A stretch of 64,000 nucleotides of DNA from Fimbriimonadaceae bacterium (GCA_026129685.1 JAHCHO010000005.1:186001-250000); one strand, 5' to 3'; shown: positions 1 to 64,000, numbered from the stretch's first letter. The notes: a model not told the origin generated them from the letters alone. A program made the numbers and translations.

Positions 1-2
1 CC

Positions 3-1067
3 CGCCTCGACGTGTTGCGCGCCGAACAGCGCCTGCCCAGGGCCAACTGGCTTCTCGGCGGGGCGATCGGGCTGGCGCTCGTCGGCGGAATCCTCGCTTG
101 GGTCTACTTGCCGGAGCGAAAGGTCCGACGCACCGCGAAGGAGAAGCACGAAAGCCGGATCGCCTATGGCTTCCTCATGCCTTGGTTGCTCGGGATGCTG
201 TTCTTCACCCTCGGCCCGATGATCCTCAGCTTGCTGATGAGCTTCATGGACTGGGACGCGATCACGCCGGCGATGTACCGGGGAGTGAAGAACTACGTCG
301 AGCTCGGCACGGTGGACCCCTGGTTCTGGAAGTCGCTCCTCGTGACCTCCATTTACACGGTGGTCGCGGTTCCGCTCGGACTGGTGATCTCGCTGGCCCT
401 CGCCCTTCTTCTCAACGTGAAAGTGGCGGGGATGCCGCTCTACCGGACCTTCTACTATCTGCCGTCGCTGGCGAGCGGCGTCGCGTCGGCGCTCATCTGG
501 CGGCGGGTGTTCCAACCGGAAGGGGGTCTCCTTAACACGCTGATCTACGGCCCGGACGGGAACTGGAACTTCCTCGGCATCGCCTCCCTGCTCAAGACGG
601 TTTCGCCGGACGGCCCGGTGAACTGGCTCGGCAACGAAAAGACGGCCTTGGCCGCATTGATCCTGATGTCGGTCTGGGGAGCGGGGGGCGCGATGCTCAT
701 CCTGTTGGCGGGCCTGCAGGGCATCCCCCAGCATTACTACGAAGCGGCGACGATCGACGGTGCCGGTCCCTGGACGCGGTTCAAGTCGGTCACGATCCCG
801 CTCCTGTCGCCCTCGCTTCTGTTCTGCCTGATCACCGGCTTTATCGGCAGCTTCCAGGTGTTCACCCAGTCCTTCATCATGACGAGCGGCGGACCGAACG
901 GGGCCACCCTCTTCTACATGCTCCATCTCTACAACCAGGCCTTTATGAGCATCCGCATGGGCTACGCGAGCGCGATGGCCTGGGTGCTGTTCTTCGTGAT
1001 CCTGATCTTCACCGTGATCCAACTGCGCCTGACCAAGTACGTGTACTACGAAGCGGAGGCGAAATGA
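3..1067 (+). CDS. Sugar ABC transporter permease, MalF type (5' truncated by window edge)
   Basis: This is an inner-membrane permease subunit of a CUT1-type carbohydrate importer. The cytoplasmic EAA loop that docks on the ATPase is visible at about residue 244 counted from the GTG at base 12 (EAATIDGAGPWTRFKSVTIP), with hydrophobic helices on both sides. The frame stays open to the left edge, so the true N-terminus lies outside the window. An extra helix (about residues 16-36) precedes the usual permease start (RIAYGFLMPWLLG) and is followed by a strongly basic stretch, PERKVRRTAKEKHESR. By the positive-inside rule, whatever lies upstream of that helix should be extracytoplasmic. The gene overlaps the next permease by ATGA. 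No ATPase gene is visible in the window. Confidence 0.9.
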   Translation, partial: RLDVLRAEQRLPRANWLLGGAIGLALVGGILAWVYLPERKVRRTAKEKHESRIAYGFLMPWLLGMLFFTLGPMILSLLMSFMDWDAITPAMYRGVKNYVELGTVDPWFWKSLLVTSIYTVVAVPLGLVISLALALLLNVKVAGMPLYRTFYYLPSLASGVASALIWRRVFQPEGGLLNTLIYGPDGNWNFLGIASLLKTVSPDGPVNWLGNEKTALAALILMSVWGAGGAMLILLAGLQGIPQHYYEAATIDGAGPWTRFKSVTIPLLSPSLLFCLITGFIGSFQVFTQSFIMTSGGPNGATLFYMLHLYNQAFMSIRMGYASAMAWVLFFVILIFTVIQLRLTKYVYYEAEAK

Positions 1068-1948
1068 ACGCCCCCGTCACCGCCAAGGAATACGATCGCG
1101 TCGCCAAGCGATCGACCCGTGTCGGCGTCGTGATCAAGACGATCGTGCTCGCGATCCTGTTCGCCGGGGCGGTCAGCTTCATGGTGCCGTTCTGGGTGAT
1201 GCTCGTGATGAGCTTCAAATCGCCCGGCGAAATCGTGGTCTCGAGCGCGTGGTCCTGGCCGAAGGCGTTCACCTGGGACAACTTCAACCAGGTTCTCACC
1301 AGCCCGAACGTCAACTTCCTGCTGTTCTTCCGGAACTCGCTGTTCGTGACGACGTGCGTCACGGTGGGGGTGACGGGTTCCTCGGCGGTGGTGGCCTACG
1401 CCTTTGCTCGCCTCAAATTCGCGGGCCGCGATCGCCTGTTCCTCATCCTGCTGTCCACGATGATGCTGCCGGGGGTCGTGACGATGATCCCGAGCTACGT
1501 CATGTTCGCGAAGCTGCACTGGGTCAACACGTTCCTGCCGCTCACCGTGCCGGCGTTCTTCGGGGGCGGGGCCTTCAACATCTTCCTCCTCCGCCAGTTC
1601 TATATGGGGATTCCGCGTGAACTCGACGAGGCGGCCCTGCTTGATGGGGCGACGCACTGGCACATCTTCAGCCGTGTGATCCTGCCCCTCTCGGGCCCCG
1701 CCTTGGCCACCGTCGGCGTGTTTTGCGTGATCGGCACCTGGCGCGACTTCATGGGGCCGTTGCTCTACCTGAACGATCCCGATCTCCAGACGCTGGAACT
1801 GGGCCTGCAGACCTTCCGTGCCCTCAACGACGAGCGGTGGAACCTGCTGATGGCGGGGTCGGTCCTCGTTTCGATCCCCTTGATCCTGATCTTCTTCGTC
1901 GGACAGCGCTTCTTCGTGAAGGGCATCCAGATGACGGGGGGCAAGTAG
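1064..1948 (+). CDS. Sugar ABC transporter permease, MalG type
   Basis: This is the second permease of the CUT1 sugar importer and pairs with the upstream MalF-type subunit in the inner membrane. The 294-residue length, the N-terminal helix near residue 25-45 and the EAA loop near residue 187 (ELDEAALLDGATHWHIFSRV) are standard for the family. The start codon overlaps the previous stop (ATGA), so translation is probably coupled. The next gene, a fucosidase, begins one base after the stop, which suggests the imported sugar is a fucosylated or other plant or microbial oligosaccharide. That substrate is inferred from context only. Confidence 0.92.
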   Translation: MNAPVTAKEYDRVAKRSTRVGVVIKTIVLAILFAGAVSFMVPFWVMLVMSFKSPGEIVVSSAWSWPKAFTWDNFNQVLTSPNVNFLLFFRNSLFVTTCVTVGVTGSSAVVAYAFARLKFAGRDRLFLILLSTMMLPGVVTMIPSYVMFAKLHWVNTFLPLTVPAFFGGGAFNIFLLRQFYMGIPRELDEAALLDGATHWHIFSRVILPLSGPALATVGVFCVIGTWRDFMGPLLYLNDPDLQTLELGLQTFRALNDERWNLLMAGSVLVSIPLILIFFVGQRFFVKGIQMTGGK

Positions 1949-1949
1949 C

Positions 1950-3359
1950 GTGATCGTCTCGCATCCGTCCGGCCCCTTCGATCCCGAATGGCCTTCCTTG
2001 GAGCGGTACCGGGTGCCCGAGTGGTACCGGGACGCCAAGTTCGGCATCTTCATCCATTGGGGCGTGTACGCGGTGCCCGCCTTCGCCAACGAGTGGTATC
2101 CGCGCAACATGTACAAGCAGGGGACGCGCGAGTTCGAGCACCACGTCGCCACCTACGGAAGCCAGGCGTCGTTCGGCTACAAGGACTTCGTGCCCCGGTT
2201 CCAAGCCGAGCGTTTCGATCCGGACGCCTGGGCGGAGCTGTTCCGCGAGGCCGGGGCGCGGTACGTCGTGCCGGTGGCCGAACACCACGACGGCTTTGCG
2301 ATGTACGAGACCCGGCTCAGCCAATGGAACGCCAAAGCGATGGGTCCCTGCCGCGACGTGGTGGGGGAACTCGGGCGCGCCGTTCGGGATCGGGGCATGG
2401 CCTTTGGCGTGTCCTCGCACCGAGCCGAGCACTGGTGGTTCCTGAACGGAGGCCGGGAGTTTCCGTCCGACGTTCAGGACGCCGCCTACGCCGACTTCTA
2501 CGGTCCCGCCGCGCCGGAGGAAACCCAGCCCGACGCCGCCTTCTTGGAAGACTGGCTCGCGCGGTGCTGCGAACTGGTGGACAAGTTCCGTCCCCAGGTG
2601 TTCTGGTTCGATTGGTGGATCGAGCAGCCCGCCTTTCGTCCCTACCTGCAGCGCTTCGCCGCGTACTACTACAACCGCGCGGCGGAGTGGGGGGTCGGGG
2701 TCGCGATCAACTACAAGAACGAGGCTTACCCGGTCAAGGCGGCGGTGTTCGACGTCGAACGCGGCCAACTCGAAGAGACCCGCGAGCACTTCTGGCAGAC
2801 CGATACCGCAGTGGCGAAGAACTCCTGGTCGCACGTCGACGGTCTGGAATACAAGACGGCGGACTCGATGGTCCACGATCTGGTCGACATCGTGAGCAAG
2901 AACGGGTGCCTGCTCCTCAACATCGGACCGCGCGCGGACGGCACCATTCCGGAGGAGGACGCCGCGATCCTCCGGACGATCGGCTCGTGGCTGGCGACGA
3001 ACGGCGAGGCGGTCTACGCGACGCGGCCGTGGACGGTCTACGGCGAGGGGCCGACGCGGGTCGTCGGCGGATCGTTCCACGATACGGACCGGGCGCCCTT
3101 CACCGGGGAGGATATGCGCTTCACGACGCAAGGTGGGAACCTGTTCGTGACTTTGTTCGGGCGTCCGGAAGGCTCGGTCCTCGTGCGGAGCCTGGGACGG
3201 ACCATGCGCCTTGCCGCCCGCCCGGTCGTCGCCGTCGAATCGCTCGCGTCCAACGAGACGTTGCCGTTCGAGCAGACGGACGACGGACTCCGGTTCCCCT
3301 TCCCGGCGCTGCCGGCGGCGCCCGCATATGCGTTCCGAGTTCGGTTCGCCGAGGGTTAA
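1950..3359 (+). CDS. Alpha-L-fucosidase, GH29
   Basis: It hydrolyses terminal alpha-L-fucose by a retaining mechanism. The N-terminal catalytic domain shows family landmarks: WYRDAKFGIFIHWGVYAVPA near residues 25-45, the EHHDGFAMY segment, and PQVFWFDWW, whose Asp (about residue 221) fits the GH29 nucleophile. The last ~130 residues look like a beta-sandwich accessory domain. There is no signal peptide, so the enzyme should be cytoplasmic and act on imported oligosaccharides. It starts with GTG one base after the permease stop and is the third gene of that operon. Confidence 0.92.
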   Translation: MIVSHPSGPFDPEWPSLERYRVPEWYRDAKFGIFIHWGVYAVPAFANEWYPRNMYKQGTREFEHHVATYGSQASFGYKDFVPRFQAERFDPDAWAELFREAGARYVVPVAEHHDGFAMYETRLSQWNAKAMGPCRDVVGELGRAVRDRGMAFGVSSHRAEHWWFLNGGREFPSDVQDAAYADFYGPAAPEETQPDAAFLEDWLARCCELVDKFRPQVFWFDWWIEQPAFRPYLQRFAAYYYNRAAEWGVGVAINYKNEAYPVKAAVFDVERGQLEETREHFWQTDTAVAKNSWSHVDGLEYKTADSMVHDLVDIVSKNGCLLLNIGPRADGTIPEEDAAILRTIGSWLATNGEAVYATRPWTVYGEGPTRVVGGSFHDTDRAPFTGEDMRFTTQGGNLFVTLFGRPEGSVLVRSLGRTMRLAARPVVAVESLASNETLPFEQTDDGLRFPFPALPAAPAYAFRVRFAEG

Positions 3360-3398
3360 CGGCACGCAGAAGGTCGCGGCCGACGACGGCGGACCGGG

Positions 3399-4016
3399 TC
3401 AAGCCCCGGCGGTCGCAAAGAGACGTTCGATGGCGCCCGCCGCTTCGATCAGGACGGCTTCGAGAGGTTGCGTGCCGTCCACGAGGACCCATCGGTCCGG
3501 CTCGGCGGCGGCCTCGGTGAGGAACCCTTGCCGGACACGGCGATGGAACTCGAGCGATTCGGCGTCGAGTCGGTTGCTTTCCGTCACCCGGGCGAGGCCG
3601 ACCTCGGTGGGGACGTCCACCAAGATCGTGAGGTGAGGCGTCAGTCCCTGCGTGGCGAAGGCGTTCCAGGCGCGGAGCTGCGCCCGGTCGAGCCCGCGTC
3701 CGTAGCCTTGGTAGACCACGGTGGAATCGGCGTGACGGTCGCACAGGACGAGCGCGCCGCGCGCGAGGGCGGGGCGAACGATGCCGGAAACGTGTTCCGC
3801 GCGGTCGGCGAGGAACAGGAAGAGCTCGGCTCTTGGCTCGAGGTCCTCGCCCTCCAGGAGAAGTCGGCGCACCGCCGCGCCGAACGCGCCCGCTCCCGGC
3901 TCCCGCGTGACCAGAACTTCCCGTTCCGCTTCATAGCGGGCGGCGAGCGACCGGACGAGGGTGGATTTGCCCGCGCCCTCCGGCCCTTCGAAGGTGACGA
4001 ACAGGCCGCTGATCAC
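3399..4016 (-). CDS. tmk: Thymidylate kinase
   Basis: It phosphorylates dTMP to dTDP in the cytoplasm. At 205 residues it has the normal bacterial length. The P-loop is FVTFEGPEGAGKST at the N-terminus, the DRx motif appears in LCDRHADSTVVYQGYGRG, and the lid/Asp region follows as LTILVDVPTEVGLARV. It begins with GTG inside the stop of the asparaginase-like gene (GTGA overlap), so the two genes are probably co-transcribed and translationally coupled although unrelated in function. Confidence 0.95.
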   Translation of the reverse strand: MISGLFVTFEGPEGAGKSTLVRSLAARYEAEREVLVTREPGAGAFGAAVRRLLLEGEDLEPRAELFLFLADRAEHVSGIVRPALARGALVLCDRHADSTVVYQGYGRGLDRAQLRAWNAFATQGLTPHLTILVDVPTEVGLARVTESNRLDAESLEFHRRVRQGFLTEAAAEPDRWVLVDGTQPLEAVLIEAAGAIERLFATAGA

Positions 4017-5044
4017 GGGCGCTCATAGAGGTACGCCAGGGGGCGCATCGCGTTGGTCGTGCCGTCGTGGACGGCGAAAGTTCCGCCCTTGTATATGCGG
4101 GCGCCGCCGAACTCGCCCTTCTTGTTCACCGCGTAGAAGTTCACCTCGAAGTTGGGCCGTTCGGGGGCGCGGAGAAGTTTCGGGTCCACGGTGTAGCGGC
4201 AGATTCGGCGCAGCACGTCGAGGCAGGCCTCTTCCGGGGTCATGCCGTGCCGCATGTTCTCGACCACGATTCGGCTCCCGGAGGACAGAATCACCGCCTC
4301 GCCGCGCCCGGTCGAACCCGCCGCGCCAACCTCGTTGTCCACGTAAAGACCCGCGCCGATGATCGGGGAGTCGCCTACCCGACCCGGAATCTTGTAGGCC
4401 AGGCCGCTGGTGGTCGTCACGCCGCTGAGTTCGAACTTTTCGTTCAGGGTGAGGCAGGTGATGGTGCCCGTCGGACGGGGCGCATCCTGGGCCCCTCCGC
4501 TGGGCGGCTCCTCGTAGTCGTCCTCTTTCGACAAGGATTCCTTCCATTTGACCCACGCCTTACGGGCGGCGTCGGTGAGGAGATTCGCTTCCTCGAAGCC
4601 GTGCATCCTTGCGAACTCGAGCGCGCCCGCCCCGACGAGCAGGATGTGGTCGGTCCGATCCATGACGACCTTGGCGACCCGTGAGGGGGTCTTGATGTTC
4701 TGCAGGGCCGCGACCGCGCCCGCTTTGTAGGACGGACCGTGCATCACGCAGGAGTCGAGTTCGACGACGCCCCGTTCGTTCGGCAACCCACCGTAGCCGA
4801 CGCTCATGTCGTTCGGGTCTTCCTCCACGATGTTCACCCCGGCGATGGCAGCGTCGAGTCCGTCCGCCTTGGCCCGGAGCAGTTCCATCGCCTTGGCGGT
4901 GGCGCGCAGGCCGTTGCCGGAGGAAACGGCCACGGGCATCCCCCGGTTCGGCGAGGTCTGGGCACGTCCGACGGGGGTGATCCCGGTCAGTCCGACGGCG
5001 GCGCCGGCGGCCAACAGGTCGCGTCGCGAGAGGGAGCGGCTCAT
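4013..5044 (-). CDS. Tat-exported N4-(beta-GlcNAc)-L-asparaginase / isoaspartyl peptidase family protein
   Basis: This is an N-terminal nucleophile hydrolase of the asparaginase-2 family, expected to self-cleave before a Thr in the TGTITCL motif and then act on glycosylasparagine, isoaspartyl or asparagine substrates. RVGDSPIIGAGLYVDN and GSTGRGE are typical substrate-binding segments. The ATG at 5044 was chosen because it places a twin-arginine signal (SLSRRDLLAAGAAVGLTG) at the very N-terminus; a longer in-frame start at 5077 would bury it. The protein is therefore probably exported folded. It is the first gene of a two-gene unit with tmk. Confidence 0.88.
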   Translation of the reverse strand: MSRSLSRRDLLAAGAAVGLTGITPVGRAQTSPNRGMPVAVSSGNGLRATAKAMELLRAKADGLDAAIAGVNIVEEDPNDMSVGYGGLPNERGVVELDSCVMHGPSYKAGAVAALQNIKTPSRVAKVVMDRTDHILLVGAGALEFARMHGFEEANLLTDAARKAWVKWKESLSKEDDYEEPPSGGAQDAPRPTGTITCLTLNEKFELSGVTTTSGLAYKIPGRVGDSPIIGAGLYVDNEVGAAGSTGRGEAVILSSGSRIVVENMRHGMTPEEACLDVLRRICRYTVDPKLLRAPERPNFEVNFYAVNKKGEFGGARIYKGGTFAVHDGTTNAMRPLAYLYERP

Positions 5045-5138
5045 GTCGCGTAGTGTTTCGCGGCTCGAAGCGCGCATCCCTCCCGAATCGCCGACGTGAC
5101 CCGAAACCGTGCCTGTGGAAAACCAAGGAAGAAAGTCC

Positions 5139-5166
5139 TTGACAATGCATCAGTTTGTGATAATAT
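5139..5166 (+). promoter_or_regulatory. Sigma-70-like promoter of the ECF sigma gene
   Basis: A perfect TTGACA (5139-5144) is followed after 16 bases by TAATAT (5161-5166). Read with a shorter spacer, the overlapping GATAAT at 5159-5164 is preceded by TGT, as in an extended -10. Transcription should begin near 5172, which rules out the in-frame ATG at 5165 and supports the ATG at 5192. Confidence 0.7.
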
Positions 5167-5191
5167 GTTGAGCAAGCAACGAGTTGATGCC

Positions 5192-5794
5192 ATGACCGAA
5201 ACGAACACGCTTGAGCCTCTGGAACTGACCTGGACGCCGTCCGCCGCCGACGGAGAGCGCTTCGAGCGAATGCTCGGGGACACGCGCAAGCGCGCCTACT
5301 CGATGGCGCTTCAGTTGACGCGGAACCCGACGGACGCGGAAGACCTGATGCAGGTGACGCTCCTGAAGGCGTGGCGTGGGTTCGACGGCTATCAGCCGGG
5401 ACGGCCCTTCCTCAACTGGCTGCTTCGCATCATGCAGCGGGCCTACCTGGACTCGCGCCGACGCGGGAACCCGGTGCGCAACGCCGAGTCCCTCCATTCG
5501 ATGGTCAGCCCCCACGACGGCGACGTTCAGGAGATTCCGATCCCGGACGACTCGCCGGGTCCCGATGGGCTCTTGATGCGGTCCGAACTCGCAGAAGCGG
5601 TCACGGCGGCCCTTCGCGAGTTGCCGGAGGTCTACCGCGCGGCGATCGAGATGTGCGACCTGCAGGACATGAGCTACGCCGAGATCGCGGACGTGCAGGG
5701 CACGACGATCGGCACCGTGCGGTCGCGCATCCATCGCGGCCGGCGGATGCTGCGGGACCTCGCCATCCAACGCGGGATCGGCCCGATCCGCTGA
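5192..5794 (+). CDS. RNA polymerase ECF-type sigma factor
   Basis: This is an alternative sigma factor that directs RNA polymerase to a small regulon. The 200-residue protein has region 2 (YSMALQLTRNPTDAEDLMQV, then FLNWLLRIMQRAYLDSRRR) and region 4 with a helix-turn-helix (MSYAEIADVQGTTIGTVRSR). A promoter at 5139-5166 fixes the start at 5192. No anti-sigma gene lies beside it: upstream is a divergent asparaginase-like gene and downstream a convergent oxidoreductase. Its control is therefore either distant or transcriptional. Confidence 0.92.
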   Translation: MTETNTLEPLELTWTPSAADGERFERMLGDTRKRAYSMALQLTRNPTDAEDLMQVTLLKAWRGFDGYQPGRPFLNWLLRIMQRAYLDSRRRGNPVRNAESLHSMVSPHDGDVQEIPIPDDSPGPDGLLMRSELAEAVTAALRELPEVYRAAIEMCDLQDMSYAEIADVQGTTIGTVRSRIHRGRRMLRDLAIQRGIGPIR

Positions 5795-5816
5795 CGCGGA
5801 CCGATCCCGGTACGGT

Positions 5817-7124
5817 TCAGAGTTCCCAGCCTTTGCGGTAGACGGGACGGATCAGGGGCTCGAACTCGTCGGTGCCCTTCGTCTTGAGCCGGCGAGCGTC
5901 CCACTCCACCCGCCGGCCGTCCGCCCAGACCGCCAGATTGCCGAGGAGAACGGTCTCGGTGAGCGGCCCAGAGTAGTCGGGCACATGCCCTCGCGGCGCC
6001 TTGCCGCCCTGGGCGGCAAGGACCAACTCGGTGAAGTGGCCGGGGGACCGATCATATGGCACGTCCGCCAGTTCGCCGCCCCCCACGATCTTGGTCCCAC
6101 CCCCGTATTCGCCGGGAAAGTAGAGGGTCGCTTTCTCAAGGACGATGAGGCAGCCGTTGCCGTCGTAGGCGATGCCGGGGGCCAGGTCGGGCGGAGGCTT
6201 CTGCCCGCCGTCGTACCACGTCAGGTTCAGGGCGGGCCGATCTCCGCGAGGACCGAACTCGTAGGTCACGACCGACCACACCGGAAACGTCTCCTTGTTG
6301 TTGCCGGAGGTTTTGGCCTGAACGGCGAGGGGGTCGCGCAGATCGAGGGCCATGAAGGGCAGGTTCATGCAGTGGCACCCGATGTCGCCGAGCGATCCGG
6401 ACCCAAAGTCCCACCGTCCGCGCCAGGCGAAGGGATGGTAGCCCTCGGCGTAGGGGCGTTCGGGGGCGGGGCCGAGCCAGACGTCCCAATCCACGTGCGG
6501 CGGAACCGGCTTGGGCTCCGGGCGCCCGACACCCTGGGGCCACCATCCGGCGGCACGGTCGGTCCAGCAATGGACGTCCTTGGCCTTGCCATAGACGCCG
6601 GACCGGATGGCGGCGACGGCGCGGCGAAGGTTGTCGTTGGCGGTCCCCTGGTTGCCCATCTGGGTCATGACCTTGTGATCGCGGGCGAGCTGGGCCAAGC
6701 GACGGGCCTCGAAGATCGTGCGGGTAAGGGGCTTTTCGCAGTAGACGTGCTTGCCCGCGCGCATAGCCAGGGCGGCGGCGGGAGCGTGGTTGTGGTCGGG
6801 CGTACTGACCACGACGACGTCGAACTCCTTGTGCATCGCGTCGAACATCCGGCGGTAGTCGGAGAACGTGGCGGCGCGCGGGTGGGCGAGCATCCCTTTC
6901 GAGCGGGTCTCCGCGTCCACGTCGCAGAGGGCCACGATGTCACCGTGGCGGGCCGCCTCTTCCATGTTGCTCCAACCCTTGCCACCGACGCCGACGATGG
7001 CGAAGCGGAGACGGTCGCCCGGCTTCTTCGTCGCCTGGGCCTTGGATCTGGCGCCGAGGGCAAGACCGAGAGCGGTCGCGCCCGATACCTTGAGGACGTC
7101 GCGTCGAGAGAAATCGTAGGCCAT
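5817..7124 (-). CDS. Tat-exported GFO/IDH/MocA family oxidoreductase
   Basis: This is a dinucleotide-dependent oxidoreductase of the glucose-fructose oxidoreductase family, probably acting on a sugar or sugar acid. A twin-arginine signal (FSRRDVLKVSGATALGLALG) starts at residue 5. The Rossmann fold follows at about residue 38 (RFAIVGVGGKGWSNM), and the conserved EKPLTRTIFEARRLA segment at about 130. The C-terminal half is the expected substrate-binding sheet domain. Its substrate cannot be read from the sequence. A hairpin with a T-rich tail (7188-7215) sits in its upstream region. Confidence 0.9.
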   Translation of the reverse strand: MAYDFSRRDVLKVSGATALGLALGARSKAQATKKPGDRLRFAIVGVGGKGWSNMEEAARHGDIVALCDVDAETRSKGMLAHPRAATFSDYRRMFDAMHKEFDVVVVSTPDHNHAPAAALAMRAGKHVYCEKPLTRTIFEARRLAQLARDHKVMTQMGNQGTANDNLRRAVAAIRSGVYGKAKDVHCWTDRAAGWWPQGVGRPEPKPVPPHVDWDVWLGPAPERPYAEGYHPFAWRGRWDFGSGSLGDIGCHCMNLPFMALDLRDPLAVQAKTSGNNKETFPVWSVVTYEFGPRGDRPALNLTWYDGGQKPPPDLAPGIAYDGNGCLIVLEKATLYFPGEYGGGTKIVGGGELADVPYDRSPGHFTELVLAAQGGKAPRGHVPDYSGPLTETVLLGNLAVWADGRRVEWDARRLKTKGTDEFEPLIRPVYRKGWEL

Positions 7125-7187
7125 GTTCAGAACACCCGACCCTTAGGTTTGGCGTCGGCCGGCGGATTCCTTTCGGCAAAACAAAGA

Positions 7188-7215
7188 GCCCCGACGGCGG
7201 TTCGCCGTCCGGGGC
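7188..7215 (-). terminator. GC-rich hairpin, minus-strand terminator or attenuator
   Basis: GCCCCG (7188-7193) and CGGCG pair with CGCCG and CGGGGC (7210-7215) around a short loop. On the minus strand the stem is followed by CTCTTTGTTTTG. It lies between the two duplicated elements and the start of the oxidoreductase gene, so it either ends residual read-through or attenuates that gene. Confidence 0.55.
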
Positions 7216-7235
7216 CCGCAATAAGGCCAACGGGA

Positions 7236-7324
7236 GAAAAATGGGGCGCAATTCTGTCGATGCGCCCCTACTCCTCTCTCAACAGTCAGTGTGTGTAGGA
7301 GACGTCCCGTGAAGGATGTCTAGT
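7236..7324 (-). repeat. Tandem 3' element, copy 1 (two hairpins, terminator-like)
   Basis: This 89-base unit is repeated at 7377-7467 with the same sequence except for one loop. On the minus strand it has a first hairpin, AGACATCC with GGACGTCT (one wobble) around a TTCACG loop, a ~35-base constant linker, then a GGGGCGCA/TGCGCCCC stem with loop 7251-7260 followed by ATTTTTC. That is the form of a rho-independent terminator. It follows an 18-codon orphan reading frame (7320-7373). Confidence 0.75.
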
Positions 7325-7373
7325 TGGTCAAGTCGTTCACACCAAAGGCGGAGAGATCGCCGTTTCCGATGGA
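7320..7373 (-). pseudogene. Orphan 17-residue C-terminal coding remnant
   Basis: Between the two duplicated elements the minus strand reads SIGNGDLSAFGVNDLTN then TAG, and the TAG lies inside the repeat copy. It has no start codon of its own and runs upstream straight into the terminator stem of copy 2. It resembles the tail of a lost gene that once carried the same 3' element. It is unlike the end of the adjacent PEP-CTERM protein. This could also be chance, as the frame is very short. Confidence 0.3.
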
Positions 7374-7376
7374 GGG

Positions 7377-7467
7377 GAAAAATGGGGCGCACTTTTTCTC
7401 TCGTGCGCCCCTACTCCTCTCTCAACAGTCAGTGTGTGTAGGAGACGTCCCGTGAAGGATGTCTAGT
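7377..7467 (-). repeat. Tandem 3' element, copy 2 (terminator of the PEP-CTERM gene)
   Basis: This 91-base copy begins three bases after the TGA of the PEP-CTERM gene on the minus strand. It has the same two hairpins as copy 1. The terminator loop (7392-7403, 12 bases) differs from copy 1 while both stem arms are identical, followed by ATTTTTC. It most simply acts as the transcription terminator or processed 3' end of the PEP-CTERM mRNA. Confidence 0.75.
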
Positions 7468-7470
7468 GGA

Positions 7471-8286
7471 TCAATTCTTGCGTCGGCGCCGGGCCAAGAG
7501 GCCGGCCGCACCAACGGCGAGGGCGATCATGGAACCAGGCTCGGGTACGGCGGTACCCTCGACCTTGAACGGCAGATCGTATTTCAGGAACGAACCGGTC
7601 GCGACGCCGTTGTTCGTGATCGAGCTCTGCATCGGCGCGAAGTTTCCGCTGCTCACCGAGTCCTGGGAGTAGAGCGCGTTCGCGGTGCCGGGGGACGGGC
7701 TGACCATGGGCTGCCACGGGCCGCTGACGATCGAGCCGGTGAAGGCCCAAGCCATCGTGTAGGTTCCCGCGCCGAGCACGAGGGGGCTGCCGAGGTTCGC
7801 CGTCACTTCCATGATCGGCCGGGTCGTGTCGAGCGTTCCCGCCGCGTTGAAGATGCGGTAGATGTTGGTGAACGACGTCGAGGACATACGGTTCGTCGTG
7901 AAGTCGCCGAAAACGCCCGCGTTGCTCGGATGGGTAGGCGTCGTGTTGTAGATCTTGACGAACAGGCCGGTGATGGTGGAGGTGTTGCCGCTACCCGTTT
8001 GGTACGAGTAGAACTTAAGGCTGTTGATCGTCCAAGTGAACCCGGCGCCGATGGTGAAATCGTCGGCCACGTGGGAGGGACCACCGCTCGCGTCGCTCGC
8101 GTTATCGGCCAAGAATCCGGCGGTACTGTTGATCGCGCCACCCGCCGCGGTGCCGGTCGAGTCGGCTCGGCTCACGTTGGACCCACCGAGGGTGCCGGTC
8201 AAGAGCGGACCGTTGTCAAACAACAGGTCGGCGGACGAGGGAAGTGCGCTCGCGACGAGCGCAACGGCCAATGCCAGTCGCTTCAT
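7471..8286 (-). CDS. PEP-CTERM sorting domain protein
   Basis: This is a secreted surface protein expected to be processed by an exosortase. It has an N-terminal signal peptide (MKRLALAVALVASALPSSA) and a Ser/Thr/Gly-rich beta-type body of about 220 residues. It ends in the sorting signal: VPEPGSM, a hydrophobic stretch (IALAVGAAGLLA), then the basic tail RRRRKN. No exosortase gene is present in the window. A strong SD (AGGAG) precedes the ATG at 8286, and a promoter lies at 8367-8395. The function of the body domain is unknown; it may be an extracellular matrix or sheath component. Confidence 0.9.
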   Translation of the reverse strand: MKRLALAVALVASALPSSADLLFDNGPLLTGTLGGSNVSRADSTGTAAGGAINSTAGFLADNASDASGGPSHVADDFTIGAGFTWTINSLKFYSYQTGSGNTSTITGLFVKIYNTTPTHPSNAGVFGDFTTNRMSSTSFTNIYRIFNAAGTLDTTRPIMEVTANLGSPLVLGAGTYTMAWAFTGSIVSGPWQPMVSPSPGTANALYSQDSVSSGNFAPMQSSITNNGVATGSFLKYDLPFKVEGTAVPEPGSMIALAVGAAGLLARRRRKN

Positions 8287-8366
8287 GTTCTATCTCCTAC
8301 TCGGATTCACCTCAAGGTCGGGCTTTCGCCACGCCTGCCCTCAAGGGGCGGGTGCTTCCACTGATG

Positions 8367-8395
8367 ATCATAGCAAAGCCCGGCGAGAAATGCAA
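8367..8395 (-). promoter_or_regulatory. Promoter and ~74-base leader of the PEP-CTERM gene
   Basis: On the minus strand TTGCAT (8390-8395) and TATGAT (8367-8372) are separated by 17 bases. The leader from about 8360 to 8287 can form small hairpins, including a GGC-GAAA-GCC tetraloop and ACCT-TGA-GGT, before the AGGAG ribosome site. I do not recognise a known riboswitch in it. Confidence 0.6.
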
Positions 8396-8422
8396 GGGCT
8401 TTTTCGGGAATTTGCGCGGGAA

Positions 8423-8872
8423 TCAGAAAACGGGTCCATTGGCGGTCGTTTCCAGGCGGAAGAGGGCCTGATCCTTGACCCGGACGAACCCGAGGCGACC
8501 ATAGAACGCGTGGGCATCGGTTCGCACGACGTTCGCCCGCACCCTCAGGGATTCCGCGCCTCGGGCGAACGTCCAGTCCCGCGCGGTCTCCAACAGGGCC
8601 CGGCCGATGCCCTCCCCTCGAAACGAGGCGTCGACGACCAGACCTTGGATCAGGCCGTACGGCGCGTCGGTCAAGGTCGTTTCAAGGACGACGGCCGTCC
8701 ATCCGATCACCGACCCGGTCGAGTCCTCCGCAACGAAGACCGCTCGTTCGGGCGAGTTGGTGGCTCGGCCCAACGCGCGGCCGACGTGGGCGACACTGGG
8801 TTCGTAGCCAAGTTGAGAGGCCAAGCCCGCGATCGCCGTTGCGTCGGTGCGCGCGGCGAGGCGAACGGTCAC
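8423..8872 (-). CDS. GNAT family N-acetyltransferase
   Basis: This cytoplasmic acetyl-CoA-dependent acyltransferase of 149 residues has an unknown acceptor. The acetyl-CoA pyrophosphate loop is seen in VDASFRGEGIGRALLETARD (R/Q-x-x-G-x-G/A form), preceded by the beta strand GLIQGLVV and followed by NVVRTDAHAFYGRLGF. It starts with GTG inside the stop of ribE (GTGA overlap), so it is translated from the riboflavin synthase message. Confidence 0.9.
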   Translation of the reverse strand: MTVRLAARTDATAIAGLASQLGYEPSVAHVGRALGRATNSPERAVFVAEDSTGSVIGWTAVVLETTLTDAPYGLIQGLVVDASFRGEGIGRALLETARDWTFARGAESLRVRANVVRTDAHAFYGRLGFVRVKDQALFRLETTANGPVF

Positions 8873-9483
8873 GCCCCCGCCCCGGGGAGATACGCCTGGA
8901 CGAGACGCTCGACCATCTTGGCCATGGCGTCGAACTCAAGGTTGACGCGGTCCCCCGGCTTGCGGTCGCAGATCTGGGTGACCTCGTAGGTGTGGGGGAT
9001 GATCCAGACGTCGAACGCCCCTCCCTCGGTCGGATCCACGATGGTCAGGCTGATCCCGTCGACCGCGATCGAACCCTTCGGCGCGAGGTACCTCGCGAAC
9101 TCGGGTGGGGCTTGGTACCGGTACCGCCACGAGTCGGGGTGCTTCTCGATCTCGAGGACGGTGCCCGTCGCGTCCACGTGGCCCTGCACCAAGTGTCCGC
9201 CGAGGCGGTCGGAAAGGCGCATCGCCCGTTCGAGGTTGACGCGGTCGCCGGGTCGGCGGTCGCCGAGGGCGGTTTTGGCGTAGGTCTCCTCGCTGAGGTC
9301 GAACCCGAGCCGCGCGCCCCCGTCGGTCGGAGCAGCAAGGATCACGGTGAGGCAACAGCCGTCCACCGCGACGCTCTCACCGACGAACCACGCCTCCTCC
9401 GTCGGTCCCGTCCACTCCACCTCGAAGCGGGGACCCTGACGGGCGACAACCTTTCCCAGATTCTCGACGATGCCGGTAAACAT
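8869..9483 (-). CDS. ribE: Riboflavin synthase alpha chain
   Basis: It condenses two 6,7-dimethyl-8-ribityllumazine molecules to riboflavin. The 204-residue protein is a tandem of two lumazine-binding barrels. It starts with the diagnostic MFTGIVE. The first repeat contains SVAVDGCCLTV and the second GSIAVDGISLTIVD, and the GHVDATG loop lies between them. Other rib genes are not nearby. The downstream acetyltransferase overlaps it. Confidence 0.96.
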   Translation of the reverse strand: MFTGIVENLGKVVARQGPRFEVEWTGPTEEAWFVGESVAVDGCCLTVILAAPTDGGARLGFDLSEETYAKTALGDRRPGDRVNLERAMRLSDRLGGHLVQGHVDATGTVLEIEKHPDSWRYRYQAPPEFARYLAPKGSIAVDGISLTIVDPTEGGAFDVWIIPHTYEVTQICDRKPGDRVNLEFDAMAKMVERLVQAYLPGAGA

Positions 9484-9498
9484 GATGGAGTGACTTGG

Positions 9499-11820
9499 CT
9501 AGACGGAGCGCACCGCCGAAACGTCGCGCACCAAAGGGACCGAGACGGGGGACCAGGCGACGGTTTCGCCGTTGACCATAGCGGTCGCAACGCCGTGCAG
9601 CACGAAGACGGGACGCAAGGAGCCGAAGCCGTCCTCAAGTATCCGCCAGGAAATCCGCACCCCGCTTTCGTTCGCGGTCAGTTCGATCTCGATGGTACTG
9701 CGCTCGCCCTTCGCGTAGCCCAGCGTTTCACCGTCGTCGGCCCGATATACCAGACGCGACTCCCCCCGCCAGGTCGGCGGGACGAAGCAGTGGAACTCGG
9801 CGGCGGCGAGGTCCTTGCGGTTGGTGGTCGGGAGTCCGGGCGCCATCGGAACGATCGCCCCGGCGCGGAAGAAGACCGGCGTGTCGGCGGTGGTGTTGAC
9901 CAAGGTCGTCTCCCCTGAGACCCATTGGCCGGCGCACGCGTCGAACCAGGGCTCGTCGCCCGGAAGCGGCAGAACTCGATCCTTCCTTCCTTCCTCGAGG
10001 AACGGCGCCTGGAGGATGGAGGGACCCACGAGGAAGCGGTCGGCCACAAAGTCGAGGTCGGGGTCGGCGAACTCGTAGTTCAGCGGACGCAGAATCGCCT
10101 CTCCCGTCTCCGCCTGCTCGGCGAACAGGTTGGCGAGGTAAGGAAGCAGCTTGTAGCGGAGTCGAAGGTAACGCCGGACGATGCCGAGCGCGCGCCGTGA
10201 ATAAGCCCAGGGCTCCTGTCGGCGCGCGCCCTTCATCGTGTGGTTGCGGAGAAACGGCATCAGGAAGTGGGCTTTGGTCCAGTCCACAAGGATCGCTTCC
10301 GACGTGTCGCCGCCGAAGCCGCCCATATCCGCCCCGTTGAAGGGGACGCCGCTCAGCGCGAGATTGAGGGCCGTCGGGATGGACATCGCGAGCCAGTGCC
10401 GGTTCGCGACGTTGTCCCCCGACCAGATCGCCGAGACCCGGCTCGTGCCCACCGAACCGGAACGGCTCAGCAGGAACGTCCGCGCGCGAGGCTTGGCCCG
10501 GCGAAGTCCCTCATGGGTGGCCATCTGCATCCCGAGGGCGTAGGCGTTGTGGTAGGCGGCGTGAGGCGTTCGACCGCGATCGAAGCGCATTCCGTGGGGG
10601 TCGGAAGCCCCCGTCGCCGGATCGTTCATATCGACCCAGTAGGCGGCAAAACCCTTTCCGGTGAAGTCGCGTACCTTGCCCGCCCACCAGTTTCGGACGC
10701 GCGGAAGGGTGAAATCCGGGAACACCGAGTCTCCCGGCCAGACCAGGCCGACGAACTCGCCCCCGTCCACGTTCTGGCAGAAGACGCCCCGCGTCCGACC
10801 GTCGTCGTACACGTCGTAGCCGGGATCGCGCTTCACCCCGGGGTCCAGGATCGGGACGACGCGCCGACGGTTGCGCCAGAGTTTCCAGACGGTCGGCTCG
10901 ATGCCTTCCGGGAAGGTCTCGGGGTCGACCGTGAACACTCGGAATCCGTCCATGTGCTCGATGTCCAGCCAAATCCCGTCACAGGGAATCTTGTGCTTCC
11001 TGAAGTTGTCGTCCAGGTCGGTCAGTTGCTCGGGGGTGGCGTAACCCCAACGGGACTGGTGGTAGCCGAGGGCCCAGAGCGGAGGGAGCGGCGTTTTGCC
11101 GACCAAGCCCTGCAACTTGCGGGTGAGTTCGGGCAAGGTCGGGCCGACGAGGAACCAGACGTCGGGGGTTCCGCCCTCCGCCCCCAAGATCAGGTGGTCG
11201 GCGGTGCGTTGCCACTCGACGAAGACCTCGCGATTCTCGGGGCGGGTCGGCGTTTCCATAAACGCCGGGTACTCGGAATGGACGAGGATGCCCAGGCAGA
11301 CGTCGCCCTGCTTGACGATCAGATAGGGAATGGAGACGTAGCTCGGGTCGGCGTAGGATTCGATAAAGTGATTGGGGTGAAAGTCGGCCCAGACGTCGGT
11401 GTTCCAGAACTTGGTTCGGAGGCCGCTGCGCTCGAACCCGGGGAGGTTCTTTTCGCCCATGCCGAAGTACCGGGTGTCCGGGCCGACGTCGAACTGGAGC
11501 ATCCAGGCCTCGCCCATCCGGCCGAAGGCCTCGCCGGTACGCCCGCGCAACTCCCTTCCGCCGAATGCGAAGCACGGCTCGCCGCCCGGCCCGAACCGGA
11601 GCAAAGAGTCGTCGGCGAGCGGGGGCGGGGTCAGTTCGACGAGGTGGGCCGGGCTCGGCTTCCGATTCGCTTCGAGGACCCGGAGGCGCGCGATCCCGCC
11701 TTCGAAAGCCGTCGCTTCCATCCGGCAGGCACGCTCGCCGACGCGAAGCTCGCGGTTCGCCGGCTCGAAACGATCCGCGAAGGTGAAGTTCGCGCGGTAC
11801 GGGTACTTGTTGAAGTACAT
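9499..11820 (-). CDS. Glycoside hydrolase family 31 (alpha-glucosidase / alpha-xylosidase type)
   Basis: This is a retaining exo-alpha-glycosidase of 773 residues. The catalytic barrel shows the substrate-site segment CDGIWLDIEHMDGFRVFT, the nucleophile motif YWVDMNDPATG (the usual Glu after MN is Asp here), and the acid/base segment SAIWSGDNVANRHWL. FNGADMGGFGGDTSEA is also typical. An N-terminal beta domain and C-terminal beta sandwiches flank the barrel. No signal peptide is visible, so it probably acts on imported oligosaccharides such as isoprimeverose or maltosaccharides. Specificity between glucose and xylose cannot be decided here. Confidence 0.93.
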   Translation of the reverse strand: MYFNKYPYRANFTFADRFEPANRELRVGERACRMEATAFEGGIARLRVLEANRKPSPAHLVELTPPPLADDSLLRFGPGGEPCFAFGGRELRGRTGEAFGRMGEAWMLQFDVGPDTRYFGMGEKNLPGFERSGLRTKFWNTDVWADFHPNHFIESYADPSYVSIPYLIVKQGDVCLGILVHSEYPAFMETPTRPENREVFVEWQRTADHLILGAEGGTPDVWFLVGPTLPELTRKLQGLVGKTPLPPLWALGYHQSRWGYATPEQLTDLDDNFRKHKIPCDGIWLDIEHMDGFRVFTVDPETFPEGIEPTVWKLWRNRRRVVPILDPGVKRDPGYDVYDDGRTRGVFCQNVDGGEFVGLVWPGDSVFPDFTLPRVRNWWAGKVRDFTGKGFAAYWVDMNDPATGASDPHGMRFDRGRTPHAAYHNAYALGMQMATHEGLRRAKPRARTFLLSRSGSVGTSRVSAIWSGDNVANRHWLAMSIPTALNLALSGVPFNGADMGGFGGDTSEAILVDWTKAHFLMPFLRNHTMKGARRQEPWAYSRRALGIVRRYLRLRYKLLPYLANLFAEQAETGEAILRPLNYEFADPDLDFVADRFLVGPSILQAPFLEEGRKDRVLPLPGDEPWFDACAGQWVSGETTLVNTTADTPVFFRAGAIVPMAPGLPTTNRKDLAAAEFHCFVPPTWRGESRLVYRADDGETLGYAKGERSTIEIELTANESGVRISWRILEDGFGSLRPVFVLHGVATAMVNGETVAWSPVSVPLVRDVSAVRSV

Positions 11821-11940
11821 CTCCTTCCCCGATTGTGCCCTAGGCGGCGCGTTCCGGCAGGGACTCTATGGCGACGCGGTGCGCTGGGCGGACCTAACTC
11901 GAGGCTTGGCGGCGGGTACCCTCGTTCGGACGGTGGTCGG

Positions 11941-11992
11941 ACCGAACATGGCCGGCCTGAGGCTTCGGCCTGAGGCGGGTGGAGCGGTTCGG
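11941..11992 (+). promoter_or_regulatory. Possible structured element in the mgtE leader
   Basis: CCGAAC (11942-11947) can pair with GTTCGG (11987-11992), enclosing an AGGC-TTCG-GCCT tetraloop hairpin. It sits 80-130 bases before mgtE. The known Mg2+ M-box consensus is not recognisable. The rest of the gap 11821-12069 holds nothing else I can assign. Confidence 0.25.
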
Positions 11993-12069
11993 GCGCCTCT
12001 CGCCACCATCCCCCGGACGCTGGACCGACGTCGCGCAAGGATTGGGGCGGCGCGCACGGAGGTTGCCTC

Positions 12070-13449
12070 ATGGTCGAATGGCTGAGTTCGACGACCGTGG
12101 ACGAACTGATCACGAAGTCACGGCTCAAGAGCCTCAAAACGGAACTCGAAGCGCTCGAGGCGGCCGACTTGGTGGAGACCATCGAGGCGGTCGGCGCCGC
12201 CAAGGGGCTGATCGTCCTGCGCCTGTTGCCGCCCGCCAAGGCGGCCGAAGTCTTCACCGAGCTGACGCACTCGTTGCGCGACGAACTCCTCGAGGCGTTG
12301 ACCAGCGAGAAACTCACCGAACTGCTTCAGTCGATGGCCCCGGACGATCGCACCCGCATCTTCGAGGAAATGCCCGGCGAAGCGGTGCAACGGCTCGTCA
12401 ATCTCCTGGAGCCGGCGGACCGCCGCACCGCCCTCGCCCTGCTCGGCTTCCCGGAGGGCAGCGTCGGCCGCTTGATGACGCCCAACTACATCATGGTGCG
12501 GCCGGACTTCACCGTTCGGCAAGCCCTGGATCACGTCCGGAGCCGGTACGTCCTCGCGGAGACCGCCAACGACCTCTATGTCGTGGACGAGTCCGGGGTT
12601 CTCATCGACGACATCCTCTTGGGCGCGGTGGTTGCGGCCCCGCCGGGCCAGCGGGTTCGCGACGTGATGGACTACCGGTTCGTCGCGTTGCAGGCCAACC
12701 AGGATCAGGAAGAGGCGGTCGCCCTATTCCGTCGCCACTATCGCAGCGCCCTGCCGGTCGTGGACAGCGGGGGCAAGCTGATCGGGATCGTCACCCTCGA
12801 CGACATTCTCGCGGTGTCGGAACGCGAGGCGACCGAGGACTTTCAGAAAGTGGGCGGTCTGGAAGCCCTGAACGAGCCATACCTGGCGACCGGGTTCTGG
12901 ACCCTGATCCGCAAGCGCGGTGGCTGGCTTCTTGTGCTGTTCCTTTCCGAGATGCTCACCGCCAGCGCGATGGGCCGGTTTGAGGACGAGATCGCCAAGG
13001 CGGTCGTGCTCGCGCTGTTCGTGCCCCTCATCATCAGTTCGGGCGGCAACTCGGGATCGCAGGCCGCTTCGCTCATCATTCGCGCCCTCGCGATCGGCGA
13101 GGTCCGGACGCGAGACTGGTGGATGGTCATGCGTCGCGAACTGCTCTCGGGGCTCGTCCTTGGGATCGCGCTGGGGCTGGTCGGGTTCAGCCGGATCGCC
13201 CTCTGGAGCCAGTTCTCCAACGTCTACGGTCCCCACTGGGTTCTGGTCGCGACCACGATCTTCGTCTCGCTGATCGGGGTGGTCATGTGGGGGACTTTGT
13301 CCGGGTCGATGCTTCCCCTCGCCCTCAAGCGGATCGGCCTCGACCCGGCGGTTTCCTCGGCGCCGTTCGTCGCCACCTTGGTGGACGTCACGGGCATCTT
13401 CATCTACTTCGAGGTGGCGATGCTCGTGCTCAAAGGCACCCTGCTCTGA
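12070..13449 (+). CDS. mgtE: Magnesium transporter MgtE
   Basis: This is an inner-membrane Mg2+ channel gated by cytosolic magnesium. At 459 residues the full architecture is present: a helical N domain (about 1-130, with repeats of the L-x-P-x-x-A-A-E type), two CBS domains (about 130-255) and a five-helix membrane domain from about 275. The pore segment PLIISSGGNSGSQAASLIIR is characteristic. It stands alone between divergent GH31 and convergent cinA genes. A possible leader hairpin precedes it. Confidence 0.96.
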   Translation: MVEWLSSTTVDELITKSRLKSLKTELEALEAADLVETIEAVGAAKGLIVLRLLPPAKAAEVFTELTHSLRDELLEALTSEKLTELLQSMAPDDRTRIFEEMPGEAVQRLVNLLEPADRRTALALLGFPEGSVGRLMTPNYIMVRPDFTVRQALDHVRSRYVLAETANDLYVVDESGVLIDDILLGAVVAAPPGQRVRDVMDYRFVALQANQDQEEAVALFRRHYRSALPVVDSGGKLIGIVTLDDILAVSEREATEDFQKVGGLEALNEPYLATGFWTLIRKRGGWLLVLFLSEMLTASAMGRFEDEIAKAVVLALFVPLIISSGGNSGSQAASLIIRALAIGEVRTRDWWMVMRRELLSGLVLGIALGLVGFSRIALWSQFSNVYGPHWVLVATTIFVSLIGVVMWGTLSGSMLPLALKRIGLDPAVSSAPFVATLVDVTGIFIYFEVAMLVLKGTLL

Positions 13450-13452
13450 GCG

Positions 13453-14679
13453 CTACTCGAGGAACCAGAGCTTGGCGAGGGCGGCTTGCGCGGTGCGCTG
13501 GCGCACGGCGGCGCGCCCGCCGACGAAGTCGTGTCGGTCCACCGTGGTGCCGCCCGGACCCGCGACGGCGAGGAACACCCTCCCGACCGGGGCGCCTTCC
13601 CCATCCACGTCCGGACCCGCGTTGCCCGTGACGGCAAGCGCGACGTCCGAGCCGAAGGCGCGGTGCGCGCCCTCCGCCATCGCCTTCGCGCACTCCTCCG
13701 AAACGGTGCCGAACTGACGGATCACGCTCGTCGGGATGCCCAGCAGCGCCTGTTTTAGGTCGCGATTGTAGGCGATCGCTCCTCCGAGAAACACCTTGCT
13801 CGCCCCTGCGACGCTCGTCAGTCGTGCGCCGATCCCGCCTCCGGTCAGGCTTTCGGCGACGGAAAGCGTTTGCTTGCGCTCCCGGAAGGCCCCGATCACC
13901 GCCTCCTCGAGCGAGACGTCGTCGTGGCCGAACGCGTGGCGACCAAGGCGGCTCTCGATCTCGACGAGCGTTGGCGCGAGCAGGGCTTCCGCCGCTTCTC
14001 GGTCGGCGGCGCGCGCCGTCACCCGAACATGAACCTCGCCCAGTTTGGCGTAGGGGGCGACGGTGGGCGACTCTTGGTCCATCAGGTCGCGCAGGGTGTG
14101 TTCCACCACGCTTTCGCCCATCGAACACACCCTTACGATGCGCGAGTGGATGGTGAACCCGGTCGCCCGTTTCGCGAGATAGTCGCGGACGGGGCCCTCG
14201 ACCATCGGAACGAACTCGTTCGGTGGGCCGGGGAGGGCGATCACGACCTTGCCGTCTTTCTCGCAGATCAGGCCGGGAGCGGTGCCGTTCGGGTTTGGGA
14301 TCGGAGTCGCGCAGTCCGGCCGTTGGGCTTGCCGGAGTTGGCTGTCCACCCAGGGAATGCGCCGATGCGCGAACACGGTCCGCAGGTGTTCGACGATCGC
14401 CTCGTCCTGGTGGAGAGGGTCGCCGAGAGCCTCGGCGATGGCATCGCGGGTGAGGTCGTCCTGGGTCGGCCCAAGGCCGCCGATCGTGATCACGACGTCG
14501 GCGCGATCGAGGGCGGTGCGAAGGGCCTCGACGCAGCGGCTCAGGTTGTCTCCGACGGTTTGCCGCCGGTAGCAGGAGACCCCAAGTTCGGCGATGCGAG
14601 CGCCGAGCAAGGCGGCGTTTGAATCGATGGTCTGACCCAGAAGCAGTTCGGTCCCGATGGAGACGACTTCGGCGGTCAT
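13453..14679 (-). CDS. cinA: CinA family protein (NMN amidohydrolase / ADP-ribose pyrophosphatase type)
   Basis: This cytoplasmic protein of 408 residues has the MoaB-like molybdopterin-binding fold at the N-terminus (SIGTELLLGQTIDSNAALLG, then TIGGLGPTQDDLTRDAIA). It also has the C-terminal CinA domain (SVAESLTGGGIGARLTSVAG, AVTGNAGPD). The C-terminal domain hydrolyses nicotinamide mononucleotide in characterised homologues. A GGAGGT ribosome site overlaps the end of the RNase J gene three bases upstream, so the two genes form an operon. Confidence 0.93.
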   Translation of the reverse strand: MTAEVVSIGTELLLGQTIDSNAALLGARIAELGVSCYRRQTVGDNLSRCVEALRTALDRADVVITIGGLGPTQDDLTRDAIAEALGDPLHQDEAIVEHLRTVFAHRRIPWVDSQLRQAQRPDCATPIPNPNGTAPGLICEKDGKVVIALPGPPNEFVPMVEGPVRDYLAKRATGFTIHSRIVRVCSMGESVVEHTLRDLMDQESPTVAPYAKLGEVHVRVTARAADREAAEALLAPTLVEIESRLGRHAFGHDDVSLEEAVIGAFRERKQTLSVAESLTGGGIGARLTSVAGASKVFLGGAIAYNRDLKQALLGIPTSVIRQFGTVSEECAKAMAEGAHRAFGSDVALAVTGNAGPDVDGEGAPVGRVFLAVAGPGGTTVDRHDFVGGRAAVRQRTAQAALAKLWFLE

Positions 14680-14682
14680 GGT

Positions 14683-16329
14683 TCAGACCTCCACGACGAT
14701 GGGAATAACGACGGGCCGGACGCCCATGCGTTTGTGGAGGAAGCGGCGTGCGGAGTCCGCAACCTCCCGGCGTACCGAGTCCACGTCCCGAATGTCGTCT
14801 GGGGCGAACACGTTGAGGGCGTCCGCAACGGCGTCGGGCAACTTGTCCATCGTCGAAGAATCTCCGTGAACGCCGCGGTGCTGGACGATCGCGGGTCCGA
14901 CGACCTCGCCCGTATCCGCGTCCACGACGACGGTGACGACGACGAACCCGTCGTTCGCCAGGTTGTTGCGGTCGCGCAAGACGTCGTCGGTCAGGCCGGG
15001 TTCGCCGCTGTTGTCCACCAGGACGCGGCCGTAAGGCACGGGCTCGTCGAGCCACGCCTTGGTCTCGTCCATCGCGAGCGGTACCCCGTCCGTGAGGAGG
15101 AACGCGCGGTGCTCGGGGTAGCCCATCTGACGGGCCATCTGGAGATAGCGGTGTTGATGACGCGGCTCGCCGTGAACCGGCGCCACGTAGTAGGGCCGGG
15201 TCAGGTTGATCATCATCTTGAGCTCCTCGATATGGGCGTGTCCGCTCACGTGGATCGGCATCGGCGCCTGATACACCACGTTGGCCCCGGCCCGGAAGAG
15301 TCGGTTGACGGTGCGCCAGATGGACGCCTCGTTGCCCGGGATCGGGCGGGCCGAGTAGAGCACGGTGTCCCCGGGGATGATCTTGAGTCGAGAGTACTCA
15401 CCTTTCGACATCTGGACGAGCGCGGAAAGCGGCTCGCCCTGGGTGCCCGTGGTGAGGATGGCCAGCTTGTTCGGCGGATACTGCGTCGAGTCGCGCAGTT
15501 GGATCATCAGTCCCGAAGGGATGCGGACGTATCCGAGCTTGCTGCAGGTCTCGAGCGTCTGTTCCATCCGGCGTCCGGCCACGGCCATCTTTCGGCCCAT
15601 TTCGTGGGCGACGTCGATCGTCTGTTGCATGCGATGGATGTTGCTGGCGAAGGTGGTGAGGAGGACCCGACCAGGGGCGGCGGCGAACGCGCGCCGCAAA
15701 CCCTCTTTCACGGTGGCCTCGCTGGGCGACCAGCCGGGCTCCTCCGCGTTGGTGCAGTCGCTCAAAAGCGCCAAGACGCCTTCGCGCCCGAGTTCTCCCA
15801 GCCGCTGGATGTTGGTGAGTTTGCCGTCCACCGGGGTGAAGTCGAGTTTGAAATCGGCGGTGAACAGCACGATGCCCTGTTCGGTCTTGACCGCCATGCA
15901 ACAGGTCTCGGGAATCGAGTGGGTGACGCGCACCGGTTCGACGGTCATCGCGCCCGCCGGCAACTCGTCGCCGGGCGAAAACTCGCGGAGGTCCAGCCCC
16001 TTCAGGCCGATCTTCTCTTCGAGTTTGGGCCGGATGAGGGCAAGGGCCAACTTGCTGGCGAAAACGGGGACCGAGAGTTTCGGCAGCAGGTAGGGAAGCG
16101 CGCCGACGTGATCCTCGTGGGCGTGGGTAATGAAGATGCCCCGGACCTTGTCGCGGTTCTCGATGAGGTACGTGAAGTCGGGGATCACGATGTCCACCCC
16201 CGGCATTTCCTCGCTCGGGAAGGACAGACCGCAGTCGACGACGACAATGTCGTCGCCTTGCCGAACCGCGGTGCAGTTCTTGCCGATCTCGCCGACACCC
16301 CCCAAGGGGATTACTTGAATCGTCGCCAT
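14683..16329 (-). CDS. rnj: Ribonuclease J
   Basis: This is a 5'-3' exoribonuclease and endoribonuclease for mRNA decay and RNA processing. The start at 16329 gives MATIQVIPLGGVGEIGKN, typical for the family. The metallo-beta-lactamase motif FITHAHEDHVGAL (about residue 72) supplies zinc ligands, and VSGHAHIEELKMMI the later ones; the beta-CASP and C-terminal domains are intact (548 residues). On the minus strand TACCCT lies nine bases before the start. It is followed by cinA. With the RNase G/E at 48611-50329, the genome encodes both RNA-decay strategies. Confidence 0.95.
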   Translation of the reverse strand: MATIQVIPLGGVGEIGKNCTAVRQGDDIVVVDCGLSFPSEEMPGVDIVIPDFTYLIENRDKVRGIFITHAHEDHVGALPYLLPKLSVPVFASKLALALIRPKLEEKIGLKGLDLREFSPGDELPAGAMTVEPVRVTHSIPETCCMAVKTEQGIVLFTADFKLDFTPVDGKLTNIQRLGELGREGVLALLSDCTNAEEPGWSPSEATVKEGLRRAFAAAPGRVLLTTFASNIHRMQQTIDVAHEMGRKMAVAGRRMEQTLETCSKLGYVRIPSGLMIQLRDSTQYPPNKLAILTTGTQGEPLSALVQMSKGEYSRLKIIPGDTVLYSARPIPGNEASIWRTVNRLFRAGANVVYQAPMPIHVSGHAHIEELKMMINLTRPYYVAPVHGEPRHQHRYLQMARQMGYPEHRAFLLTDGVPLAMDETKAWLDEPVPYGRVLVDNSGEPGLTDDVLRDRNNLANDGFVVVTVVVDADTGEVVGPAIVQHRGVHGDSSTMDKLPDAVADALNVFAPDDIRDVDSVRREVADSARRFLHKRMGVRPVVIPIVVEV

Positions 16330-16397
16330 GTGGACGCCAGGGTACCTGTCAGGGGTCGGACGGTGCGGCTGTGCCGGTCGGCGCAAAGTCCGCTTGG

Positions 16398-16403
16398 TAC
16401 ACT
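16398..16403 (+). promoter_or_regulatory. -10-like hexamer six bases before pdxT
   Basis: TACACT, preceded by TGG as in an extended -10, is followed by exactly six bases and then the ATG of pdxT. There is no Shine-Dalgarno. This is one of several such sites in the window and implies a leaderless transcript. Confidence 0.5.
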
Positions 16404-16409
16404 GTCTTC

Positions 16410-16988
16410 ATGCTTTCCCGGGTTGGCGTCGTCGCCGTTCAGGGCGACTATGAACGCCACATCCTTGCCTTGCGGGCCGCCGCCGATGGGCCGCTCGAGG
16501 TCGTGGAGGCGCGCGTTCCCGAACATCTGGACGGACTCGATGGGGTGATCCTCCCCGGTGGCGAGAGCACGACCGTCGGGTTGCTCTTGCGACGCTATGG
16601 GCTTGGGGAGGCGCTCGTCGAGTTCGCGGCGTCGGGCCGTCCCATGTGGGGCACGTGCATGGGGATGATCCTGATGGCGAAGGACATCGAGCGGGGACGG
16701 CCCGACCAGTACCGCCTAGGCGTTCTCGATGTGACCGTTCGCCGCAACGCGTTCGGCGCTCAGGTCCACAGTTTCGAGGACGAGGTCCCGGTGCGCGGGC
16801 TGTCGGAGCCGGTGCTCGGCGTGTTCATCCGGGCGCCCGTGGTGGTGCGGTACGGGCCGGGGGTCGAGGTGCTGTCGGAGTACGAGGGCCAGATCGTTGC
16901 GGTCCGGCAGGGCAATCGGATCGGGACGTCGTTCCACCCCGAGTTGACCCACGACGCCCGGTTCCACCGCCTGTTCCTGGGTCTCTAG
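16410..16988 (+). CDS. pdxT: Pyridoxal 5'-phosphate synthase glutaminase subunit
   Basis: It hydrolyses glutamine and channels ammonia to PdxS for direct PLP synthesis. The 192-residue class I amidotransferase shows ILPGGESTTVG near residue 46, the nucleophile Cys in MWGTCMGMIL and the His/Glu pair in TSFHPELTHD. The ATG at 16410 is preferred over an in-frame ATG at 16371 because it gives the normal N-terminus (VGVVAVQGDYERH). pdxS is not adjacent. Its TAG shares CTAG with the stop of the convergent dehydrogenase. Confidence 0.95.
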   Translation: MLSRVGVVAVQGDYERHILALRAAADGPLEVVEARVPEHLDGLDGVILPGGESTTVGLLLRRYGLGEALVEFAASGRPMWGTCMGMILMAKDIERGRPDQYRLGVLDVTVRRNAFGAQVHSFEDEVPVRGLSEPVLGVFIRAPVVVRYGPGVEVLSEYEGQIVAVRQGNRIGTSFHPELTHDARFHRLFLGL

Positions 16989-18049
16989 ACGGCTTCCTCG
17001 TCGAACACGACCGCCACCTTACCGCACTTGCCTTCCGCCATCAGGGAGTACGCGTCGGCGACGCGCCCGAGGGGAAGCCGGTGGGTGATGAGGGACGCCG
17101 GGTGGAGGTTCCAGCGTTCGAGGCGTTCGACCAGTTCCTCCATGAGCCAGACGCTCGTGACCCAAGAACCATGGATCTTCTTCTGTTCGTGGATCAGGTC
17201 TGGCGACGGCAGGAACGAGCAGGCGTTGCCCTCGCCGACCAGCGCGCAGTCGCCCCACTTTCGGGTCGCCTGGATCGCGATGCGTCGGCCACCCTCGTTG
17301 GCGGAGCACTCGATCGCCTTCTCGCACCCGAAGCCGCCCGTCAGGGCGCGGACTTGCTCGACGGTGTCGGGTCCGGGAGCCACGACGTGGTCGACCAACC
17401 CGAGACGGACCGCAAGGTCCGCGCGCTCGGGCACCGGGTCCACCCCGATCCGCAGGTTCGCCCCCATCGCTCGGGCGAGCATGAGGGCGGCGAGACCCAC
17501 CGGACCGAGGCCGGTGACGAGCACCGCGTCGTCCCCCGAAACGCCGATCTTGCGGATCGCCTCGTAGACGGTGCCGAACCCGCACGCCACCTGGGCGCCG
17601 TCCGCGTAGGTGAGCGAATCCGGGAGGGCGACGAGGTCCTTCTCCTCGGCCAGCATGTATTCCGCCATGCCGCCGTCGCGTTGCCAACCATAGGCGCGGC
17701 GGAAGGGGCTGGTGCACGAGATCATGTAGCCCCGCCGACAGTCGTTGCACACCCCGCATCCCGAGATGTGATAGATCAGGACGCGATCGCCCTCCTTGAA
17801 GCGGCGGAGGCCGGGACCCACGGCGACGATCTGGCCCGCAGGTTCGTGGCCTGCGATCATCCCTGGTTGGTAGCCTTCGGGTCCCTTGCCGAGATGCTCG
17901 CGGTAGATGCAGCGGATGTCGCTCCCGCAGATCGTCGACGCCTTGACCTTGATCAGGACCTCCCCGTGACCGGGCTCGGGGACCGGGAACTCCCGGAGTT
18001 GGGCCGTGCTGTCGCCCGGCAGGATTGCGCCCATCATCGTCGTCGCCAT
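16985..18049 (-). CDS. Zinc-dependent medium-chain alcohol dehydrogenase
   Basis: This is an NAD(P)-dependent alcohol/polyol dehydrogenase of the MDR family, 354 residues. Catalytic zinc ligands are seen in STICGSDIRC and GHEPAG. The structural zinc lobe is the four-Cys cluster in GCGVCNDCRRGYMISC, and the cofactor site is VTGLGPVGLAALMLARAMG. The substrate is unknown. It could be a sugar alcohol or secondary alcohol, since the closest-looking families include sorbitol and threonine dehydrogenases. The start at 18049 follows AAAAGG and gives MATTMMGAIL. The stop overlaps pdxT at CTAG. Confidence 0.9.
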   Translation of the reverse strand: MATTMMGAILPGDSTAQLREFPVPEPGHGEVLIKVKASTICGSDIRCIYREHLGKGPEGYQPGMIAGHEPAGQIVAVGPGLRRFKEGDRVLIYHISGCGVCNDCRRGYMISCTSPFRRAYGWQRDGGMAEYMLAEEKDLVALPDSLTYADGAQVACGFGTVYEAIRKIGVSGDDAVLVTGLGPVGLAALMLARAMGANLRIGVDPVPERADLAVRLGLVDHVVAPGPDTVEQVRALTGGFGCEKAIECSANEGGRRIAIQATRKWGDCALVGEGNACSFLPSPDLIHEQKKIHGSWVTSVWLMEELVERLERWNLHPASLITHRLPLGRVADAYSLMAEGKCGKVAVVFDEEAV

Positions 18050-18103
18050 CGTGTCGCCTTTTGCCGAGGCTACCAGCACGGGACGCGCGGACCACAATGG
18101 GTA

Positions 18104-18670
18104 GTGCTTTGGTGCGTCCTCGTCCTAATCGGCGGCCATTCGGAGGTGGTGGTGGATTCGTCGCTGACCCGCGAGCTGGCCCTGGCGGGGTCGTCCGCCC
18201 CTCGGTCGGTTCTGGCGCGGCAGGCCTTGGTCGAGGTCGGCTACGTCGGCTTTGACGGCAAGCCGCACCGGGGGCAGCTCGTGGTGGATCGGTCCTTGGC
18301 GCGCGAGGTTCGGGCGATCTTCGCCGAGATCGAGCGCGCGCGCTTTCCGATCGCTCGCGCGATTCCTGCCGTCGCCTATGGTTGGGACGATCTTGCTTCG
18401 ATGCGGGCGAACGCGACGACGGGCTTCAACCACCGCCCGGTCGCGGGCACGCGGGTTCGTTCGGCCCACGCGAGGGGCAGGGCGATCGACCTCAACCCCA
18501 TTCAGAACCCGCACCTGGGTCGCGACCGCCTTGGCCTGACCTACGACCCCAAACGACCCGGAACCGTCGTCCAGGGCTCGGCGGTCGTACGGGCGTTCAA
18601 GTCGCGGGGATGGCGCTGGGGCGGCGAGTGGCGCCGCTCCCAGGACACGATGCACTTCGAGAAGCCGTGA
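18104..18670 (+). CDS. M15 family peptidase (D-Ala-D-Ala carboxypeptidase type), exported
   Basis: This is a zinc peptidase likely to trim peptidoglycan stem peptides. The zinc motif SAHARGRAIDLNP supplies His and Asp, and DTMHFEKP near the C-terminus supplies the second His, as in VanY/L-Ala-D-Glu peptidases. The GTG start at 18104 gives a short hydrophobic leader (LWCVLVLIGG). The start is uncertain: CACAAT lies five bases before it, which fits a leaderless promoter, and no Shine-Dalgarno is present. Length is about 188 residues. It converges with the S41 protease. Confidence 0.82.
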   Translation: MLWCVLVLIGGHSEVVVDSSLTRELALAGSSAPRSVLARQALVEVGYVGFDGKPHRGQLVVDRSLAREVRAIFAEIERARFPIARAIPAVAYGWDDLASMRANATTGFNHRPVAGTRVRSAHARGRAIDLNPIQNPHLGRDRLGLTYDPKRPGTVVQGSAVVRAFKSRGWRWGGEWRRSQDTMHFEKP

Positions 18671-18674
18671 GGAC

Positions 18675-19922
18675 CTACTTCTTCACGATCGTCCGCAGGA
18701 CCTCGAGCGCCTTTTCGACGCCTTGGTCCTTCTCGAACGGGCGCGGCGAAGGAGCCTCGTAGTCCACCTTCACCCCGTTGCCCTCGATCCGCAATCCGCC
18801 GATCGAAACGTAGTCGGTGACCGGGTACTGAAGCTGGAAGCCGTGCACGAGCGGCACGATGAACGAGGCCAGCACCGCGCCCGCCGAGCGCGACCCGATT
18901 ACCGGCGCGTTCGCCTTCTCCTTCAGGGCCGCCGCCACGATTTCCGAGGCCGATCCGGAGCCGGCGTTGACGAGTACCGCTTTCGGACCGGTGAATACCG
19001 GACGATCGGTTTCCCAGGTCTTGAGCTTGCCGGGCACCCACTTCGCGACCGCCACGATGTCCTTGGGGTCGCCTTTGGTCTCTTCGACGAACCTTTCGAC
19101 CTGCTCCTTGCTCACGAACGCGCCCACTTCGGTCCCCGCCGGAAGGATGTAGTTCAGCAAGTGGAGCATGTTCAGGACGGCGCCGCCGCCGTTCGACCGG
19201 AGGTCGAGTACCAGGTTCTTGGCCTTCTTCTCCTGAATCTCGGCGAAGAGCTTGTCTACATGGTCGCGGTCGTAGCTCATGTCGAAGGTCGGGATCGTAA
19301 GGACGGCGGTGTCGGGGGCCGGCCACTCGAGCTTTTCGGGCACGACGGTGGAGAACTTGCGCCGGGTGATGGTGTAGTCCTTCTCCTTCCCGTCGGGCTT
19401 CTTGACCGTGATCACGACCTTGGTGCCCTCCTCGCCCGCGACTTGGCCGGTGGACTCGATCTTCTTGCCGTCCACTTTGATGAGGATGTCCTGCGGCTCG
19501 ATGCCGGCTTCTTTCGCGGGGCCGCCGTCGATAACGTCCACGATCAGCAAGCCTTCCTCATGGGGGTAGATGCGGACCCCGATGCCGACGGTCTTCCGGT
19601 CGATCCGGACCTGGGCCTGCTTCGGGGTGTGCAGCATGATGTGGCTGAACCCGAACTTGCGCAGGGCGGAGTTGATCGCGTCGGTGAACTCGTCGGCGGT
19701 CCCGGCCTTGTCGATCTCGGCCTGGTATTCCGAGACGAACGACGGCCACTTCGAAAAGTCGGCGCCGCTGGCGAACGCCCGCTCGGTGACGATTCGGCCC
19801 ATGCGCTTGAGGACGTCCTCCTTGGTCTTCGCGTCGATGTCTTGGGCGAACGACGGCGCGGAGAACAGGAGAAGCGCCCCCAGCAGGGGCAGGAAGCGAC
19901 GCGGGCGGGTTTCCAGTGGCAT
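18675..19922 (-). CDS. S41 family C-terminal-processing-type protease
   Basis: This is an exported serine protease of 415 residues. The ATG at 19922 starts a signal peptide (RFLPLLGALLLFSAPSFA). A helical N-terminal region follows, then a PDZ domain (about 95-185: GIGVRIYP through PQDILIKVDG). The peptidase core has LDLRSNGGG and the catalytic Ser in NAGSGSASEIV, with the Lys partner expected about 25 residues on; GSRSAGAVL lacks Lys at the usual place. That residue deserves a check, because loss of the Lys would change or abolish the Ser-Lys dyad. Confidence 0.88.
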   Translation of the reverse strand: MPLETRPRRFLPLLGALLLFSAPSFAQDIDAKTKEDVLKRMGRIVTERAFASGADFSKWPSFVSEYQAEIDKAGTADEFTDAINSALRKFGFSHIMLHTPKQAQVRIDRKTVGIGVRIYPHEEGLLIVDVIDGGPAKEAGIEPQDILIKVDGKKIESTGQVAGEEGTKVVITVKKPDGKEKDYTITRRKFSTVVPEKLEWPAPDTAVLTIPTFDMSYDRDHVDKLFAEIQEKKAKNLVLDLRSNGGGAVLNMLHLLNYILPAGTEVGAFVSKEQVERFVEETKGDPKDIVAVAKWVPGKLKTWETDRPVFTGPKAVLVNAGSGSASEIVAAALKEKANAPVIGSRSAGAVLASFIVPLVHGFQLQYPVTDYVSIGGLRIEGNGVKVDYEAPSPRPFEKDQGVEKALEVLRTIVKK

Positions 19923-19985
19923 GGCTATCGTCCAATACGAACGAGGCGTTCGCAAAGTTCATTATTGTGCGAACGACCGGAAAAC

Positions 19986-22157
19986 ATGAATCTCGACCGT
20001 CTCCTTCGACGCGACAAGTGGTTTCTCTCCAACGGGCGGGCGTGCCTCGCGGCGTCCCCGTTCCCCCGCTGGCTCGCCACCCCCGGCTACTGGGACGAGG
20101 TCTACTTCGCCGACGTCAGGATCCCCCGGGCGTTCACCGTGCTCTTCGTACGCGACGGTCGTCCGGTTCGTGCGACGACCTCTCCCGACCGTGAGTGGCG
20201 TCCGGACCGGCTCGTGCTGGAGCACGCGGTGGGCGGCGCGCGCATTCGGGAGCGGCGGTTCGTCCACCCCGCGAACGCATGGACGAGCGAGTTTCAACTC
20301 ACCGACGGGCCGGGAGTCGATCTCCTCGTGTGGACGCTCCTGCCGACCCAGCCGGAAGGTCCGGGCACGCCGTGGCAAAGCGCCTCGCTGAGCGAACCGG
20401 TCGAGGAAGCCGTCGGTTTGCGGTGGGACACACGGTGGCCGGAGGAGTTGGCACCGGATCGGACGGCGGTCGAGGGCGAGCTTTTGTCCGACGCGCGCGG
20501 CCTCGGTCCATCCGTCCCGGTGTTCTTGGCCCTCGGAGCGAGCGGGCGGCGGTTGGACTACACCATCAGCGTCGCCCAGCGGCACGACGAGTCCCCGCTA
20601 TGGGAAACCTCCGTACTCCCTGAGAAACTGCGTGACGGGCGTCTGGCCAACGAGGCGAAGGCGAGCGGGGAGGGCCTGTTGCACGTCGTCCAGCGGTACC
20701 GCCTGGAACCCGGCCAGACGGTCCGAGTGGCCTGCGGAGCGGGTCTATCGCCGGCCGACGCTCGACGAGCCCTCGATTCGGCGCGCGAGCCCGACGCGCT
20801 CGACGCGACCTCCGACGACTGGACGACGTGGTTCGAGTCCTTGCCCGGCTTCCGCTGCGACGATCCCTACCTTGAGGCCGCTTACGCCTACCGGGCGTAC
20901 GGGCTACGGCTCAATACGGTGGACGTTCCCGGCTTGCCGAATCTGGGCCGACCCTTCGTCGCGGAGGGGATCGGCTTCTTCCGAAACTTCATCACCTACT
21001 CGTCGCAAGCGATGTTGCGAGAAGTCGCCTGGTGTCGCGACCCGCGCCTCGCGGTCGGCATTCTCGACAACCTCGTCGCGGCGCAACGTCCCGACGGCTC
21101 CTTTCCCGGGCACACCTACTCCGGCCGTCCGGCCCGCGACTTCTACCACGCCGATTTCGCCACCCCGATCCGGCGGCTCGAGAAGCTCCATCCGGGAGCC
21201 GTGCGTGCCGAGCATCGGCAGGCGCTCGCCCGGTACGCCGAGTACTTCGTCCGGGAACGGACGCACGGCGCGCGACCGGAGAGCGAACCCACGCTCTACG
21301 ACGTGTTCGACCAGAACGAGACGGGGCAGGAGTACATGTCGCGCTACCTGTTCGCTTCGGATCGGGCCGACGAGTGGGGGGCGTTCCGCGTCTCCGGCGT
21401 GGACGCGACCACGTACGCCGCCCTCCTGTTCGTCTATCTGGCGGAGCGAAACCCCGCCGAGCCCCGGTGGAGAAACCTGGCGAACATGGCGATCGCCGGA
21501 TTGGCAGAACGGTGCTGGGACCCGGAATCCGCGTTCTTCAGCGACGTGTCCACCGACGGGCGGCGCTCGCCCATGCGCCCGGGCACCGGAATGTACCCCT
21601 TCCTGCTCCCGGAAGCGTTGGGCGCCCGGGAGGCGCTCGACCGGTGGCTGCTCGACGAACGCGAGTTCTGGCTGCCCGCCGGTTTCCCGGCGACCGCCAA
21701 AAGCGACCCGACCTTCCGTCCGGACGCCGAATGGAAGGAGCGGCGGCACAACTGCCCTTGGAACGGGCGAAGCTGGCCGATGGCGAACAGCCACCTGGTC
21801 GAGGCCTTGGCGACGGCGGCCCGGAGGCGGTTCCCCGACCTGCTTCCGAGGGCGGGGGAAGCGCTGCAGAAGGCGGTCCGGCTCCTCTTCCACGAGGCGG
21901 ACCCTTCGCGACCGAACTGCTTCGAGCACTACAACCCGGTCACGGGCGTTCCCGCCCTTTACCGGGGCTACGACGACTACATGCACAGCTGGGTTCTCGA
22001 CCTCGTCCTCCGCGAGGCGGTCGGGATTCGTGAATCCGGCGGGGTCGAACCCTTGCCGATGGGGGTCGCGTTCGAGTGCGACCAGTTGCCCCCTGGGTTG
22101 GGTATCGAGCGGGTCTCAAGCGACGGACGCCGAGTCGACGTCGTGCGACGGGGGTAG
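19986..22157 (+). CDS. Six-hairpin glycosidase (MGH1 / GH63-like)
   Basis: This large (723 residue) cytoplasmic-looking alpha-toroid glycosidase has no signal peptide. The N-terminal ~280 residues look like a beta-sandwich. The C-terminal toroid contains EGIGFFRNFITYSSQAML, FDQNETGQEYMSRY and the acid-rich HNCPWNGRSWPMANSHL segment common in GH63 and MGH1-like enzymes. The frame extends far upstream in the same register but without protein-like sequence, so the start was set at the ATG at 19986, where family-like sequence begins. Substrate is not inferable; mannosyl- or glucosylglycerate-type or plant-oligosaccharide substrates are possible. Confidence 0.8.
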   Translation: MNLDRLLRRDKWFLSNGRACLAASPFPRWLATPGYWDEVYFADVRIPRAFTVLFVRDGRPVRATTSPDREWRPDRLVLEHAVGGARIRERRFVHPANAWTSEFQLTDGPGVDLLVWTLLPTQPEGPGTPWQSASLSEPVEEAVGLRWDTRWPEELAPDRTAVEGELLSDARGLGPSVPVFLALGASGRRLDYTISVAQRHDESPLWETSVLPEKLRDGRLANEAKASGEGLLHVVQRYRLEPGQTVRVACGAGLSPADARRALDSAREPDALDATSDDWTTWFESLPGFRCDDPYLEAAYAYRAYGLRLNTVDVPGLPNLGRPFVAEGIGFFRNFITYSSQAMLREVAWCRDPRLAVGILDNLVAAQRPDGSFPGHTYSGRPARDFYHADFATPIRRLEKLHPGAVRAEHRQALARYAEYFVRERTHGARPESEPTLYDVFDQNETGQEYMSRYLFASDRADEWGAFRVSGVDATTYAALLFVYLAERNPAEPRWRNLANMAIAGLAERCWDPESAFFSDVSTDGRRSPMRPGTGMYPFLLPEALGAREALDRWLLDEREFWLPAGFPATAKSDPTFRPDAEWKERRHNCPWNGRSWPMANSHLVEALATAARRRFPDLLPRAGEALQKAVRLLFHEADPSRPNCFEHYNPVTGVPALYRGYDDYMHSWVLDLVLREAVGIRESGGVEPLPMGVAFECDQLPPGLGIERVSSDGRRVDVVRRG

Positions 22158-22270
22158 ATCGATCGCGCCCGGACCGAGAATACGTGGTACAACCGTCGCA
22201 TTCCGGCGGACCGCTCGAACGATTCGGATTTCCGTTCGTAGAAATAGGTTCGCAGGGCACCTGAAACGCA

Positions 22271-22657
22271 ATGATCACTTTGACCGAACGAGCGGCGTGC
22301 GAGCTGAAAGAGCTCATGATCCAAGAGAACAAGGCCTCCGCGTACCTACGTGTGTGGGTGGCCGGCGGCGGGTGTTCCGGGCTGTCCTACGGCATGGCCC
22401 TGGACGACGGTCAGCCGGAGGAGGGCGACCAGGCTTTTGAGTCGGAGGGCGTGAGGCTCCTCGTGGACGACCTGAGCCTCAAATACATGGCGGGCGCCTC
22501 CGTGGACTATATCGACGACGCGATGGGCGGTGGCTTCAAGATCGAAAACCCGAACGCCGTATCCTCGTGCGGCTGCGGTTCCTCCTTCCAAGCGGCGGAC
22601 GGCGAGGAAATGCCCGCCGGGGGCGGCGGTTGCGGCGGTTGCGGCTGCCGAAGCTGA
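22271..22657 (+). CDS. A-type iron-sulfur carrier (HesB/IscA/ErpA family) with Cys-rich tail
   Basis: It delivers Fe-S clusters to apo-enzymes. The A-type fold of about 107 residues holds the three ligand cysteines: GGGCSGLSYGMAL, then CGCGSSF. Beyond the usual end, a 20-residue extension finishes in GGGGCGGCGCRS, adding three more cysteines close to the active pair. The extension is unusual and might bind metal or a partner. Other suf/isc genes are absent here, although a cysteine desulfurase lies at 57 kb. A terminator follows. Confidence 0.93.
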   Translation: MITLTERAACELKELMIQENKASAYLRVWVAGGGCSGLSYGMALDDGQPEEGDQAFESEGVRLLVDDLSLKYMAGASVDYIDDAMGGGFKIENPNAVSSCGCGSSFQAADGEEMPAGGGGCGGCGCRS

Positions 22658-22680
22658 TCCCGCTCGCATCGCTCATTCAG

Positions 22681-22709
22681 AACGGCTCACCCAATGGGTG
22701 GGCCGTTTT
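22681..22709 (+). terminator. Rho-independent terminator after the A-type carrier gene
   Basis: AACGGC and CACCC pair with GGGTG and GCCGTT around a three-base loop, with one T-G pair in the stem, and the stem runs into TTTTG. It lies 24 bases after the stop codon. Confidence 0.8.
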
Positions 22710-22789
22710 GGCGAGAAGTGCGCCCACAAAATCGCAGAGCCCCGCCGCGCGACGCGCGACGAGGCTCCCAACGTTGACGAACAGCGCGA

Positions 22790-22924
22790 CTAGCTGCCTT
22801 CGGCCTTGGGGGTTTCGGTCTTGGTGTCCGCGGGCTTCTCGGCGTCACCGCCGCCCTGCTGACAACCCGAAACGACCACACCAAGAGCGGCAACGGCAAG
22901 CAGAATCGCAAAAATCTTCTTCAT
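22790..22924 (-). CDS. Small 44-residue lipoprotein
   Basis: The signal MKKIFAILLAVAALGVVVSGC ends at a lipobox Cys, followed by a Gln/Gly start and a highly charged, disordered-looking 22-residue tail (DAEKPADTKTETPKAEGS). GGAGGTG lies about ten bases before the ATG at 22924. Longer in-frame starts would put the signal sequence in the middle, so they were rejected. Function is unknown. It resembles the minimal entericidin-like or orphan lipoproteins common in bacteria. The 22925-23140 gap upstream of it holds nothing else I can support. Confidence 0.7.
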   Translation of the reverse strand: MKKIFAILLAVAALGVVVSGCQQGGGDAEKPADTKTETPKAEGS

Positions 22925-23140
22925 ATGTCCAGACACCTCCGACGTTTGGGCTTCGGGCAATCCAGGAAAACCCGAGCGGTTGCGGCAAGGCCGCGAACCC
23001 TTTATACCAAAGAATCCGACCAGAACAAGGGGTTCTTTCGGAAAAGTCGCGACCGTCTCACCGATCGAACCCAACATCCGGCGCCGTAGGGGGTTCCCGC
23101 CTGCCCTCGGAGGCGAGGTGATGGGCCTCAAGTCCCCAAC

Positions 23141-25285
23141 TCACGGGGCGGCGGGCTCGCCGACGAGGACCCCGCGCCCGTTCGTCCCAAGGTAGACCCG
23201 ACCGAAGACGCGAGGATCGCCGATGACCGTCCCGACGGTCCCGAACCGATGGCGCGCGTCGTCGATCCTCGTCCAACTCCGTCCGTCGTCCACCGACCGG
23301 AAGAGGCCGGAGGCCCCGCGCACGTTGCCCGCCAGGAAGAGGGTGGGACGGCGCGAACCGGGAGCCGGCTTGCCGAAGCCCATTGCGACCGCCGAGGTCA
23401 CCGGCCCGACCGGCGCGAACGTCCTGCCGCCGTCGGTCGAGCGGGACAGCCCGGAGTCGGTGGCCAGCCAGAGCTCGCCGGATCGGGTCGGATGGGCCCG
23501 AATCCGATCGCGTCCACGGGGCAGATCGGTCGCCCCTTCGGTGAACGAGAGACCCCCGTCCTTGCTGGCATAGACGGAGCGTGTCGCCGCGCGGTAGCCG
23601 TAGAAGCGGTTCGGCGACGACCGATCCGCGATGACCGACAAGCCCATCGGCCCCCCTTCGCACGGCTGCCACGTCGCGCCGAGGTCGGCCGACCGGTAGG
23701 GGGAGTGGCCTTGCGGGCACCACAGAACGACGCTCGCGTCGGCGGCGATGGCGACGGTGCCGCCTTGGGCGTTGCCGCCGGGTTCCGTCGCGAAGGGCTT
23801 CCAGGTTCGGCCCCCGTCCGAGGAGTAGCCCCCCCGACGCCGGTCCGACCCCGCTCGGCCGACCCGAACGATCCAAGCGGGTTTGCGCTCGGCAAAGTCG
23901 AGGCTGTCCGTGTTCCCGAGCATCGGGTTCGTCGTCATGCCTTTCGGCGGCGTTCGGTCCAGTCGCTCGTGGGTGAAGCCGCCGATGTCTCCGAGGCCGC
24001 TGATCAAGGGAGGACCCTGAGGCGGGCTGACGAGGTCGATCACCGCCGTCTCCTCCAAGCCCTGCGCCCGCACGGTCCAAACGGTCGGCTCGCCTCGGTC
24101 CGCCTTCGCCAAGTCCTCGGTACCCCAAATCGTCGCCCCCGTCACGAAGAGGGCGCGGTCGGGGCGGAAGGGGTCCATCGCCACGTCGCCGATCCACCAG
24201 CCGAATTTGGCCGTCTCCCCGCCCCAAGTGAGGTACGGCGCACCCGAACTGTCCATCACTGACTTCGCGGCGAGACTCACCCAGGTCTGCCCGCCATCGC
24301 GGGTTCGGAACACGTCGTCGCCCTTGGCCCACCGGTCGAGGGTGCTGACCAGAATGACGTCGGGATCGTTCGGGTCGACGGTGACGCCGGCATAGCCGAA
24401 ACGGTCGCCTTCTCCCGGACGAACGGGCGAAATGTCCCCCCACTTGCCGGTCGCCAGGTCGTGGGACCAGACCGCGCCGTTGGACACTCCGTTTGGACCG
24501 ACGCGGTCGCTGTAGGCGACGACGAGCCAGCCGTCCTTGGACCAGACGGCGTGGTGCGGCACTAGACCGAGCGGCTGGCCGGGGATCGGTCGCCACGATT
24601 CACCGCCATCGTCGCTCCGGTACAACGAGGTCCCTTCGATCGCCGCTCCGACAAGGATCGGCGTCGGCCCGAACGCCGGCTTCGGACCGTAGAGGACGAT
24701 GCCGAGTCCCGCTCCGTTGGCGATTCCCGCTTCGGGAAAGGTCGGGACGCGACTCCAGGTCGCGCCCGCGTCACGGCTGCGCCAGAGCCCGTCCTTCCGA
24801 GTTCCGAAGAGGACGGTTTCGCCGTTCTGCGGGTCCACCGCGAGGCGTTCGCCGATCGACCGGCCATCCATGTTGCCGCCCATCTTGAAAGGCAGGTCGG
24901 TACGCTGGAAAGTGCGACCCTGGTCCCGGCTGCGGACGATCTCCCCCGGACCGGCCCATTCGTTGGTGTAGGTTCCAAGCGCCAGGTAGAGGCGGTTCGG
25001 GTCGGAAGGGTCGAGGCCGATGCTCTCCACCCCGTACAGGTTCCAGTCAGGCTGGGCGACCCAGTCGTTCAGGGGAATCCAACGCTTCGATTTGGGGTCG
25101 AGCCGGTAGGCGCCGCCGATGTCGGTCCGAGCGTAGACAAGGTCCTTCTTGCTCGGGTGAAACTCGATCCCCGTCACAAACCCGCCCCCGACGATCTCCA
25201 CATTCCGCCATTGGTACGGCGCGGGTCCCTGGCTGGAGCCCGAGGCGGCGAGCGCTAGGAGCAAGGGACGGATGGTGCGATTCAT
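23141..25285 (-). CDS. Xyloglucan-active endoglucanase, GH74
   Basis: This is an inverting endo-xyloglucanase built from two seven-bladed propellers (714 residues). The GH74 hallmark VEIVGGGFVTGIEFHPSKKD leads to ARTDIGGAYRLD, whose Asp fits one catalytic acid. GLGDIGGFTHERLD holds the second, by analogy with characterised enzymes. Repeated Asp-box motifs (SRDQGRTF, SDDGGESWRP, STDGGRTFAP) mark blades. The ATG at 25285 (after AAAAGG) gives a weak signal peptide (TIRPLLLALAASGSSQG), so secretion is likely. It is divergent from the Tricorn-like gene. Confidence 0.9.
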   Translation of the reverse strand: MNRTIRPLLLALAASGSSQGPAPYQWRNVEIVGGGFVTGIEFHPSKKDLVYARTDIGGAYRLDPKSKRWIPLNDWVAQPDWNLYGVESIGLDPSDPNRLYLALGTYTNEWAGPGEIVRSRDQGRTFQRTDLPFKMGGNMDGRSIGERLAVDPQNGETVLFGTRKDGLWRSRDAGATWSRVPTFPEAGIANGAGLGIVLYGPKPAFGPTPILVGAAIEGTSLYRSDDGGESWRPIPGQPLGLVPHHAVWSKDGWLVVAYSDRVGPNGVSNGAVWSHDLATGKWGDISPVRPGEGDRFGYAGVTVDPNDPDVILVSTLDRWAKGDDVFRTRDGGQTWVSLAAKSVMDSSGAPYLTWGGETAKFGWWIGDVAMDPFRPDRALFVTGATIWGTEDLAKADRGEPTVWTVRAQGLEETAVIDLVSPPQGPPLISGLGDIGGFTHERLDRTPPKGMTTNPMLGNTDSLDFAERKPAWIVRVGRAGSDRRRGGYSSDGGRTWKPFATEPGGNAQGGTVAIAADASVVLWCPQGHSPYRSADLGATWQPCEGGPMGLSVIADRSSPNRFYGYRAATRSVYASKDGGLSFTEGATDLPRGRDRIRAHPTRSGELWLATDSGLSRSTDGGRTFAPVGPVTSAVAMGFGKPAPGSRRPTLFLAGNVRGASGLFRSVDDGRSWTRIDDARHRFGTVGTVIGDPRVFGRVYLGTNGRGVLVGEPAAP

Positions 25286-25445
25286 AGGCCTTTTGGGAAC
25301 CTTACCGCCCCGGCTCGACGTATCCCTCGTCGCCCGATCCAGTCCCTTGCGGACGAAGACGGGCCAAAAGGACCGTGAACCCCGAACCCAGGGGTAAAAC
25401 GCGGGGACCTCGTCACGACCACGACGACCGCACTTGGAGGCATTC

Positions 25446-28400
25446 TTGACATCTCGACTGATATGGACCGCGCTGGCGACGGCGTTGGGCGCGCTGGCTT
25501 GCGCGCAGGATTCGCGTCTGCTCCGATTCCCCGACATCTATGGCGACAAGGTGGTCTTCACCTACGCCACCGACCTCTGGGTCGCCCCGGTGGACGGCTC
25601 GACCCCCGCCCGACGACTGACCTCGCACCCGAACATGGAGACGGGCGCCAAGTTTTCGCCGGACGGCAAATGGATCGCCTTCGTCGGCAGCTACGACGGC
25701 AGCCCCGACGTGTACCTGGTTCCCACGGAGGGCGGCGAGCCCAAACGGCTGACCTACGAGCCGGGCCAGAAGATCATGGTGGATTGGACCCCCGACGGGC
25801 GCGTCGCCTATGCGACGACCTACGGTTCCACGTTCACCGCGCGGCTTCAAACGGTCGCGCCGACCGGTGGGATGCCCCAAGTGACCGACGTCCAAGAGAT
25901 CGTCAACGGCACCTTCAGCCCCGACGGAAAGAAGCTCGCCTACAACCGCAACAATTCCTACAACTTCAACTGGCGACGGTACCGGGGCGGAACCCAGGGG
26001 CGGATCAGCTTCTGGGACTTCGAGACCAAGAAGTACTCCTCCCTGCCGACCGGCCGCGAGCAGAACTACTGGCCGCTCTGGCTCGGCGACACCGTCTACT
26101 ACCTGTCGGACAAGACCCAGAACGTGATCAACCTCTGGAAGTACGACACCAAGAGCCGGCGCCAAGAGCAGGTGACCAAGTTCGGGGACTGGGACATCCG
26201 CAACCCGGGCACCGACGGCAAGAGCATCGTCTTCGAACGGGACGGCTACCTGTACCGGTTCGAAAGCGCGACCGGCAAGATCGACCGCGTGAACGCCCGC
26301 ATCCCGAGCGACATGCTGACGGTGCGACCCCGCTTCGTGAAACTCGGGGGTCAGATCGCCAACTTCGCCTTGTCGCCCACCGGCGCGCGGGTGGCGGTCG
26401 AGGCCCGAGGCGAAATCTTCAGCGTCCCCGCCAAAAACGGCGAAACCCGCAACATCCTCCCGGGCAAGGAGGCGTCCCGCGAACGGAATCCGCAGTGGTC
26501 GCCGGACGGACAGAAGATCGCCTACCTGAGCGACGAGTCCGGTGAGATGCAGGTCTACGTCGTGCCCCAGATGGGCGGCGAGCCCGAACGGGTCACCAAC
26601 CTGACCGACGCCTCGATCGTGGACTTTCGATGGTCCCCGGACGGCAAGGCGATGAGCCTCTCGACCCAGCAGAACGATCTTCTGCTCCTCGACCTCGAGT
26701 CCAGGGCCGTCACGAAGGTCCTGCGTTCGGACTACGGGAACGTCAACGGCAACAACTACGATTGGTCCCCCGACTCCAAGTGGATCGCCTACCTGGACGG
26801 CGGCAAGAACCTCTTCGGTCGCGTGTTCCTCTACAACGTGGCCGCCAAGAAGTCCACCCAGGTGACGGAAGGGTACTTCCGCGACGACGCGATCGCGTTC
26901 GATCTGAACGGGAAGTACCTCTATCTCGTCTCGTCCCGGAACTTCAACCCGTTCTTCGGCGTGTTCGACTTCGCGATGGAGATGCAGAACGCGCAGCAGG
27001 TGTACGTGGTCCTGCTGAGCAAGGACGCTCTCAACCCCTTCGTGAAGCCGGCCGACGAGGAGCCGGTCAAGGCCGAGAAGAAGGATGAAAAGCCTGCCGA
27101 CAAGCCGGCTGAGAAAAAGGACGAGAAGAAGGACGAGGGGAACCCCATCGACCTGGACGGTCTCGCCGAGCGCACCTTGGCCCTGCCCATGCCGCCCGGT
27201 GGCTACGACTTCATCGTGGGCGGCAACAATGGCGTGTTCTTCGGCGAGGGCGGCGCCCTCAAGCTCTTCACGATCGGGCAGGACCAGCCGGCCACGATCC
27301 TCGCCGGTATGTCTGGTCTGTCCTTCAACGAGAAGCGCGACAAGATCGCCTACCAGGCCGGGCCGACCCTCGGCATTCTGGACGCCCGGCCCGGCGGCGC
27401 CGTCGGCCAAGGGGCGGTGAACCTCAGCGCGGTCGAGGGCTGGCTCGACCCGCGCAAAGAGTGGAACCAGATCTACTGGGAAGCCTGGCGCTACTACCGC
27501 GACCGGTTCTACGATCCCAAGTTCAACGGGCTCGACTGGAACGCGATCGGCAAGCACTATGCCGGGTTCCTGCCCTTCGTCTCCCATCGCAGCGACCTCA
27601 GCTACGTCCTGGGCATGCTGATCGGGGAAACGGGAACGGGCCACTCGTACGTGAGCGGCGGCGACATGGGCAAGACCGAGCCGCCGATCCCCGTCGGTGC
27701 GCTCGGGGTGGACTACGTCGTCGAGGGCGACTACGTCAAACTCGGCAAGATCTACCGGGGCCTGAACTTCGACGCCTCGCGCCGGGGCCCGCTCGGCGAG
27801 CCCGGTCTGAACGTGGCAGACGGTTCCTACCTCCTGGAAATCGACGGACGCGCGGTCCGCGCGTCGAGCAACGTGCATGAGTTCCTGATCGGAAAGGTCG
27901 GCCGAACGGTCGTCCTGACCGTCAACGACAAGCCGTCGCTCGAAGGCTCCCGCAAGATCCGCGTGCGGCCCCTGGCGAGCGAGGGAGAACTTCGCTACAT
28001 CGAGTGGGTCGAGGCGAACCGGCGGGCGGTCGAGAAGGCCACTGGCGGACGGGTGGGCTACCTCCACGTTCCCAACACCAGCGTCCAGGGCGTCATCGAG
28101 TTCGTCAAGGGCTTCTACAGCCAGACGGACAAGGACGCGCTCATCGTGGACGAGCGGTTCAACGGCGGCGGCATGATCCCGACGTTCTTCATCGAGAAGC
28201 TGATCCGGAAGTACGACACCGCCTTCCAACAGCGCAACGGCGCCGACGTCGGCTTCCCGACCGGAACGGTCGAGGGGCCGAAGATCATGCTTATCAACGA
28301 GTATGCGGGCTCCGGTGGCGATATGTTCCCGTGGCTGTTCCAGAACGCGAAGGTCGGGCCGCTGCTCGGCATGCGCACCTGGGGCGGACTCGTGGGCATC

Positions 28401-28664
28401 ACCGGGAACGCGCCCCTCGTGGACGGTGGCTCGATCACCGCGCCCGAGTTCGGCATCTACGACACCCGCAAGGGCGAGTGGATCGCCGAGAACAAGGGCG
28501 TGGACCCGGACATCGAGGTGGACGCCAACCCGGAACTGATCGCGCAAGGGAAGGACCCCCAGCTCGAAAAGGCGATCGAATGGACGCTCAGCGAGCTGAA
28601 GAAGAACCCGCCGCGCAAATGGAAGCGACCGGAACACAAGGTCGTCGGAGGCGGCGGGAAGTAG
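25446..28664 (+). CDS. Tricorn-like protease (propellers + PDZ + S41 core), exported
   Basis: This 1072-residue exported peptidase degrades peptides. A TTG start at 25446 is chosen because GGAGG lies five bases upstream and the product begins with a signal peptide (LIWTALATALGALACAQ). Beta-propeller repeats (KFSPDGKWIAF, TFSPDGKKLAY, FRWSPDGKAMSL) fill about residues 25-525. A Lys/Glu/Asp/Pro-rich spacer (about 535-570) follows, then the C1 helical domain with GTGHSYVSGGD (His), a PDZ region, DERFNGGG, and the Ser motif NEYAGSGGDMFPW. The C-terminal NKGVDPDIEVD matches the family. It probably supplies peptides from extracellular protein. Confidence 0.93.
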   Translation: MTSRLIWTALATALGALACAQDSRLLRFPDIYGDKVVFTYATDLWVAPVDGSTPARRLTSHPNMETGAKFSPDGKWIAFVGSYDGSPDVYLVPTEGGEPKRLTYEPGQKIMVDWTPDGRVAYATTYGSTFTARLQTVAPTGGMPQVTDVQEIVNGTFSPDGKKLAYNRNNSYNFNWRRYRGGTQGRISFWDFETKKYSSLPTGREQNYWPLWLGDTVYYLSDKTQNVINLWKYDTKSRRQEQVTKFGDWDIRNPGTDGKSIVFERDGYLYRFESATGKIDRVNARIPSDMLTVRPRFVKLGGQIANFALSPTGARVAVEARGEIFSVPAKNGETRNILPGKEASRERNPQWSPDGQKIAYLSDESGEMQVYVVPQMGGEPERVTNLTDASIVDFRWSPDGKAMSLSTQQNDLLLLDLESRAVTKVLRSDYGNVNGNNYDWSPDSKWIAYLDGGKNLFGRVFLYNVAAKKSTQVTEGYFRDDAIAFDLNGKYLYLVSSRNFNPFFGVFDFAMEMQNAQQVYVVLLSKDALNPFVKPADEEPVKAEKKDEKPADKPAEKKDEKKDEGNPIDLDGLAERTLALPMPPGGYDFIVGGNNGVFFGEGGALKLFTIGQDQPATILAGMSGLSFNEKRDKIAYQAGPTLGILDARPGGAVGQGAVNLSAVEGWLDPRKEWNQIYWEAWRYYRDRFYDPKFNGLDWNAIGKHYAGFLPFVSHRSDLSYVLGMLIGETGTGHSYVSGGDMGKTEPPIPVGALGVDYVVEGDYVKLGKIYRGLNFDASRRGPLGEPGLNVADGSYLLEIDGRAVRASSNVHEFLIGKVGRTVVLTVNDKPSLEGSRKIRVRPLASEGELRYIEWVEANRRAVEKATGGRVGYLHVPNTSVQGVIEFVKGFYSQTDKDALIVDERFNGGGMIPTFFIEKLIRKYDTAFQQRNGADVGFPTGTVEGPKIMLINEYAGSGGDMFPWLFQNAKVGPLLGMRTWGGLVGITGNAPLVDGGSITAPEFGIYDTRKGEWIAENKGVDPDIEVDANPELIAQGKDPQLEKAIEWTLSELKKNPPRKWKRPEHKVVGGGGK

Positions 28665-28691
28665 ATCGCTTCTAACCGTTAGCAACTAGAT

Positions 28692-28725
28692 GGGCCCCAC
28701 CGGACTCGTCCGGTGGGGCCCTTCT
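28692..28725 (+). terminator. Strong terminator after the Tricorn-like gene
   Basis: GGGCCCCACCGGA and TCCGGTGGGGCCC form a 13-bp stem around CTCG, followed by TTCTG. It is 28 bases after the stop codon. Confidence 0.8.
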
Positions 28726-28741
28726 GTCGGCAACCCGCCTT

Positions 28742-28950
28742 TGTCATTCTGAGCGAAGCGAAGAAACCCGACGTAATCGGCCTACCACCGCGTTCCTTCA
28801 CTGCGTTCAGGATGACAGGTCCGGGTTCTGCCATTCTGAGCGAAGCGAAGAATCCCGGTACGCCCCTTCTAGTCCGAGATCCTTCACTGCGTTCAGGATG
28901 ACAAGTCCTAGCTTTGTCATTCCGAGCGAAGCGAGGAATCCCGGTACGCC
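28742..28950. repeat. Dispersed inverted repeat family, two units and one half unit
   Basis: Units at 28742-28817 and 28829-28902 begin TG(T/C)CATTCTGAGCGAAGCG and end TTCACTGCGTTCAGGATGACA, so each is an imperfect palindrome. A half unit starts at 28914. The same family occurs at 36.7, 53.4 and 56.2 kb. Apart from these units and the terminator at 28692-28725, the gap 28665-29053 holds no gene. Confidence 0.85.
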
Positions 28951-29053
28951 CGGTAGGGAATCCCAGTACGCCGAGTGTAAGGAAGAGGGTAGAGGAGAAG
29001 GTAGAGGGACCGGAAGTCTGATCCCTCTTTCCGACTTCCTCCACCCTTGCCCC

Positions 29054-30286
<1,233 letters not shown>

Positions 30287-30288
30287 TC

Positions 30289-30693
30289 ATGGCCGGACGC
30301 GGGCGATGGTTGGGTGTGCTCACGCAGTGGATACTCGTTCCCGCCGCGCTGGGCGCGGCCGGTTATTACCTCATCGCCCCCCAACTCAGCAGCATCCCGC
30401 CGCCGATCAAGCCGATCGATGCCGCCCCCGCCCAACCCGAGGTCACGACCGAGTCGGCGCCCCAACCCACCGGCCGTTCCTTTGCTCCCCCCGAGGTCGA
30501 GGTTTCGACCACGTCGGGCCGACGACGCAGCGAGGATCGCCCGCGAAGGCGAAAGCCCGCTCCGAAAAGGGAAGAGCCCAAGCCCGTCGAGTCCGTCGAC
30601 GCGAAGCCGCCCACGGCCGATCCGGGGACCCCTCCACCCGCCGACCCAGGAACCTCGACCACCGAACCGACCCTACCTCCGCCCGTGCGATAA
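30289..30693 (+). CDS. Hypothetical single-pass membrane protein, Pro-rich
   Basis: This 134-residue protein has no recognised family. A basic N-terminus (MAGRGRW) and one helix (LTQWILVPAALGAAGYYLI) are followed by a Pro/Glu/Lys-rich, disordered-looking tail with PPADPGTSTTEPTLPPPVR. The tail should be outside the membrane or act as a spacer. The gene has a leaderless-type promoter. The HIT gene starts eight bases downstream and its own -10-like GATAAT overlaps this gene's TAA. Confidence 0.65.
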   Translation: MAGRGRWLGVLTQWILVPAALGAAGYYLIAPQLSSIPPPIKPIDAAPAQPEVTTESAPQPTGRSFAPPEVEVSTTSGRRRSEDRPRRRKPAPKREEPKPVESVDAKPPTADPGTPPPADPGTSTTEPTLPPPVR

Positions 30694-30700
30694 TGGGCCG

Positions 30701-31195
30701 ATGGCGGAACGGCTCTGGGCGCCTTGGCGGCTCAAGTACATCGAACGAAAGGAAGGCGCCGCCGGGTGCTTCTTCGTCGAACTCCCGAAGCAGAACGACG
30801 ACCGCGCCAACCTCATCCTCTATCGTGGTGCGACCGCGTTCGTGATGCTGAACGCCTTCCCCTACACGAACGGCCACCTCATGATCGCGCCGTACCGGCA
30901 CACCGCCGACATCGAGGGGATGACGGATGAGGAACTGCTGGAGATCAATCGGCTGGTCGCCCGCGCCTGCGGATGGATTCGGAAGACCTACGGCCCCGAC
31001 GGATTCAACGTCGGCGTGAACCTCGGCACGGCGGCGGGAGCGGGCGTGCCCGACCACATCCACTGGCACGTCGTCCCCCGCTGGAGCGGCGACACGAACT
31101 TCATGACCACCGTCGGCGAGGTTCGTGTCATGCCCGAACACTTGAGCGACACCTACGACCGCCTGCGCGCGACGATCGATCGGGGGGAGGCGTGA
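30701..31195 (+). CDS. HIT family nucleotide hydrolase/phosphorylase
   Basis: This histidine-triad enzyme acts on dinucleoside polyphosphates or AMP-ester nucleotides. The 164-residue protein has WAPWRLKYIERKE at the N-terminus, LNAFPYTNGHLMIAPYRH and the catalytic triad HIHWHVVPRW near residue 125. This layout fits the Ap4A-type bacterial HIT group. GATAAT lies six bases before its ATG. Its stop overlaps the uracil-DNA glycosylase start (GTGA), so a nucleotide-housekeeping pairing is plausible. Confidence 0.93.
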   Translation: MAERLWAPWRLKYIERKEGAAGCFFVELPKQNDDRANLILYRGATAFVMLNAFPYTNGHLMIAPYRHTADIEGMTDEELLEINRLVARACGWIRKTYGPDGFNVGVNLGTAAGAGVPDHIHWHVVPRWSGDTNFMTTVGEVRVMPEHLSDTYDRLRATIDRGEA

Positions 31196-31842
31196 GCCTT
31201 GACGCTCTGCGCGCCGAAGCCCTCGGTTGCACCCTTTGCCCGCTGAGCGCGCGTCGGACCCACGTGGTGTTCGGCGAAGGCAACCCGACTTCGCCGCTGG
31301 TCCTCGTCGGCGAGGGCCCCGGCGAACAGGAGGATCGGACGGGCCGTCCGTTCGTCGGTCGTGCCGGCCAACTCCTGGACCAAGCCCTCCTCGCCAACGG
31401 CCTGACCCGCGAGCAGGTCTACATCTGCAACACGGTGAAGTGCCGCGCCGCCGACTGGTCCACCGGCAAGCCCGTCAACCGCGCCCCGACCGAGGACGAG
31501 GCGCGCGCGTGTCGGAGGTGGCTGGTCCCGCAGTTGGCGACGATCCGGCCCATGGTAATCCTCTGCGTCGGCGCGCCCAGCGCGCGGAACCTCATCCGCA
31601 AGGATTTCAAGATCACCCAGGAGCGGGGAAAGTACTTTCCCTGCGAACACGCCCGAACCGCCATCGCGACCCTTCACCCCGCTTACGTCCTCCGCCAACA
31701 GAGCGCCACCAACGACGGAGGGTACGGGTTGCTCGTGTCGGACATAGCGCGCGCCTGGGAAACCGCTCGGAAACTCCTCGAGCGACGGGCGGGGAAGCCG
31801 GAACGGGCCGAGGACGGCGTCGTCCAGCCCACCTTGTTCTGA
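31192..31842 (+). CDS. Uracil-DNA glycosylase, family 4 (Fe-S)
   Basis: It removes uracil from DNA to start base-excision repair. Motif A is VGEGPGEQEDRTGRPFVGRA and the second active-site loop is ATLHPAYVLRQ. Four cysteines expected to hold a 4Fe-4S cluster are seen: GCTLCPL near the N-terminus, KCRAAD, and ACRRWL. The 216-residue length fits the family. GTG at 31192 follows a GGGGGGAGG ribosome site inside the HIT gene and overlaps its stop, so the pair is coupled. Confidence 0.94.
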   Translation: MSLDALRAEALGCTLCPLSARRTHVVFGEGNPTSPLVLVGEGPGEQEDRTGRPFVGRAGQLLDQALLANGLTREQVYICNTVKCRAADWSTGKPVNRAPTEDEARACRRWLVPQLATIRPMVILCVGAPSARNLIRKDFKITQERGKYFPCEHARTAIATLHPAYVLRQQSATNDGGYGLLVSDIARAWETARKLLERRAGKPERAEDGVVQPTLF

Positions 31843-31893
31843 GTCCGACCGGCCCGGGCCGGTTGCCAGGACCGTCGGTACACTCGAAGCGTC

Positions 31894-33345
31894 ATGACAC
31901 TCGCGGACCTCCGTCGGCTCCTTGCGGAATGCCCCCTCGTCGCCAGTGTGCAGGGTAGCCCGCGGTCTCCGGTCGAAGATCCCGCCACCCTCTTGCGACT
32001 GGCCCAGGCGAGCCTGCAGGAAGGGGTCAAGATTCTGCGTCTGGAGGGTCCCGAATACGTGCGCACGATTCGCGAGGGAACCGGCGCGCCGACCATGGGC
32101 CTGTACAAGCGATGGTACGAGGGCTCCGATGTCTACGTCACCCCGACGCTGGCCGAGGTCGAGGCCCTGCTCGCGACGGGCTGTGAGATGGTGGCCCTTG
32201 ACTGCACGGACCGGCCCCGCCCGGGCGGTACCCGGTTGGGCGATCTGATCGCGGCGATCAAGGCGGCCGGTCGACTCGTGATGGCCGACTGCGACTCGCC
32301 CGAAAGCGTGCGCCACGCAATGTCGCTCGGCGCGGACTTCGTCAGCACCACCCTCGCCGGCTACACCGACGCCCGCCGGTTGACGACCGGACCGGACATG
32401 GCGATGATCCGCGAAGCGGTGGCCGAAACGGACGCGCCCGTGCTCGCCGAAGGACGCTTCCAGTTTCCTTGGCAGGTCAAGACGGCCCTGCGCATGGGGG
32501 CGGCCGGCGTGGTGATCGGGGGCGCCCTGAACGACCCGATTAAGCAGACGCGCTGGTTCATGAAGGATTTGGTCGTCAAACCTGGACGCTACGGAGCGAT
32601 CGACCTTGGGGGCACCTGGCTCCGAGTCGGGGTGTTCGACGAGACTTGGACCCTTCTCCACTCCGAGCGCATCCCCACGCCGCCGACGCGGCACGGGCGC
32701 ATGGACTGGATTCGCGGCAAGTCCCGCGAGTTCGGCGTCCAGTGCCTGGGCATCGCCACCGGAGGGGTGGTCTGGAACGGGATGGTGGTGGAGTCGAAGT
32801 CGTGGGTGCCGGAGCATCTGGGCACGGTGTTCCAGGAGGAGTTCACCGGCCTGCCAACCCTGGCGATGAACGATGGTCTCGCGACCGCCTGGGGCCACGC
32901 GAACCTGCCCGAGTACGCGGGACGGCGGGTCGCGACGCTCTCCATCGGAACGGGCGTGGGTTTCGGGATGGTCAACGAGCATCGACCGATCATGGGAGCT
33001 TTGGGAGCACAACCTAGACTGAACGACCTGAGAACCTCGACCGGTCGCACCTTCGAAGAGCTTCTTGGCGGACTCCACCTGACGGAATCGCCCAACGAGG
33101 AGCAGAAGAAGTTCGCGCGACTCGCCTTTGTCGAAGCGGTCCGGACGGTGGCGATGACCCACTTCCCCGAACGGATCGTGCTGTGCGGCGGCGTCGGTCT
33201 GAGCGATTGGCTCGACCCACGGGTCGAGATCGAGCGGCACACGATCCAGTCCGCCGCGCCCGTGGATCGCAGCCCCTTCGGCCACGATGCGGGCCTATAC
33301 GGCGCGGCCGCCCTGGCGATCTTCCCGCCGCCGCTTCCGGGCTAG
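31894..33345 (+). CDS. NanE-NanK fusion: ManNAc-6-P 2-epimerase + ROK-family kinase
   Basis: One frame joins two sialic-acid/amino-sugar enzymes. Residues 1-225 are a NanE-type TIM barrel (LVASVQGSPRSPVEDP, EGVKILRLEG, MADCDSPESVRHAMSLGADF, GAAGVVIGGALNDP). Residues 230-480 are a ROK sugar kinase (GAIDLGGTWLRVGVFDE for ATP, the catalytic Asp in LAMNDGLATAWGHAN, LSIGTGVGFGMV). The Cys-rich zinc motif usual in ROK proteins is not seen. The predicted role is phosphorylation of ManNAc and epimerisation to GlcNAc-6-P. TACACT lies nine bases before the ATG. The TAG shares CTAG with the convergent lipoprotein gene. Confidence 0.9.
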   Translation: MTLADLRRLLAECPLVASVQGSPRSPVEDPATLLRLAQASLQEGVKILRLEGPEYVRTIREGTGAPTMGLYKRWYEGSDVYVTPTLAEVEALLATGCEMVALDCTDRPRPGGTRLGDLIAAIKAAGRLVMADCDSPESVRHAMSLGADFVSTTLAGYTDARRLTTGPDMAMIREAVAETDAPVLAEGRFQFPWQVKTALRMGAAGVVIGGALNDPIKQTRWFMKDLVVKPGRYGAIDLGGTWLRVGVFDETWTLLHSERIPTPPTRHGRMDWIRGKSREFGVQCLGIATGGVVWNGMVVESKSWVPEHLGTVFQEEFTGLPTLAMNDGLATAWGHANLPEYAGRRVATLSIGTGVGFGMVNEHRPIMGALGAQPRLNDLRTSTGRTFEELLGGLHLTESPNEEQKKFARLAFVEAVRTVAMTHFPERIVLCGGVGLSDWLDPRVEIERHTIQSAAPVDRSPFGHDAGLYGAAALAIFPPPLPG

Positions 33346-34301
33346 CTCTTCGCGTTCTTCGGCGCCTTCCCCACGTCCTCCGGCTTGACCCCGGAGGTGA
33401 GTTGCGCGAGCGACTCGGGCGGGAAGTTCACGTCGAACGCCCACCATCCGCGCCACTCGAACTGGGACACCTTTCCCGCCTCGTCGGTCACCTCGACCCG
33501 AACCGCCACCGGGAGGTGGCGACGCTCGTCGAAGACCGCCTCGATCGTCGTCGGACGGTCCTGCTTCGTCTCGGCGAACAATCGGTACACCTTTGCGGGC
33601 TTACCGTTGTTCATTCCCGACTTCTCCTCGACGCGAACCGTATAGCCGCCAACCCCCTTAGACCATGCGTCGACGAGGCGAGTCCAGACGCCGGACCCGT
33701 CGAACAAGGGGCCGTAGACGTACTTCGGGAAGGCGAGAGGAAACTCGTCCACCAGGGCTTTGGCGTCGGCGGGAACCACGGTCTTGCCCGGTTGCGGTTT
33801 CCATCCCGCGTCGGTCATCTCGAGACGCCGCGCCCCGTCGGAGCGGATCGCCTTGCCCGTCAATCCGTCGGCGAGGGCCAGGTACTGCACGTTGTAGCGC
33901 TTGCGGTCGATCGCGCGCACAAAGCCGATCGACTGGCCCTTCCCGGCGGGAAGGCGCAGGGCGTTGCCCTCGGGAATGACGAACGTAAAAGCCGATTCCG
34001 CGTAGGTCGCCTTGAGGTTCAGGGTAGCGTCGTCGGCCCGCTTCGCGACCTCTTGACTGCGCGCGTCGACTTGGCTCCAGCCCCCCGCGTTCGGCTTGGC
34101 GATCAGGGGAGGGGTCGGGGTCGGCGCGGGCTCCGCCGGCTGGCGCGAGTCCTTGGTCGGTTCCTTGGTCGGTGCGGAGGGTCTGTCCACGCCCGCGTTC
34201 GCATCGGGGGCCGGCGCCACGACGACCTTGGTACCGGATTCGCCCCTTTGGCAACCGGAGACAAGGGCGAGCGCCAGAAGCGGGAGCCAGGCTTTCTTCA
34301 T
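33342..34301 (-). CDS. Hypothetical lipoprotein
   Basis: This 319-residue protein is of unknown family. MKKAWLPLLALALVSGC is a lipoprotein signal. A Pro/Ala/Lys-rich linker (about 25-70) leads to a domain that may be LolA/DUF-like: paired strands such as RKRYNVQYLALADG and KVYRLFAETKQDRPTTIEAV, then SQFEWRGWWAFDVNFPPES near the end. Such folds often bind lipids or sit at the outer membrane, but I cannot assign one here. It starts four bases after the branching-enzyme stop, so the two are probably co-transcribed. Confidence 0.7.
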   Translation of the reverse strand: MKKAWLPLLALALVSGCQRGESGTKVVVAPAPDANAGVDRPSAPTKEPTKDSRQPAEPAPTPTPPLIAKPNAGGWSQVDARSQEVAKRADDATLNLKATYAESAFTFVIPEGNALRLPAGKGQSIGFVRAIDRKRYNVQYLALADGLTGKAIRSDGARRLEMTDAGWKPQPGKTVVPADAKALVDEFPLAFPKYVYGPLFDGSGVWTRLVDAWSKGVGGYTVRVEEKSGMNNGKPAKVYRLFAETKQDRPTTIEAVFDERRHLPVAVRVEVTDEAGKVSQFEWRGWWAFDVNFPPESLAQLTSGVKPEDVGKAPKNAKS

Positions 34302-34305
34302 GGGT

Positions 34306-36027
34306 TCAGGAGTTTGGACGCGCGTCCGCGCCGAGCGATAGCGGGTTTTCCAGGCCCGCCCATAGGCGTACGTCGAGGTCGGCGAAGGCGGCGTCCTTTT
34401 GGCGGCATTCGTCGAGGAACGCGCGTTCGCCATGGGTGAGGACGGCGCCGTCCTCATGGACCTTCTGCGCCAAGTCGGCGAGCCGATTGAAGCGGTCGAC
34501 GTGGTCGGTGAAGCGAATCTCCGCGTAATCGCGGGCCGACATCGTCGAAATCAGGAATTGCCAGTCGGACGCCTCGGCGAGGAGCAACTCCCGGGCCGCT
34601 TGCTCGACGATCTCGCGCGCGGGGCCGTCGGCGTACGCGCGGGCCATCTCGACCATGCGCCGCTGGATGGGATACAGCCGTTCCCACGTCCAGGCGTTGT
34701 CGCCGTTAAGCCAGATGTAGTGGTAGCCTCCCTCGCCCCACGAGCCCTCGGGCAGGGAGATCATGCTGCGGGCGGGGGAAACGTCCAGGAGTTCGCCGCC
34801 CGTCACCGCCTCAAGGTCGGGATCGTGGTGCATCCGGACCGCCGTTTCGTACAAGAATTCGGGCCCTTCCCACCACCAATGGCCGAAGAGCTCGGTGTCG
34901 TACATGGCGACGAGCGTGCCCGTGCGTTCGGTTCGTCCCCGGTACTGGGCGAGGGCGCCCTTGAGGGTCCTCACAAAATCCTCGGCGTGTCCGGCGATGC
35001 GCTCGTAGGCGCCCCACGGGTCGTACGGACGCTTTGCGCCGAGGTCGCGCTTGTCCTCGCTGATCGCCCAATAGCGAAGCCGGCCCGGATAGAGCTGCTT
35101 GTGGAATTCGAGGTACTGGGCGTCGCCGGGGTAGCCGTGCTCGCCGGACCAGACCTTGACCGTCGTCTCCGGGTCGCGGGCGAACACGCAGACCCCGTTG
35201 GGGAGGGCGTAGTGCTCGTACTCGCTGCGCTCCTCGGGCGGTGGCGTGAAGTACTTGCTCGAACGGGCGAACATCTCCGCCAGTTGCGGGAACTGGGCGC
35301 CGTAGGTCCCAAGGGGCGCGCCTCCTCGGATCATGTGGGAGTCCACGAAGAAGTACTCGAGCCCGTTCTCGGCCAGGAACTCCTCGACGCCCTTCCGCGG
35401 CCAAGGCGAAGCCTCTCCGACCGGGGCCTTCCAGTCGTATTGCGGGCGGTAGGCGCACTCGGGGAGCCAGATGCCGCGAGGCGCCCGCCCGAATCGTTGC
35501 GTGTAGCTTTCGACCCCCAACTTGATCTGAGCCTGAACCGACTCGTCGGTGCCGAGAAGGGGGCAGTAGCCGTGGGTCGCCCCGCAGGTGATGATCTCGA
35601 TCGCGCCCTGCTCTTGGAAGTAGCCGAACGCCCCCGTAATCGAACGACCCCATTTGTGCTTGAACTCGACCAGTTGGCGGGTGTACCAGCGTTGCCACAT
35701 GCCGGAAAGACCCTGCATCCAGAGAGGCCCTTCCCGTTCGAACTTGTCCTGATCGGACTGCGCGACGTCGATCTTGGCCTGGCAGTACTCCTCAAAGCCG
35801 GCCTTGAAGGCGGGGTCGTCGAGTTGCTCGGCGAGGATCGGCGTGAGGTTGACCGTCCACTTGGGACGGATGTCCTGATTGAGCAACCGGTCGAGCACGT
35901 TCAGCAACGGCAGGTAGCATTCCGCCGCCGACTCGTTGATCCAGTCCGTGCCGTGGGGCGACTTCCCGTGGGAGAGCACATAGGGCATGTGCGAGTGGAG
36001 GCACAGCAGGAACCGGCCGAGCGGCAT
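34306..36027 (-). CDS. 1,4-alpha-glucan branching enzyme, GH57 (DUF1957)
   Basis: This cytoplasmic enzyme introduces alpha-1,6 branches into glycogen-like glucan. The GH57 barrel holds LCLHSHMPYVLSHG at the N-terminus, ITCGATHGYCPLL, and the nucleophile Glu at residue 190 in GIWLPECAYRPQYDW. The acid Asp is in MYDTELFGHWWWEG. The C-terminal DUF1957 helical region is complete (573 residues). On the minus strand CACAAT lies exactly six bases before the ATG, preceded by TGT, suggesting leaderless transcription. A lipoprotein gene follows. Confidence 0.93.
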   Translation of the reverse strand: MPLGRFLLCLHSHMPYVLSHGKSPHGTDWINESAAECYLPLLNVLDRLLNQDIRPKWTVNLTPILAEQLDDPAFKAGFEEYCQAKIDVAQSDQDKFEREGPLWMQGLSGMWQRWYTRQLVEFKHKWGRSITGAFGYFQEQGAIEIITCGATHGYCPLLGTDESVQAQIKLGVESYTQRFGRAPRGIWLPECAYRPQYDWKAPVGEASPWPRKGVEEFLAENGLEYFFVDSHMIRGGAPLGTYGAQFPQLAEMFARSSKYFTPPPEERSEYEHYALPNGVCVFARDPETTVKVWSGEHGYPGDAQYLEFHKQLYPGRLRYWAISEDKRDLGAKRPYDPWGAYERIAGHAEDFVRTLKGALAQYRGRTERTGTLVAMYDTELFGHWWWEGPEFLYETAVRMHHDPDLEAVTGGELLDVSPARSMISLPEGSWGEGGYHYIWLNGDNAWTWERLYPIQRRMVEMARAYADGPAREIVEQAARELLLAEASDWQFLISTMSARDYAEIRFTDHVDRFNRLADLAQKVHEDGAVLTHGERAFLDECRQKDAAFADLDVRLWAGLENPLSLGADARPNS

Positions 36028-36165
36028 GACCCCATTGTGACAGCACCGGCCCTCGGCCCCGTGCGCCCGCGTCGGGGAAGGCTCGGCGACCCTCGCTGGC
36101 GCGGGAACCGCGGTGTGCGAGAGCTTGAGCAGGAGTCGGCCGGTGGGCGGATAATCCTATCGCCC

Positions 36166-36687
36166 ATGAGCCTTGTCGCCACGCTCCTCGTCGCCTCCGT
36201 TTTGGCCGCGCCCCAAGGCGCCTACCGGCCCACCGGTCCGCGCATCGTCGTCACCCTCGAGTCGGGCCGTTCGTTCACGATCACCACCGATCCCAAAGCC
36301 TCTCCCAAGACGGTGGCGTACATTCAGGAGCTCTGCGCGTCCAAGTTCTACGACCGACAGCGCATCCACCGGAGCGAGCCGTGGGTCGTCCAGTGGGGCG
36401 CGCCCGCCAGCAAGGACAAGCCCCTCGACTCGGACGCGGTGCGAAGCGGCGGGTCCGGCAAGCAACTCCCCTTCGAAGAGTCGCTCGTAGACTACAAACG
36501 GGGGGTCGTCGGCGTCGCTTCGACCGGCCTTCAGGTCGGGGGCGACTCGCAGCTGTTCATCCTCCGCAAGGACACCGAGCGGCTCTGGCGGTCTTACGCC
36601 GTGGTCGGTCTCGTCACGGAGGGGATGGACGTGGTGGACGGGATGCGGGTCGGGACAAGGATTCGGACGATGCGCGTCGTGAGATGA
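36166..36687 (+). CDS. Peptidyl-prolyl isomerase, cyclophilin type, exported
   Basis: This 173-residue protein catalyses proline isomerisation, probably in the periplasm or envelope. A short signal (MSLVATLLVASVLAAP) precedes a compact cyclophilin domain: ESGRSFTITTDPKASPKTV, FYDRQRIHRSEPWVVQWG (active-site Arg region), DSQLFILRKD and YAVVGLVTEGMDVVDGM. GATAAT lies ten bases before the ATG at 36166. It stands alone, followed by dispersed repeats. Confidence 0.88.
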   Translation: MSLVATLLVASVLAAPQGAYRPTGPRIVVTLESGRSFTITTDPKASPKTVAYIQELCASKFYDRQRIHRSEPWVVQWGAPASKDKPLDSDAVRSGGSGKQLPFEESLVDYKRGVVGVASTGLQVGGDSQLFILRKDTERLWRSYAVVGLVTEGMDVVDGMRVGTRIRTMRVVR

Positions 36688-36699
36688 GCGTAAGGCGCG

Positions 36700-36845
36700 T
36701 GTCATTCTGAGCGAAGCGAAGAACCCGAGGAGAGGCGCGGTCTGACCCGGGATCCTTCGTTCCTCGGGATGACAGCCTCGCTAGGAGCGCAGCGAAGAAT
36801 CCCGGTGAGGCTGGAGCCGGGATTCTTCACTGCGTTCAGAATGAC
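36700..36845. repeat. Dispersed inverted repeat family, two units
   Basis: Unit 36700-36775 has the TGTCATTCTGAGCGAAGCG left arm and a GGGATGACA right arm. Unit 36776-36845 has a degraded left arm and the TTCACTGCGTTCAGAATGAC right arm. They lie between the convergent cyclophilin and anti-sigma-like genes. Confidence 0.85.
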
Positions 36846-36857
36846 CGCGTCCAGCCC

Positions 36858-38057
36858 TTAGTGGCCGCCGTGACCCGGCGACGTCGTCGCGCCGCCCGAT
36901 GGGCCTGTCACCCAGAAGGGCCGGTTTTCGGGGGTGAACAGGCGGACCAGGTCGCCCGTCCGAACGATCGGTACGTCGCGGAACACCGCGTCTCCGAAGT
37001 TGTCGCCGTCGAACGTGACGGGCACGACGAGTTCTTTGGCGCGGTTGCCGACCTTCCCGAACGATCCTCCCACCGCCAGGATCGAGCGCTCCCCGACCCG
37101 GAAGGGAACGTCGAACCCGTTCTCCCAACCGTTCAGGGCCATCGCAAAGGGCTCGCCCCTCTTGCCGTCGAGCGTGGGAGCGCGGCGGTTTTCCTCGCGG
37201 ACGGCGCCGGCGCCTTCGACCAGCGCGATCAAGCGGCCGGACTCGTCGCCGTACACCCCGATCAGGCGGACCGAACGTCCATCCTTGGCCGTCGGCTCTG
37301 GATGGGCGTGCATGGCGGCGAGGAACGATCGGCGTTGGGCGGTCAGATCGTACAAAGGGAACCCCTTGCCGGGTTGGAAGGTCACTTGGGAGGGCGTGAC
37401 CGTTCCGTACTCCCACTCGCATTCGAGGTCGGCGTACTTCCCGGAAAGGCCCTTCACCGTGAGGACGCGGCCCGACTCGGCGTCCGCCGTAAGGCGAAGG
37501 GTCCCGCGATCGCTTCCGCGCTCCCAGTCGAACGTGTAGATGGTCGTGCTTCCGTCCCTCGCTTTGCGGACGTTGGTCGCGTTGGCGTGAGCGAGGAACC
37601 CGGGAGCGAGCGGCTCGACACGATGGGTGGGTCGCCGACGTTCTTCTCGAACGGCGTACCCCGGTAACACGTCGATCGTCGTGTTGCGGTCGGAGTACTG
37701 GACGTACCCGTCGGCGCGTTCGGGATACCGATCGCAGGTCCGGTCGTCCAGGGTGAGGCTCTCGACAACGAGCGACCGATGAGCCGCACCGGTCCCGGAG
37801 ACCCGATAGTGGCGCATCGTCAGGTTCGCCACGTTGGTCAACCGTTCGACCAGCGTCCGCACCTCGGCGGCGTAGGAGGGACGGGGCCAGGCCCCGAAGG
37901 TCGCCGCGCCCACCGCGATGGTGGCGGCGGCGGCCCAGGCAAGGCGGGGAGCGCGTCGGCGCGCGGCTCGCAGAGAGAGGAGGGCGCGCGCCTTGGCGTC
38001 CGGGTCGGGTCGTTCGGCGCGCAGGTCGGCGAGGGCGTTGTCCAGCTTAGAACTCAT
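36858..38057 (-). CDS. Putative anti-sigma / sigma-partner membrane protein
   Basis: This 399-residue protein has a short cytoplasmic N-terminus (SSKLDNALADLRAERPDPDA), one membrane helix (LAWAAAATIAVGAATFGAW, about 40-60) and a large extracytoplasmic domain. The latter includes LolA/DUF-like strands, then FVVPVTFDGDNFGDAVF-type sequence and a Gly/His tail (SPGHGGH). It overlaps the ECF sigma gene upstream by ATGA, the usual arrangement for an anti-sigma factor or sensor. No zinc anti-sigma motif (HxxxCxxC) is seen, so the function rests on position and topology only. Confidence 0.65.
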   Translation of the reverse strand: MSSKLDNALADLRAERPDPDAKARALLSLRAARRRAPRLAWAAAATIAVGAATFGAWPRPSYAAEVRTLVERLTNVANLTMRHYRVSGTGAAHRSLVVESLTLDDRTCDRYPERADGYVQYSDRNTTIDVLPGYAVREERRRPTHRVEPLAPGFLAHANATNVRKARDGSTTIYTFDWERGSDRGTLRLTADAESGRVLTVKGLSGKYADLECEWEYGTVTPSQVTFQPGKGFPLYDLTAQRRSFLAAMHAHPEPTAKDGRSVRLIGVYGDESGRLIALVEGAGAVREENRRAPTLDGKRGEPFAMALNGWENGFDVPFRVGERSILAVGGSFGKVGNRAKELVVPVTFDGDNFGDAVFRDVPIVRTGDLVRLFTPENRPFWVTGPSGGATTSPGHGGH

Positions 38058-38572
38058 GGGTGGTCTCCGGGTTCGAGCGACCGGCGAAGCGCGGCGCGGG
38101 CGTGGTGAAGGCGAGCCTTCACCGTCCCGACGGGCGTCCCCAGAACCGTGGCGATCTCGTCGATCGTCAGCTCCTGCACCTCGTGCATCAGGAAAGCCTC
38201 CCGCATGGCGGGCTTGAGCCGATGCAGGGCCGCAAGAAGCCATTCCCCGTCCTCGACCGCTTGGTGGCCGGGGTCGCGGGCGGCGAATCGGTCGAGCAAC
38301 GGGGCGACGAGCCGTCGCCGGCGTCGCCAGCCCGTGTACTCGCGGAAGGCCAGGGTGTGCAGCCAGGTGCGAAGCGACGCGTCGCCGCGAAAAGACCGTA
38401 GGCGCAAGTGCGCGACCAGGAAAGTCTGTTGAGTGAGGTCTTCGGCGGTCTCGCGATGTCGGGTGAGGTGGCGCAAAAATCGGTAGAGGTCGTCGTAGTG
38501 CTCGTCCACGACGTTCTCGATCCGGATGCCGGGACCGATCGCTTCGCAAGGGAGGGCTTGTGCTTCGTCCAT
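38054..38572 (-). CDS. RNA polymerase ECF sigma factor
   Basis: This is an alternative sigma factor of 172 residues. Region 2 is seen in VVDEHYDDLYRFLRHLTRHR and AEDLTQQTFLVAHLRLRSF, and region 4 in ELTIDEIATVLGTPVGTVKA. It overlaps the following membrane-anchored gene by ATGA, so the two are made together, and that neighbour likely controls it. Its regulon is unknown. It is unlike the other ECF sigma in the window (5192-5794) beyond family motifs. Confidence 0.93.
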   Translation of the reverse strand: MDEAQALPCEAIGPGIRIENVVDEHYDDLYRFLRHLTRHRETAEDLTQQTFLVAHLRLRSFRGDASLRTWLHTLAFREYTGWRRRRRLVAPLLDRFAARDPGHQAVEDGEWLLAALHRLKPAMREAFLMHEVQELTIDEIATVLGTPVGTVKARLHHARAALRRSLEPGDHP

Positions 38573-38639
38573 GGTCGGTCGAATCTCACCGGCATAGAGG
38601 CGAACCGCCGCCGAATGGTTGTGCTCGTTTGCGTTCTCT

Positions 38640-39380
38640 TCACAGACGAACGATCGTGCCCTTCACCGTGATCGCCAAGTCGCCCTCCGCCCGGGCGGGT
38701 TGGCGGGCGTCCGTCGCCGGGTCGCCGTGGGCGTTGCGGGCTAGGTCGCGGCTCTCGAAAAACAGCACGGTGTCGGCGGGCAGATCGTCGGCGAACCGCT
38801 CGCTCGCCGCGTCGTTCATCGCGAAGCCGTACTCGTTCGACGCCTTGGCAAGGTCGGGATTGGCGAGTTTCTTGGCGGCTTCCTCTTCCGTCAGGTCGTT
38901 CGTCCGGATGCGGCTCGCGATGGCGTCCATCCACTCGCTCGACTTGGGGAATCGCTCCTCACTGTCGTGGAACAACTTGGCGGCGACGTAGAGCGCTTTG
39001 AGATTGGCCTCGGTGTCGCCTCGGTAGTCCCGCTTGGCGACGTCCTCGGTGAAGCCGGACTCGGCGACGGCTTTGGCGGTGTCCGCCACGGTGAGCGCCG
39101 CACCCATTACGAACACACCCAGGAGGGACGCGATTCCGACCAACCAGAGGCGTCGAACGCGACGCTCGGGCTTGGAATGGGGGGTTCGAAAGGCCCACAG
39201 CACGACGCCCGCGAAGAACACCGCCGCCGCGAGGTGGATCGCCCAAACGCGCAACAGGGCACGGTCGTCCGCGGTGGCCTCTCCCGCCAAGTCCGAGACC
39301 CGCACCTTGTAGCCGAACGAGAAGTACAGGGCGGTCGCGAGACCGGCCACCATGATCGCGAGTTCGGGAAGTCGTTTCAT
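38640..39380 (-). CDS. Membrane protein, three helices plus soluble domain
   Basis: This 246-residue protein is of unknown family. Helices: about 8-27 (AIMVAGLATALYFSFGYKV), about 45-67 (VWAIHLAAAVFFAGVVLWAF) and about 83-105 (LWLVGIASLLGVFVMGAAL). The C-terminal ~130 residues (TEANLKALYVAAKLFHDSEER onward) resemble the soluble part of DUF1559-like or pseudopilin-type proteins, by impression only. The start at 39380 overlaps the stop of the nitrilase-family gene (ATGA), so the two form an operon. Confidence 0.65.
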   Translation of the reverse strand: MKRLPELAIMVAGLATALYFSFGYKVRVSDLAGEATADDRALLRVWAIHLAAAVFFAGVVLWAFRTPHSKPERRVRRLWLVGIASLLGVFVMGAALTVADTAKAVAESGFTEDVAKRDYRGDTEANLKALYVAAKLFHDSEERFPKSSEWMDAIASRIRTNDLTEEEAAKKLANPDLAKASNEYGFAMNDAASERFADDLPADTVLFFESRDLARNAHGDPATDARQPARAEGDLAITVKGTIVRL

Positions 39381-40231
39381 CGGTCGCCCACCGGTTCGAC
39401 GAGCGGGCCGTACAGCTCGGGTCGGCGGGACGCGAACACGGTGTGCTCGTACTTGCCGGCGACGCGGGTGACGCGCTTGCGGCGCGCGTCGGCAAGGTCG
39501 ATGTCGGCGACGAGGACGCCCGGTTCCGCGCCCAGCATGCCGAGCCGAACCCCGTCGGGAGTGACGATCTGGCTCATCCCGATGAAGGTGACCCCGTTCT
39601 CGGTCCCCACCCGGTCGCAGGCGGCGTACCACACGCGGCTCTCGGCCGCGCGCACCGGCCCGAACAACTCGGCGGCGGCTTGGGCGCCTTCCGGCCAGTT
39701 CGTGGGCAAGACGACCAACTCGGCGCCTTGGAGGGCCAGGACGCGCATCGCCTCGGGGGGACGGATGTCGAAACAGATGAGAATCCCGATCCGGCCGAGG
39801 CGGGTATCGAGAACCTCGAGCCGATCGCCGATGGTGACGTGATGGTCGTAACCGAGCTCCGGTAGGTGGGTCTTTCGGTAGTAGCGGGGGTCGCGCCCGG
39901 GCTCGAAGAGGACGGCGCTGTTGTAGAGCGCGTCGCCCTCGATCTCCGCGAACCCAACGACGGCCAGGACGTCGGACTCCTCGGCCGCGCGCTGAACGGC
40001 GGCGAGGGCGGCGTCGGTCTGGCCGTTCGCGGCGGCCGTTCCGAGCCGTGGGAGGGCGATCCGGCGGGCGTCGTCGGCGTCGTCCACGCAGTAGCCGGTG
40101 AGGAACGCTTCCGGGAACACGGTCAACTCGACCCCCTGGGCGCCGAGTTCGCGAATCTTGGCGGCCGCGAAGGCGGCGTTCGCGGCGGGATCGCCGAACG
40201 CCACGTCCGCCTGAACGCAGGCAAGCTTCAT
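39377..40231 (-). CDS. Carbon-nitrogen hydrolase (nitrilase superfamily amidase)
   Basis: This cytoplasmic amidase of 284 residues has the Glu-Lys-Cys triad: Glu in VFPEAFLTGYC, Lys in YRKTHLPELG and Cys in LICFDIRPPEAM. It may act on omega-amides, carbamoyl compounds or similar; substrate cannot be read. On the minus strand GATAAC lies nine bases before the ATG at 40231 and no clear ribosome site is present. It is first in a two-gene operon with a membrane protein. Confidence 0.93.
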   Translation of the reverse strand: MKLACVQADVAFGDPAANAAFAAAKIRELGAQGVELTVFPEAFLTGYCVDDADDARRIALPRLGTAAANGQTDAALAAVQRAAEESDVLAVVGFAEIEGDALYNSAVLFEPGRDPRYYRKTHLPELGYDHHVTIGDRLEVLDTRLGRIGILICFDIRPPEAMRVLALQGAELVVLPTNWPEGAQAAAELFGPVRAAESRVWYAACDRVGTENGVTFIGMSQIVTPDGVRLGMLGAEPGVLVADIDLADARRKRVTRVAGKYEHTVFASRRPELYGPLVEPVGDR

Positions 40232-40309
40232 GGGAGCAAGGTTATCCGATGACGACGTATCAACCGCCGGCCCCTCGTCCTCCTTGCTCAACCGAGGTAT
40301 GAAACGCCA

Positions 40310-41743
40310 ATGAACAAACTCACGCGATTCCCGCTCTTGGCCGCGTTGGCGGCCCTGCTCGTCGGCTGTGGAGGGGGCGGAGGAGCCGGAGGCGGCGGCA
40401 CGCCCGGCCCCTCCGAAGCGACCGTCGCCCTGTTCGCCACCGATAACATGAACGACGCCTACGACCACGTCTGGGTGACCCTCTACGGGGTGGACGTCGT
40501 GAACCGGGCGGGCCGGGTGACCAACGCGTTCCGAGACGACGCCGGTCGAACCGTCGACCTCAAGTCGCTTCGGGACGCCTCCGGCAACCGCTTTCTGTTC
40601 CTGGCGAACGCGCGCCTGACCGCCGGAGAGTACGCCTCCGCCCGCGTCTCGCTCTCGCGCAACCTCTCGATCGTTCGGACCGGGTCGACCGTCGCCGAGA
40701 GCCGGGTCTTCGCCGCCTCGGCCAACGACCCCACGAACGCGGCCCTGAGCTTGGTGACCGTCGGATTCTCGACCCCGATCAACCTTGGTGGGGGGAACCG
40801 CTCCCTCACCCTGGACTTCGACCTGTCTCGCTGGAACGACGACGGTGCGACGGTCACGCCGGTGGTCGTCAGCGGCCCGCCCGTCTCCGGTGACGGCCGG
40901 CGCCACGAGGCCGAGGATTACCATGGCCAGGTTTCGGGCCTGACCGGAACGACCCCGAACTTCCGCTTCGACCTGGTGCGCGGCGCGATGAGCACGCCCG
41001 TGGTGACGGACGCGAACACGCGCGTCTACAACGGGAACGGAACGCCCAACGCCCAGCTCTCCGTGGGCGTCCGGGTCGAGGTTCGGGGCGTCTTCTCGGC
41101 GGCGGACCAGGCGTTGCGTGCCTCCACGATCAAGATCGGCGACGCGAGCGGGTCCGGAGAGGACCGGCATCACGTGAAGGGCGCGCCCACCGCGATCAAC
41201 GCGGCGGCGGGCACCTTCGATATGACCGTTCACGAGGTCGAGGGATTCCTCCCCGGCACCACGACGATTCACGTCGCGACCAACGAACGGACCGTGTTCT
41301 TCAGCCACGGATGCGTCCGGATGACGGCGGACGAGTTCTACGGCGCTTTGGCGACCGCGAGCTTCGTCGAAGTCGAGGGCGTCTATGACGCGGCGTCGCA
41401 GACCCTCACCGCCGTCAAGGCCAAGCTCGAGGACAGCGACGACCACCAGGGCGGCGGCGGAGGCGGCGGCGACGACCGCTTTGTCGAGGTCAAGGGCGGG
41501 GCGTCGGCGATCGACCCTTCGGCGGGCACCTTCACGATCGCCATCGTCGAGTACGAGGGGTTCATCCCGAGCGGAAGCACGATCGCCGTTCAGACCAACT
41601 CCGCGACCCGATTCCGCGACAAAAGGAACGTCTTGACCCGTGACGCGTTCTTCGCCGCACTGCCGACGGCGAGGCGCGTCAAAGTCGAAGGGACGGTGCA
41701 AGGCGGTACAATGATTGCCAAGTCCGCGAAACTCGAGGACTGA
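40310..41743 (+). CDS. Exported lipoprotein with DUF4382-like and repeated DUF5666-like domains
   Basis: This 477-residue surface lipoprotein starts with a lipoprotein signal (TRFPLLAALAALLVGC) and Gly-rich linker. The first ~170 residues fit DUF4382 (ATVALFATDNMNDAYDHVWV, FDLSRWNDDGATVTP). Three ~85-residue repeats follow, each with a T(F)xFD/TI-I-VxE(F/Y)EGF core (VHEVEGFLPGTTTIHV, IVEYEGFIPSGSTIAV) and a VEVEGVYD or VKVEGTVQ end, as in DUF5666. The repeats are separated by His/Asp/Gly-rich linkers (DDHQGGGGGGGDD). Adhesion or surface binding is likely but unproven. A terminator follows. Confidence 0.8.
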   Translation: MNKLTRFPLLAALAALLVGCGGGGGAGGGGTPGPSEATVALFATDNMNDAYDHVWVTLYGVDVVNRAGRVTNAFRDDAGRTVDLKSLRDASGNRFLFLANARLTAGEYASARVSLSRNLSIVRTGSTVAESRVFAASANDPTNAALSLVTVGFSTPINLGGGNRSLTLDFDLSRWNDDGATVTPVVVSGPPVSGDGRRHEAEDYHGQVSGLTGTTPNFRFDLVRGAMSTPVVTDANTRVYNGNGTPNAQLSVGVRVEVRGVFSAADQALRASTIKIGDASGSGEDRHHVKGAPTAINAAAGTFDMTVHEVEGFLPGTTTIHVATNERTVFFSHGCVRMTADEFYGALATASFVEVEGVYDAASQTLTAVKAKLEDSDDHQGGGGGGGDDRFVEVKGGASAIDPSAGTFTIAIVEYEGFIPSGSTIAVQTNSATRFRDKRNVLTRDAFFAALPTARRVKVEGTVQGGTMIAKSAKLED

Positions 41744-41770
41744 GCGGCACGCTCCCAAGACTTCCTGACC

Positions 41771-41797
41771 CGGCCCCCTCCCCCCAGGGGGCCGTTC
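41771..41797 (+). terminator. Terminator between convergent genes
   Basis: CGGCCCCCT and AGGGGGCCG form a 9-bp stem around a CCCCCC loop, ending in TTCT. It lies 27 bases after the lipoprotein stop and just before the sugar-transferase stop. Confidence 0.65.
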
Positions 41798-41805
41798 TGC
41801 GTCCG

Positions 41806-42447
41806 CTACTCGGGGGTGTTCCCAAGGAACTCGGGCATGGTGGCGTGGCCCTCGGCGGCGATGCCGCTCCGAACGAACACCTTCTTGACCGTCATCAAGA
41901 GGATGCGAAGGTCGAGCAAGAGGCTCACTCGGTCGACATACTCCACGTCGAGGGCGAACTTTCGGTCCCAGGCGATCGCGTTGCGGCCGTTCACCTGCGC
42001 CCAGCCGGTGATGCCGGGAAGGACCTCGTGGCGGCGCGCCTGCTCGGCGCTGTAGCGTGGCAGGTACGCCATCAGGAGCGGGCGCGGGCCGACGAGGCTC
42101 ATCTCGCCGCGCCAGACGTTGATGAACTCGGGGAGTTCGTCCAGCGAGGTGGATCGCATCAAGGCGCCGAATCGCGTGAGCCTTTGGTCGTCCGGGAGGA
42201 GTCGGCCCTCGGCGTCCTTCTCGTTGGTCATCGTCCGGAACTTCAGCATGCGGAACGCTTTGCCGTCTCGCCCGGGACGCTCCTGACGAAAAAGCACGGG
42301 GCCGCCGTGGAAGCGCCAGACAAGGAAGGCCAGGATCAGGAACACCCACCAGAAGAGGAGGAAGAAGAGCCCGGTCGCGAGGAGATCGAAGGCCCGCTTA
42401 CCAAAGCGGCGATAAAAGCCGCGGGCAGGTCCCGGCATCGCGTCCAT
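41806..42447 (-). CDS. Undecaprenyl-phosphate sugar-phosphate transferase (WbaP/WcaJ type)
   Basis: It starts a surface polysaccharide repeat by moving a sugar-1-phosphate to undecaprenyl phosphate at the inner membrane. This short form (213 residues) has one N-terminal reentrant helix (LFFLLFWWVFLILAFLVW). The catalytic core follows: KFRTM, the DE pair in STSLDELPEFINVWRGEMSL, VGPRPLL and PGITGWAQVNGRNAI. The minus strand carries TATAAA ten bases before the ATG. No glycosyltransferases flank it, so the pathway is elsewhere. Confidence 0.93.
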   Translation of the reverse strand: MDAMPGPARGFYRRFGKRAFDLLATGLFFLLFWWVFLILAFLVWRFHGGPVLFRQERPGRDGKAFRMLKFRTMTNEKDAEGRLLPDDQRLTRFGALMRSTSLDELPEFINVWRGEMSLVGPRPLLMAYLPRYSAEQARRHEVLPGITGWAQVNGRNAIAWDRKFALDVEYVDRVSLLLDLRILLMTVKKVFVRSGIAAEGHATMPEFLGNTPE

Positions 42448-42533
42448 AGGGACTTCCTTTATACCTGCCCTCTACGGGGCATCTGCCCAGCGGAGCCGGC
42501 GATGCCATGGGCACCGAACGTTCGGCAAGGGGC

Positions 42534-42539
42534 TATAAT
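42534..42539 (+). promoter_or_regulatory. Perfect -10 hexamer opening a ~290-base leader of DAHP synthase
   Basis: TATAAT stands 299 bases before the aroF start; no good -35 is seen. The interval to 42838 contains no conserved gene but holds a 13-bp hairpin (42739-42751 with 42758-42770, loop of six). It also holds a 37-codon frame from ATG 42729 whose TGA overlaps the aroF GTG. Confidence 0.45.
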
Positions 42540-42738
42540 GCCCTAAGGTCCGCCGTTGACGCGGCGCGTCCTCACGACTGGTGCCGATGGGTCGTCGAAC
42601 GAAACCGAGAACGCGAAGCGCCGCCGGGGGCGGGGACCCGTCCCTCGAATTCCGGTGCGGGCGCCGGTACGCGGCGGGAGTCCGCGCGCGTTGGCGACCA
42701 AACCCAACGTAGGAACCGCAAGTTCAGGATGTTCGCCA

Positions 42739-42770
42739 GAGGCCCGGTTTCTACGAGGAAACCGGGCCTC
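42739..42770 (+). promoter_or_regulatory. Strong hairpin in the aroF leader
   Basis: The arms GAGGCCCGGTTTC and GAAACCGGGCCTC pair perfectly around TACGAG. No T tract follows, so it is not a simple terminator. It could block translation or pause RNA polymerase about 70 bases upstream of the GTG. Confidence 0.5.
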
Positions 42771-42838
42771 GTGCGTTCGGCTGAGTCGAGGCGCGCGACG
42801 AGGCGCGTGGTCGTTCGAAGAAAGGAAGGCAAGTTACC

Positions 42839-43867
42839 GTGATCATTCTTATGCAGTTCGAAGCCACGCCCGAGCAGGTCGAAGCGGTTTGCTCCACCAT
42901 CCGCGAGTTTGGTCTCGAGCCGTTGGCCCTCCCCGGCGATCGCATGGCGGTCGGCATCCCCAGCGCGATCCCGACGGACAAGCGCGAACCCCTGGACGCG
43001 GTCATCTCCTCGCTTCCGGGGGTGTCGAAGGTCACCCACGTCAGCCGACCCTACAAGTTGTCCTCGATGGAGTTCCGGAGACAGAAGACCGTCGTCGAGG
43101 TCAAGGGAGTGCCGATCGGGGCCGGGCACTTCACCGTGTTCGCGGGTCCCTGTTCGGTCGAAAGCTACGAGCAGTTGACCGCGTCGGCGGTGGCGGTGAA
43201 GGCGGCGGGCGCCAGGGTCCTGCGCGGCGGGGCGTTCAAACCCCGGACCTCGCCCTATGCGTTCCAGGGCCTCGGGGTGGCGGGGCTGGAGATCATGAAG
43301 CGGGTGGGCGACGAGCAAGGGATGGTCACCATCTCGGAGGTCATGAGCCCGGACATGGTAGGGGTCGTGGCGGACCACGTCGACATCCTGCAGATCGGGG
43401 CCCGCTCCATGCAGAACTACCCCCTCCTGATCGCGGCGGGCGAGAGCGGCAAGCCGGTCTTCCTCAAACGCGGCCCGAGCGCGACGATCGACGAGTTTCT
43501 CCTTGCCGCCGAGTACATCCTGAACCGGGGTAACCCCAACGTGATCCTCTGCGAACGGGGGATCGTCGGGCACGACCGAACCTATGCGCGCAACACCCTC
43601 GACCTCAACGCGGTGCCGATCCTCAAAGAGTTCAGCCATTTGCCGGTGGTCGTCGATCCCTCGCACGGGGTGGGCGTGGCAAGGTACGTCCCCGCGATGA
43701 CGCGGGCGGCGATCGGCGCGGGGGCGGACGGCGTGATGCTCGAGGTGCATCCGAACCCTAAGGAAGCGCTCAGCGACGCCTCCCAGACCTTGACGGTCGA
43801 GCAGTTCCAGAAGCTGATGGACGAGGTGCGCCGGTTCGCGGACGCCTGGGGTATGAGCCTGGCCTAG
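42839..43867 (+). CDS. aroF: 3-deoxy-7-phosphoheptulonate synthase, type I-beta with regulatory domain
   Basis: This first enzyme of the shikimate pathway joins phosphoenolpyruvate and erythrose 4-phosphate. A ferredoxin-like regulatory domain occupies residues 1-70 (MQFEATPEQVEAVCSTIREF). The barrel carries FAGPCSVES, LRGGAFKPRTSPYAFQGLG, QIGARSMQNYPLL and VDPSHGVGV. At 342 residues it matches the Thermotoga-like group, whose N-domain gives tyrosine or phenylalanine feedback. The GTG start lies eleven bases after AAGGAAGG. The long structured leader suggests regulation at the RNA level. Confidence 0.95.
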   Translation: MIILMQFEATPEQVEAVCSTIREFGLEPLALPGDRMAVGIPSAIPTDKREPLDAVISSLPGVSKVTHVSRPYKLSSMEFRRQKTVVEVKGVPIGAGHFTVFAGPCSVESYEQLTASAVAVKAAGARVLRGGAFKPRTSPYAFQGLGVAGLEIMKRVGDEQGMVTISEVMSPDMVGVVADHVDILQIGARSMQNYPLLIAAGESGKPVFLKRGPSATIDEFLLAAEYILNRGNPNVILCERGIVGHDRTYARNTLDLNAVPILKEFSHLPVVVDPSHGVGVARYVPAMTRAAIGAGADGVMLEVHPNPKEALSDASQTLTVEQFQKLMDEVRRFADAWGMSLA

Positions 43868-43885
43868 GAGGACGCCCCCCCCCGT

Positions 43886-44926
43886 TTAGGGCTTGAACGC
43901 GGCGTACTCCTCGGCCGTGCTCGGAACCTTGATCTCGCCGGACGCCACCTTCTGCTTGATGGCATCGACTTTCGCCAGTTTCTCCGGCCCGATGAGGTCT
44001 TTGGTGTGGAGGAGGTCGGAGATGCCGACGCCGTTCTCCTTCAGATCGTACATCCGCTCCCCCTTCTCGAACTTGCCGTCCTTGACGTCGCGAATCGTGG
44101 AGAACACCGCCTCGTCGACCCGCTTGATCATGCTGGTGAGGACGTTCCCCGGTTCGAGGCCGTCTTGGTCGCTGTCGACGCCGATGGCGAACTTGTCGAG
44201 GTCCTTCGCGGCGCGGATGACGCCAAGGCCGGCCCGTCCGGCCGCCGCGTAGACGATGTCGGCCCCGCCTTTGAAGAGCACCTCGGCCGCCGCCTTGCCC
44301 TTGTCCACCTCGTCCCAACTTCCGGTGTATTTGGAGGGCAGCGCCTCGACGGCCGGGTTGGCCGTCCTCGCGCCCGCGAAAAAGCCGACCTCGAACTTCT
44401 TGATCAGGGGAATCTCCATGCCGCCGACGAAGCCGATCTTGTTCGACTTGGTCATCAAGCCCGCGAGGTAGCCGACCAGAAAGCTGCCCTCCTCCTCCTT
44501 GAACCGAAGGGCGCGAACGTTGTCGCCTTCGGCCGCGCCGTCCACAATGGCGAACTTGGCGTCCGGGAAGTCGGGAGCCACGTTCTTGAGGGCCTGGTCC
44601 ATCCCGAGGCCGACCGCGATCACGAGGCTGCAGTTCTGTTCGGCAAGGGTGCGCAGGTTGCTTTCGTAATCCGAGTCGGACTTCGACTCGACCTTGACCA
44701 CCTTGACCCCGAGTTCCGATTCCGCTCGCTGCACGCCGCGCCAGGCGCTGTCGTTGAAGGACTTGTCGCCGAGGCCCCCCTTGTCGAACACGATCCCCAC
44801 CGTGATCGGCTTGGCGTCGCCACTGGGCGCCTTGGCGTCCTCGGCGGGCTTGCCACCGGTGTCGCCGCAACCGACGAGAACGAGCGCGAGAAGGCTGCCG
44901 AAGAGTAGCGTCCAGGGGGTTTTCAA
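43886..44926 (-). CDS. BMP/Med family ABC transporter substrate-binding lipoprotein
   Basis: This is a membrane-anchored binding protein, probably for nucleosides. The lipoprotein signal ends LLALVLVGCGD. The mature domain begins with ITVGIVFDKGGLGDKSFND and continues with IVDGAAEGDNVRALRFKEEE and IGFVGGMEIPLIKKFE, all typical of the BMP family. TTG at 44926 is the only start that yields the signal peptide. It overlaps the TGA of a three-codon ATG frame just upstream. No permease or ATPase genes accompany it here. Length is 346 residues. Confidence 0.9.
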   Translation of the reverse strand: MKTPWTLLFGSLLALVLVGCGDTGGKPAEDAKAPSGDAKPITVGIVFDKGGLGDKSFNDSAWRGVQRAESELGVKVVKVESKSDSDYESNLRTLAEQNCSLVIAVGLGMDQALKNVAPDFPDAKFAIVDGAAEGDNVRALRFKEEEGSFLVGYLAGLMTKSNKIGFVGGMEIPLIKKFEVGFFAGARTANPAVEALPSKYTGSWDEVDKGKAAAEVLFKGGADIVYAAAGRAGLGVIRAAKDLDKFAIGVDSDQDGLEPGNVLTSMIKRVDEAVFSTIRDVKDGKFEKGERMYDLKENGVGISDLLHTKDLIGPEKLAKVDAIKQKVASGEIKVPSTAEEYAAFKP

Positions 44927-44962
44927 GGGGTCATGGTCCTCGCCGGGTAAACTACCGCGATT

Positions 44963-45574
44963 ATGGCTCAGGCGCGCGTCGCCGGGCCACCGGAGCTTTC
45001 CCAAACCTTGATCACGATCCACCTCACCAAACTGGAGACCGCGCTCGAACAGGTGCGCAAGTCGCACCCGAAGCTCAACCCGACGGACCAAGCGATGCTG
45101 GCCAACGCCCTGGTCCTCGCGGGTCGGCACGCGATCGCCCTACACGACTCGCGCGGGTTTGTCTGGCCCGACGAGTACAAGGAGTTCACGGATTCGCTCG
45201 TCGGCGAGGTGATTCGCGTTCAGGAGCAACTCGAGGACGGCAAGAAGGTCACCAAGCGGGTCGCCAAGTCGGCGGATGTCGAGGAACCGATTCCGCTCAC
45301 GATCGACCTGAAGCCGAACTACGAGGCGGGCGAAAGCCTGCTCGAGTCTCGGGACGACCTGAAGGCGGTGTTCAGCGACGCGATGCAGGAAGGCGTCGAG
45401 TACGCCTACGCCGGCAACGACATTGGCTGGCAGTGGGCGCTGGACCGCGCGAACTGGCTCACTCTTAGCGACGAAAAAGTGACGCGCAAGGTGAAGGTGA
45501 AAGTCCGGTTCGCGGAAGGCGCCACCGGGAGCGAACTCGGCGGCGCGACGAAGGCCAAGGCCCGGAAGCGCTGA
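44963..45574 (+). CDS. Hypothetical protein, 203 residues
   Basis: I do not recognise a family. The sequence is soluble, with no signal or membrane helix. The first 100 residues look helical (TLITIHLTKLETALEQVRKS, TDQAMLANALVLAGRHAIAL). The middle contains FSDAMQEGVEYAYAGNDIGWQW, and the C-terminus is basic (GATKAKARKR). TAAACT lies nine bases before the ATG without a ribosome site. It is divergent from the BMP lipoprotein gene and converges with a cyclic-nucleotide-domain gene. Its function is unknown. Confidence 0.7.
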   Translation: MAQARVAGPPELSQTLITIHLTKLETALEQVRKSHPKLNPTDQAMLANALVLAGRHAIALHDSRGFVWPDEYKEFTDSLVGEVIRVQEQLEDGKKVTKRVAKSADVEEPIPLTIDLKPNYEAGESLLESRDDLKAVFSDAMQEGVEYAYAGNDIGWQWALDRANWLTLSDEKVTRKVKVKVRFAEGATGSELGGATKAKARKR

Positions 45575-45602
45575 GGCTTCCCGGCCTCGGCTTCGTTCCG
45601 GA

Positions 45603-46088
45603 TCAGTCGAAGCGCTTCGCCCAGTGGTCTTCGGTGCGCGAGAGCACCTCGTCCAACTTGAGCTTGGCGTTCGCCAGGCGCAACCCCAGGTTGCGGGCGA
45701 GGTTGGCGACGACGATGATCCCGAGGTCCTTTTCCGTCCAGATCAGACGCCGGAGCGGCTTGACGGGAATCCGAGCCACCCGCACCAGCCCGTCGCACAC
45801 GGCGGCCCGGCAACGCGGCTCGTTGTCCACGAGCGCGAGTTCGCCCAACACCGTCACCGGCTTGACCACCTCCGCGGGTTCACCGTCCGACCGGTAGATG
45901 GTGACGTGGCCTTCCAATACAACAAAGATGTCGTTATTGCGGTCGTTCAACCGGAAGATCGCGTCCCCGGCGGCGAGAATCTCTTCGGTGGCGAGCTCGG
46001 CGACCTGAGCGAGTTGGGCGTCGCTCAAACCGAACACGAGGAAGTTCTGGCGGAACACGTCCAAGTGGGTCAGCTTATGGTCCACCAT
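45603..46088 (-). CDS. Cyclic nucleotide-binding domain protein
   Basis: This 161-residue single-domain sensor has a CNB beta-barrel: EEILAAGDAIFRLNDRNND, VVLEGHVTIYRSDG, and the phosphate-binding cassette region LGELALVDNEPRCRAAV. A short helical C-terminus (LARNLGLRLANAKLKLDE) follows, but no winged helix or kinase is present, so it is not a full CRP-type regulator. The ligand could be cAMP or another nucleotide, or none. On the minus strand TACCAT lies exactly six bases before the ATG at 46088, preceded by TGT, so translation is probably leaderless. Confidence 0.88.
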   Translation of the reverse strand: MVDHKLTHLDVFRQNFLVFGLSDAQLAQVAELATEEILAAGDAIFRLNDRNNDIFVVLEGHVTIYRSDGEPAEVVKPVTVLGELALVDNEPRCRAAVCDGLVRVARIPVKPLRRLIWTEKDLGIIVVANLARNLGLRLANAKLKLDEVLSRTEDHWAKRFD

Positions 46089-46149
46089 GAACGTATGGTA
46101 ACACGTTCCCCGGCGTTTCTGGGACCAGAATCCCGGATTGGCCGCGCCG

Positions 46150-47829
46150 CTATTCGCTCGGATTGAAGCTCCGGTACAGGTTGCCCGAAAGGAAGGTTGC
46201 GAGGACCGTGACGCCAAGGGCCAGCAGGGCCGCCGGGATCGCGGCGAAGATGGGTCCGGTCTTCAGGAACATCAGCAGAATGAACGCGCCGAGGGAAGGG
46301 CCGAAGCCGACGATGATCCCGACGAACACCATGAGTTGCCGAAACCCGCGTTGCGTGGGGTCCTCGATGTCCGGGAACAGCAACGAGAACAGGTAGACGA
46401 CGGAACTCACCATGAGGGAGGTCGCGGGAGCCCAGACGACCGCCGCGACGACCGTTTTCCAGAGCAGGGGCTTCATCGCCAGAAAGACGAGCGACCCCGC
46501 CCACGTGAAGAGGATTCCGAAAAGCGACTTCGCGACGACCTCGAAGAACACGTTCGTCGCGTTCTGGAACGGGAGCGGCTTCTGCAGGTCCACGTGGCGC
46601 AGAAGGTCGATGACGCCGCTCTGGGCGCTCGTCATCGTGACCATGAAGAGGGTGGACATCTGCATGACGAGGAACAGGTAGCCCGGTCCTTCCGAACCGG
46701 TTCGCCGCCCCTCCGGCATGAATCCCGGCATCCCGTTCATCACGAGGGTGATGACGAGAAAGAACGCGAGCATGCCCGTCGAACCTCGCGTCTGGAGGAA
46801 CCACTCCTTCCACAGCAGGGCGCGCGCGCCCCGCAGGCGTAAGCCGTGGACCCAGGTCCGGCGTCCCGCCTTGAGCTTGCCCTTGCGCGCCTCCTCGATG
46901 CGAACGCCGCTGAGGTCGCCTTGGCGCTGAAGCTGGCGCGAGGTGTCGAAACCGCGGGCGGCGGCCTGGTCGTACAACTCGCCTGCCTGCCGAAACGCGA
47001 GGGTCCACGCGCCGGCGATCAGCGCGACCTGGAGCGCGAACAACCCGGCAAGGGCGAAGGTGTGGCCCTGGAGCGCGGCGGTCACCGTCTGCGCGGATAG
47101 GGTCGCCGAGAACAGAACGGTGCGTAGGATGGGGCCGTTGGCCAGGTCGATCAGCCCTTCCGGGCCGTCCAGCCGGCGGACCGACAGGGCGATCTCGACC
47201 GCGAGGAGCAGACCGGCCGCGCCAAGCCCGACCATCAGCCAGCGTCGGCGCGTTCCCGTCGCGTCGGCGTTCGAGTTCACCCACATGCTGACGGCATAGC
47301 TGATGGCGACCCAGAACAGGGCCATCAGAAACCACGAGATCATCCCGACCCGCGCGGCGATCGCCAGAGAACCGGCGTCGGGCATCACCTTCTTCAAGGC
47401 GTCGATGCCTTGGGACGCGCCGCGCCAGCCGAACAGAATGAGAATGAAGGGCGTCAGGAGGGTGACGAGGTATTCGCGGACCACGCGGAAGCCGAGCACG
47501 ATCCGTGGCGACACCGGCGTGGGAAACAGCACGTCCACATCGGCGGGACGGAAACCCGAACGATGGCTCAGCATCCCGAGGAGCATCACGAGGCTCATCA
47601 CCCCGAATCCGGCGAACGCCACCGCGTCCATCACTGCCATCGGCGGCACGGTGAGCTTGAAGTCGTCCGGTAGAGGCGGGGCGTCGCGCGATGAGCCGGT
47701 CGGACGAACGAAGAAGAAGAAGTAGTACGCGAGAACCGCCACCATCGTGATGAGGCGCTTGGGCGAGGTGAACGCCCGCCGAACCCCGTTCACGACCGAT
47801 CGCGTCGTCAGGAAGAGCAACGGCCTCAT
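46150..47829 (-). CDS. Putative ABC exporter, membrane subunit
   Basis: This 559-residue polytopic membrane protein fits the putative ABC exporter family. The N-terminal basic segment (MRPLLFLTTRSVVNGVRRAF) leads to about a dozen helices, grouped in two halves. Between the halves is a soluble region of about 60 residues (AAARGFDTSRQLQRQGDLSG, then LRGARALLWKEWFLQTRGST). It overlaps the stop of the ATPase gene (ATGA), which supplies energy. The exported substrate cannot be inferred. Confidence 0.85.
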   Translation of the reverse strand: MRPLLFLTTRSVVNGVRRAFTSPKRLITMVAVLAYYFFFFVRPTGSSRDAPPLPDDFKLTVPPMAVMDAVAFAGFGVMSLVMLLGMLSHRSGFRPADVDVLFPTPVSPRIVLGFRVVREYLVTLLTPFILILFGWRGASQGIDALKKVMPDAGSLAIAARVGMISWFLMALFWVAISYAVSMWVNSNADATGTRRRWLMVGLGAAGLLLAVEIALSVRRLDGPEGLIDLANGPILRTVLFSATLSAQTVTAALQGHTFALAGLFALQVALIAGAWTLAFRQAGELYDQAAARGFDTSRQLQRQGDLSGVRIEEARKGKLKAGRRTWVHGLRLRGARALLWKEWFLQTRGSTGMLAFFLVITLVMNGMPGFMPEGRRTGSEGPGYLFLVMQMSTLFMVTMTSAQSGVIDLLRHVDLQKPLPFQNATNVFFEVVAKSLFGILFTWAGSLVFLAMKPLLWKTVVAAVVWAPATSLMVSSVVYLFSLLFPDIEDPTQRGFRQLMVFVGIIVGFGPSLGAFILLMFLKTGPIFAAIPAALLALGVTVLATFLSGNLYRSFNPSE

Positions 47830-48566
47830 GGATCGTTCGTCGGCTCCCGATCTTGGGTCAGGCTTAGGAAGAGGTCTTCGAGTGAGGCGTCCGTCATCTG
47901 CGACCGGTCGCGCAGTTCGGCCAGGGTGCCCTCCGTCAGCTTCTTGCCACGGGCCAGGATGATGACGCGGTCGCAGAGTTTCTCGGCGGTATCGAGAAGG
48001 TGGGTCGAGACGAGGACCGCCGCGCCCGCGTCCCGAGCTCGAGCGAGTTCCATCTTCAACTCGTGGGCGCCCGCCGGATCGATGCCGATCATCGGCTCGT
48101 CGAGCAGCATCACGTTCGCGTCGTGCACGAGGGCACAGGCGACGGCGAGCTTCTGCTTCATGCCCTTGCTGAGGGTCGCCACCAGCTCGTTCCGCTTCTC
48201 GAGGAGGTTGTACCGTTCGAGGAGAGTCTCCTTCTCCGCGTCGTACACGTCGAGTTTGTCGAAGCACATCGCGACGAAACGAAGGTGCTCGTCCACGGTG
48301 AGAAGGTCGTAGAGGCCCGGGACCTCAGGCACGAAGGCGAGACCCGCCTTCGCCCGAGCTTGGTCCTCGACGATGTCGAATCCGTTGATGAGGACTTGGC
48401 CGGCGGTGGGCTTCAGGATGCCGGCGATGCAGCGCAGGGCCGTCGTCTTGCCCGCGCCGTTCGGACCGAGCAACCCCACGATCTCGCCGGGAGCGACGAC
48501 GAACGACACCTCGTCCACCGCCCGGGTCTTGCGGTAGTCCTTGACAAGCTGTCGAACCTCGAGCAC
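47826..48566 (-). CDS. ABC transporter ATP-binding subunit
   Basis: This is the ATPase partner of the downstream exporter. Walker A is LLGPNGAGKTTALRCIAGIL, the signature is LSKGMKQKLAVACAL, Walker B is VMLLDEPMIGIDP, and the H-loop is LVSTHLLDT. The start is uncertain. GTG at 48566 (VLEVRQLVKDYRK) gives a normal 246-residue length. An in-frame CTG overlapping the TGA of the RNase G/E gene (48614) would add about 16 residues. The RNase G/E, ATPase and exporter genes appear to lie in one operon. Confidence 0.92.
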   Translation of the reverse strand: MLEVRQLVKDYRKTRAVDEVSFVVAPGEIVGLLGPNGAGKTTALRCIAGILKPTAGQVLINGFDIVEDQARAKAGLAFVPEVPGLYDLLTVDEHLRFVAMCFDKLDVYDAEKETLLERYNLLEKRNELVATLSKGMKQKLAVACALVHDANVMLLDEPMIGIDPAGAHELKMELARARDAGAAVLVSTHLLDTAEKLCDRVIILARGKKLTEGTLAELRDRSQMTDASLEDLFLSLTQDREPTNDP

Positions 48567-48610
48567 GGTCTCGGGTTTGTACCCGGGTTCCCCGGCTTTC
48601 GTCAGGGACG

Positions 48611-50329
48611 TCAGCGACCGGCCGTCGTGGCGACCCCTGGTAGGATCGTCTCGCCCACCGCGAAGGAGCGCCGGATATCGAGCAGGCAGACCTTGGCCCG
48701 CATGCCCACGTACTCCTCGCCGGAGGCGAGTTCGACGTAGTACCCGGAGTCGGTCCAGCCGATGATCTTGCTCGAATTGTCGAAGGCCGAGCGGCGAACA
48801 TTGCACTCGACGACCTGTGATCGGCGGTAGCCGAGGAACTCCCGGTCGTATTGCTCGATCGTGCCCGTTCGGATTTCGTACTCGTCCCACTCCAGGTCAA
48901 AGTTCGCGCGCAGGTAGATGCCGCGCCGCAACTCGTGTTCGAGTTCCTCGACCATCTCGCCGTCGGCGCCGATGAGCGACTCGACGACCGCGGGATGGCA
49001 CTCGACGAGGTAGGCGTTCCCCGGATCGGAGAGCTTGCGGCGCATGTCCCGTTCGATCCAGAGAGAGACGGTGTCCTTGGAGGGGATGCGGCCCCGCCCC
49101 TCGCACATCGGGCAGGACTCCATGATCGTCTCGGTGACCGATTCGCCCGTGCGTTTGCGCGTGATCTCGATCAGCCCAAGCGACGAGATTTTGCCGACCC
49201 GCGTGCGGGCGCGGTCGCGCGAGAGCCGATCGGTGAAGTGCTTCAGCAACTTGCGCCGATCCTCCGCCGACTCCATGTCGATGAAGTCGATCACGATGAT
49301 CCCGCCCATGTCGCGCAGACGCAACTGGCGGCAGACTTCGTCGGCGGCCTCGAGGTTGGTCCTCAGAATCGTGTCGTTGAGCGACGTGGAGCCGACCTGC
49401 TTTCCCGTGTTGATGTCGATGGCGGTCAGCGCCTCCATCTCGTCGATGACCAGGTAGACGCCGGACTTGAGCCAGACCTTCTTGTCGAGCAACCGCTCGA
49501 GTTCCTTCTCGATGCCGAACTGGTCGAAGATCGGCTGGTCCTTGTCGAAGAGGGTGATCCGGTCGCGCATCTGGGGGGCGACCACGCTCGCCGCGAGCTG
49601 GACCTTTTCGTACTCGTCCGGATCGTCGATGACCATGCGGTCGATCCCGTCGCTGAAAATGTCGCGCAACGTGCGGTAGAGCAGGGTCTGGTCCCGGTGA
49701 ACGCAGGCAGGGGCCTTCTGGCGCTTACTGGCGGTCTTGACCTGAGCCCACAGCTGTTCGAGGAACTTGACGTCGGCGCGCAACTCCGCCTCGGTGCGGC
49801 CCTCGCACTCCGTGCGCAGGATGAGGCCGAAGCCCTTGGGGATGATCTTGTCCCCGACCTTGCGGAGGCGTTCGCGCTCCGCGCGCTCTTCGATCTTCCG
49901 GCTGACCCCGACGTGGGTCGCCTCCGGCATGAGGACAACGTAACGTCCGGGTAGCGCGATCCGCGTCGTGACGCGCGCCCCCTTGGTGCCGCGCGGACCC
50001 TTCGTCACCTGCACCATGATCTGCTGACCGGGGCGGAGCAGGTCCTTGATCTTGCGCCGGCGCAGTTCGGAACGCTTGATCGCCGAAGGCGTGTTCTCCG
50101 GGGCTTCGTCGGGCAGAATGTCCGCCACGTAGAGGAACGCGTTGCGTTCCAGGCCGATGTCGACGAAGGCCGCGTCCATGCCTTGAAGCACGTTCTGGAC
50201 GATGCCTTTGAAAATGCTGCCGACGACCCGCTCTTCCCGCTCGACGCGGTACTCCATCAGTTGTCGGTCTTCAAGAAGGGCGATACGGGTCTCGCGGTGC
50301 GAGCAGTTGACGAGGATTTCAACGTCCAT
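48611..50329 (-). CDS. rng: Ribonuclease G/E
   Basis: This is a 5'-end-dependent single-strand endoribonuclease for rRNA and mRNA processing. The S1 domain (about 38-120, with VGSIFKGIVQNVLQGMDAAF) is followed by the 5' sensor and RNase H-like core. Catalytic Asp residues fall in TAIDINTG and GGIIVIDFIDM. The zinc-link is SCPMCEGRGRI. The last ~75 residues (REFLGYRRSQVVECNV onward) resemble a TRAM-like RNA-binding domain, seen in some family members. At 572 residues it lacks the long degradosome tail of RNase E. Confidence 0.95.
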   Translation of the reverse strand: MDVEILVNCSHRETRIALLEDRQLMEYRVEREERVVGSIFKGIVQNVLQGMDAAFVDIGLERNAFLYVADILPDEAPENTPSAIKRSELRRRKIKDLLRPGQQIMVQVTKGPRGTKGARVTTRIALPGRYVVLMPEATHVGVSRKIEERAERERLRKVGDKIIPKGFGLILRTECEGRTEAELRADVKFLEQLWAQVKTASKRQKAPACVHRDQTLLYRTLRDIFSDGIDRMVIDDPDEYEKVQLAASVVAPQMRDRITLFDKDQPIFDQFGIEKELERLLDKKVWLKSGVYLVIDEMEALTAIDINTGKQVGSTSLNDTILRTNLEAADEVCRQLRLRDMGGIIVIDFIDMESAEDRRKLLKHFTDRLSRDRARTRVGKISSLGLIEITRKRTGESVTETIMESCPMCEGRGRIPSKDTVSLWIERDMRRKLSDPGNAYLVECHPAVVESLIGADGEMVEELEHELRRGIYLRANFDLEWDEYEIRTGTIEQYDREFLGYRRSQVVECNVRRSAFDNSSKIIGWTDSGYYVELASGEEYVGMRAKVCLLDIRRSFAVGETILPGVATTAGR

Positions 50330-50467
50330 GAGAAGGCAAACCTATCCTGCGTTTCCCCCGTCCGCCCGGCGAAGGTCAATGGGTCGCAGGGTCCAAGGTT
50401 CGGGATCGGAAACGAACGGGACCATTGTACCGCCGGTCCTTTGCGCGCCGAACGGGTCTCGTGTGCG

Positions 50468-50473
50468 TAATAT
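50468..50473 (+). promoter_or_regulatory. -10-like hexamer six bases before the AAA ATPase start
   Basis: TAATAT is followed by exactly six bases and ATG at 50480. There is no credible Shine-Dalgarno, and no good -35 at 17 bases. Confidence 0.45.
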
Positions 50474-50479
50474 GAAGTC

Positions 50480-52141
50480 ATGACCCCCGACGAACGCCGA
50501 CGAAGCCTCCAGATTCTCGATCGGCTGGCCGACGCCGCGCCCCCCGACAACGCCAAGCTGGCGAACTACGTCGCCGCCCTGCGCGACGAACTCGCCCGCG
50601 AGGACCTGGAGAACGAGGAGAAGGCCAAACTGCTCGCCGAGTACGAAGCGGCCTACCAGAAACTCACCGCACCCGCCAACCGGATGGGTGTGTTCCTCGA
50701 GCCGATGGCGGGCGGCCTCGCCCTCATCGCCGTTGGCGATACCGAGTTCCTTGCGCAGATCGACCCAACCCTCGACCCGGAGACGCTCCAGCGGGGCGAT
50801 CGGGTGTACGTGAACGACGCCTACGCGGTGGTCGGCCGCCTTGACCCCCACCCCGGCGGCGCCCTGCTGAAGGTTGCGGAGGCCTATGGCGACGGGCGCC
50901 TGCGAATCGGCTCCGAGGGCCCTTCGACGGACGGCGGGCGCATCGTTCTTCGCGCCAAGATCCTCCATGAAAAGAAGCTGGAGACGGGCGACCTCGTCCG
51001 CGTCGAGCCGACCGGCCGCGTCGCCGTCGAGTCGTTCGAGCAGAAGGAGAACCGCGACTACTTCTTCGAGGAGGTGCCCGAAATCCCCTGGGAGAAGATC
51101 GGCGGCCAGGACGAGGCCATCCGCCTCATCAAGGACACGATCGAGAAGCCCCTCCTCTACCCGGAGATCTACCAACGCTTCGAGAAGAAGCCGATCAAGG
51201 GCATGCTCCTGTACGGTCCCCCGGGATGCGGCAAGACCCTCATCGGCAAGGCGACCGCCTACAACCTCACCCAGGAGTACTCCAAGCGGGTCGGGCACAC
51301 CGTGAAGGAGTACTTCATGTACATCAGCGGGCCGAAGATCCTCAACATGTGGCTCGGCGAGACCGAGCGCATGGTGCGGGACATCTTCCGCATCGCCCGC
51401 GAAAAGGCCAAGGAAGGGCGGCTCGTGTTCATCTTTATGGACGAGGCGGAATCCGTGCTGCGAACGCGATCCTCCGGCCGATACCTCAACATCAGCAACA
51501 CGGTGGTGCCCCAGTTCTGTGCCGAACTCGACGGGCTCGTGTCGCTCGAGAACGTCGTGCTGATGCTCACCTCGAACCGCCCCGACTACATCGACCCGGC
51601 CGTGCTTCGGCCCGAGCGGATCGATCGCAAGGTCAAGGTCAACCGCCCCGATCGTGCCGCCACCGCCCAGATCCTCGGCATCTACCTGCACGCGGGCATC
51701 CCCCTCGACCCCGACGCCCTCGCCGAGTTCGACGGCGACGTGGACGGGACGCGGAAGAGGCTGGTCGAGGCCCTCACCGAGAAGCTCTGGTCGCACAAGC
51801 CGGAGTACCGCTTTCTCAAGGTGATGCTGCGCAACGGCTCGACCGAGACGCTGTACCGGTCCGACCTCGCGAGCGGCGCCCTCCTCAAGTCCATCGTGGA
51901 CCGCGCGAAGGACTTCGCGATCGAACGCGCCATCCGGGAGCCGTCGGTGCCCCACGGGGTCGGCCTGGCCGACCTCGAGCGGGCGGTGGACTCCGAGTAC
52001 CGCGAAAGCGAGATCTTCCCGAAGACCGACACCCAGGAGGACTGGCTCAAACTGCTCGACTACGAGCCGGAGAACGTCGCCGCCGTTCGACCGATCCTGC
52101 GCAACCGGGGCGAGGAGATCGCCCGAAAGAACATCGTGTGA
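50480..52141 (+). CDS. Proteasome-associated AAA+ ring ATPase (ARC/Mpa-like)
   Basis: This hexameric unfoldase of 553 residues resembles the bacterial proteasomal ATPase. An N-terminal coiled-coil-like helix (about 45-75, RDELAREDLENEEKAKLLAE) is followed by two OB-type barrels (about 80-195). The AAA module has Walker A at LYGPPGCGKTLIGKATAYN, Walker B at RLVFIFMDEAESVL, and sensor/Arg finger in LTSNRPDYIDPAVLRPERID. The C-terminus ends EIARKNIV, without the GQYL-type tail that opens the 20S gate in Mpa. No proteasome, Pup or ligase genes are adjacent. Confidence 0.9.
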   Translation: MTPDERRRSLQILDRLADAAPPDNAKLANYVAALRDELAREDLENEEKAKLLAEYEAAYQKLTAPANRMGVFLEPMAGGLALIAVGDTEFLAQIDPTLDPETLQRGDRVYVNDAYAVVGRLDPHPGGALLKVAEAYGDGRLRIGSEGPSTDGGRIVLRAKILHEKKLETGDLVRVEPTGRVAVESFEQKENRDYFFEEVPEIPWEKIGGQDEAIRLIKDTIEKPLLYPEIYQRFEKKPIKGMLLYGPPGCGKTLIGKATAYNLTQEYSKRVGHTVKEYFMYISGPKILNMWLGETERMVRDIFRIAREKAKEGRLVFIFMDEAESVLRTRSSGRYLNISNTVVPQFCAELDGLVSLENVVLMLTSNRPDYIDPAVLRPERIDRKVKVNRPDRAATAQILGIYLHAGIPLDPDALAEFDGDVDGTRKRLVEALTEKLWSHKPEYRFLKVMLRNGSTETLYRSDLASGALLKSIVDRAKDFAIERAIREPSVPHGVGLADLERAVDSEYRESEIFPKTDTQEDWLKLLDYEPENVAAVRPILRNRGEEIARKNIV

Positions 52142-52158
52142 TCGGCTACCATCGGGCG

Positions 52159-52584
52159 GTGGCGAAGACGCGCGTCCTCGTGATCTGCACCGGCAACCGC
52201 GCCCGCTCCCAAATGGCGGAGGGCTGGTTGCGGCGTTTCGGGGGCGACGACTTTGCGGTGTTCAGCGCAGGGACCCACCCCAAGGGCCTGCACCCGGTGG
52301 CGACGGAGGTGATGGCGGAGCGCGGGGTGGACATCTCGCATCAGACCTCCGACCCCGTCACGAAGTATCTGGGGGAGCCGTTCGACTGGGTGGTCACCGT
52401 GTGCGATTCGGCGAAAGAGGCCTGCCCGGCGTTTCCCGGTGCCCGGCGCACCGTCCATCGCTCGTTCCGCGATCCCGACATGCCGAATCCGACGCCCGAA
52501 GAACTCCGGACCGTGTTCCGGGAAATCCGAGACGAGATCGCCCTCTGGGCGGAGGCGTTCGTCCGGGAGGCCCATCCCGCGTGA
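52159..52584 (+). CDS. Low-molecular-weight phosphatase / ArsC-type arsenate reductase
   Basis: This is a cysteine-based phosphatase-fold enzyme of 141 residues. The P-loop is VICTGNRARSQMAEGWLRR near the N-terminus (C-x5-R). Two further cysteines, WVVTVCDSAKEACPAF, match the thioredoxin-linked arsenate reductases, and the Asp loop is FRDPDMPNPTPEELRTVF. That favours arsenate reduction over tyrosine phosphatase activity, but this is not certain. GTG at 52159 is chosen because TACCAT lies exactly six bases upstream; an in-frame GTG at 52138 has no such support. Its stop overlaps the ABC ATPase start (GTGA). Confidence 0.88.
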   Translation: MAKTRVLVICTGNRARSQMAEGWLRRFGGDDFAVFSAGTHPKGLHPVATEVMAERGVDISHQTSDPVTKYLGEPFDWVVTVCDSAKEACPAFPGARRTVHRSFRDPDMPNPTPEELRTVFREIRDEIALWAEAFVREAHPA

Positions 52585-53348
52585 GTCCCCTTGCCTGTCG
52601 CGACCTGGCCTGCGGGTACCACGGGGGACCGGTGTTGGAGGGGCTGTCCTTCGAACTCGCGTCGGGGTCGGTGACGGCGCTGCTCGGCCCGAACGGGAGC
52701 GGCAAATCCACCCTCCTCAAAACCCTAGTCCGGACCTTGCGGCCGTTGGCGGGGGAGGCGTTCGTCGAGGGCAAGCCGCTCTCCAGCCTGTCCGACGCCG
52801 ACCTGGCCCGGTGCGTGGCGTTCGTCCCGCAGGAGGAGGACCATCGCTTCCCCTTCACCGCCCGCGAGGTGGTCGTGATGGGGCGTCTGGCGCGCTCGCG
52901 GAGCCTGTTCGACACGCCGGAAGACCGCGTCGCCGGCGAGGACGCGCTGCGCCGAACCGACTGCCTCGACCTCGCCGACCGCCCGGTCACCGAACTCAGC
53001 GGGGGCGAGCGGCAGCGGGTGCTGATCGCGCGGGCCCTGGCGCAAGGCACCCGAATTCTCCTCCTCGACGAGCCGACCTCCCATCTCGACGTCTCCCACG
53101 TGGTGGACCTGGTACGGCTGATTCGGGCGGTGGCCACGGAGGGCTACACCGTCTTGGTGGCGGTGCACGATCTGAATGTCGCCTCGGCCGTCGCGGATCG
53201 CGCGTTGTTGTTGGCGAACGGGCGACTGGTGCTCGACGGGTCTCCCGCCGTCGTTCTCGCCGATCCGGTCCTGGACGAGGTCTACCGCGTTCCCTTCGCG
53301 CGGGAAGCGGTGGGCTCGCGCGTCCGCGTGCATCCGCCGCTGTTCTGA
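52581..53348 (+). CDS. FecE/HmuV-type ABC transporter ATPase
   Basis: This is an ATPase for an importer of iron-siderophore, heme or cobalamin type, 255 residues. Walker A is LLGPNGSGKSTLLKTLVRTL, the signature is LSGGERQRVLIARALAQGTR, Walker B is LLLDEPTSHLD and the H-loop VAVHDLN. The family-like PQEEDHRFPFTAREVVVMGR segment is clear. No permease or binding protein is beside it, so partners must be encoded elsewhere. It is coupled by GTGA to the phosphatase/arsenate-reductase gene. Confidence 0.92.
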   Translation: MSPLACRDLACGYHGGPVLEGLSFELASGSVTALLGPNGSGKSTLLKTLVRTLRPLAGEAFVEGKPLSSLSDADLARCVAFVPQEEDHRFPFTAREVVVMGRLARSRSLFDTPEDRVAGEDALRRTDCLDLADRPVTELSGGERQRVLIARALAQGTRILLLDEPTSHLDVSHVVDLVRLIRAVATEGYTVLVAVHDLNVASAVADRALLLANGRLVLDGSPAVVLADPVLDEVYRVPFAREAVGSRVRVHPPLF

Positions 53349-53370
53349 AAGGGAGGAAGGCGCAACCTCC

Positions 53371-53466
53371 CTGTCACTCTGAGCGAAGCGAAGAGTCCCG
53401 AAAGGCCCTCTTACGGAGCGAAGCAAGAGTCCGGAAAGGTCCTGTCCTACCGAGCGAAGCGAAGGC
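53371..53466. repeat. Dispersed repeat family, three degenerate half units
   Basis: Left-arm copies CTGTCACTCTGAGCGAAGCG (53371), GGAGCGAAGCAAGAGTCCG (about 53414) and CCTGTCCTACCGAGCGAAGCG (53441, given in part) lie in direct orientation. Right arms are missing. They belong to the family at 28.7, 36.7 and 56.2 kb. Confidence 0.75.
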
Positions 53467-53489
53467 CAAGCAACCGTCGCCATCCCCGC

Positions 53490-54083
53490 CTACGGCGGAG
53501 AACTTGAAACGGGCGCCTTGTGCGCCCAAGTCCGGTACTCGGCCAGCAAACTGCTGATCGTGACCTCCTCCTTGTGGTACCAGAACTTGCGGAGGCCGAT
53601 CTCGCGCAAGAGGGCCTGGTCCTTCTGAAGGCCGCTCGCGAGCGCCGTGTAGCGCGTCTTCTCGTCGTAGCGGGTTTTCCGGGCCCCGTCGAACTCCCAG
53701 GCGATCTCCATCATGCGCGGCAAGTAGACCGCAACCTTGCCCTCATAGCGGTGATAGGTGATCGGCAACATCGCCTTCTCACCCACCGCTGACTCTGTCT
53801 GAACCTCCAGACAGAAGTGCCTCTCATGGGAGAGAACGTTCTTGATCGAAAGAACGCGCCAGCCCCGCAATCGCGGACGCACGATGCGATCCACGACCGC
53901 TAACGTCGTCTGCTGGTCGAGCGGGCGGTCGCCGTTCAGGAGCGTAAGCCCGGGCAAATCGCCCGATCCGAACAGCGCGCGGGTGGTCTCCAACCCGATC
54001 GCCTCCTCGTCGTCCGAACGGGCCGGAGTCGCTGAGGAAGGGAACAAGAGCATGCCGGCACAGAGAAGGTGCGCTTCCCTCAT
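53490..54083 (-). CDS. Exported protein of unknown family, paralogue B
   Basis: This 197-residue protein has a signal peptide (REAHLLCAGMLLFPSSATPA) and no known domain. It aligns with the upstream neighbour along its length: VDRIVRPRLRGWRV, PITYHRYEGKVAVYLPRMME, and the near-identical end LREIGLRKFWYHKEEVTISS then LLAEYRTWAH. The invariant, aromatic and charged C-terminal block suggests a binding or catalytic site. It overlaps the paralogue by ATGA and is the last gene of the 56.1-53.5 kb operon. The function is unknown. Confidence 0.75.
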   Translation of the reverse strand: MREAHLLCAGMLLFPSSATPARSDDEEAIGLETTRALFGSGDLPGLTLLNGDRPLDQQTTLAVVDRIVRPRLRGWRVLSIKNVLSHERHFCLEVQTESAVGEKAMLPITYHRYEGKVAVYLPRMMEIAWEFDGARKTRYDEKTRYTALASGLQKDQALLREIGLRKFWYHKEEVTISSLLAEYRTWAHKAPVSSSPP

Positions 54084-54703
54084 GACCCTCTCTCTTGTCC
54101 GGACTTTCCAGGTGTTCTGTGCGCCCGGGTCCGGTACTCGGACAGCAAACTACTGATCGTGACTTCCTCTTTGTGGTACCAGAACTTGCGAAGCCCGATC
54201 TCCCTCAGGATGCCCTGGTCCTTCTGAAGTCCGTTGGCAACAGCCCAATACACGGCCTTCAGGTCGGTCCTGTTGTTTCGAGCACCCTCGAACTCCCAGG
54301 CGATCTCCATCATCCGGGGCAGGAAGACGGCCACACCTCCACGATACCGATGAAAGTTGATCGTCAACGACGCTCGCTCGCCGCTCCGAGAAACAACCTT
54401 AAGGATGGTGGCAAAGCCGTGGGTGGTCTGGTTGGCGACGGTCAGGTCCTCTACTTTCCAGCCATGAAAGCGAGGCTTCACGATCCGGTCCATAACATCT
54501 TTCGCGATGCGGGGGTCCGCCTCTTGCACCGTGCGCTCAAGAAGTATCAGGCCCTTTGACTCGCCCGTGCCGAACAACGACCTCGCCACATCGGCCCCGA
54601 CCTTCTCCTCTCCTTCCGTTCCAGCGAAAACTTGGAACGTGATCAAGAGAGTGGCGGCCAGGACGAAAACGGCCAGAAACAACCGGGCGTGTCGTCGCGC
54701 CAT
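54080..54703 (-). CDS. Exported protein of unknown family, paralogue A
   Basis: This 207-residue protein has an N-terminal signal or anchor helix (ARLFLAVFVLAATLLITFQVF) and a domain shared with paralogue B. The shared parts are IARSLFG-like start (VARSLFGTGESKGLILLE), VMDRIVKPRFHGWKV, FHRYRGGVAVFLPRMMEIAW and the end GLRKFWYHKEEVTISSLLSE. No catalytic motif is recognised. ATG at 54703 overlaps the stop of the Cys-rich gene (TGATG); an in-frame GTG at 54712 is possible. The tandem pair looks like a recent duplication, because even the DNA is similar at the 3' ends. Confidence 0.75.
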   Translation of the reverse strand: MARRHARLFLAVFVLAATLLITFQVFAGTEGEEKVGADVARSLFGTGESKGLILLERTVQEADPRIAKDVMDRIVKPRFHGWKVEDLTVANQTTHGFATILKVVSRSGERASLTINFHRYRGGVAVFLPRMMEIAWEFEGARNNRTDLKAVYWAVANGLQKDQGILREIGLRKFWYHKEEVTISSLLSEYRTRAHRTPGKSGQERGS

Positions 54704-55002
54704 CAGCCCCACGGGTTGTCTGGGGCGCTGGGGCAGGTCCGCTTTGTGACGTCGCAGGACTCGTCGAGATGCGGATAACGCCAGTCGAAGTAGGTTTGAG
54801 AGTTAAAGCAACGCCACGTCCAGACCTTGCAGCAGTTGGTCGTGCCGCCCGAGACGTAGGTGAAGCAGTTGTCGCTGTGAAAAACCCGCAAGGGGCAGTC
54901 GGGCGGGGTCGGGTCGCTGACGCAAAGAAGGGCGTAGGCGGCGCCGGAAAGCACGACGCTCGAGACGATCGAAGCCAATGCGAGGCGAAGGACGCGTTTT
55001 AT
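54703..55002 (-). CDS. Small secreted protein with eight cysteines, probable AUA start
   Basis: This 99-residue product has a signal peptide (KRVLRLALASIVSSVVLSGA, cleavage near AYA). The mature part of about 74 residues holds eight Cys, including an adjacent CC pair (TTNCCKVWTWRC) and CPSAPDNPWG at the end, so it could form four disulfides. No ATG, GTG or TTG is well placed. AGGAG lies eight bases before an ATA at 55002, and that ATA overlaps the pilin stop as ATAA, matching the ATGA/GTGA pattern of the region. The role is unknown. The neighbouring thioredoxin-fold gene suggests oxidative folding. Confidence 0.65.
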   Translation of the reverse strand: MKRVLRLALASIVSSVVLSGAAYALLCVSDPTPPDCPLRVFHSDNCFTYVSGGTTNCCKVWTWRCFNSQTYFDWRYPHLDESCDVTKRTCPSAPDNPWG

Positions 55003-55565
55003 GGTTGGGTCTCCTGACAATCCCACCAGTCGGGATTGAGAACGAACCCGGGGGCGGTGCGTTGGACGACCTGGCCGCCGAGGGTCAGGCCGTAGGCGTG
55101 GAACCGGGTGCCGGGGGGCGCGTTCTCCGCGCTCCGGTCCAAGAACGTGTAGTCGGCGACGATCACCGAGTTTGCGCGACACTTGTCGTTGTGGCGCTTC
55201 CACCCGGCGGTCAGGCTAGAGGTCGTGCTCGGGTCGGGTACGAGATAGTAGTACCAACCGAGGCCGGGAGTGGGTCCGGGTTGCGGTGGAAAGAGGTTCT
55301 TCTTAGCGAGGAAGTCCATGTACCAGTCCGCCGTCGGCAAGCCGAGGGCGATCAGGTCGCCGACCGTTCCGGTCGCTTCCGTCTCGTCGCGGTACATCGC
55401 GATGGCGAGGTGGATCTGCCGAAGGTTGGACATTGTGACCGCGACCTTCGACTGCTTCTTGACCCCTCCGAACACGGAAAGCAGGATGCACGCCAGGATC
55501 GCCGCGATCACCGCGACGATGAGGACCTCGATCAACGTCACCGCTCGGTGCAAACGATGCGTCAC
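54999..55565 (-). CDS. Pseudopilin-like protein (type IV pilin signal)
   Basis: This 188-residue protein has a class III leader: MTHRLHRA then VTLIEVLIVAVIAAILACIL. Glu is at +5, but Ala stands where Gly is usual at -1, so cleavage may be inefficient or use a variant prepilin peptidase. The soluble part (SNLRQIHLAIAMYRDETEAT, then GLPTADWYMDFLAKKNLF) resembles GspG/DUF1559-type pseudopilins. It would be inserted in the inner membrane and perhaps assembled. GTG overlaps the thioredoxin-fold gene's stop (GTGA), and the next gene overlaps its TAA. Confidence 0.8.
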   Translation of the reverse strand: MTHRLHRAVTLIEVLIVAVIAAILACILLSVFGGVKKQSKVAVTMSNLRQIHLAIAMYRDETEATGTVGDLIALGLPTADWYMDFLAKKNLFPPQPGPTPGLGWYYYLVPDPSTTSSLTAGWKRHNDKCRANSVIVADYTFLDRSAENAPPGTRFHAYGLTLGGQVVQRTAPGFVLNPDWWDCQETQP

Positions 55566-56065
55566 CGGAGAAAACCCTCCGCCCGGGGGTTATGACCCGA
55601 GGCTCGCCGAACCTGCAAAGCAGGGGAAACCTCATAGTAGCGCGGCGCCTGGGTCACGTTCAGTCGCTCGTGCAAACGGCCCGAATGGTCGACGAAGACT
55701 TGGTAACGTCGCGGGTCAAGGTCCCGAACAGGGGGATCGTAACCGGCTTTGGGCACGTACGCGACGATGACTGAGCCGAACCTAGGTGACTCCGACCCCG
55801 GGCGAAACTGATGGGCGCTGCACGTAGTGCAATCTCCCAAGGCCACGAAGAGCGTTGGCGACGCAAGGTGATCCGTCTCTTCACCGTTGCTTAGGAACCT
55901 ACGAACGTCAACGTCTTGTCCGTCCTGCAGGTTCATTGACGAGACAATGCTCGGAAACCGCTCAGGCGCGTGACTCGAATCCGCTGTCACGTGCCGCACA
56001 ATGCCCGTGATGGCGACCAAAGTCGCTGCCGCGTATAGTAGTAACTCCAATTGCTTCGTGCCCAA
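55562..56065 (-). CDS. Membrane-anchored thioredoxin-fold protein (CTTC)
   Basis: This 167-residue protein has an N-terminal membrane helix (LELLLYAAATLVAITGIV) and an extracytoplasmic domain. TLFVALGDCTTCSAHQFR has a CxxC after a beta strand, RRYQVFVDHSGRLHERLNVT matches the second half of a thioredoxin-like/redoxin fold, and QAPRYYEV could supply the cis-Pro. A thiol-disulfide or TlpA-like redox role is inferred. TTG at 56065 follows GGGAG by seven bases. It is first in the operon behind the consensus promoter. Confidence 0.7.
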   Translation of the reverse strand: MGTKQLELLLYAAATLVAITGIVRHVTADSSHAPERFPSIVSSMNLQDGQDVDVRRFLSNGEETDHLASPTLFVALGDCTTCSAHQFRPGSESPRFGSVIVAYVPKAGYDPPVRDLDPRRYQVFVDHSGRLHERLNVTQAPRYYEVSPALQVRRASGHNPRAEGFLR

Positions 56066-56083
56066 TGGATAACTCCCAGGAGG

Positions 56084-56112
56084 ATTATAGCGCTGAAGCG
56101 ACCCATTGTCAA
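56084..56112 (-). promoter_or_regulatory. Perfect consensus sigma-70 promoter of the five-gene operon
   Basis: On the minus strand TTGACA (56107-56112) and TATAAT (56084-56089) are separated by exactly 17 bases. Transcription should start near 56077, about twelve bases before the TTG start at 56065, leaving room for the GGGAG ribosome site. The gap 56066-56435 otherwise contains one dispersed repeat unit. Confidence 0.85.
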
Positions 56113-56226
56113 TTGCGGATCGTGGGTTTCGCGCAAGAGCTTGTGAAAGGAGCCGAGCGCTTCGCGTGAAGAGAGCAGGGCGAAGTCGGAGGAGTTCAGG
56201 ATCGCGAACGGGGTGCGCCTCAGCGC

Positions 56227-56346
56227 TGTCATCCTAAGCTTGCGAAGGATCCCGAATACGCCACCGGAGCCTCGAATGCGGCGCCGAACGAACCGCCGGG
56301 CCGTGACCCCCGCCCTCGTCCCCTCCTTCCTCGCCCGGGATGACAG
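56227..56346. repeat. Dispersed inverted repeat family, divergent unit
   Basis: TGTCATCCTAAGCTTGCGAAG at the left and CGGGATGACAGG at the right bound a longer (~75 base) centre. It is the most diverged member of the family seen here. Confidence 0.6.
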
Positions 56347-56435
56347 GAAGGTGCGCCCGGCGTGGGCGCGGTCCGTCGGAGAGGGACGGCGATTCCGGTA
56401 ACCTAGAGTCTCACGAGGAAGGTTCTCCCCAAAAC

Positions 56436-57326
56436 ATGGCGATCTACGTTGACCGCGGTACCCGGGTGTTGGTCTGTGGCATGACCGGGCGCGAGGGCAG
56501 TTTTCACACGCAGCAGATGATCGAGTACGGCACCCAGGTGGTGGCGGGCGTCACCCCCGGCAAGGGTGGGACCGAGCACCTCGGGCGACCCATCTTCGAC
56601 ACGGTCGAAGACGCGGTCCAAGCCACGGGCGCGAACGCGGCGATCCTGTTCGTGCCTCCGGCGTTCGCGGCGGATTCGGTGCTCGAGTGCCAGGCGGCGG
56701 GTCTCGGGTTCGTCTCCCTCATCACCGAAGGCGTCCCCGTCCAGGACATGCTCAGGGTCCACGCGCGCCTCAAGGAGACCGGTCGGACCACCCTTCTCGG
56801 TGGCAACTGCCCGGGCATCATCACCCCCGGCCAGTGCAAGATGGGCATCATGCCCGGGCACATCTTCGCCCCTGGCCCCGTCGGCATGGTCAGCCGCTCC
56901 GGGACGCTCACCTACGAGATCGTGTGGGAACTTACGCGGGCCGGCCTCGGCCAGACGACCTGCGTCGGCATCGGCGGCGACCCCCTCCCCGGCCTCCGCT
57001 TCATCGAGGTCCTCGAGAAGTTCAACGCCGACCCCGAGACCAAGGTCGTCGTGATGGTCGGCGAAATCGGCGGAACCGACGAAGAAGTCGGCGCGGCGTA
57101 CATCAAGGCGCACATGACCAAGCCGGTGGTCAGTTTCATCAGCGGGCGCACCGCGCCTCCGGGCAAACGGATGGGCCACGCGGGCGCGATCATCTCCGGC
57201 GGCAAGGGAACCCCCCAATCCAAGGTCGCCGCCCTGACCGACGCGGGCGTGCCCGTGGCCGACAAGTCGAGCGACATCCCGGGCCTTGTCCAAGCCGCTC
57301 TCGACCGTCTCGCCGTCGCCCGGTGA
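56436..57326 (+). CDS. sucD: Succinyl-CoA synthetase alpha subunit
   Basis: The alpha subunit carries the phosphohistidine of the TCA-cycle ligase that interconverts succinyl-CoA and succinate with NTP formation. At 296 residues it has full length: [19 protein letters not shown] for CoA binding, [20 protein letters not shown], and the active His in [17 protein letters not shown] (about residue 249). ATG 56436 follows AGGAAGG. The beta subunit gene is not next to it, unlike the usual sucCD pair. Confidence 0.95.
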
Positions 57327-57366
57327 AACGGGCGCCTGCCGCTCACAACGAGGTGAACCCAGGGAC

Positions 57367-58437
57367 ATGAACCACAACTACTTCGACAACGCCGCCTCGA
57401 CCCCGGTGGACCCCCGGGTCCTGAAGGAGATGTTGCCGTTCCTCGCCGAGGCCTGTGGCAACGCCCATTCCATCCACTCCTGCGGGATGCGCGCGCGCGC
57501 GGCGGTCGAGAACGCGAGGGACCGGGTCGCCGAGTTCCTCGGCGCGGACGACGCCGAAGAGGTCGTGTTCACGTCCGGGGCCACCGAGTCGAACGTTTGG
57601 GTCCTCAACTCGTTCGAGCGGCTCGCCATCGGTCCCTTCGAACATCCAAGCGTGGCGCAGACCGGCGGTTGCCGTGGCGCGGAAGTGCTGGCCAACGATT
57701 GTCAGACCGTGCGTCCGCCGACCAAGCCTTGCGACCTGCTCAGCCTCATGTGGGTGAACAACGAGACCGGCATCGTGCTCGACGTCGAAGGGGCGGCGGA
57801 GTGGGCGCCGAAACTCCACACCGACCTGACGCAGGCGGCCGGCAAGGTGCCCTTCTCGCTGGCGAAGGTGAACTACGCCTCGATCTCCGCGCACAAACTG
57901 TACGGGCCGAAGGGAACGGGGGCGCTCTACGCCAAGGGCGGGTGCGACTTGGAGGCTTTGATCACGGGCGGCGGACAAGAAGAGGGCAAGCGGTCCGGAA
58001 CCCTGAACGTTCCCGGCATCGTCGGGCTCGGGGCGGCGGCGGCGATCGCCCGCGACGAGCAGGCCCACGACTTCGAGCGAGCGACCGAGTTGCGCGCGAT
58101 CGTGCTCGAGGAGATCGCGAGCGTCTCGGACGTGCGCGTCAACGCCTGCGAGGGAAACAGCCCCTTCATCCTGAACGTGTGCTTCCTGGGCCTGGTCGGC
58201 GAGTCGCTGGTGGTCGAACTCGACAGTCGCGGCTTCGCGATCAGCGCCGCCTCGGCCTGCAAGGCGTCCTCGCACGGAACGAGCGGGGTGCTCAAGGCGC
58301 TCGGCGTCCCCGAAGAGTGGGCGCGGGGAGCCGTTCGGATCAGTTTTGGGCGGCACAACACCCGGGAGTCGGCGCGCGCCCTCGGCTTCGCCCTCCGCCG
58401 TTGCGTTTCCGACCTGCGCGAGATGGCGACCCACTAA
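57367..58437 (+). CDS. Cysteine desulfurase (NifS/IscS family)
   Basis: This PLP enzyme removes sulfur from cysteine for Fe-S clusters or thiolation. [20 protein letters not shown] starts the fold, FTSGATESN binds the cofactor phosphate, [15 protein letters not shown] holds the PLP Lys, and [10 protein letters not shown] the catalytic Cys. At 356 residues it is slightly short. In the first loop, [13 protein letters not shown] has Cys where SxHxxGR is common. It might partner the A-type carrier at 22.3 kb or a tRNA thiolation pathway. It follows sucD by 40 bases on the same strand. Confidence 0.93.
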
Positions 58438-58493
58438 TGGGTCGTTAGCCCCAGCCCTCCGACCTGGCTCCGGGTCGGTGATTCAATGGGGCT

Positions 58494-60245
58494 ATGGGCA
58501 CGGTCCTACGTCGTTGCTCGGCGCTCTTCGCGGGGTGCGTCCTCTTTGTGAGCGCTTCGCCCCAACTGTCTCACCAATGGTCGGCGACGATGGACGGCGG
58601 AGGCTTGCCCGACGGCGCGGTGGACGTCGTGACGGACAGCGTCGGCAACGGCGTCGTCGCCGGGAGCGTCCAAACGGCGGCGACCAACTACGACATCGTC
58701 ACGCGCAAGTACGCCCGCGACGGGTCGGTGTTGTGGACGGCAACCTACGACGGGACGGCGCATCTGGCCGATGCCGCGACCGCCATCGCGATGGACGGCG
58801 CCGGGAACGTCGTGGTCGTCGGGACGACCGGGGTCGGCGCCTCCAACCTCGATCTCGTCGTCCTCAAGTACTCGAAGTCCGGTGCTCTGCAATGGAGCTA
58901 CGTCTACGGGGGCTCGTCCGGCGGGAACGACGCGCCCGAGTCGGTGACCCTCGATCCCGCGACGGGCGACGCCTGGATCGCGGGCGCGCAGAACGGGTTG
59001 TTCTCGGTCTGGCGGGTTCGGGCAAACGGAACCCTGGACTTCCTGTACGTCTCCACTTGGACCGGGGCCTCCCGTAGGGTCCGGCTCGACGCGGCGGGGA
59101 ACGGCTACGCCATCGGGAACGGCCACCTGTTCGGCGGCCAGGACGCTCTGACCCTGGTCGAACTGGGGCCGACGGGGTCCGTCCTGGCGACCGCACAATA
59201 CAACCGGCCGGGGGCGGTCTCGACGGCCGGCCAGGACCTTGTCCTGTCCCCCGACGGACAGATCACGACGGTCGGGGCGTTCCAGGTGAACCCCCTCAAC
59301 TACGACGCCCTGGTCGCCCGTTTCGATGCTTCCCTCGCCGTCCAGTGGGCGACCGTTTGGAGCGCTCCCTTCTGGGACGCCCTCTTCCGAATCGAGCGAA
59401 GCCCGTTCGGCGAGTTCGTCGCCGTCGGCTGGGCCACCACCTCCAACGCCGTGTTCGACGTCCTGGCGCTCCGACTTTCCGACGCGGGCGCGATCATGGT
59501 CGCCGACCGTTGGGACGCGGGCGCGGGTCTGAACGACTACCCGAGCGACCTCGCGCTCGACCCGGCGGGCAACCCGTACCTCGTCGGGACGGCCACCCCT
59601 TCGGCGGGCGTCTCTCGGCTCTTCGTGCGGAAGTACGACCAAGGCCTCGGGTTCGTCGAAATGCCGACCGTTTTCGGCGCGGGACCGGCCGGGAACGGTG
59701 GCAACCGGGTCGCCATCAACCGGAACGGCGACGTCTGGGTGGCGGGCACCTTGTCCTCGGGGACCGAGTACCCGGATTGGGGGGTCGCCCAGTTTCGGCA
59801 GTCCTACGTCCTGCCGATGTTCGTCAACCTGCAGGACTGGTCGGTCAGCGCAGAGGGGCAGGTCGTCCGTGTCTTGCTGACGGTCGAGGGCGTCGAAACG
59901 GCCGACACCTACGCGACCCTGGACGGCGGCAACTTCGGGCTCGCGCACGTTCCGTTCTCCGGGCTGCAGGCGCTGCGGATCAAAGGCTCGCACTGGCTTA
60001 CGCGCATGGACCCGGCGTTCGAGGTGACGCCCGGCTCGCTCACCGCGTACCTCTCGCTCCCGAACGGGGACGTGAACGGGAACGACTCGATCGGTATTTC
60101 CGACTTCTTGGCCCTGCGCTCGGCGTTCGGGTCGGTGCCGGGGAACCCGAACTGGAACCCGGAGGCGGACCTCAACGGGAGCGGCGCGGTGAACGTGGCC
60201 GACTTCTTGATCCTGCGCAAGAACTTCGGACAGGCCGGCCAGTAG
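58494..60245 (+). CDS. Exported beta-propeller protein with dockerin-like C-terminus
   Basis: This 583-residue secreted protein starts with a signal peptide (RRCSALFAGCVLFVSASPQL). The body has SBBP-like propeller repeats (YDIVTRKYARDGSVLWTATY, LDLVVLKYSKSGALQWSYVY, AIAMDGAGNVVVVGTT, ALDPAGNPYLVGTA). A beta domain follows at about 430-520. The last ~55 residues hold two Ca2+-loop helix repeats, DVNGNDSIGISDFLALR and DLNGSGAVNVADFLILR, the pattern of a type I dockerin. It could be attached to a cohesin partner or simply stabilised by calcium. TTCAAT lies six bases before the ATG. Confidence 0.8.
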   Translation: MGTVLRRCSALFAGCVLFVSASPQLSHQWSATMDGGGLPDGAVDVVTDSVGNGVVAGSVQTAATNYDIVTRKYARDGSVLWTATYDGTAHLADAATAIAMDGAGNVVVVGTTGVGASNLDLVVLKYSKSGALQWSYVYGGSSGGNDAPESVTLDPATGDAWIAGAQNGLFSVWRVRANGTLDFLYVSTWTGASRRVRLDAAGNGYAIGNGHLFGGQDALTLVELGPTGSVLATAQYNRPGAVSTAGQDLVLSPDGQITTVGAFQVNPLNYDALVARFDASLAVQWATVWSAPFWDALFRIERSPFGEFVAVGWATTSNAVFDVLALRLSDAGAIMVADRWDAGAGLNDYPSDLALDPAGNPYLVGTATPSAGVSRLFVRKYDQGLGFVEMPTVFGAGPAGNGGNRVAINRNGDVWVAGTLSSGTEYPDWGVAQFRQSYVLPMFVNLQDWSVSAEGQVVRVLLTVEGVETADTYATLDGGNFGLAHVPFSGLQALRIKGSHWLTRMDPAFEVTPGSLTAYLSLPNGDVNGNDSIGISDFLALRSAFGSVPGNPNWNPEADLNGSGAVNVADFLILRKNFGQAGQ

Positions 60246-60369
60246 ACGCCGGGCGGTCGTTTGGGAAGCCCTAGGACCAGGTCTCGCCCAAATAACTTCC
60301 ACACAGGCGGCGGATAGAGTTCCCAACGTAAGCGGCGAGGTACCTCCTCGCTCACTTCGGAGGAAGACC

Positions 60370-61224
60370 ATGTTGAACTTGAAAACGTTGGCGTTGGCGA
60401 CGGTCCTGGCGACCTTCGGCGCAACGATCGCGGTGGCTCAGCCCGAGCAGGGCGGCCCGCAACAGGGCGGTCCCGGCTTCGGCCGCGGACAGGGATTCGG
60501 ACCGGGACCGGGCTTCGGACCCGGAATGGGTCAAATGGGCCCGATGGCGCCGATGGGCGGTCTCGGACTTCTGATGCGCGAGGACGTGCAGGCCGATCTG
60601 AAGCTGACCGACGAGCAGAAGCAGAAGCTGCGGACCCTCGTCCCCCGTGGCCCGGCCGGCTTCGGACCCGGGCAGGGCGGCCCCGGTGGTCCCGGCGGCT
60701 TCGGCCCGGGTCAGGGCCAGGGTCCGATCGGCCAGGGTCGCGGACCGGGTGGTCCCGGCGGTCCCGGCGGTCCCGGTGGTCCCGGCGGCTTCGGCCCGGG
60801 GCAGGGTCAGGGTCCGATGGGACCGGGCGGCTTTGGTCCCGGATTCGGCCAAGGACGTGACGAGCGAATGAACGTCATGCTCGACGGCATCCTCACCAAG
60901 GAGCAGAAGACCCGTTTCGAGGAAATCCAGTTGCAGTTCCAGGGGGTCGGCGCCCTCGGCAATCCCGAAGTCGCCGCGAAGGTCGACCTGACGGTGCGGC
61001 AGTGGCTGAAAGTCCAAGAGACGATGCGGGGCTTCGCCCCGATGCGCGGACCGCAGGGCGGATTCGGTGGTCCGGAGGGCGTCGAGCCCGGTGGTCCCGG
61101 CCGCCAGATGGACGCGAACCGAAAGCAGAACGACGAGAAGATCCTCGCGATCTTGACCGCCGAGCAGAAGAAGAAGTGGGAGGCGATGCTCGGCCGTGAG
61201 TTCAAGCGCATGGACCGCGATTAG
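60370..61224 (+). CDS. Exported Gly/Pro-rich protein with LTxEQ motifs (Spy/CpxP-like)
   Basis: This 284-residue exported protein has a signal peptide (KTLALATVLATFGATIAVAQ). Three short helical motifs of the LTxxQ type are spread along it: LTDEQKQKLRTLV, LTKEQKTRFEEIQLQ and LTAEQKKKWEAML. Spy/CpxP-like periplasmic chaperones use such motifs. Between them lie low-complexity GPGGPGGF and GFGPGQGQGP repeats (about residues 25-60 and 95-160), which are likely disordered or collagen-like. The function could be envelope stress or metal binding. GGAGGAAG precedes the ATG, and a terminator follows. Confidence 0.75.
   Translation: MLNLKTLALATVLATFGATIAVAQPEQGGPQQGGPGFGRGQGFGPGPGFGPGMGQMGPMAPMGGLGLLMREDVQADLKLTDEQKQKLRTLVPRGPAGFGPGQGGPGGPGGFGPGQGQGPIGQGRGPGGPGGPGGPGGPGGFGPGQGQGPMGPGGFGPGFGQGRDERMNVMLDGILTKEQKTRFEEIQLQFQGVGALGNPEVAAKVDLTVRQWLKVQETMRGFAPMRGPQGGFGGPEGVEPGGPGRQMDANRKQNDEKILAILTAEQKKKWEAMLGREFKRMDRD
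60661..60850 (+). repeat. In-frame GC-rich minisatellite (Gly/Pro repeats)
   Basis: Repeats of GGTCCCGGC-type 9-base units, plus two ~45-base copies of a GGCTTCGGCCCGGG-GCAGGGTCAGGGTCCGATGG-type block, encode the Gly/Pro low-complexity part of the LTxEQ protein. Copy number could change by slippage without breaking the frame. Confidence 0.7.
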
Positions 61225-61248
61225 GCGCGACGAGTGACTCCGCCGCGT

Positions 61249-61281
61249 TCGGCCCCGGGGTTTCGCCCCGGGGCCGACGCG
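61249..61281 (+). terminator. Terminator after the Gly/Pro-rich gene
   Basis: TCGGCCCCGGGG (61249-61260) and CCCCGGGGCCGA (61266-61277) form a 12-bp stem around TTTCG. A CGCGCTTT follows. It is 25 bases after the stop. Confidence 0.75.
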
Positions 61282-61294
61282 CTTTGGTCGGTAG

Positions 61295-63801
<2,507 letters not shown>

Positions 63802-63805
63802 CGGC

Positions 63806-64000
63806 CTAGCGTGGCTCCGCCGGCTGGCGCGCGTAGATCGGGCCAAGCTGCCGCTTGACGATGCCCTTACCGGCGACGAACCAGAACGTCAGTTCTCGCT
63901 TCGTCGCCTCCGGGCGGGTTTCCATGACGAGTTCGACGTCGACGCGCAACGTTTCGGAGTACGGCGCGGGGAGGTTGGTGGTTTCCTCTTTCGTTTGAAG
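63806..64000 (-). CDS. C-terminal part of an uncharacterised protein (truncated by window edge)
   Basis: The minus strand is open for 64 residues to the right edge: it includes LPAPYSETLRVDVELVMETR and KRELTFWFVAGKGIVKRQL before QLGPIYARQPAEPR and a TAG. The alternating strand pattern with a WF-A-GxGIVK turn resembles the end of DUF3108/LolA-type exported proteins whose final strands report substrate-linked conversion. This is only an impression. It lies just upstream of the RodA gene, likely in the same operon. Confidence 0.6.
   Translation of the reverse strand, partial: LQTKEETTNLPAPYSETLRVDVELVMETRPEATKRELTFWFVAGKGIVKRQLGPIYARQPAEPR

Follow-up and report, generated by a model that had tools for sequence, protein, structure and literature searches.

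Two described systems come closest to the locus analyzed here. In Bacillus, the filament subunit ComGC of the ComG transformation pseudopilus needs the thiol-disulfide oxidoreductases BdbD and BdbC for its disulfide (PMC8262900), and the sublancin operon has the gene order sunA-sunT-bdbA-sunS-bdbB (PMC4336743). These are the nearest precedents for a cassette in which a redoxin, a type IV pilin, a secreted Cys-rich protein and an anchored, likely NTF2-like protein (hereafter DUF4) are encoded in this order, and neither of them has this gene set. What the cassette has in common with ComG and BdbDC is a type IV filament subunit accompanied by thiol-disulfide oxidoreductase activity, which in the cassette is predicted from sequence. 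It differs in that the redoxin gene sits in the pilin's own operon, where the two would be translationally coupled, in the addition of the separate secreted Cys-rich protein and DUF4, and in the lack of an ATPase, a polytopic protein or any link to competence; no comGA-type ATPase or comGB-type protein was found in the operon, and no neighboring family recurs widely. Like the sublancin operon, the cassette encodes a small exported product that contains Cys, with the gene of a dedicated thiol-disulfide oxidoreductase next to it. Here, however, there is no peptidase-containing ABC exporter or glycosyltransferase, the signal peptide is of the Sec type, a pilin is encoded nearby, and the product is a mature protein of about 75–110 residues with about four or more predicted disulfides. 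A peptidase-containing ABC exporter was not found as a conserved neighbor of the cassette, and an ABC ATPase family occurs at only 4 loci.

Two of the cassette families can also be placed against known proteins. Fimbriimonas ginsengisoli encodes 79 PulG/GspG-like pseudopilins, a group expanded in Fimbriimonadia (PMC4072686), and the cassette pilin belongs to the same prepilin-motif class, whereas ordinary pilin loci are without the redoxin and DUF4, and cassette pilins carry a characteristic predicted disulfide and a C-terminal WW motif. The redoxin has in common with DsbE/CcmG and mycobacterial DsbF, its best PDB sequence matches, an anchored thioredoxin fold with CxxC, but it is very divergent, the middle residues of its GxCxxC motif vary, and no cytochrome c maturation genes recur beside it. 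A literature search on this gene set found nothing; the preliminary description had called the locus an operon of unfamiliar composition.

The operon in the window

The window is the whole stretch of DNA that was analyzed, 64,000 nucleotides from a Fimbriimonadaceae bacterium (GCA_026129685.1, JAHCHO010000005.1:186001-250000). On its minus strand, reading frames follow one another without gaps from the redoxin at 56065 down to 53490, and all five of the tightly packed genes that the preliminary description had reported were found. The first, g1 (55562..56065), encodes the membrane-anchored thioredoxin-fold redoxin with a CTTC motif (167 aa, TTG start), and g2 (54999..55565) encodes a type IV pilin-like protein or pseudopilin of 188 aa whose GTG start overlaps the g1 stop. 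The secreted Cys-rich protein, 99 aa with eight Cys, is encoded by g3 (54703..55002), with an ATA start overlapping the g2 stop and homologues at the same position in relatives. Then come g4 (54080..54703), encoding the membrane-anchored DUF4 protein (207 aa), and g5 (53490..54083), its tandem paralogue with a signal-peptide-like N-terminus. The overlaps are GTGA (g1/g2), ATAA (g2/g3), TGATG (g3/g4) and ATGA (g4/g5).

The 99-residue, eight-Cys protein is thus present as a reading frame, but reading it in this way requires a start codon other than ATG, as there is no ATG for g3 in the window. Its start is most likely the ATA at 55002, with an AGGAG Shine-Dalgarno-like site 8 nt before it (55011..55015, minus strand), or else would be a TTG further upstream. 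Relatives have ATG at this point, and the ATA (within window 54999-55015) may have arisen by recent mutation or be a start codon of a rare kind. The start of g4 is most likely the ATG at 54703.

Since g4 and g5 are 53% identical across their whole length, we read them as one duplicated gene, with g5 being a local duplication; they are the sole two close copies in the genome, and the dN/dS between them is 0.38. The block FWYHKEEVTISSLL, described earlier as ending both paralogues, is present in each, but about 15–25 further residues come after it. Every product had been predicted to be exported or anchored; of the two paralogues, g5 by eye looks like a signal-peptide protein and is not clearly anchored.

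Two features of the surroundings can be mentioned. A repeat-rich stretch (TTCGCTTCGCTC-like) downstream of the operon (window 53360-53480) resembles a kind of intergenic repeat that is widespread. Within a few kb of the cassette there is a gene for a proteasome-type AAA ATPase (window 50480-52141), as there also is at L121, L127, L131 and L134, which may reflect a shared insertion neighborhood or chance.

Distribution, synteny and selection across Armatimonadota

Single-sequence searches with a paralogue or the Cys-rich protein gave almost no matches among 61 genomes (a single paralogue found only distant matches in 2 of 60 relatives), and profiles were required. A weak match to the Cys-rich protein led to a genome, G015, that has the genes for the redoxin, the pilin, the Cys-rich protein and a paralogue in the same order; the redoxin frame is broken in that draft contig. 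Family profiles were built stepwise starting from this locus. With the DUF4 profile, 76 of the 113 genomes in the class gave members (E 0.01), and with a larger version 90 of the 291 in the phylum (E 1e-5), often with several matches per genome and up to nine. Weak DUF4 matches (e.g., G000:C12), which may be anchored proteins of a generic kind with a similar shape, were left out of the cassette counts.

Dozens of genomes of Fimbriimonadia carry the cassette with gene order and strand unchanged, and it is found likewise in further Armatimonadota classes, so that the genes are syntenic in many relatives, the check that the preliminary description had asked for. We compared 80 regions around DUF4 matches, the window and four loci found before these, using the DUF4, pilin and redoxin profiles. 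A pilin lies upstream on the same strand for 86 of 99 DUF4 ORFs, and both redoxin and pilin for 57 of 99; for about 60 of them the gap between pilin and DUF4 holds a Cys-rich ORF with a signal peptide. Among the 77 first-DUF4 cassettes with usable flanks, all four genes are present in 50, the redoxin is not detected in 12, 6 keep the redoxin without the Cys-rich gene, and 9 consist of pilin and DUF4 only. The redoxin is more often present together with the Cys-rich gene in these 77 cassettes (odds ratio 6.25, p = 0.003, uncorrected for relatedness). In other classes of the phylum, each of eight loci has a pilin, a Cys-rich ORF (10–17 Cys) and DUF4, with a redoxin match in 6/8. As a control, 75 ordinary-pilin loci, mostly from Verrucomicrobia, Planctomycetes and Armatimonadota and collected with a five-member pilin alignment, gave no redoxin and no DUF4 match; five cassette loci in the same list matched both.

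Because copies persist without its gene, the Cys-rich protein is not indispensable to the cassette, and these same copies show that, of the two proposed clients, the pilin is more constant. An overlap of the redoxin and pilin genes is seen in 86% of cases; in 23 of 56 it measures exactly 4 nt, and it is from these 4-nt overlaps that we read a probable translational coupling of the two.

No fifth cassette gene is conserved, and the flanks share only a few housekeeping genes. Given that no flanking family recurs, the unit is one of four genes without a fixed location, with surroundings that differ from copy to copy. The five-gene set proposed earlier is therefore conserved together as four genes, its second paralogue being only a local duplication. 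In the congener G002, lexA and a transporter are found instead upstream of sucD and the cassette is absent at that site, a difference for which rearrangement and insertion are indistinguishable.

DUF4 genes stand in tandem in the window (two), in G033 (two) and in G011, where four lie in a row (L120, G011:C1:898500-906500). Other arrangements include three successive cassettes in L104 (G027:C28) and, in L082 (G076:C77), a repeated pairing of pilin and DUF4 with neither a Cys-rich nor a redoxin gene. A complete cassette is carried by G063 (L134). In L123 (G044:C3:108200-114800), an 11-Cys ORF (5270-5767, minus strand) lies upstream of a redoxin-pilin-DUF4 cassette that is without the usual Cys-rich gene.

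Three related cassette pairs gave measurable dN/dS values of 0.04–0.23 for all four genes, which are thus under purifying selection, and constraint on the Cys-rich gene is among the strongest (0.06–0.10 where measurable, dS being saturated in one pair). The arrangement is far beyond chance because it recurs across the phylum with all four genes under purifying selection, and it is a real, previously undescribed four-gene unit repeated across a little-studied phylum. An orphan or chance operon is ruled out by the recurring synteny, and arms-race evolution of the Cys-rich protein finds no support in its dN/dS of up to 0.10 where measurable.

Along some cassettes the value of dS changes abruptly between pilin and DUF4, dropping from 2.9 to 0.12 for L118 and L119 and rising from 0.44 to 1.14 for L081 and L083, so that recombination probably swaps cassette segments. 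That the 3' half can recombine separately, as in L118/L119, would suit a reading in which the four genes have no joint function and surface-protein genes are held together merely through co-regulation, as would the variable surroundings and the absence of single genes from some copies. Such a reading is distinctly unlikely, considering that gene order is fixed and starts overlap despite great divergence and no fixed neighbors.

Paired cysteines and the folds of the four proteins

Seven Cys are near-invariant in the aligned Cys-rich family (window C27, C36, C46, C57, C65, C83, and C90). An eighth core Cys takes one of three alternative places, after C46, after C57 (C58 in the window) or three residues before C27, and its presence after C46 is anticorrelated with that after C57 (phi −0.58). 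Extra Cys arrive paired: column 67 of the alignment goes with column 146 (phi 0.77), and column 113 with column 178 (phi 0.69). The total is even in 55 of 62 proteins (55:7). Pilin Cys counts are also mostly even (40 of 50, 40:10); alignment column 144 pairs with column 76 or with column 227, never with both, in 19 cases each, and in four pilins including that of the window a Cys129/Cys183 pair, always together, replaces the other pairs. DUF4 (45:41) and the redoxin (21:17), which serve as internal controls, have no parity bias. Even counts, positional swapping and paired gain are the pattern that disulfides produce, and the sequences thus strongly suggest disulfides in both the Cys-rich protein and the pilin, the pilin being itself a probable disulfide substrate.

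An AlphaFold model of the Cys-rich protein (pLDDT 76 overall, about 80–90 in the core) contains a three-stranded sheet (39–51, 54–65, 71–78), and the strand limits, rather than coordinates, would place positions 47 and 58 opposite each other on the first hairpin. The Cys-rich proteins begin with Sec-type signal peptides, and the family keeps its size and Cys core constant. Curated families (Pfam and NCBIfam, including defensin-like ones) gave only isolated weak matches in one or two of 62 members and no toxin family match. The PDB gave no sequence or fold match, with no credible Foldseek match to the model, and no similar phage proteins were found.

A high and even Cys number could also indicate metal ligands, and with a redoxin adjoining one can imagine a surface device in which the Cys-rich protein, held by the pilin, carries electrons or metal, and the redoxin is its redox partner instead of a folding catalyst. 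Such a device seems highly improbable: the window protein has no CxxCH haem motif, the extra Cys lie in distant pairs and not in clustered ligand sets, and the same Cys pairing in the pilin is a better fit to disulfides. A second possibility is that the redoxin matures the Cys-rich protein as a secreted effector of bacteriocin-like type, exported by a pseudopilus, in which case the NTF2-like protein would confer immunity and its tandem copies extra immunity. Both proteins are highly divergent between copies (mean identity 25% for Cys-rich and 23% for DUF4), several copies per genome and the DUF4 arrays noted above occur, and BdbB matures sublancin in the sublancin operon (PMC4336743). This role in antagonism is nonetheless unlikely, as pilin-DUF4 pairs exist without any Cys-rich gene, and the Cys-rich protein combines a low dN/dS between close relatives with a constant size and Cys core and no match to a toxin family.

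The identification of g2 as a pseudopilin proved correct, with PF07963 (N_methyl) and TIGR02532 both above cut-off. N_methyl matches 47 of 50 pilin relatives (DUF1559 also 3 of 50), and the prepilin motif has E5 in 50/50 and G or A at −1 in 49/50, so the cleavage motif and the hydrophobic N-terminal helix of type IV filament pilins are both present. The genome encodes several type IV filament ATPases, none of them in the cassette, and we propose that a host PilB/GspE ATPase would assemble the filament.

The anchored thioredoxin-fold protein of the preliminary description is likewise borne out. A PDB search with its family profile found DsbF/DsbE/CcmG (4e-5 to 2e-4), and the CxxC, nearly invariant among relatives, together with this similarity places it in the thioredoxin family; Pfam Redoxin is matched by 6/38 relatives, and a Pro-Arg after the fold core resembles, by eye, the cis-Pro loop. 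Oxidation by the redoxin is plausible with a VKOR encoded in the genome, and a role as reductase or isomerase is possible because the family also resembles the reductive DsbE/CcmG. Outside the class, the cassette redoxin of L197 (G180:C13:31000-38000; 1936-2574, plus strand) is without CxxC, and the adjoining Cys-rich ORF has 16 Cys.

The confident AlphaFold model of DUF4 (pLDDT 88) has an alpha-beta domain preceded by a long helix at the N-terminus. Among its Foldseek matches the NTF2-like ones are the most plausible, namely the PBP5 N-domain (6g0k, prob 1.00, TM 0.34), RsgI9 NTF2 (7sjy), MTB12 and the CaMKII hub, all at E > 0.02; the top rank goes to a nucleotidyltransferase that superposes poorly. 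The profile has weak matches to designed and putative NTF2. From the model, DUF4 is likely NTF2-like. NTF2-like domains usually serve binding or oligomerisation. Pfam and NCBIfam hold no family for DUF4 proteins, the pilin being the only window protein with a meaningful match; the paralogues matched no known unrelated sequence family, although such a match had been named in advance as grounds for rejection, and no plasmid proteins similar to g4 were found.

A candidate disulfide-matured filament module

We give an even chance to the four-gene cassette, with no fixed location, serving a disulfide-matured type IV filament (pseudopilus) module. This builds on the gene order, the family identities, the prepilin site, the Cys pairing, purifying selection, and the pilus ATPases and VKOR of the genome. 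Most likely, the redoxin would oxidise the pilin and the Cys-rich protein after export to yield a surface or pseudopilus-tip module. The pilin would reach the inner membrane via its prepilin signal and the Cys-rich protein would be exported by Sec, after which the anchored DsbE/DsbF-like redoxin would give the pilin a single disulfide and the Cys-rich protein four to six, and be recharged by the host VKOR. The anchored NTF2-like protein may bind the pilin or the Cys-rich protein in a complex, as a membrane-side partner or chaperone. Mature pilin would then enter existing type IV pilus or T2SS-like machinery as a minor subunit and present the Cys-rich protein at the surface, or help release it. 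We infer that the purpose is most likely adhesion or ligand binding. Facts against this module are the copies that have no Cys-rich gene (6 with a redoxin, 9 of pilin and DUF4 only), the 12 copies with a Cys-rich gene and no detected redoxin, the L197 redoxin, and the resemblance of the redoxin family to reductive DsbE/CcmG.

The earlier suggestion of a dedicated exported device with disulfide maturation is strongly supported by the synteny, the even Cys counts and the co-presence of redoxin and Cys-rich genes, but for a secretion device as such the cassette offers neither an export ATPase nor a channel. A role in DNA uptake, with the pilin as a competence-type minor pilin served by disulfide catalysts, would have a precedent in the thiol oxidoreductases that act on ComGC (PMC8262900). 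It is very unlikely here, as many divergent copies per genome and a patchy presence are unlike a core competence gene. We know of no competence counterpart of the Cys-rich partner.

More tentatively than for the filament module itself, and at less than an even chance, the cassettes may form a hitherto undescribed, phylum-wide class of self-contained surface apparatus, in which a new disulfide fold is shown or secreted by a dedicated disulfide-locked pseudopilin, with many diversified copies per genome. The cassette adds a Cys-rich family without database match and an NTF2-looking anchored family, both spread through the phylum. It also gives some of the unexplained excess of pseudopilins in Fimbriimonadia a defined set of partners and a testable biochemical role, and it suggests that a type IV filament subunit can be supplied with a disulfide catalyst of its own.
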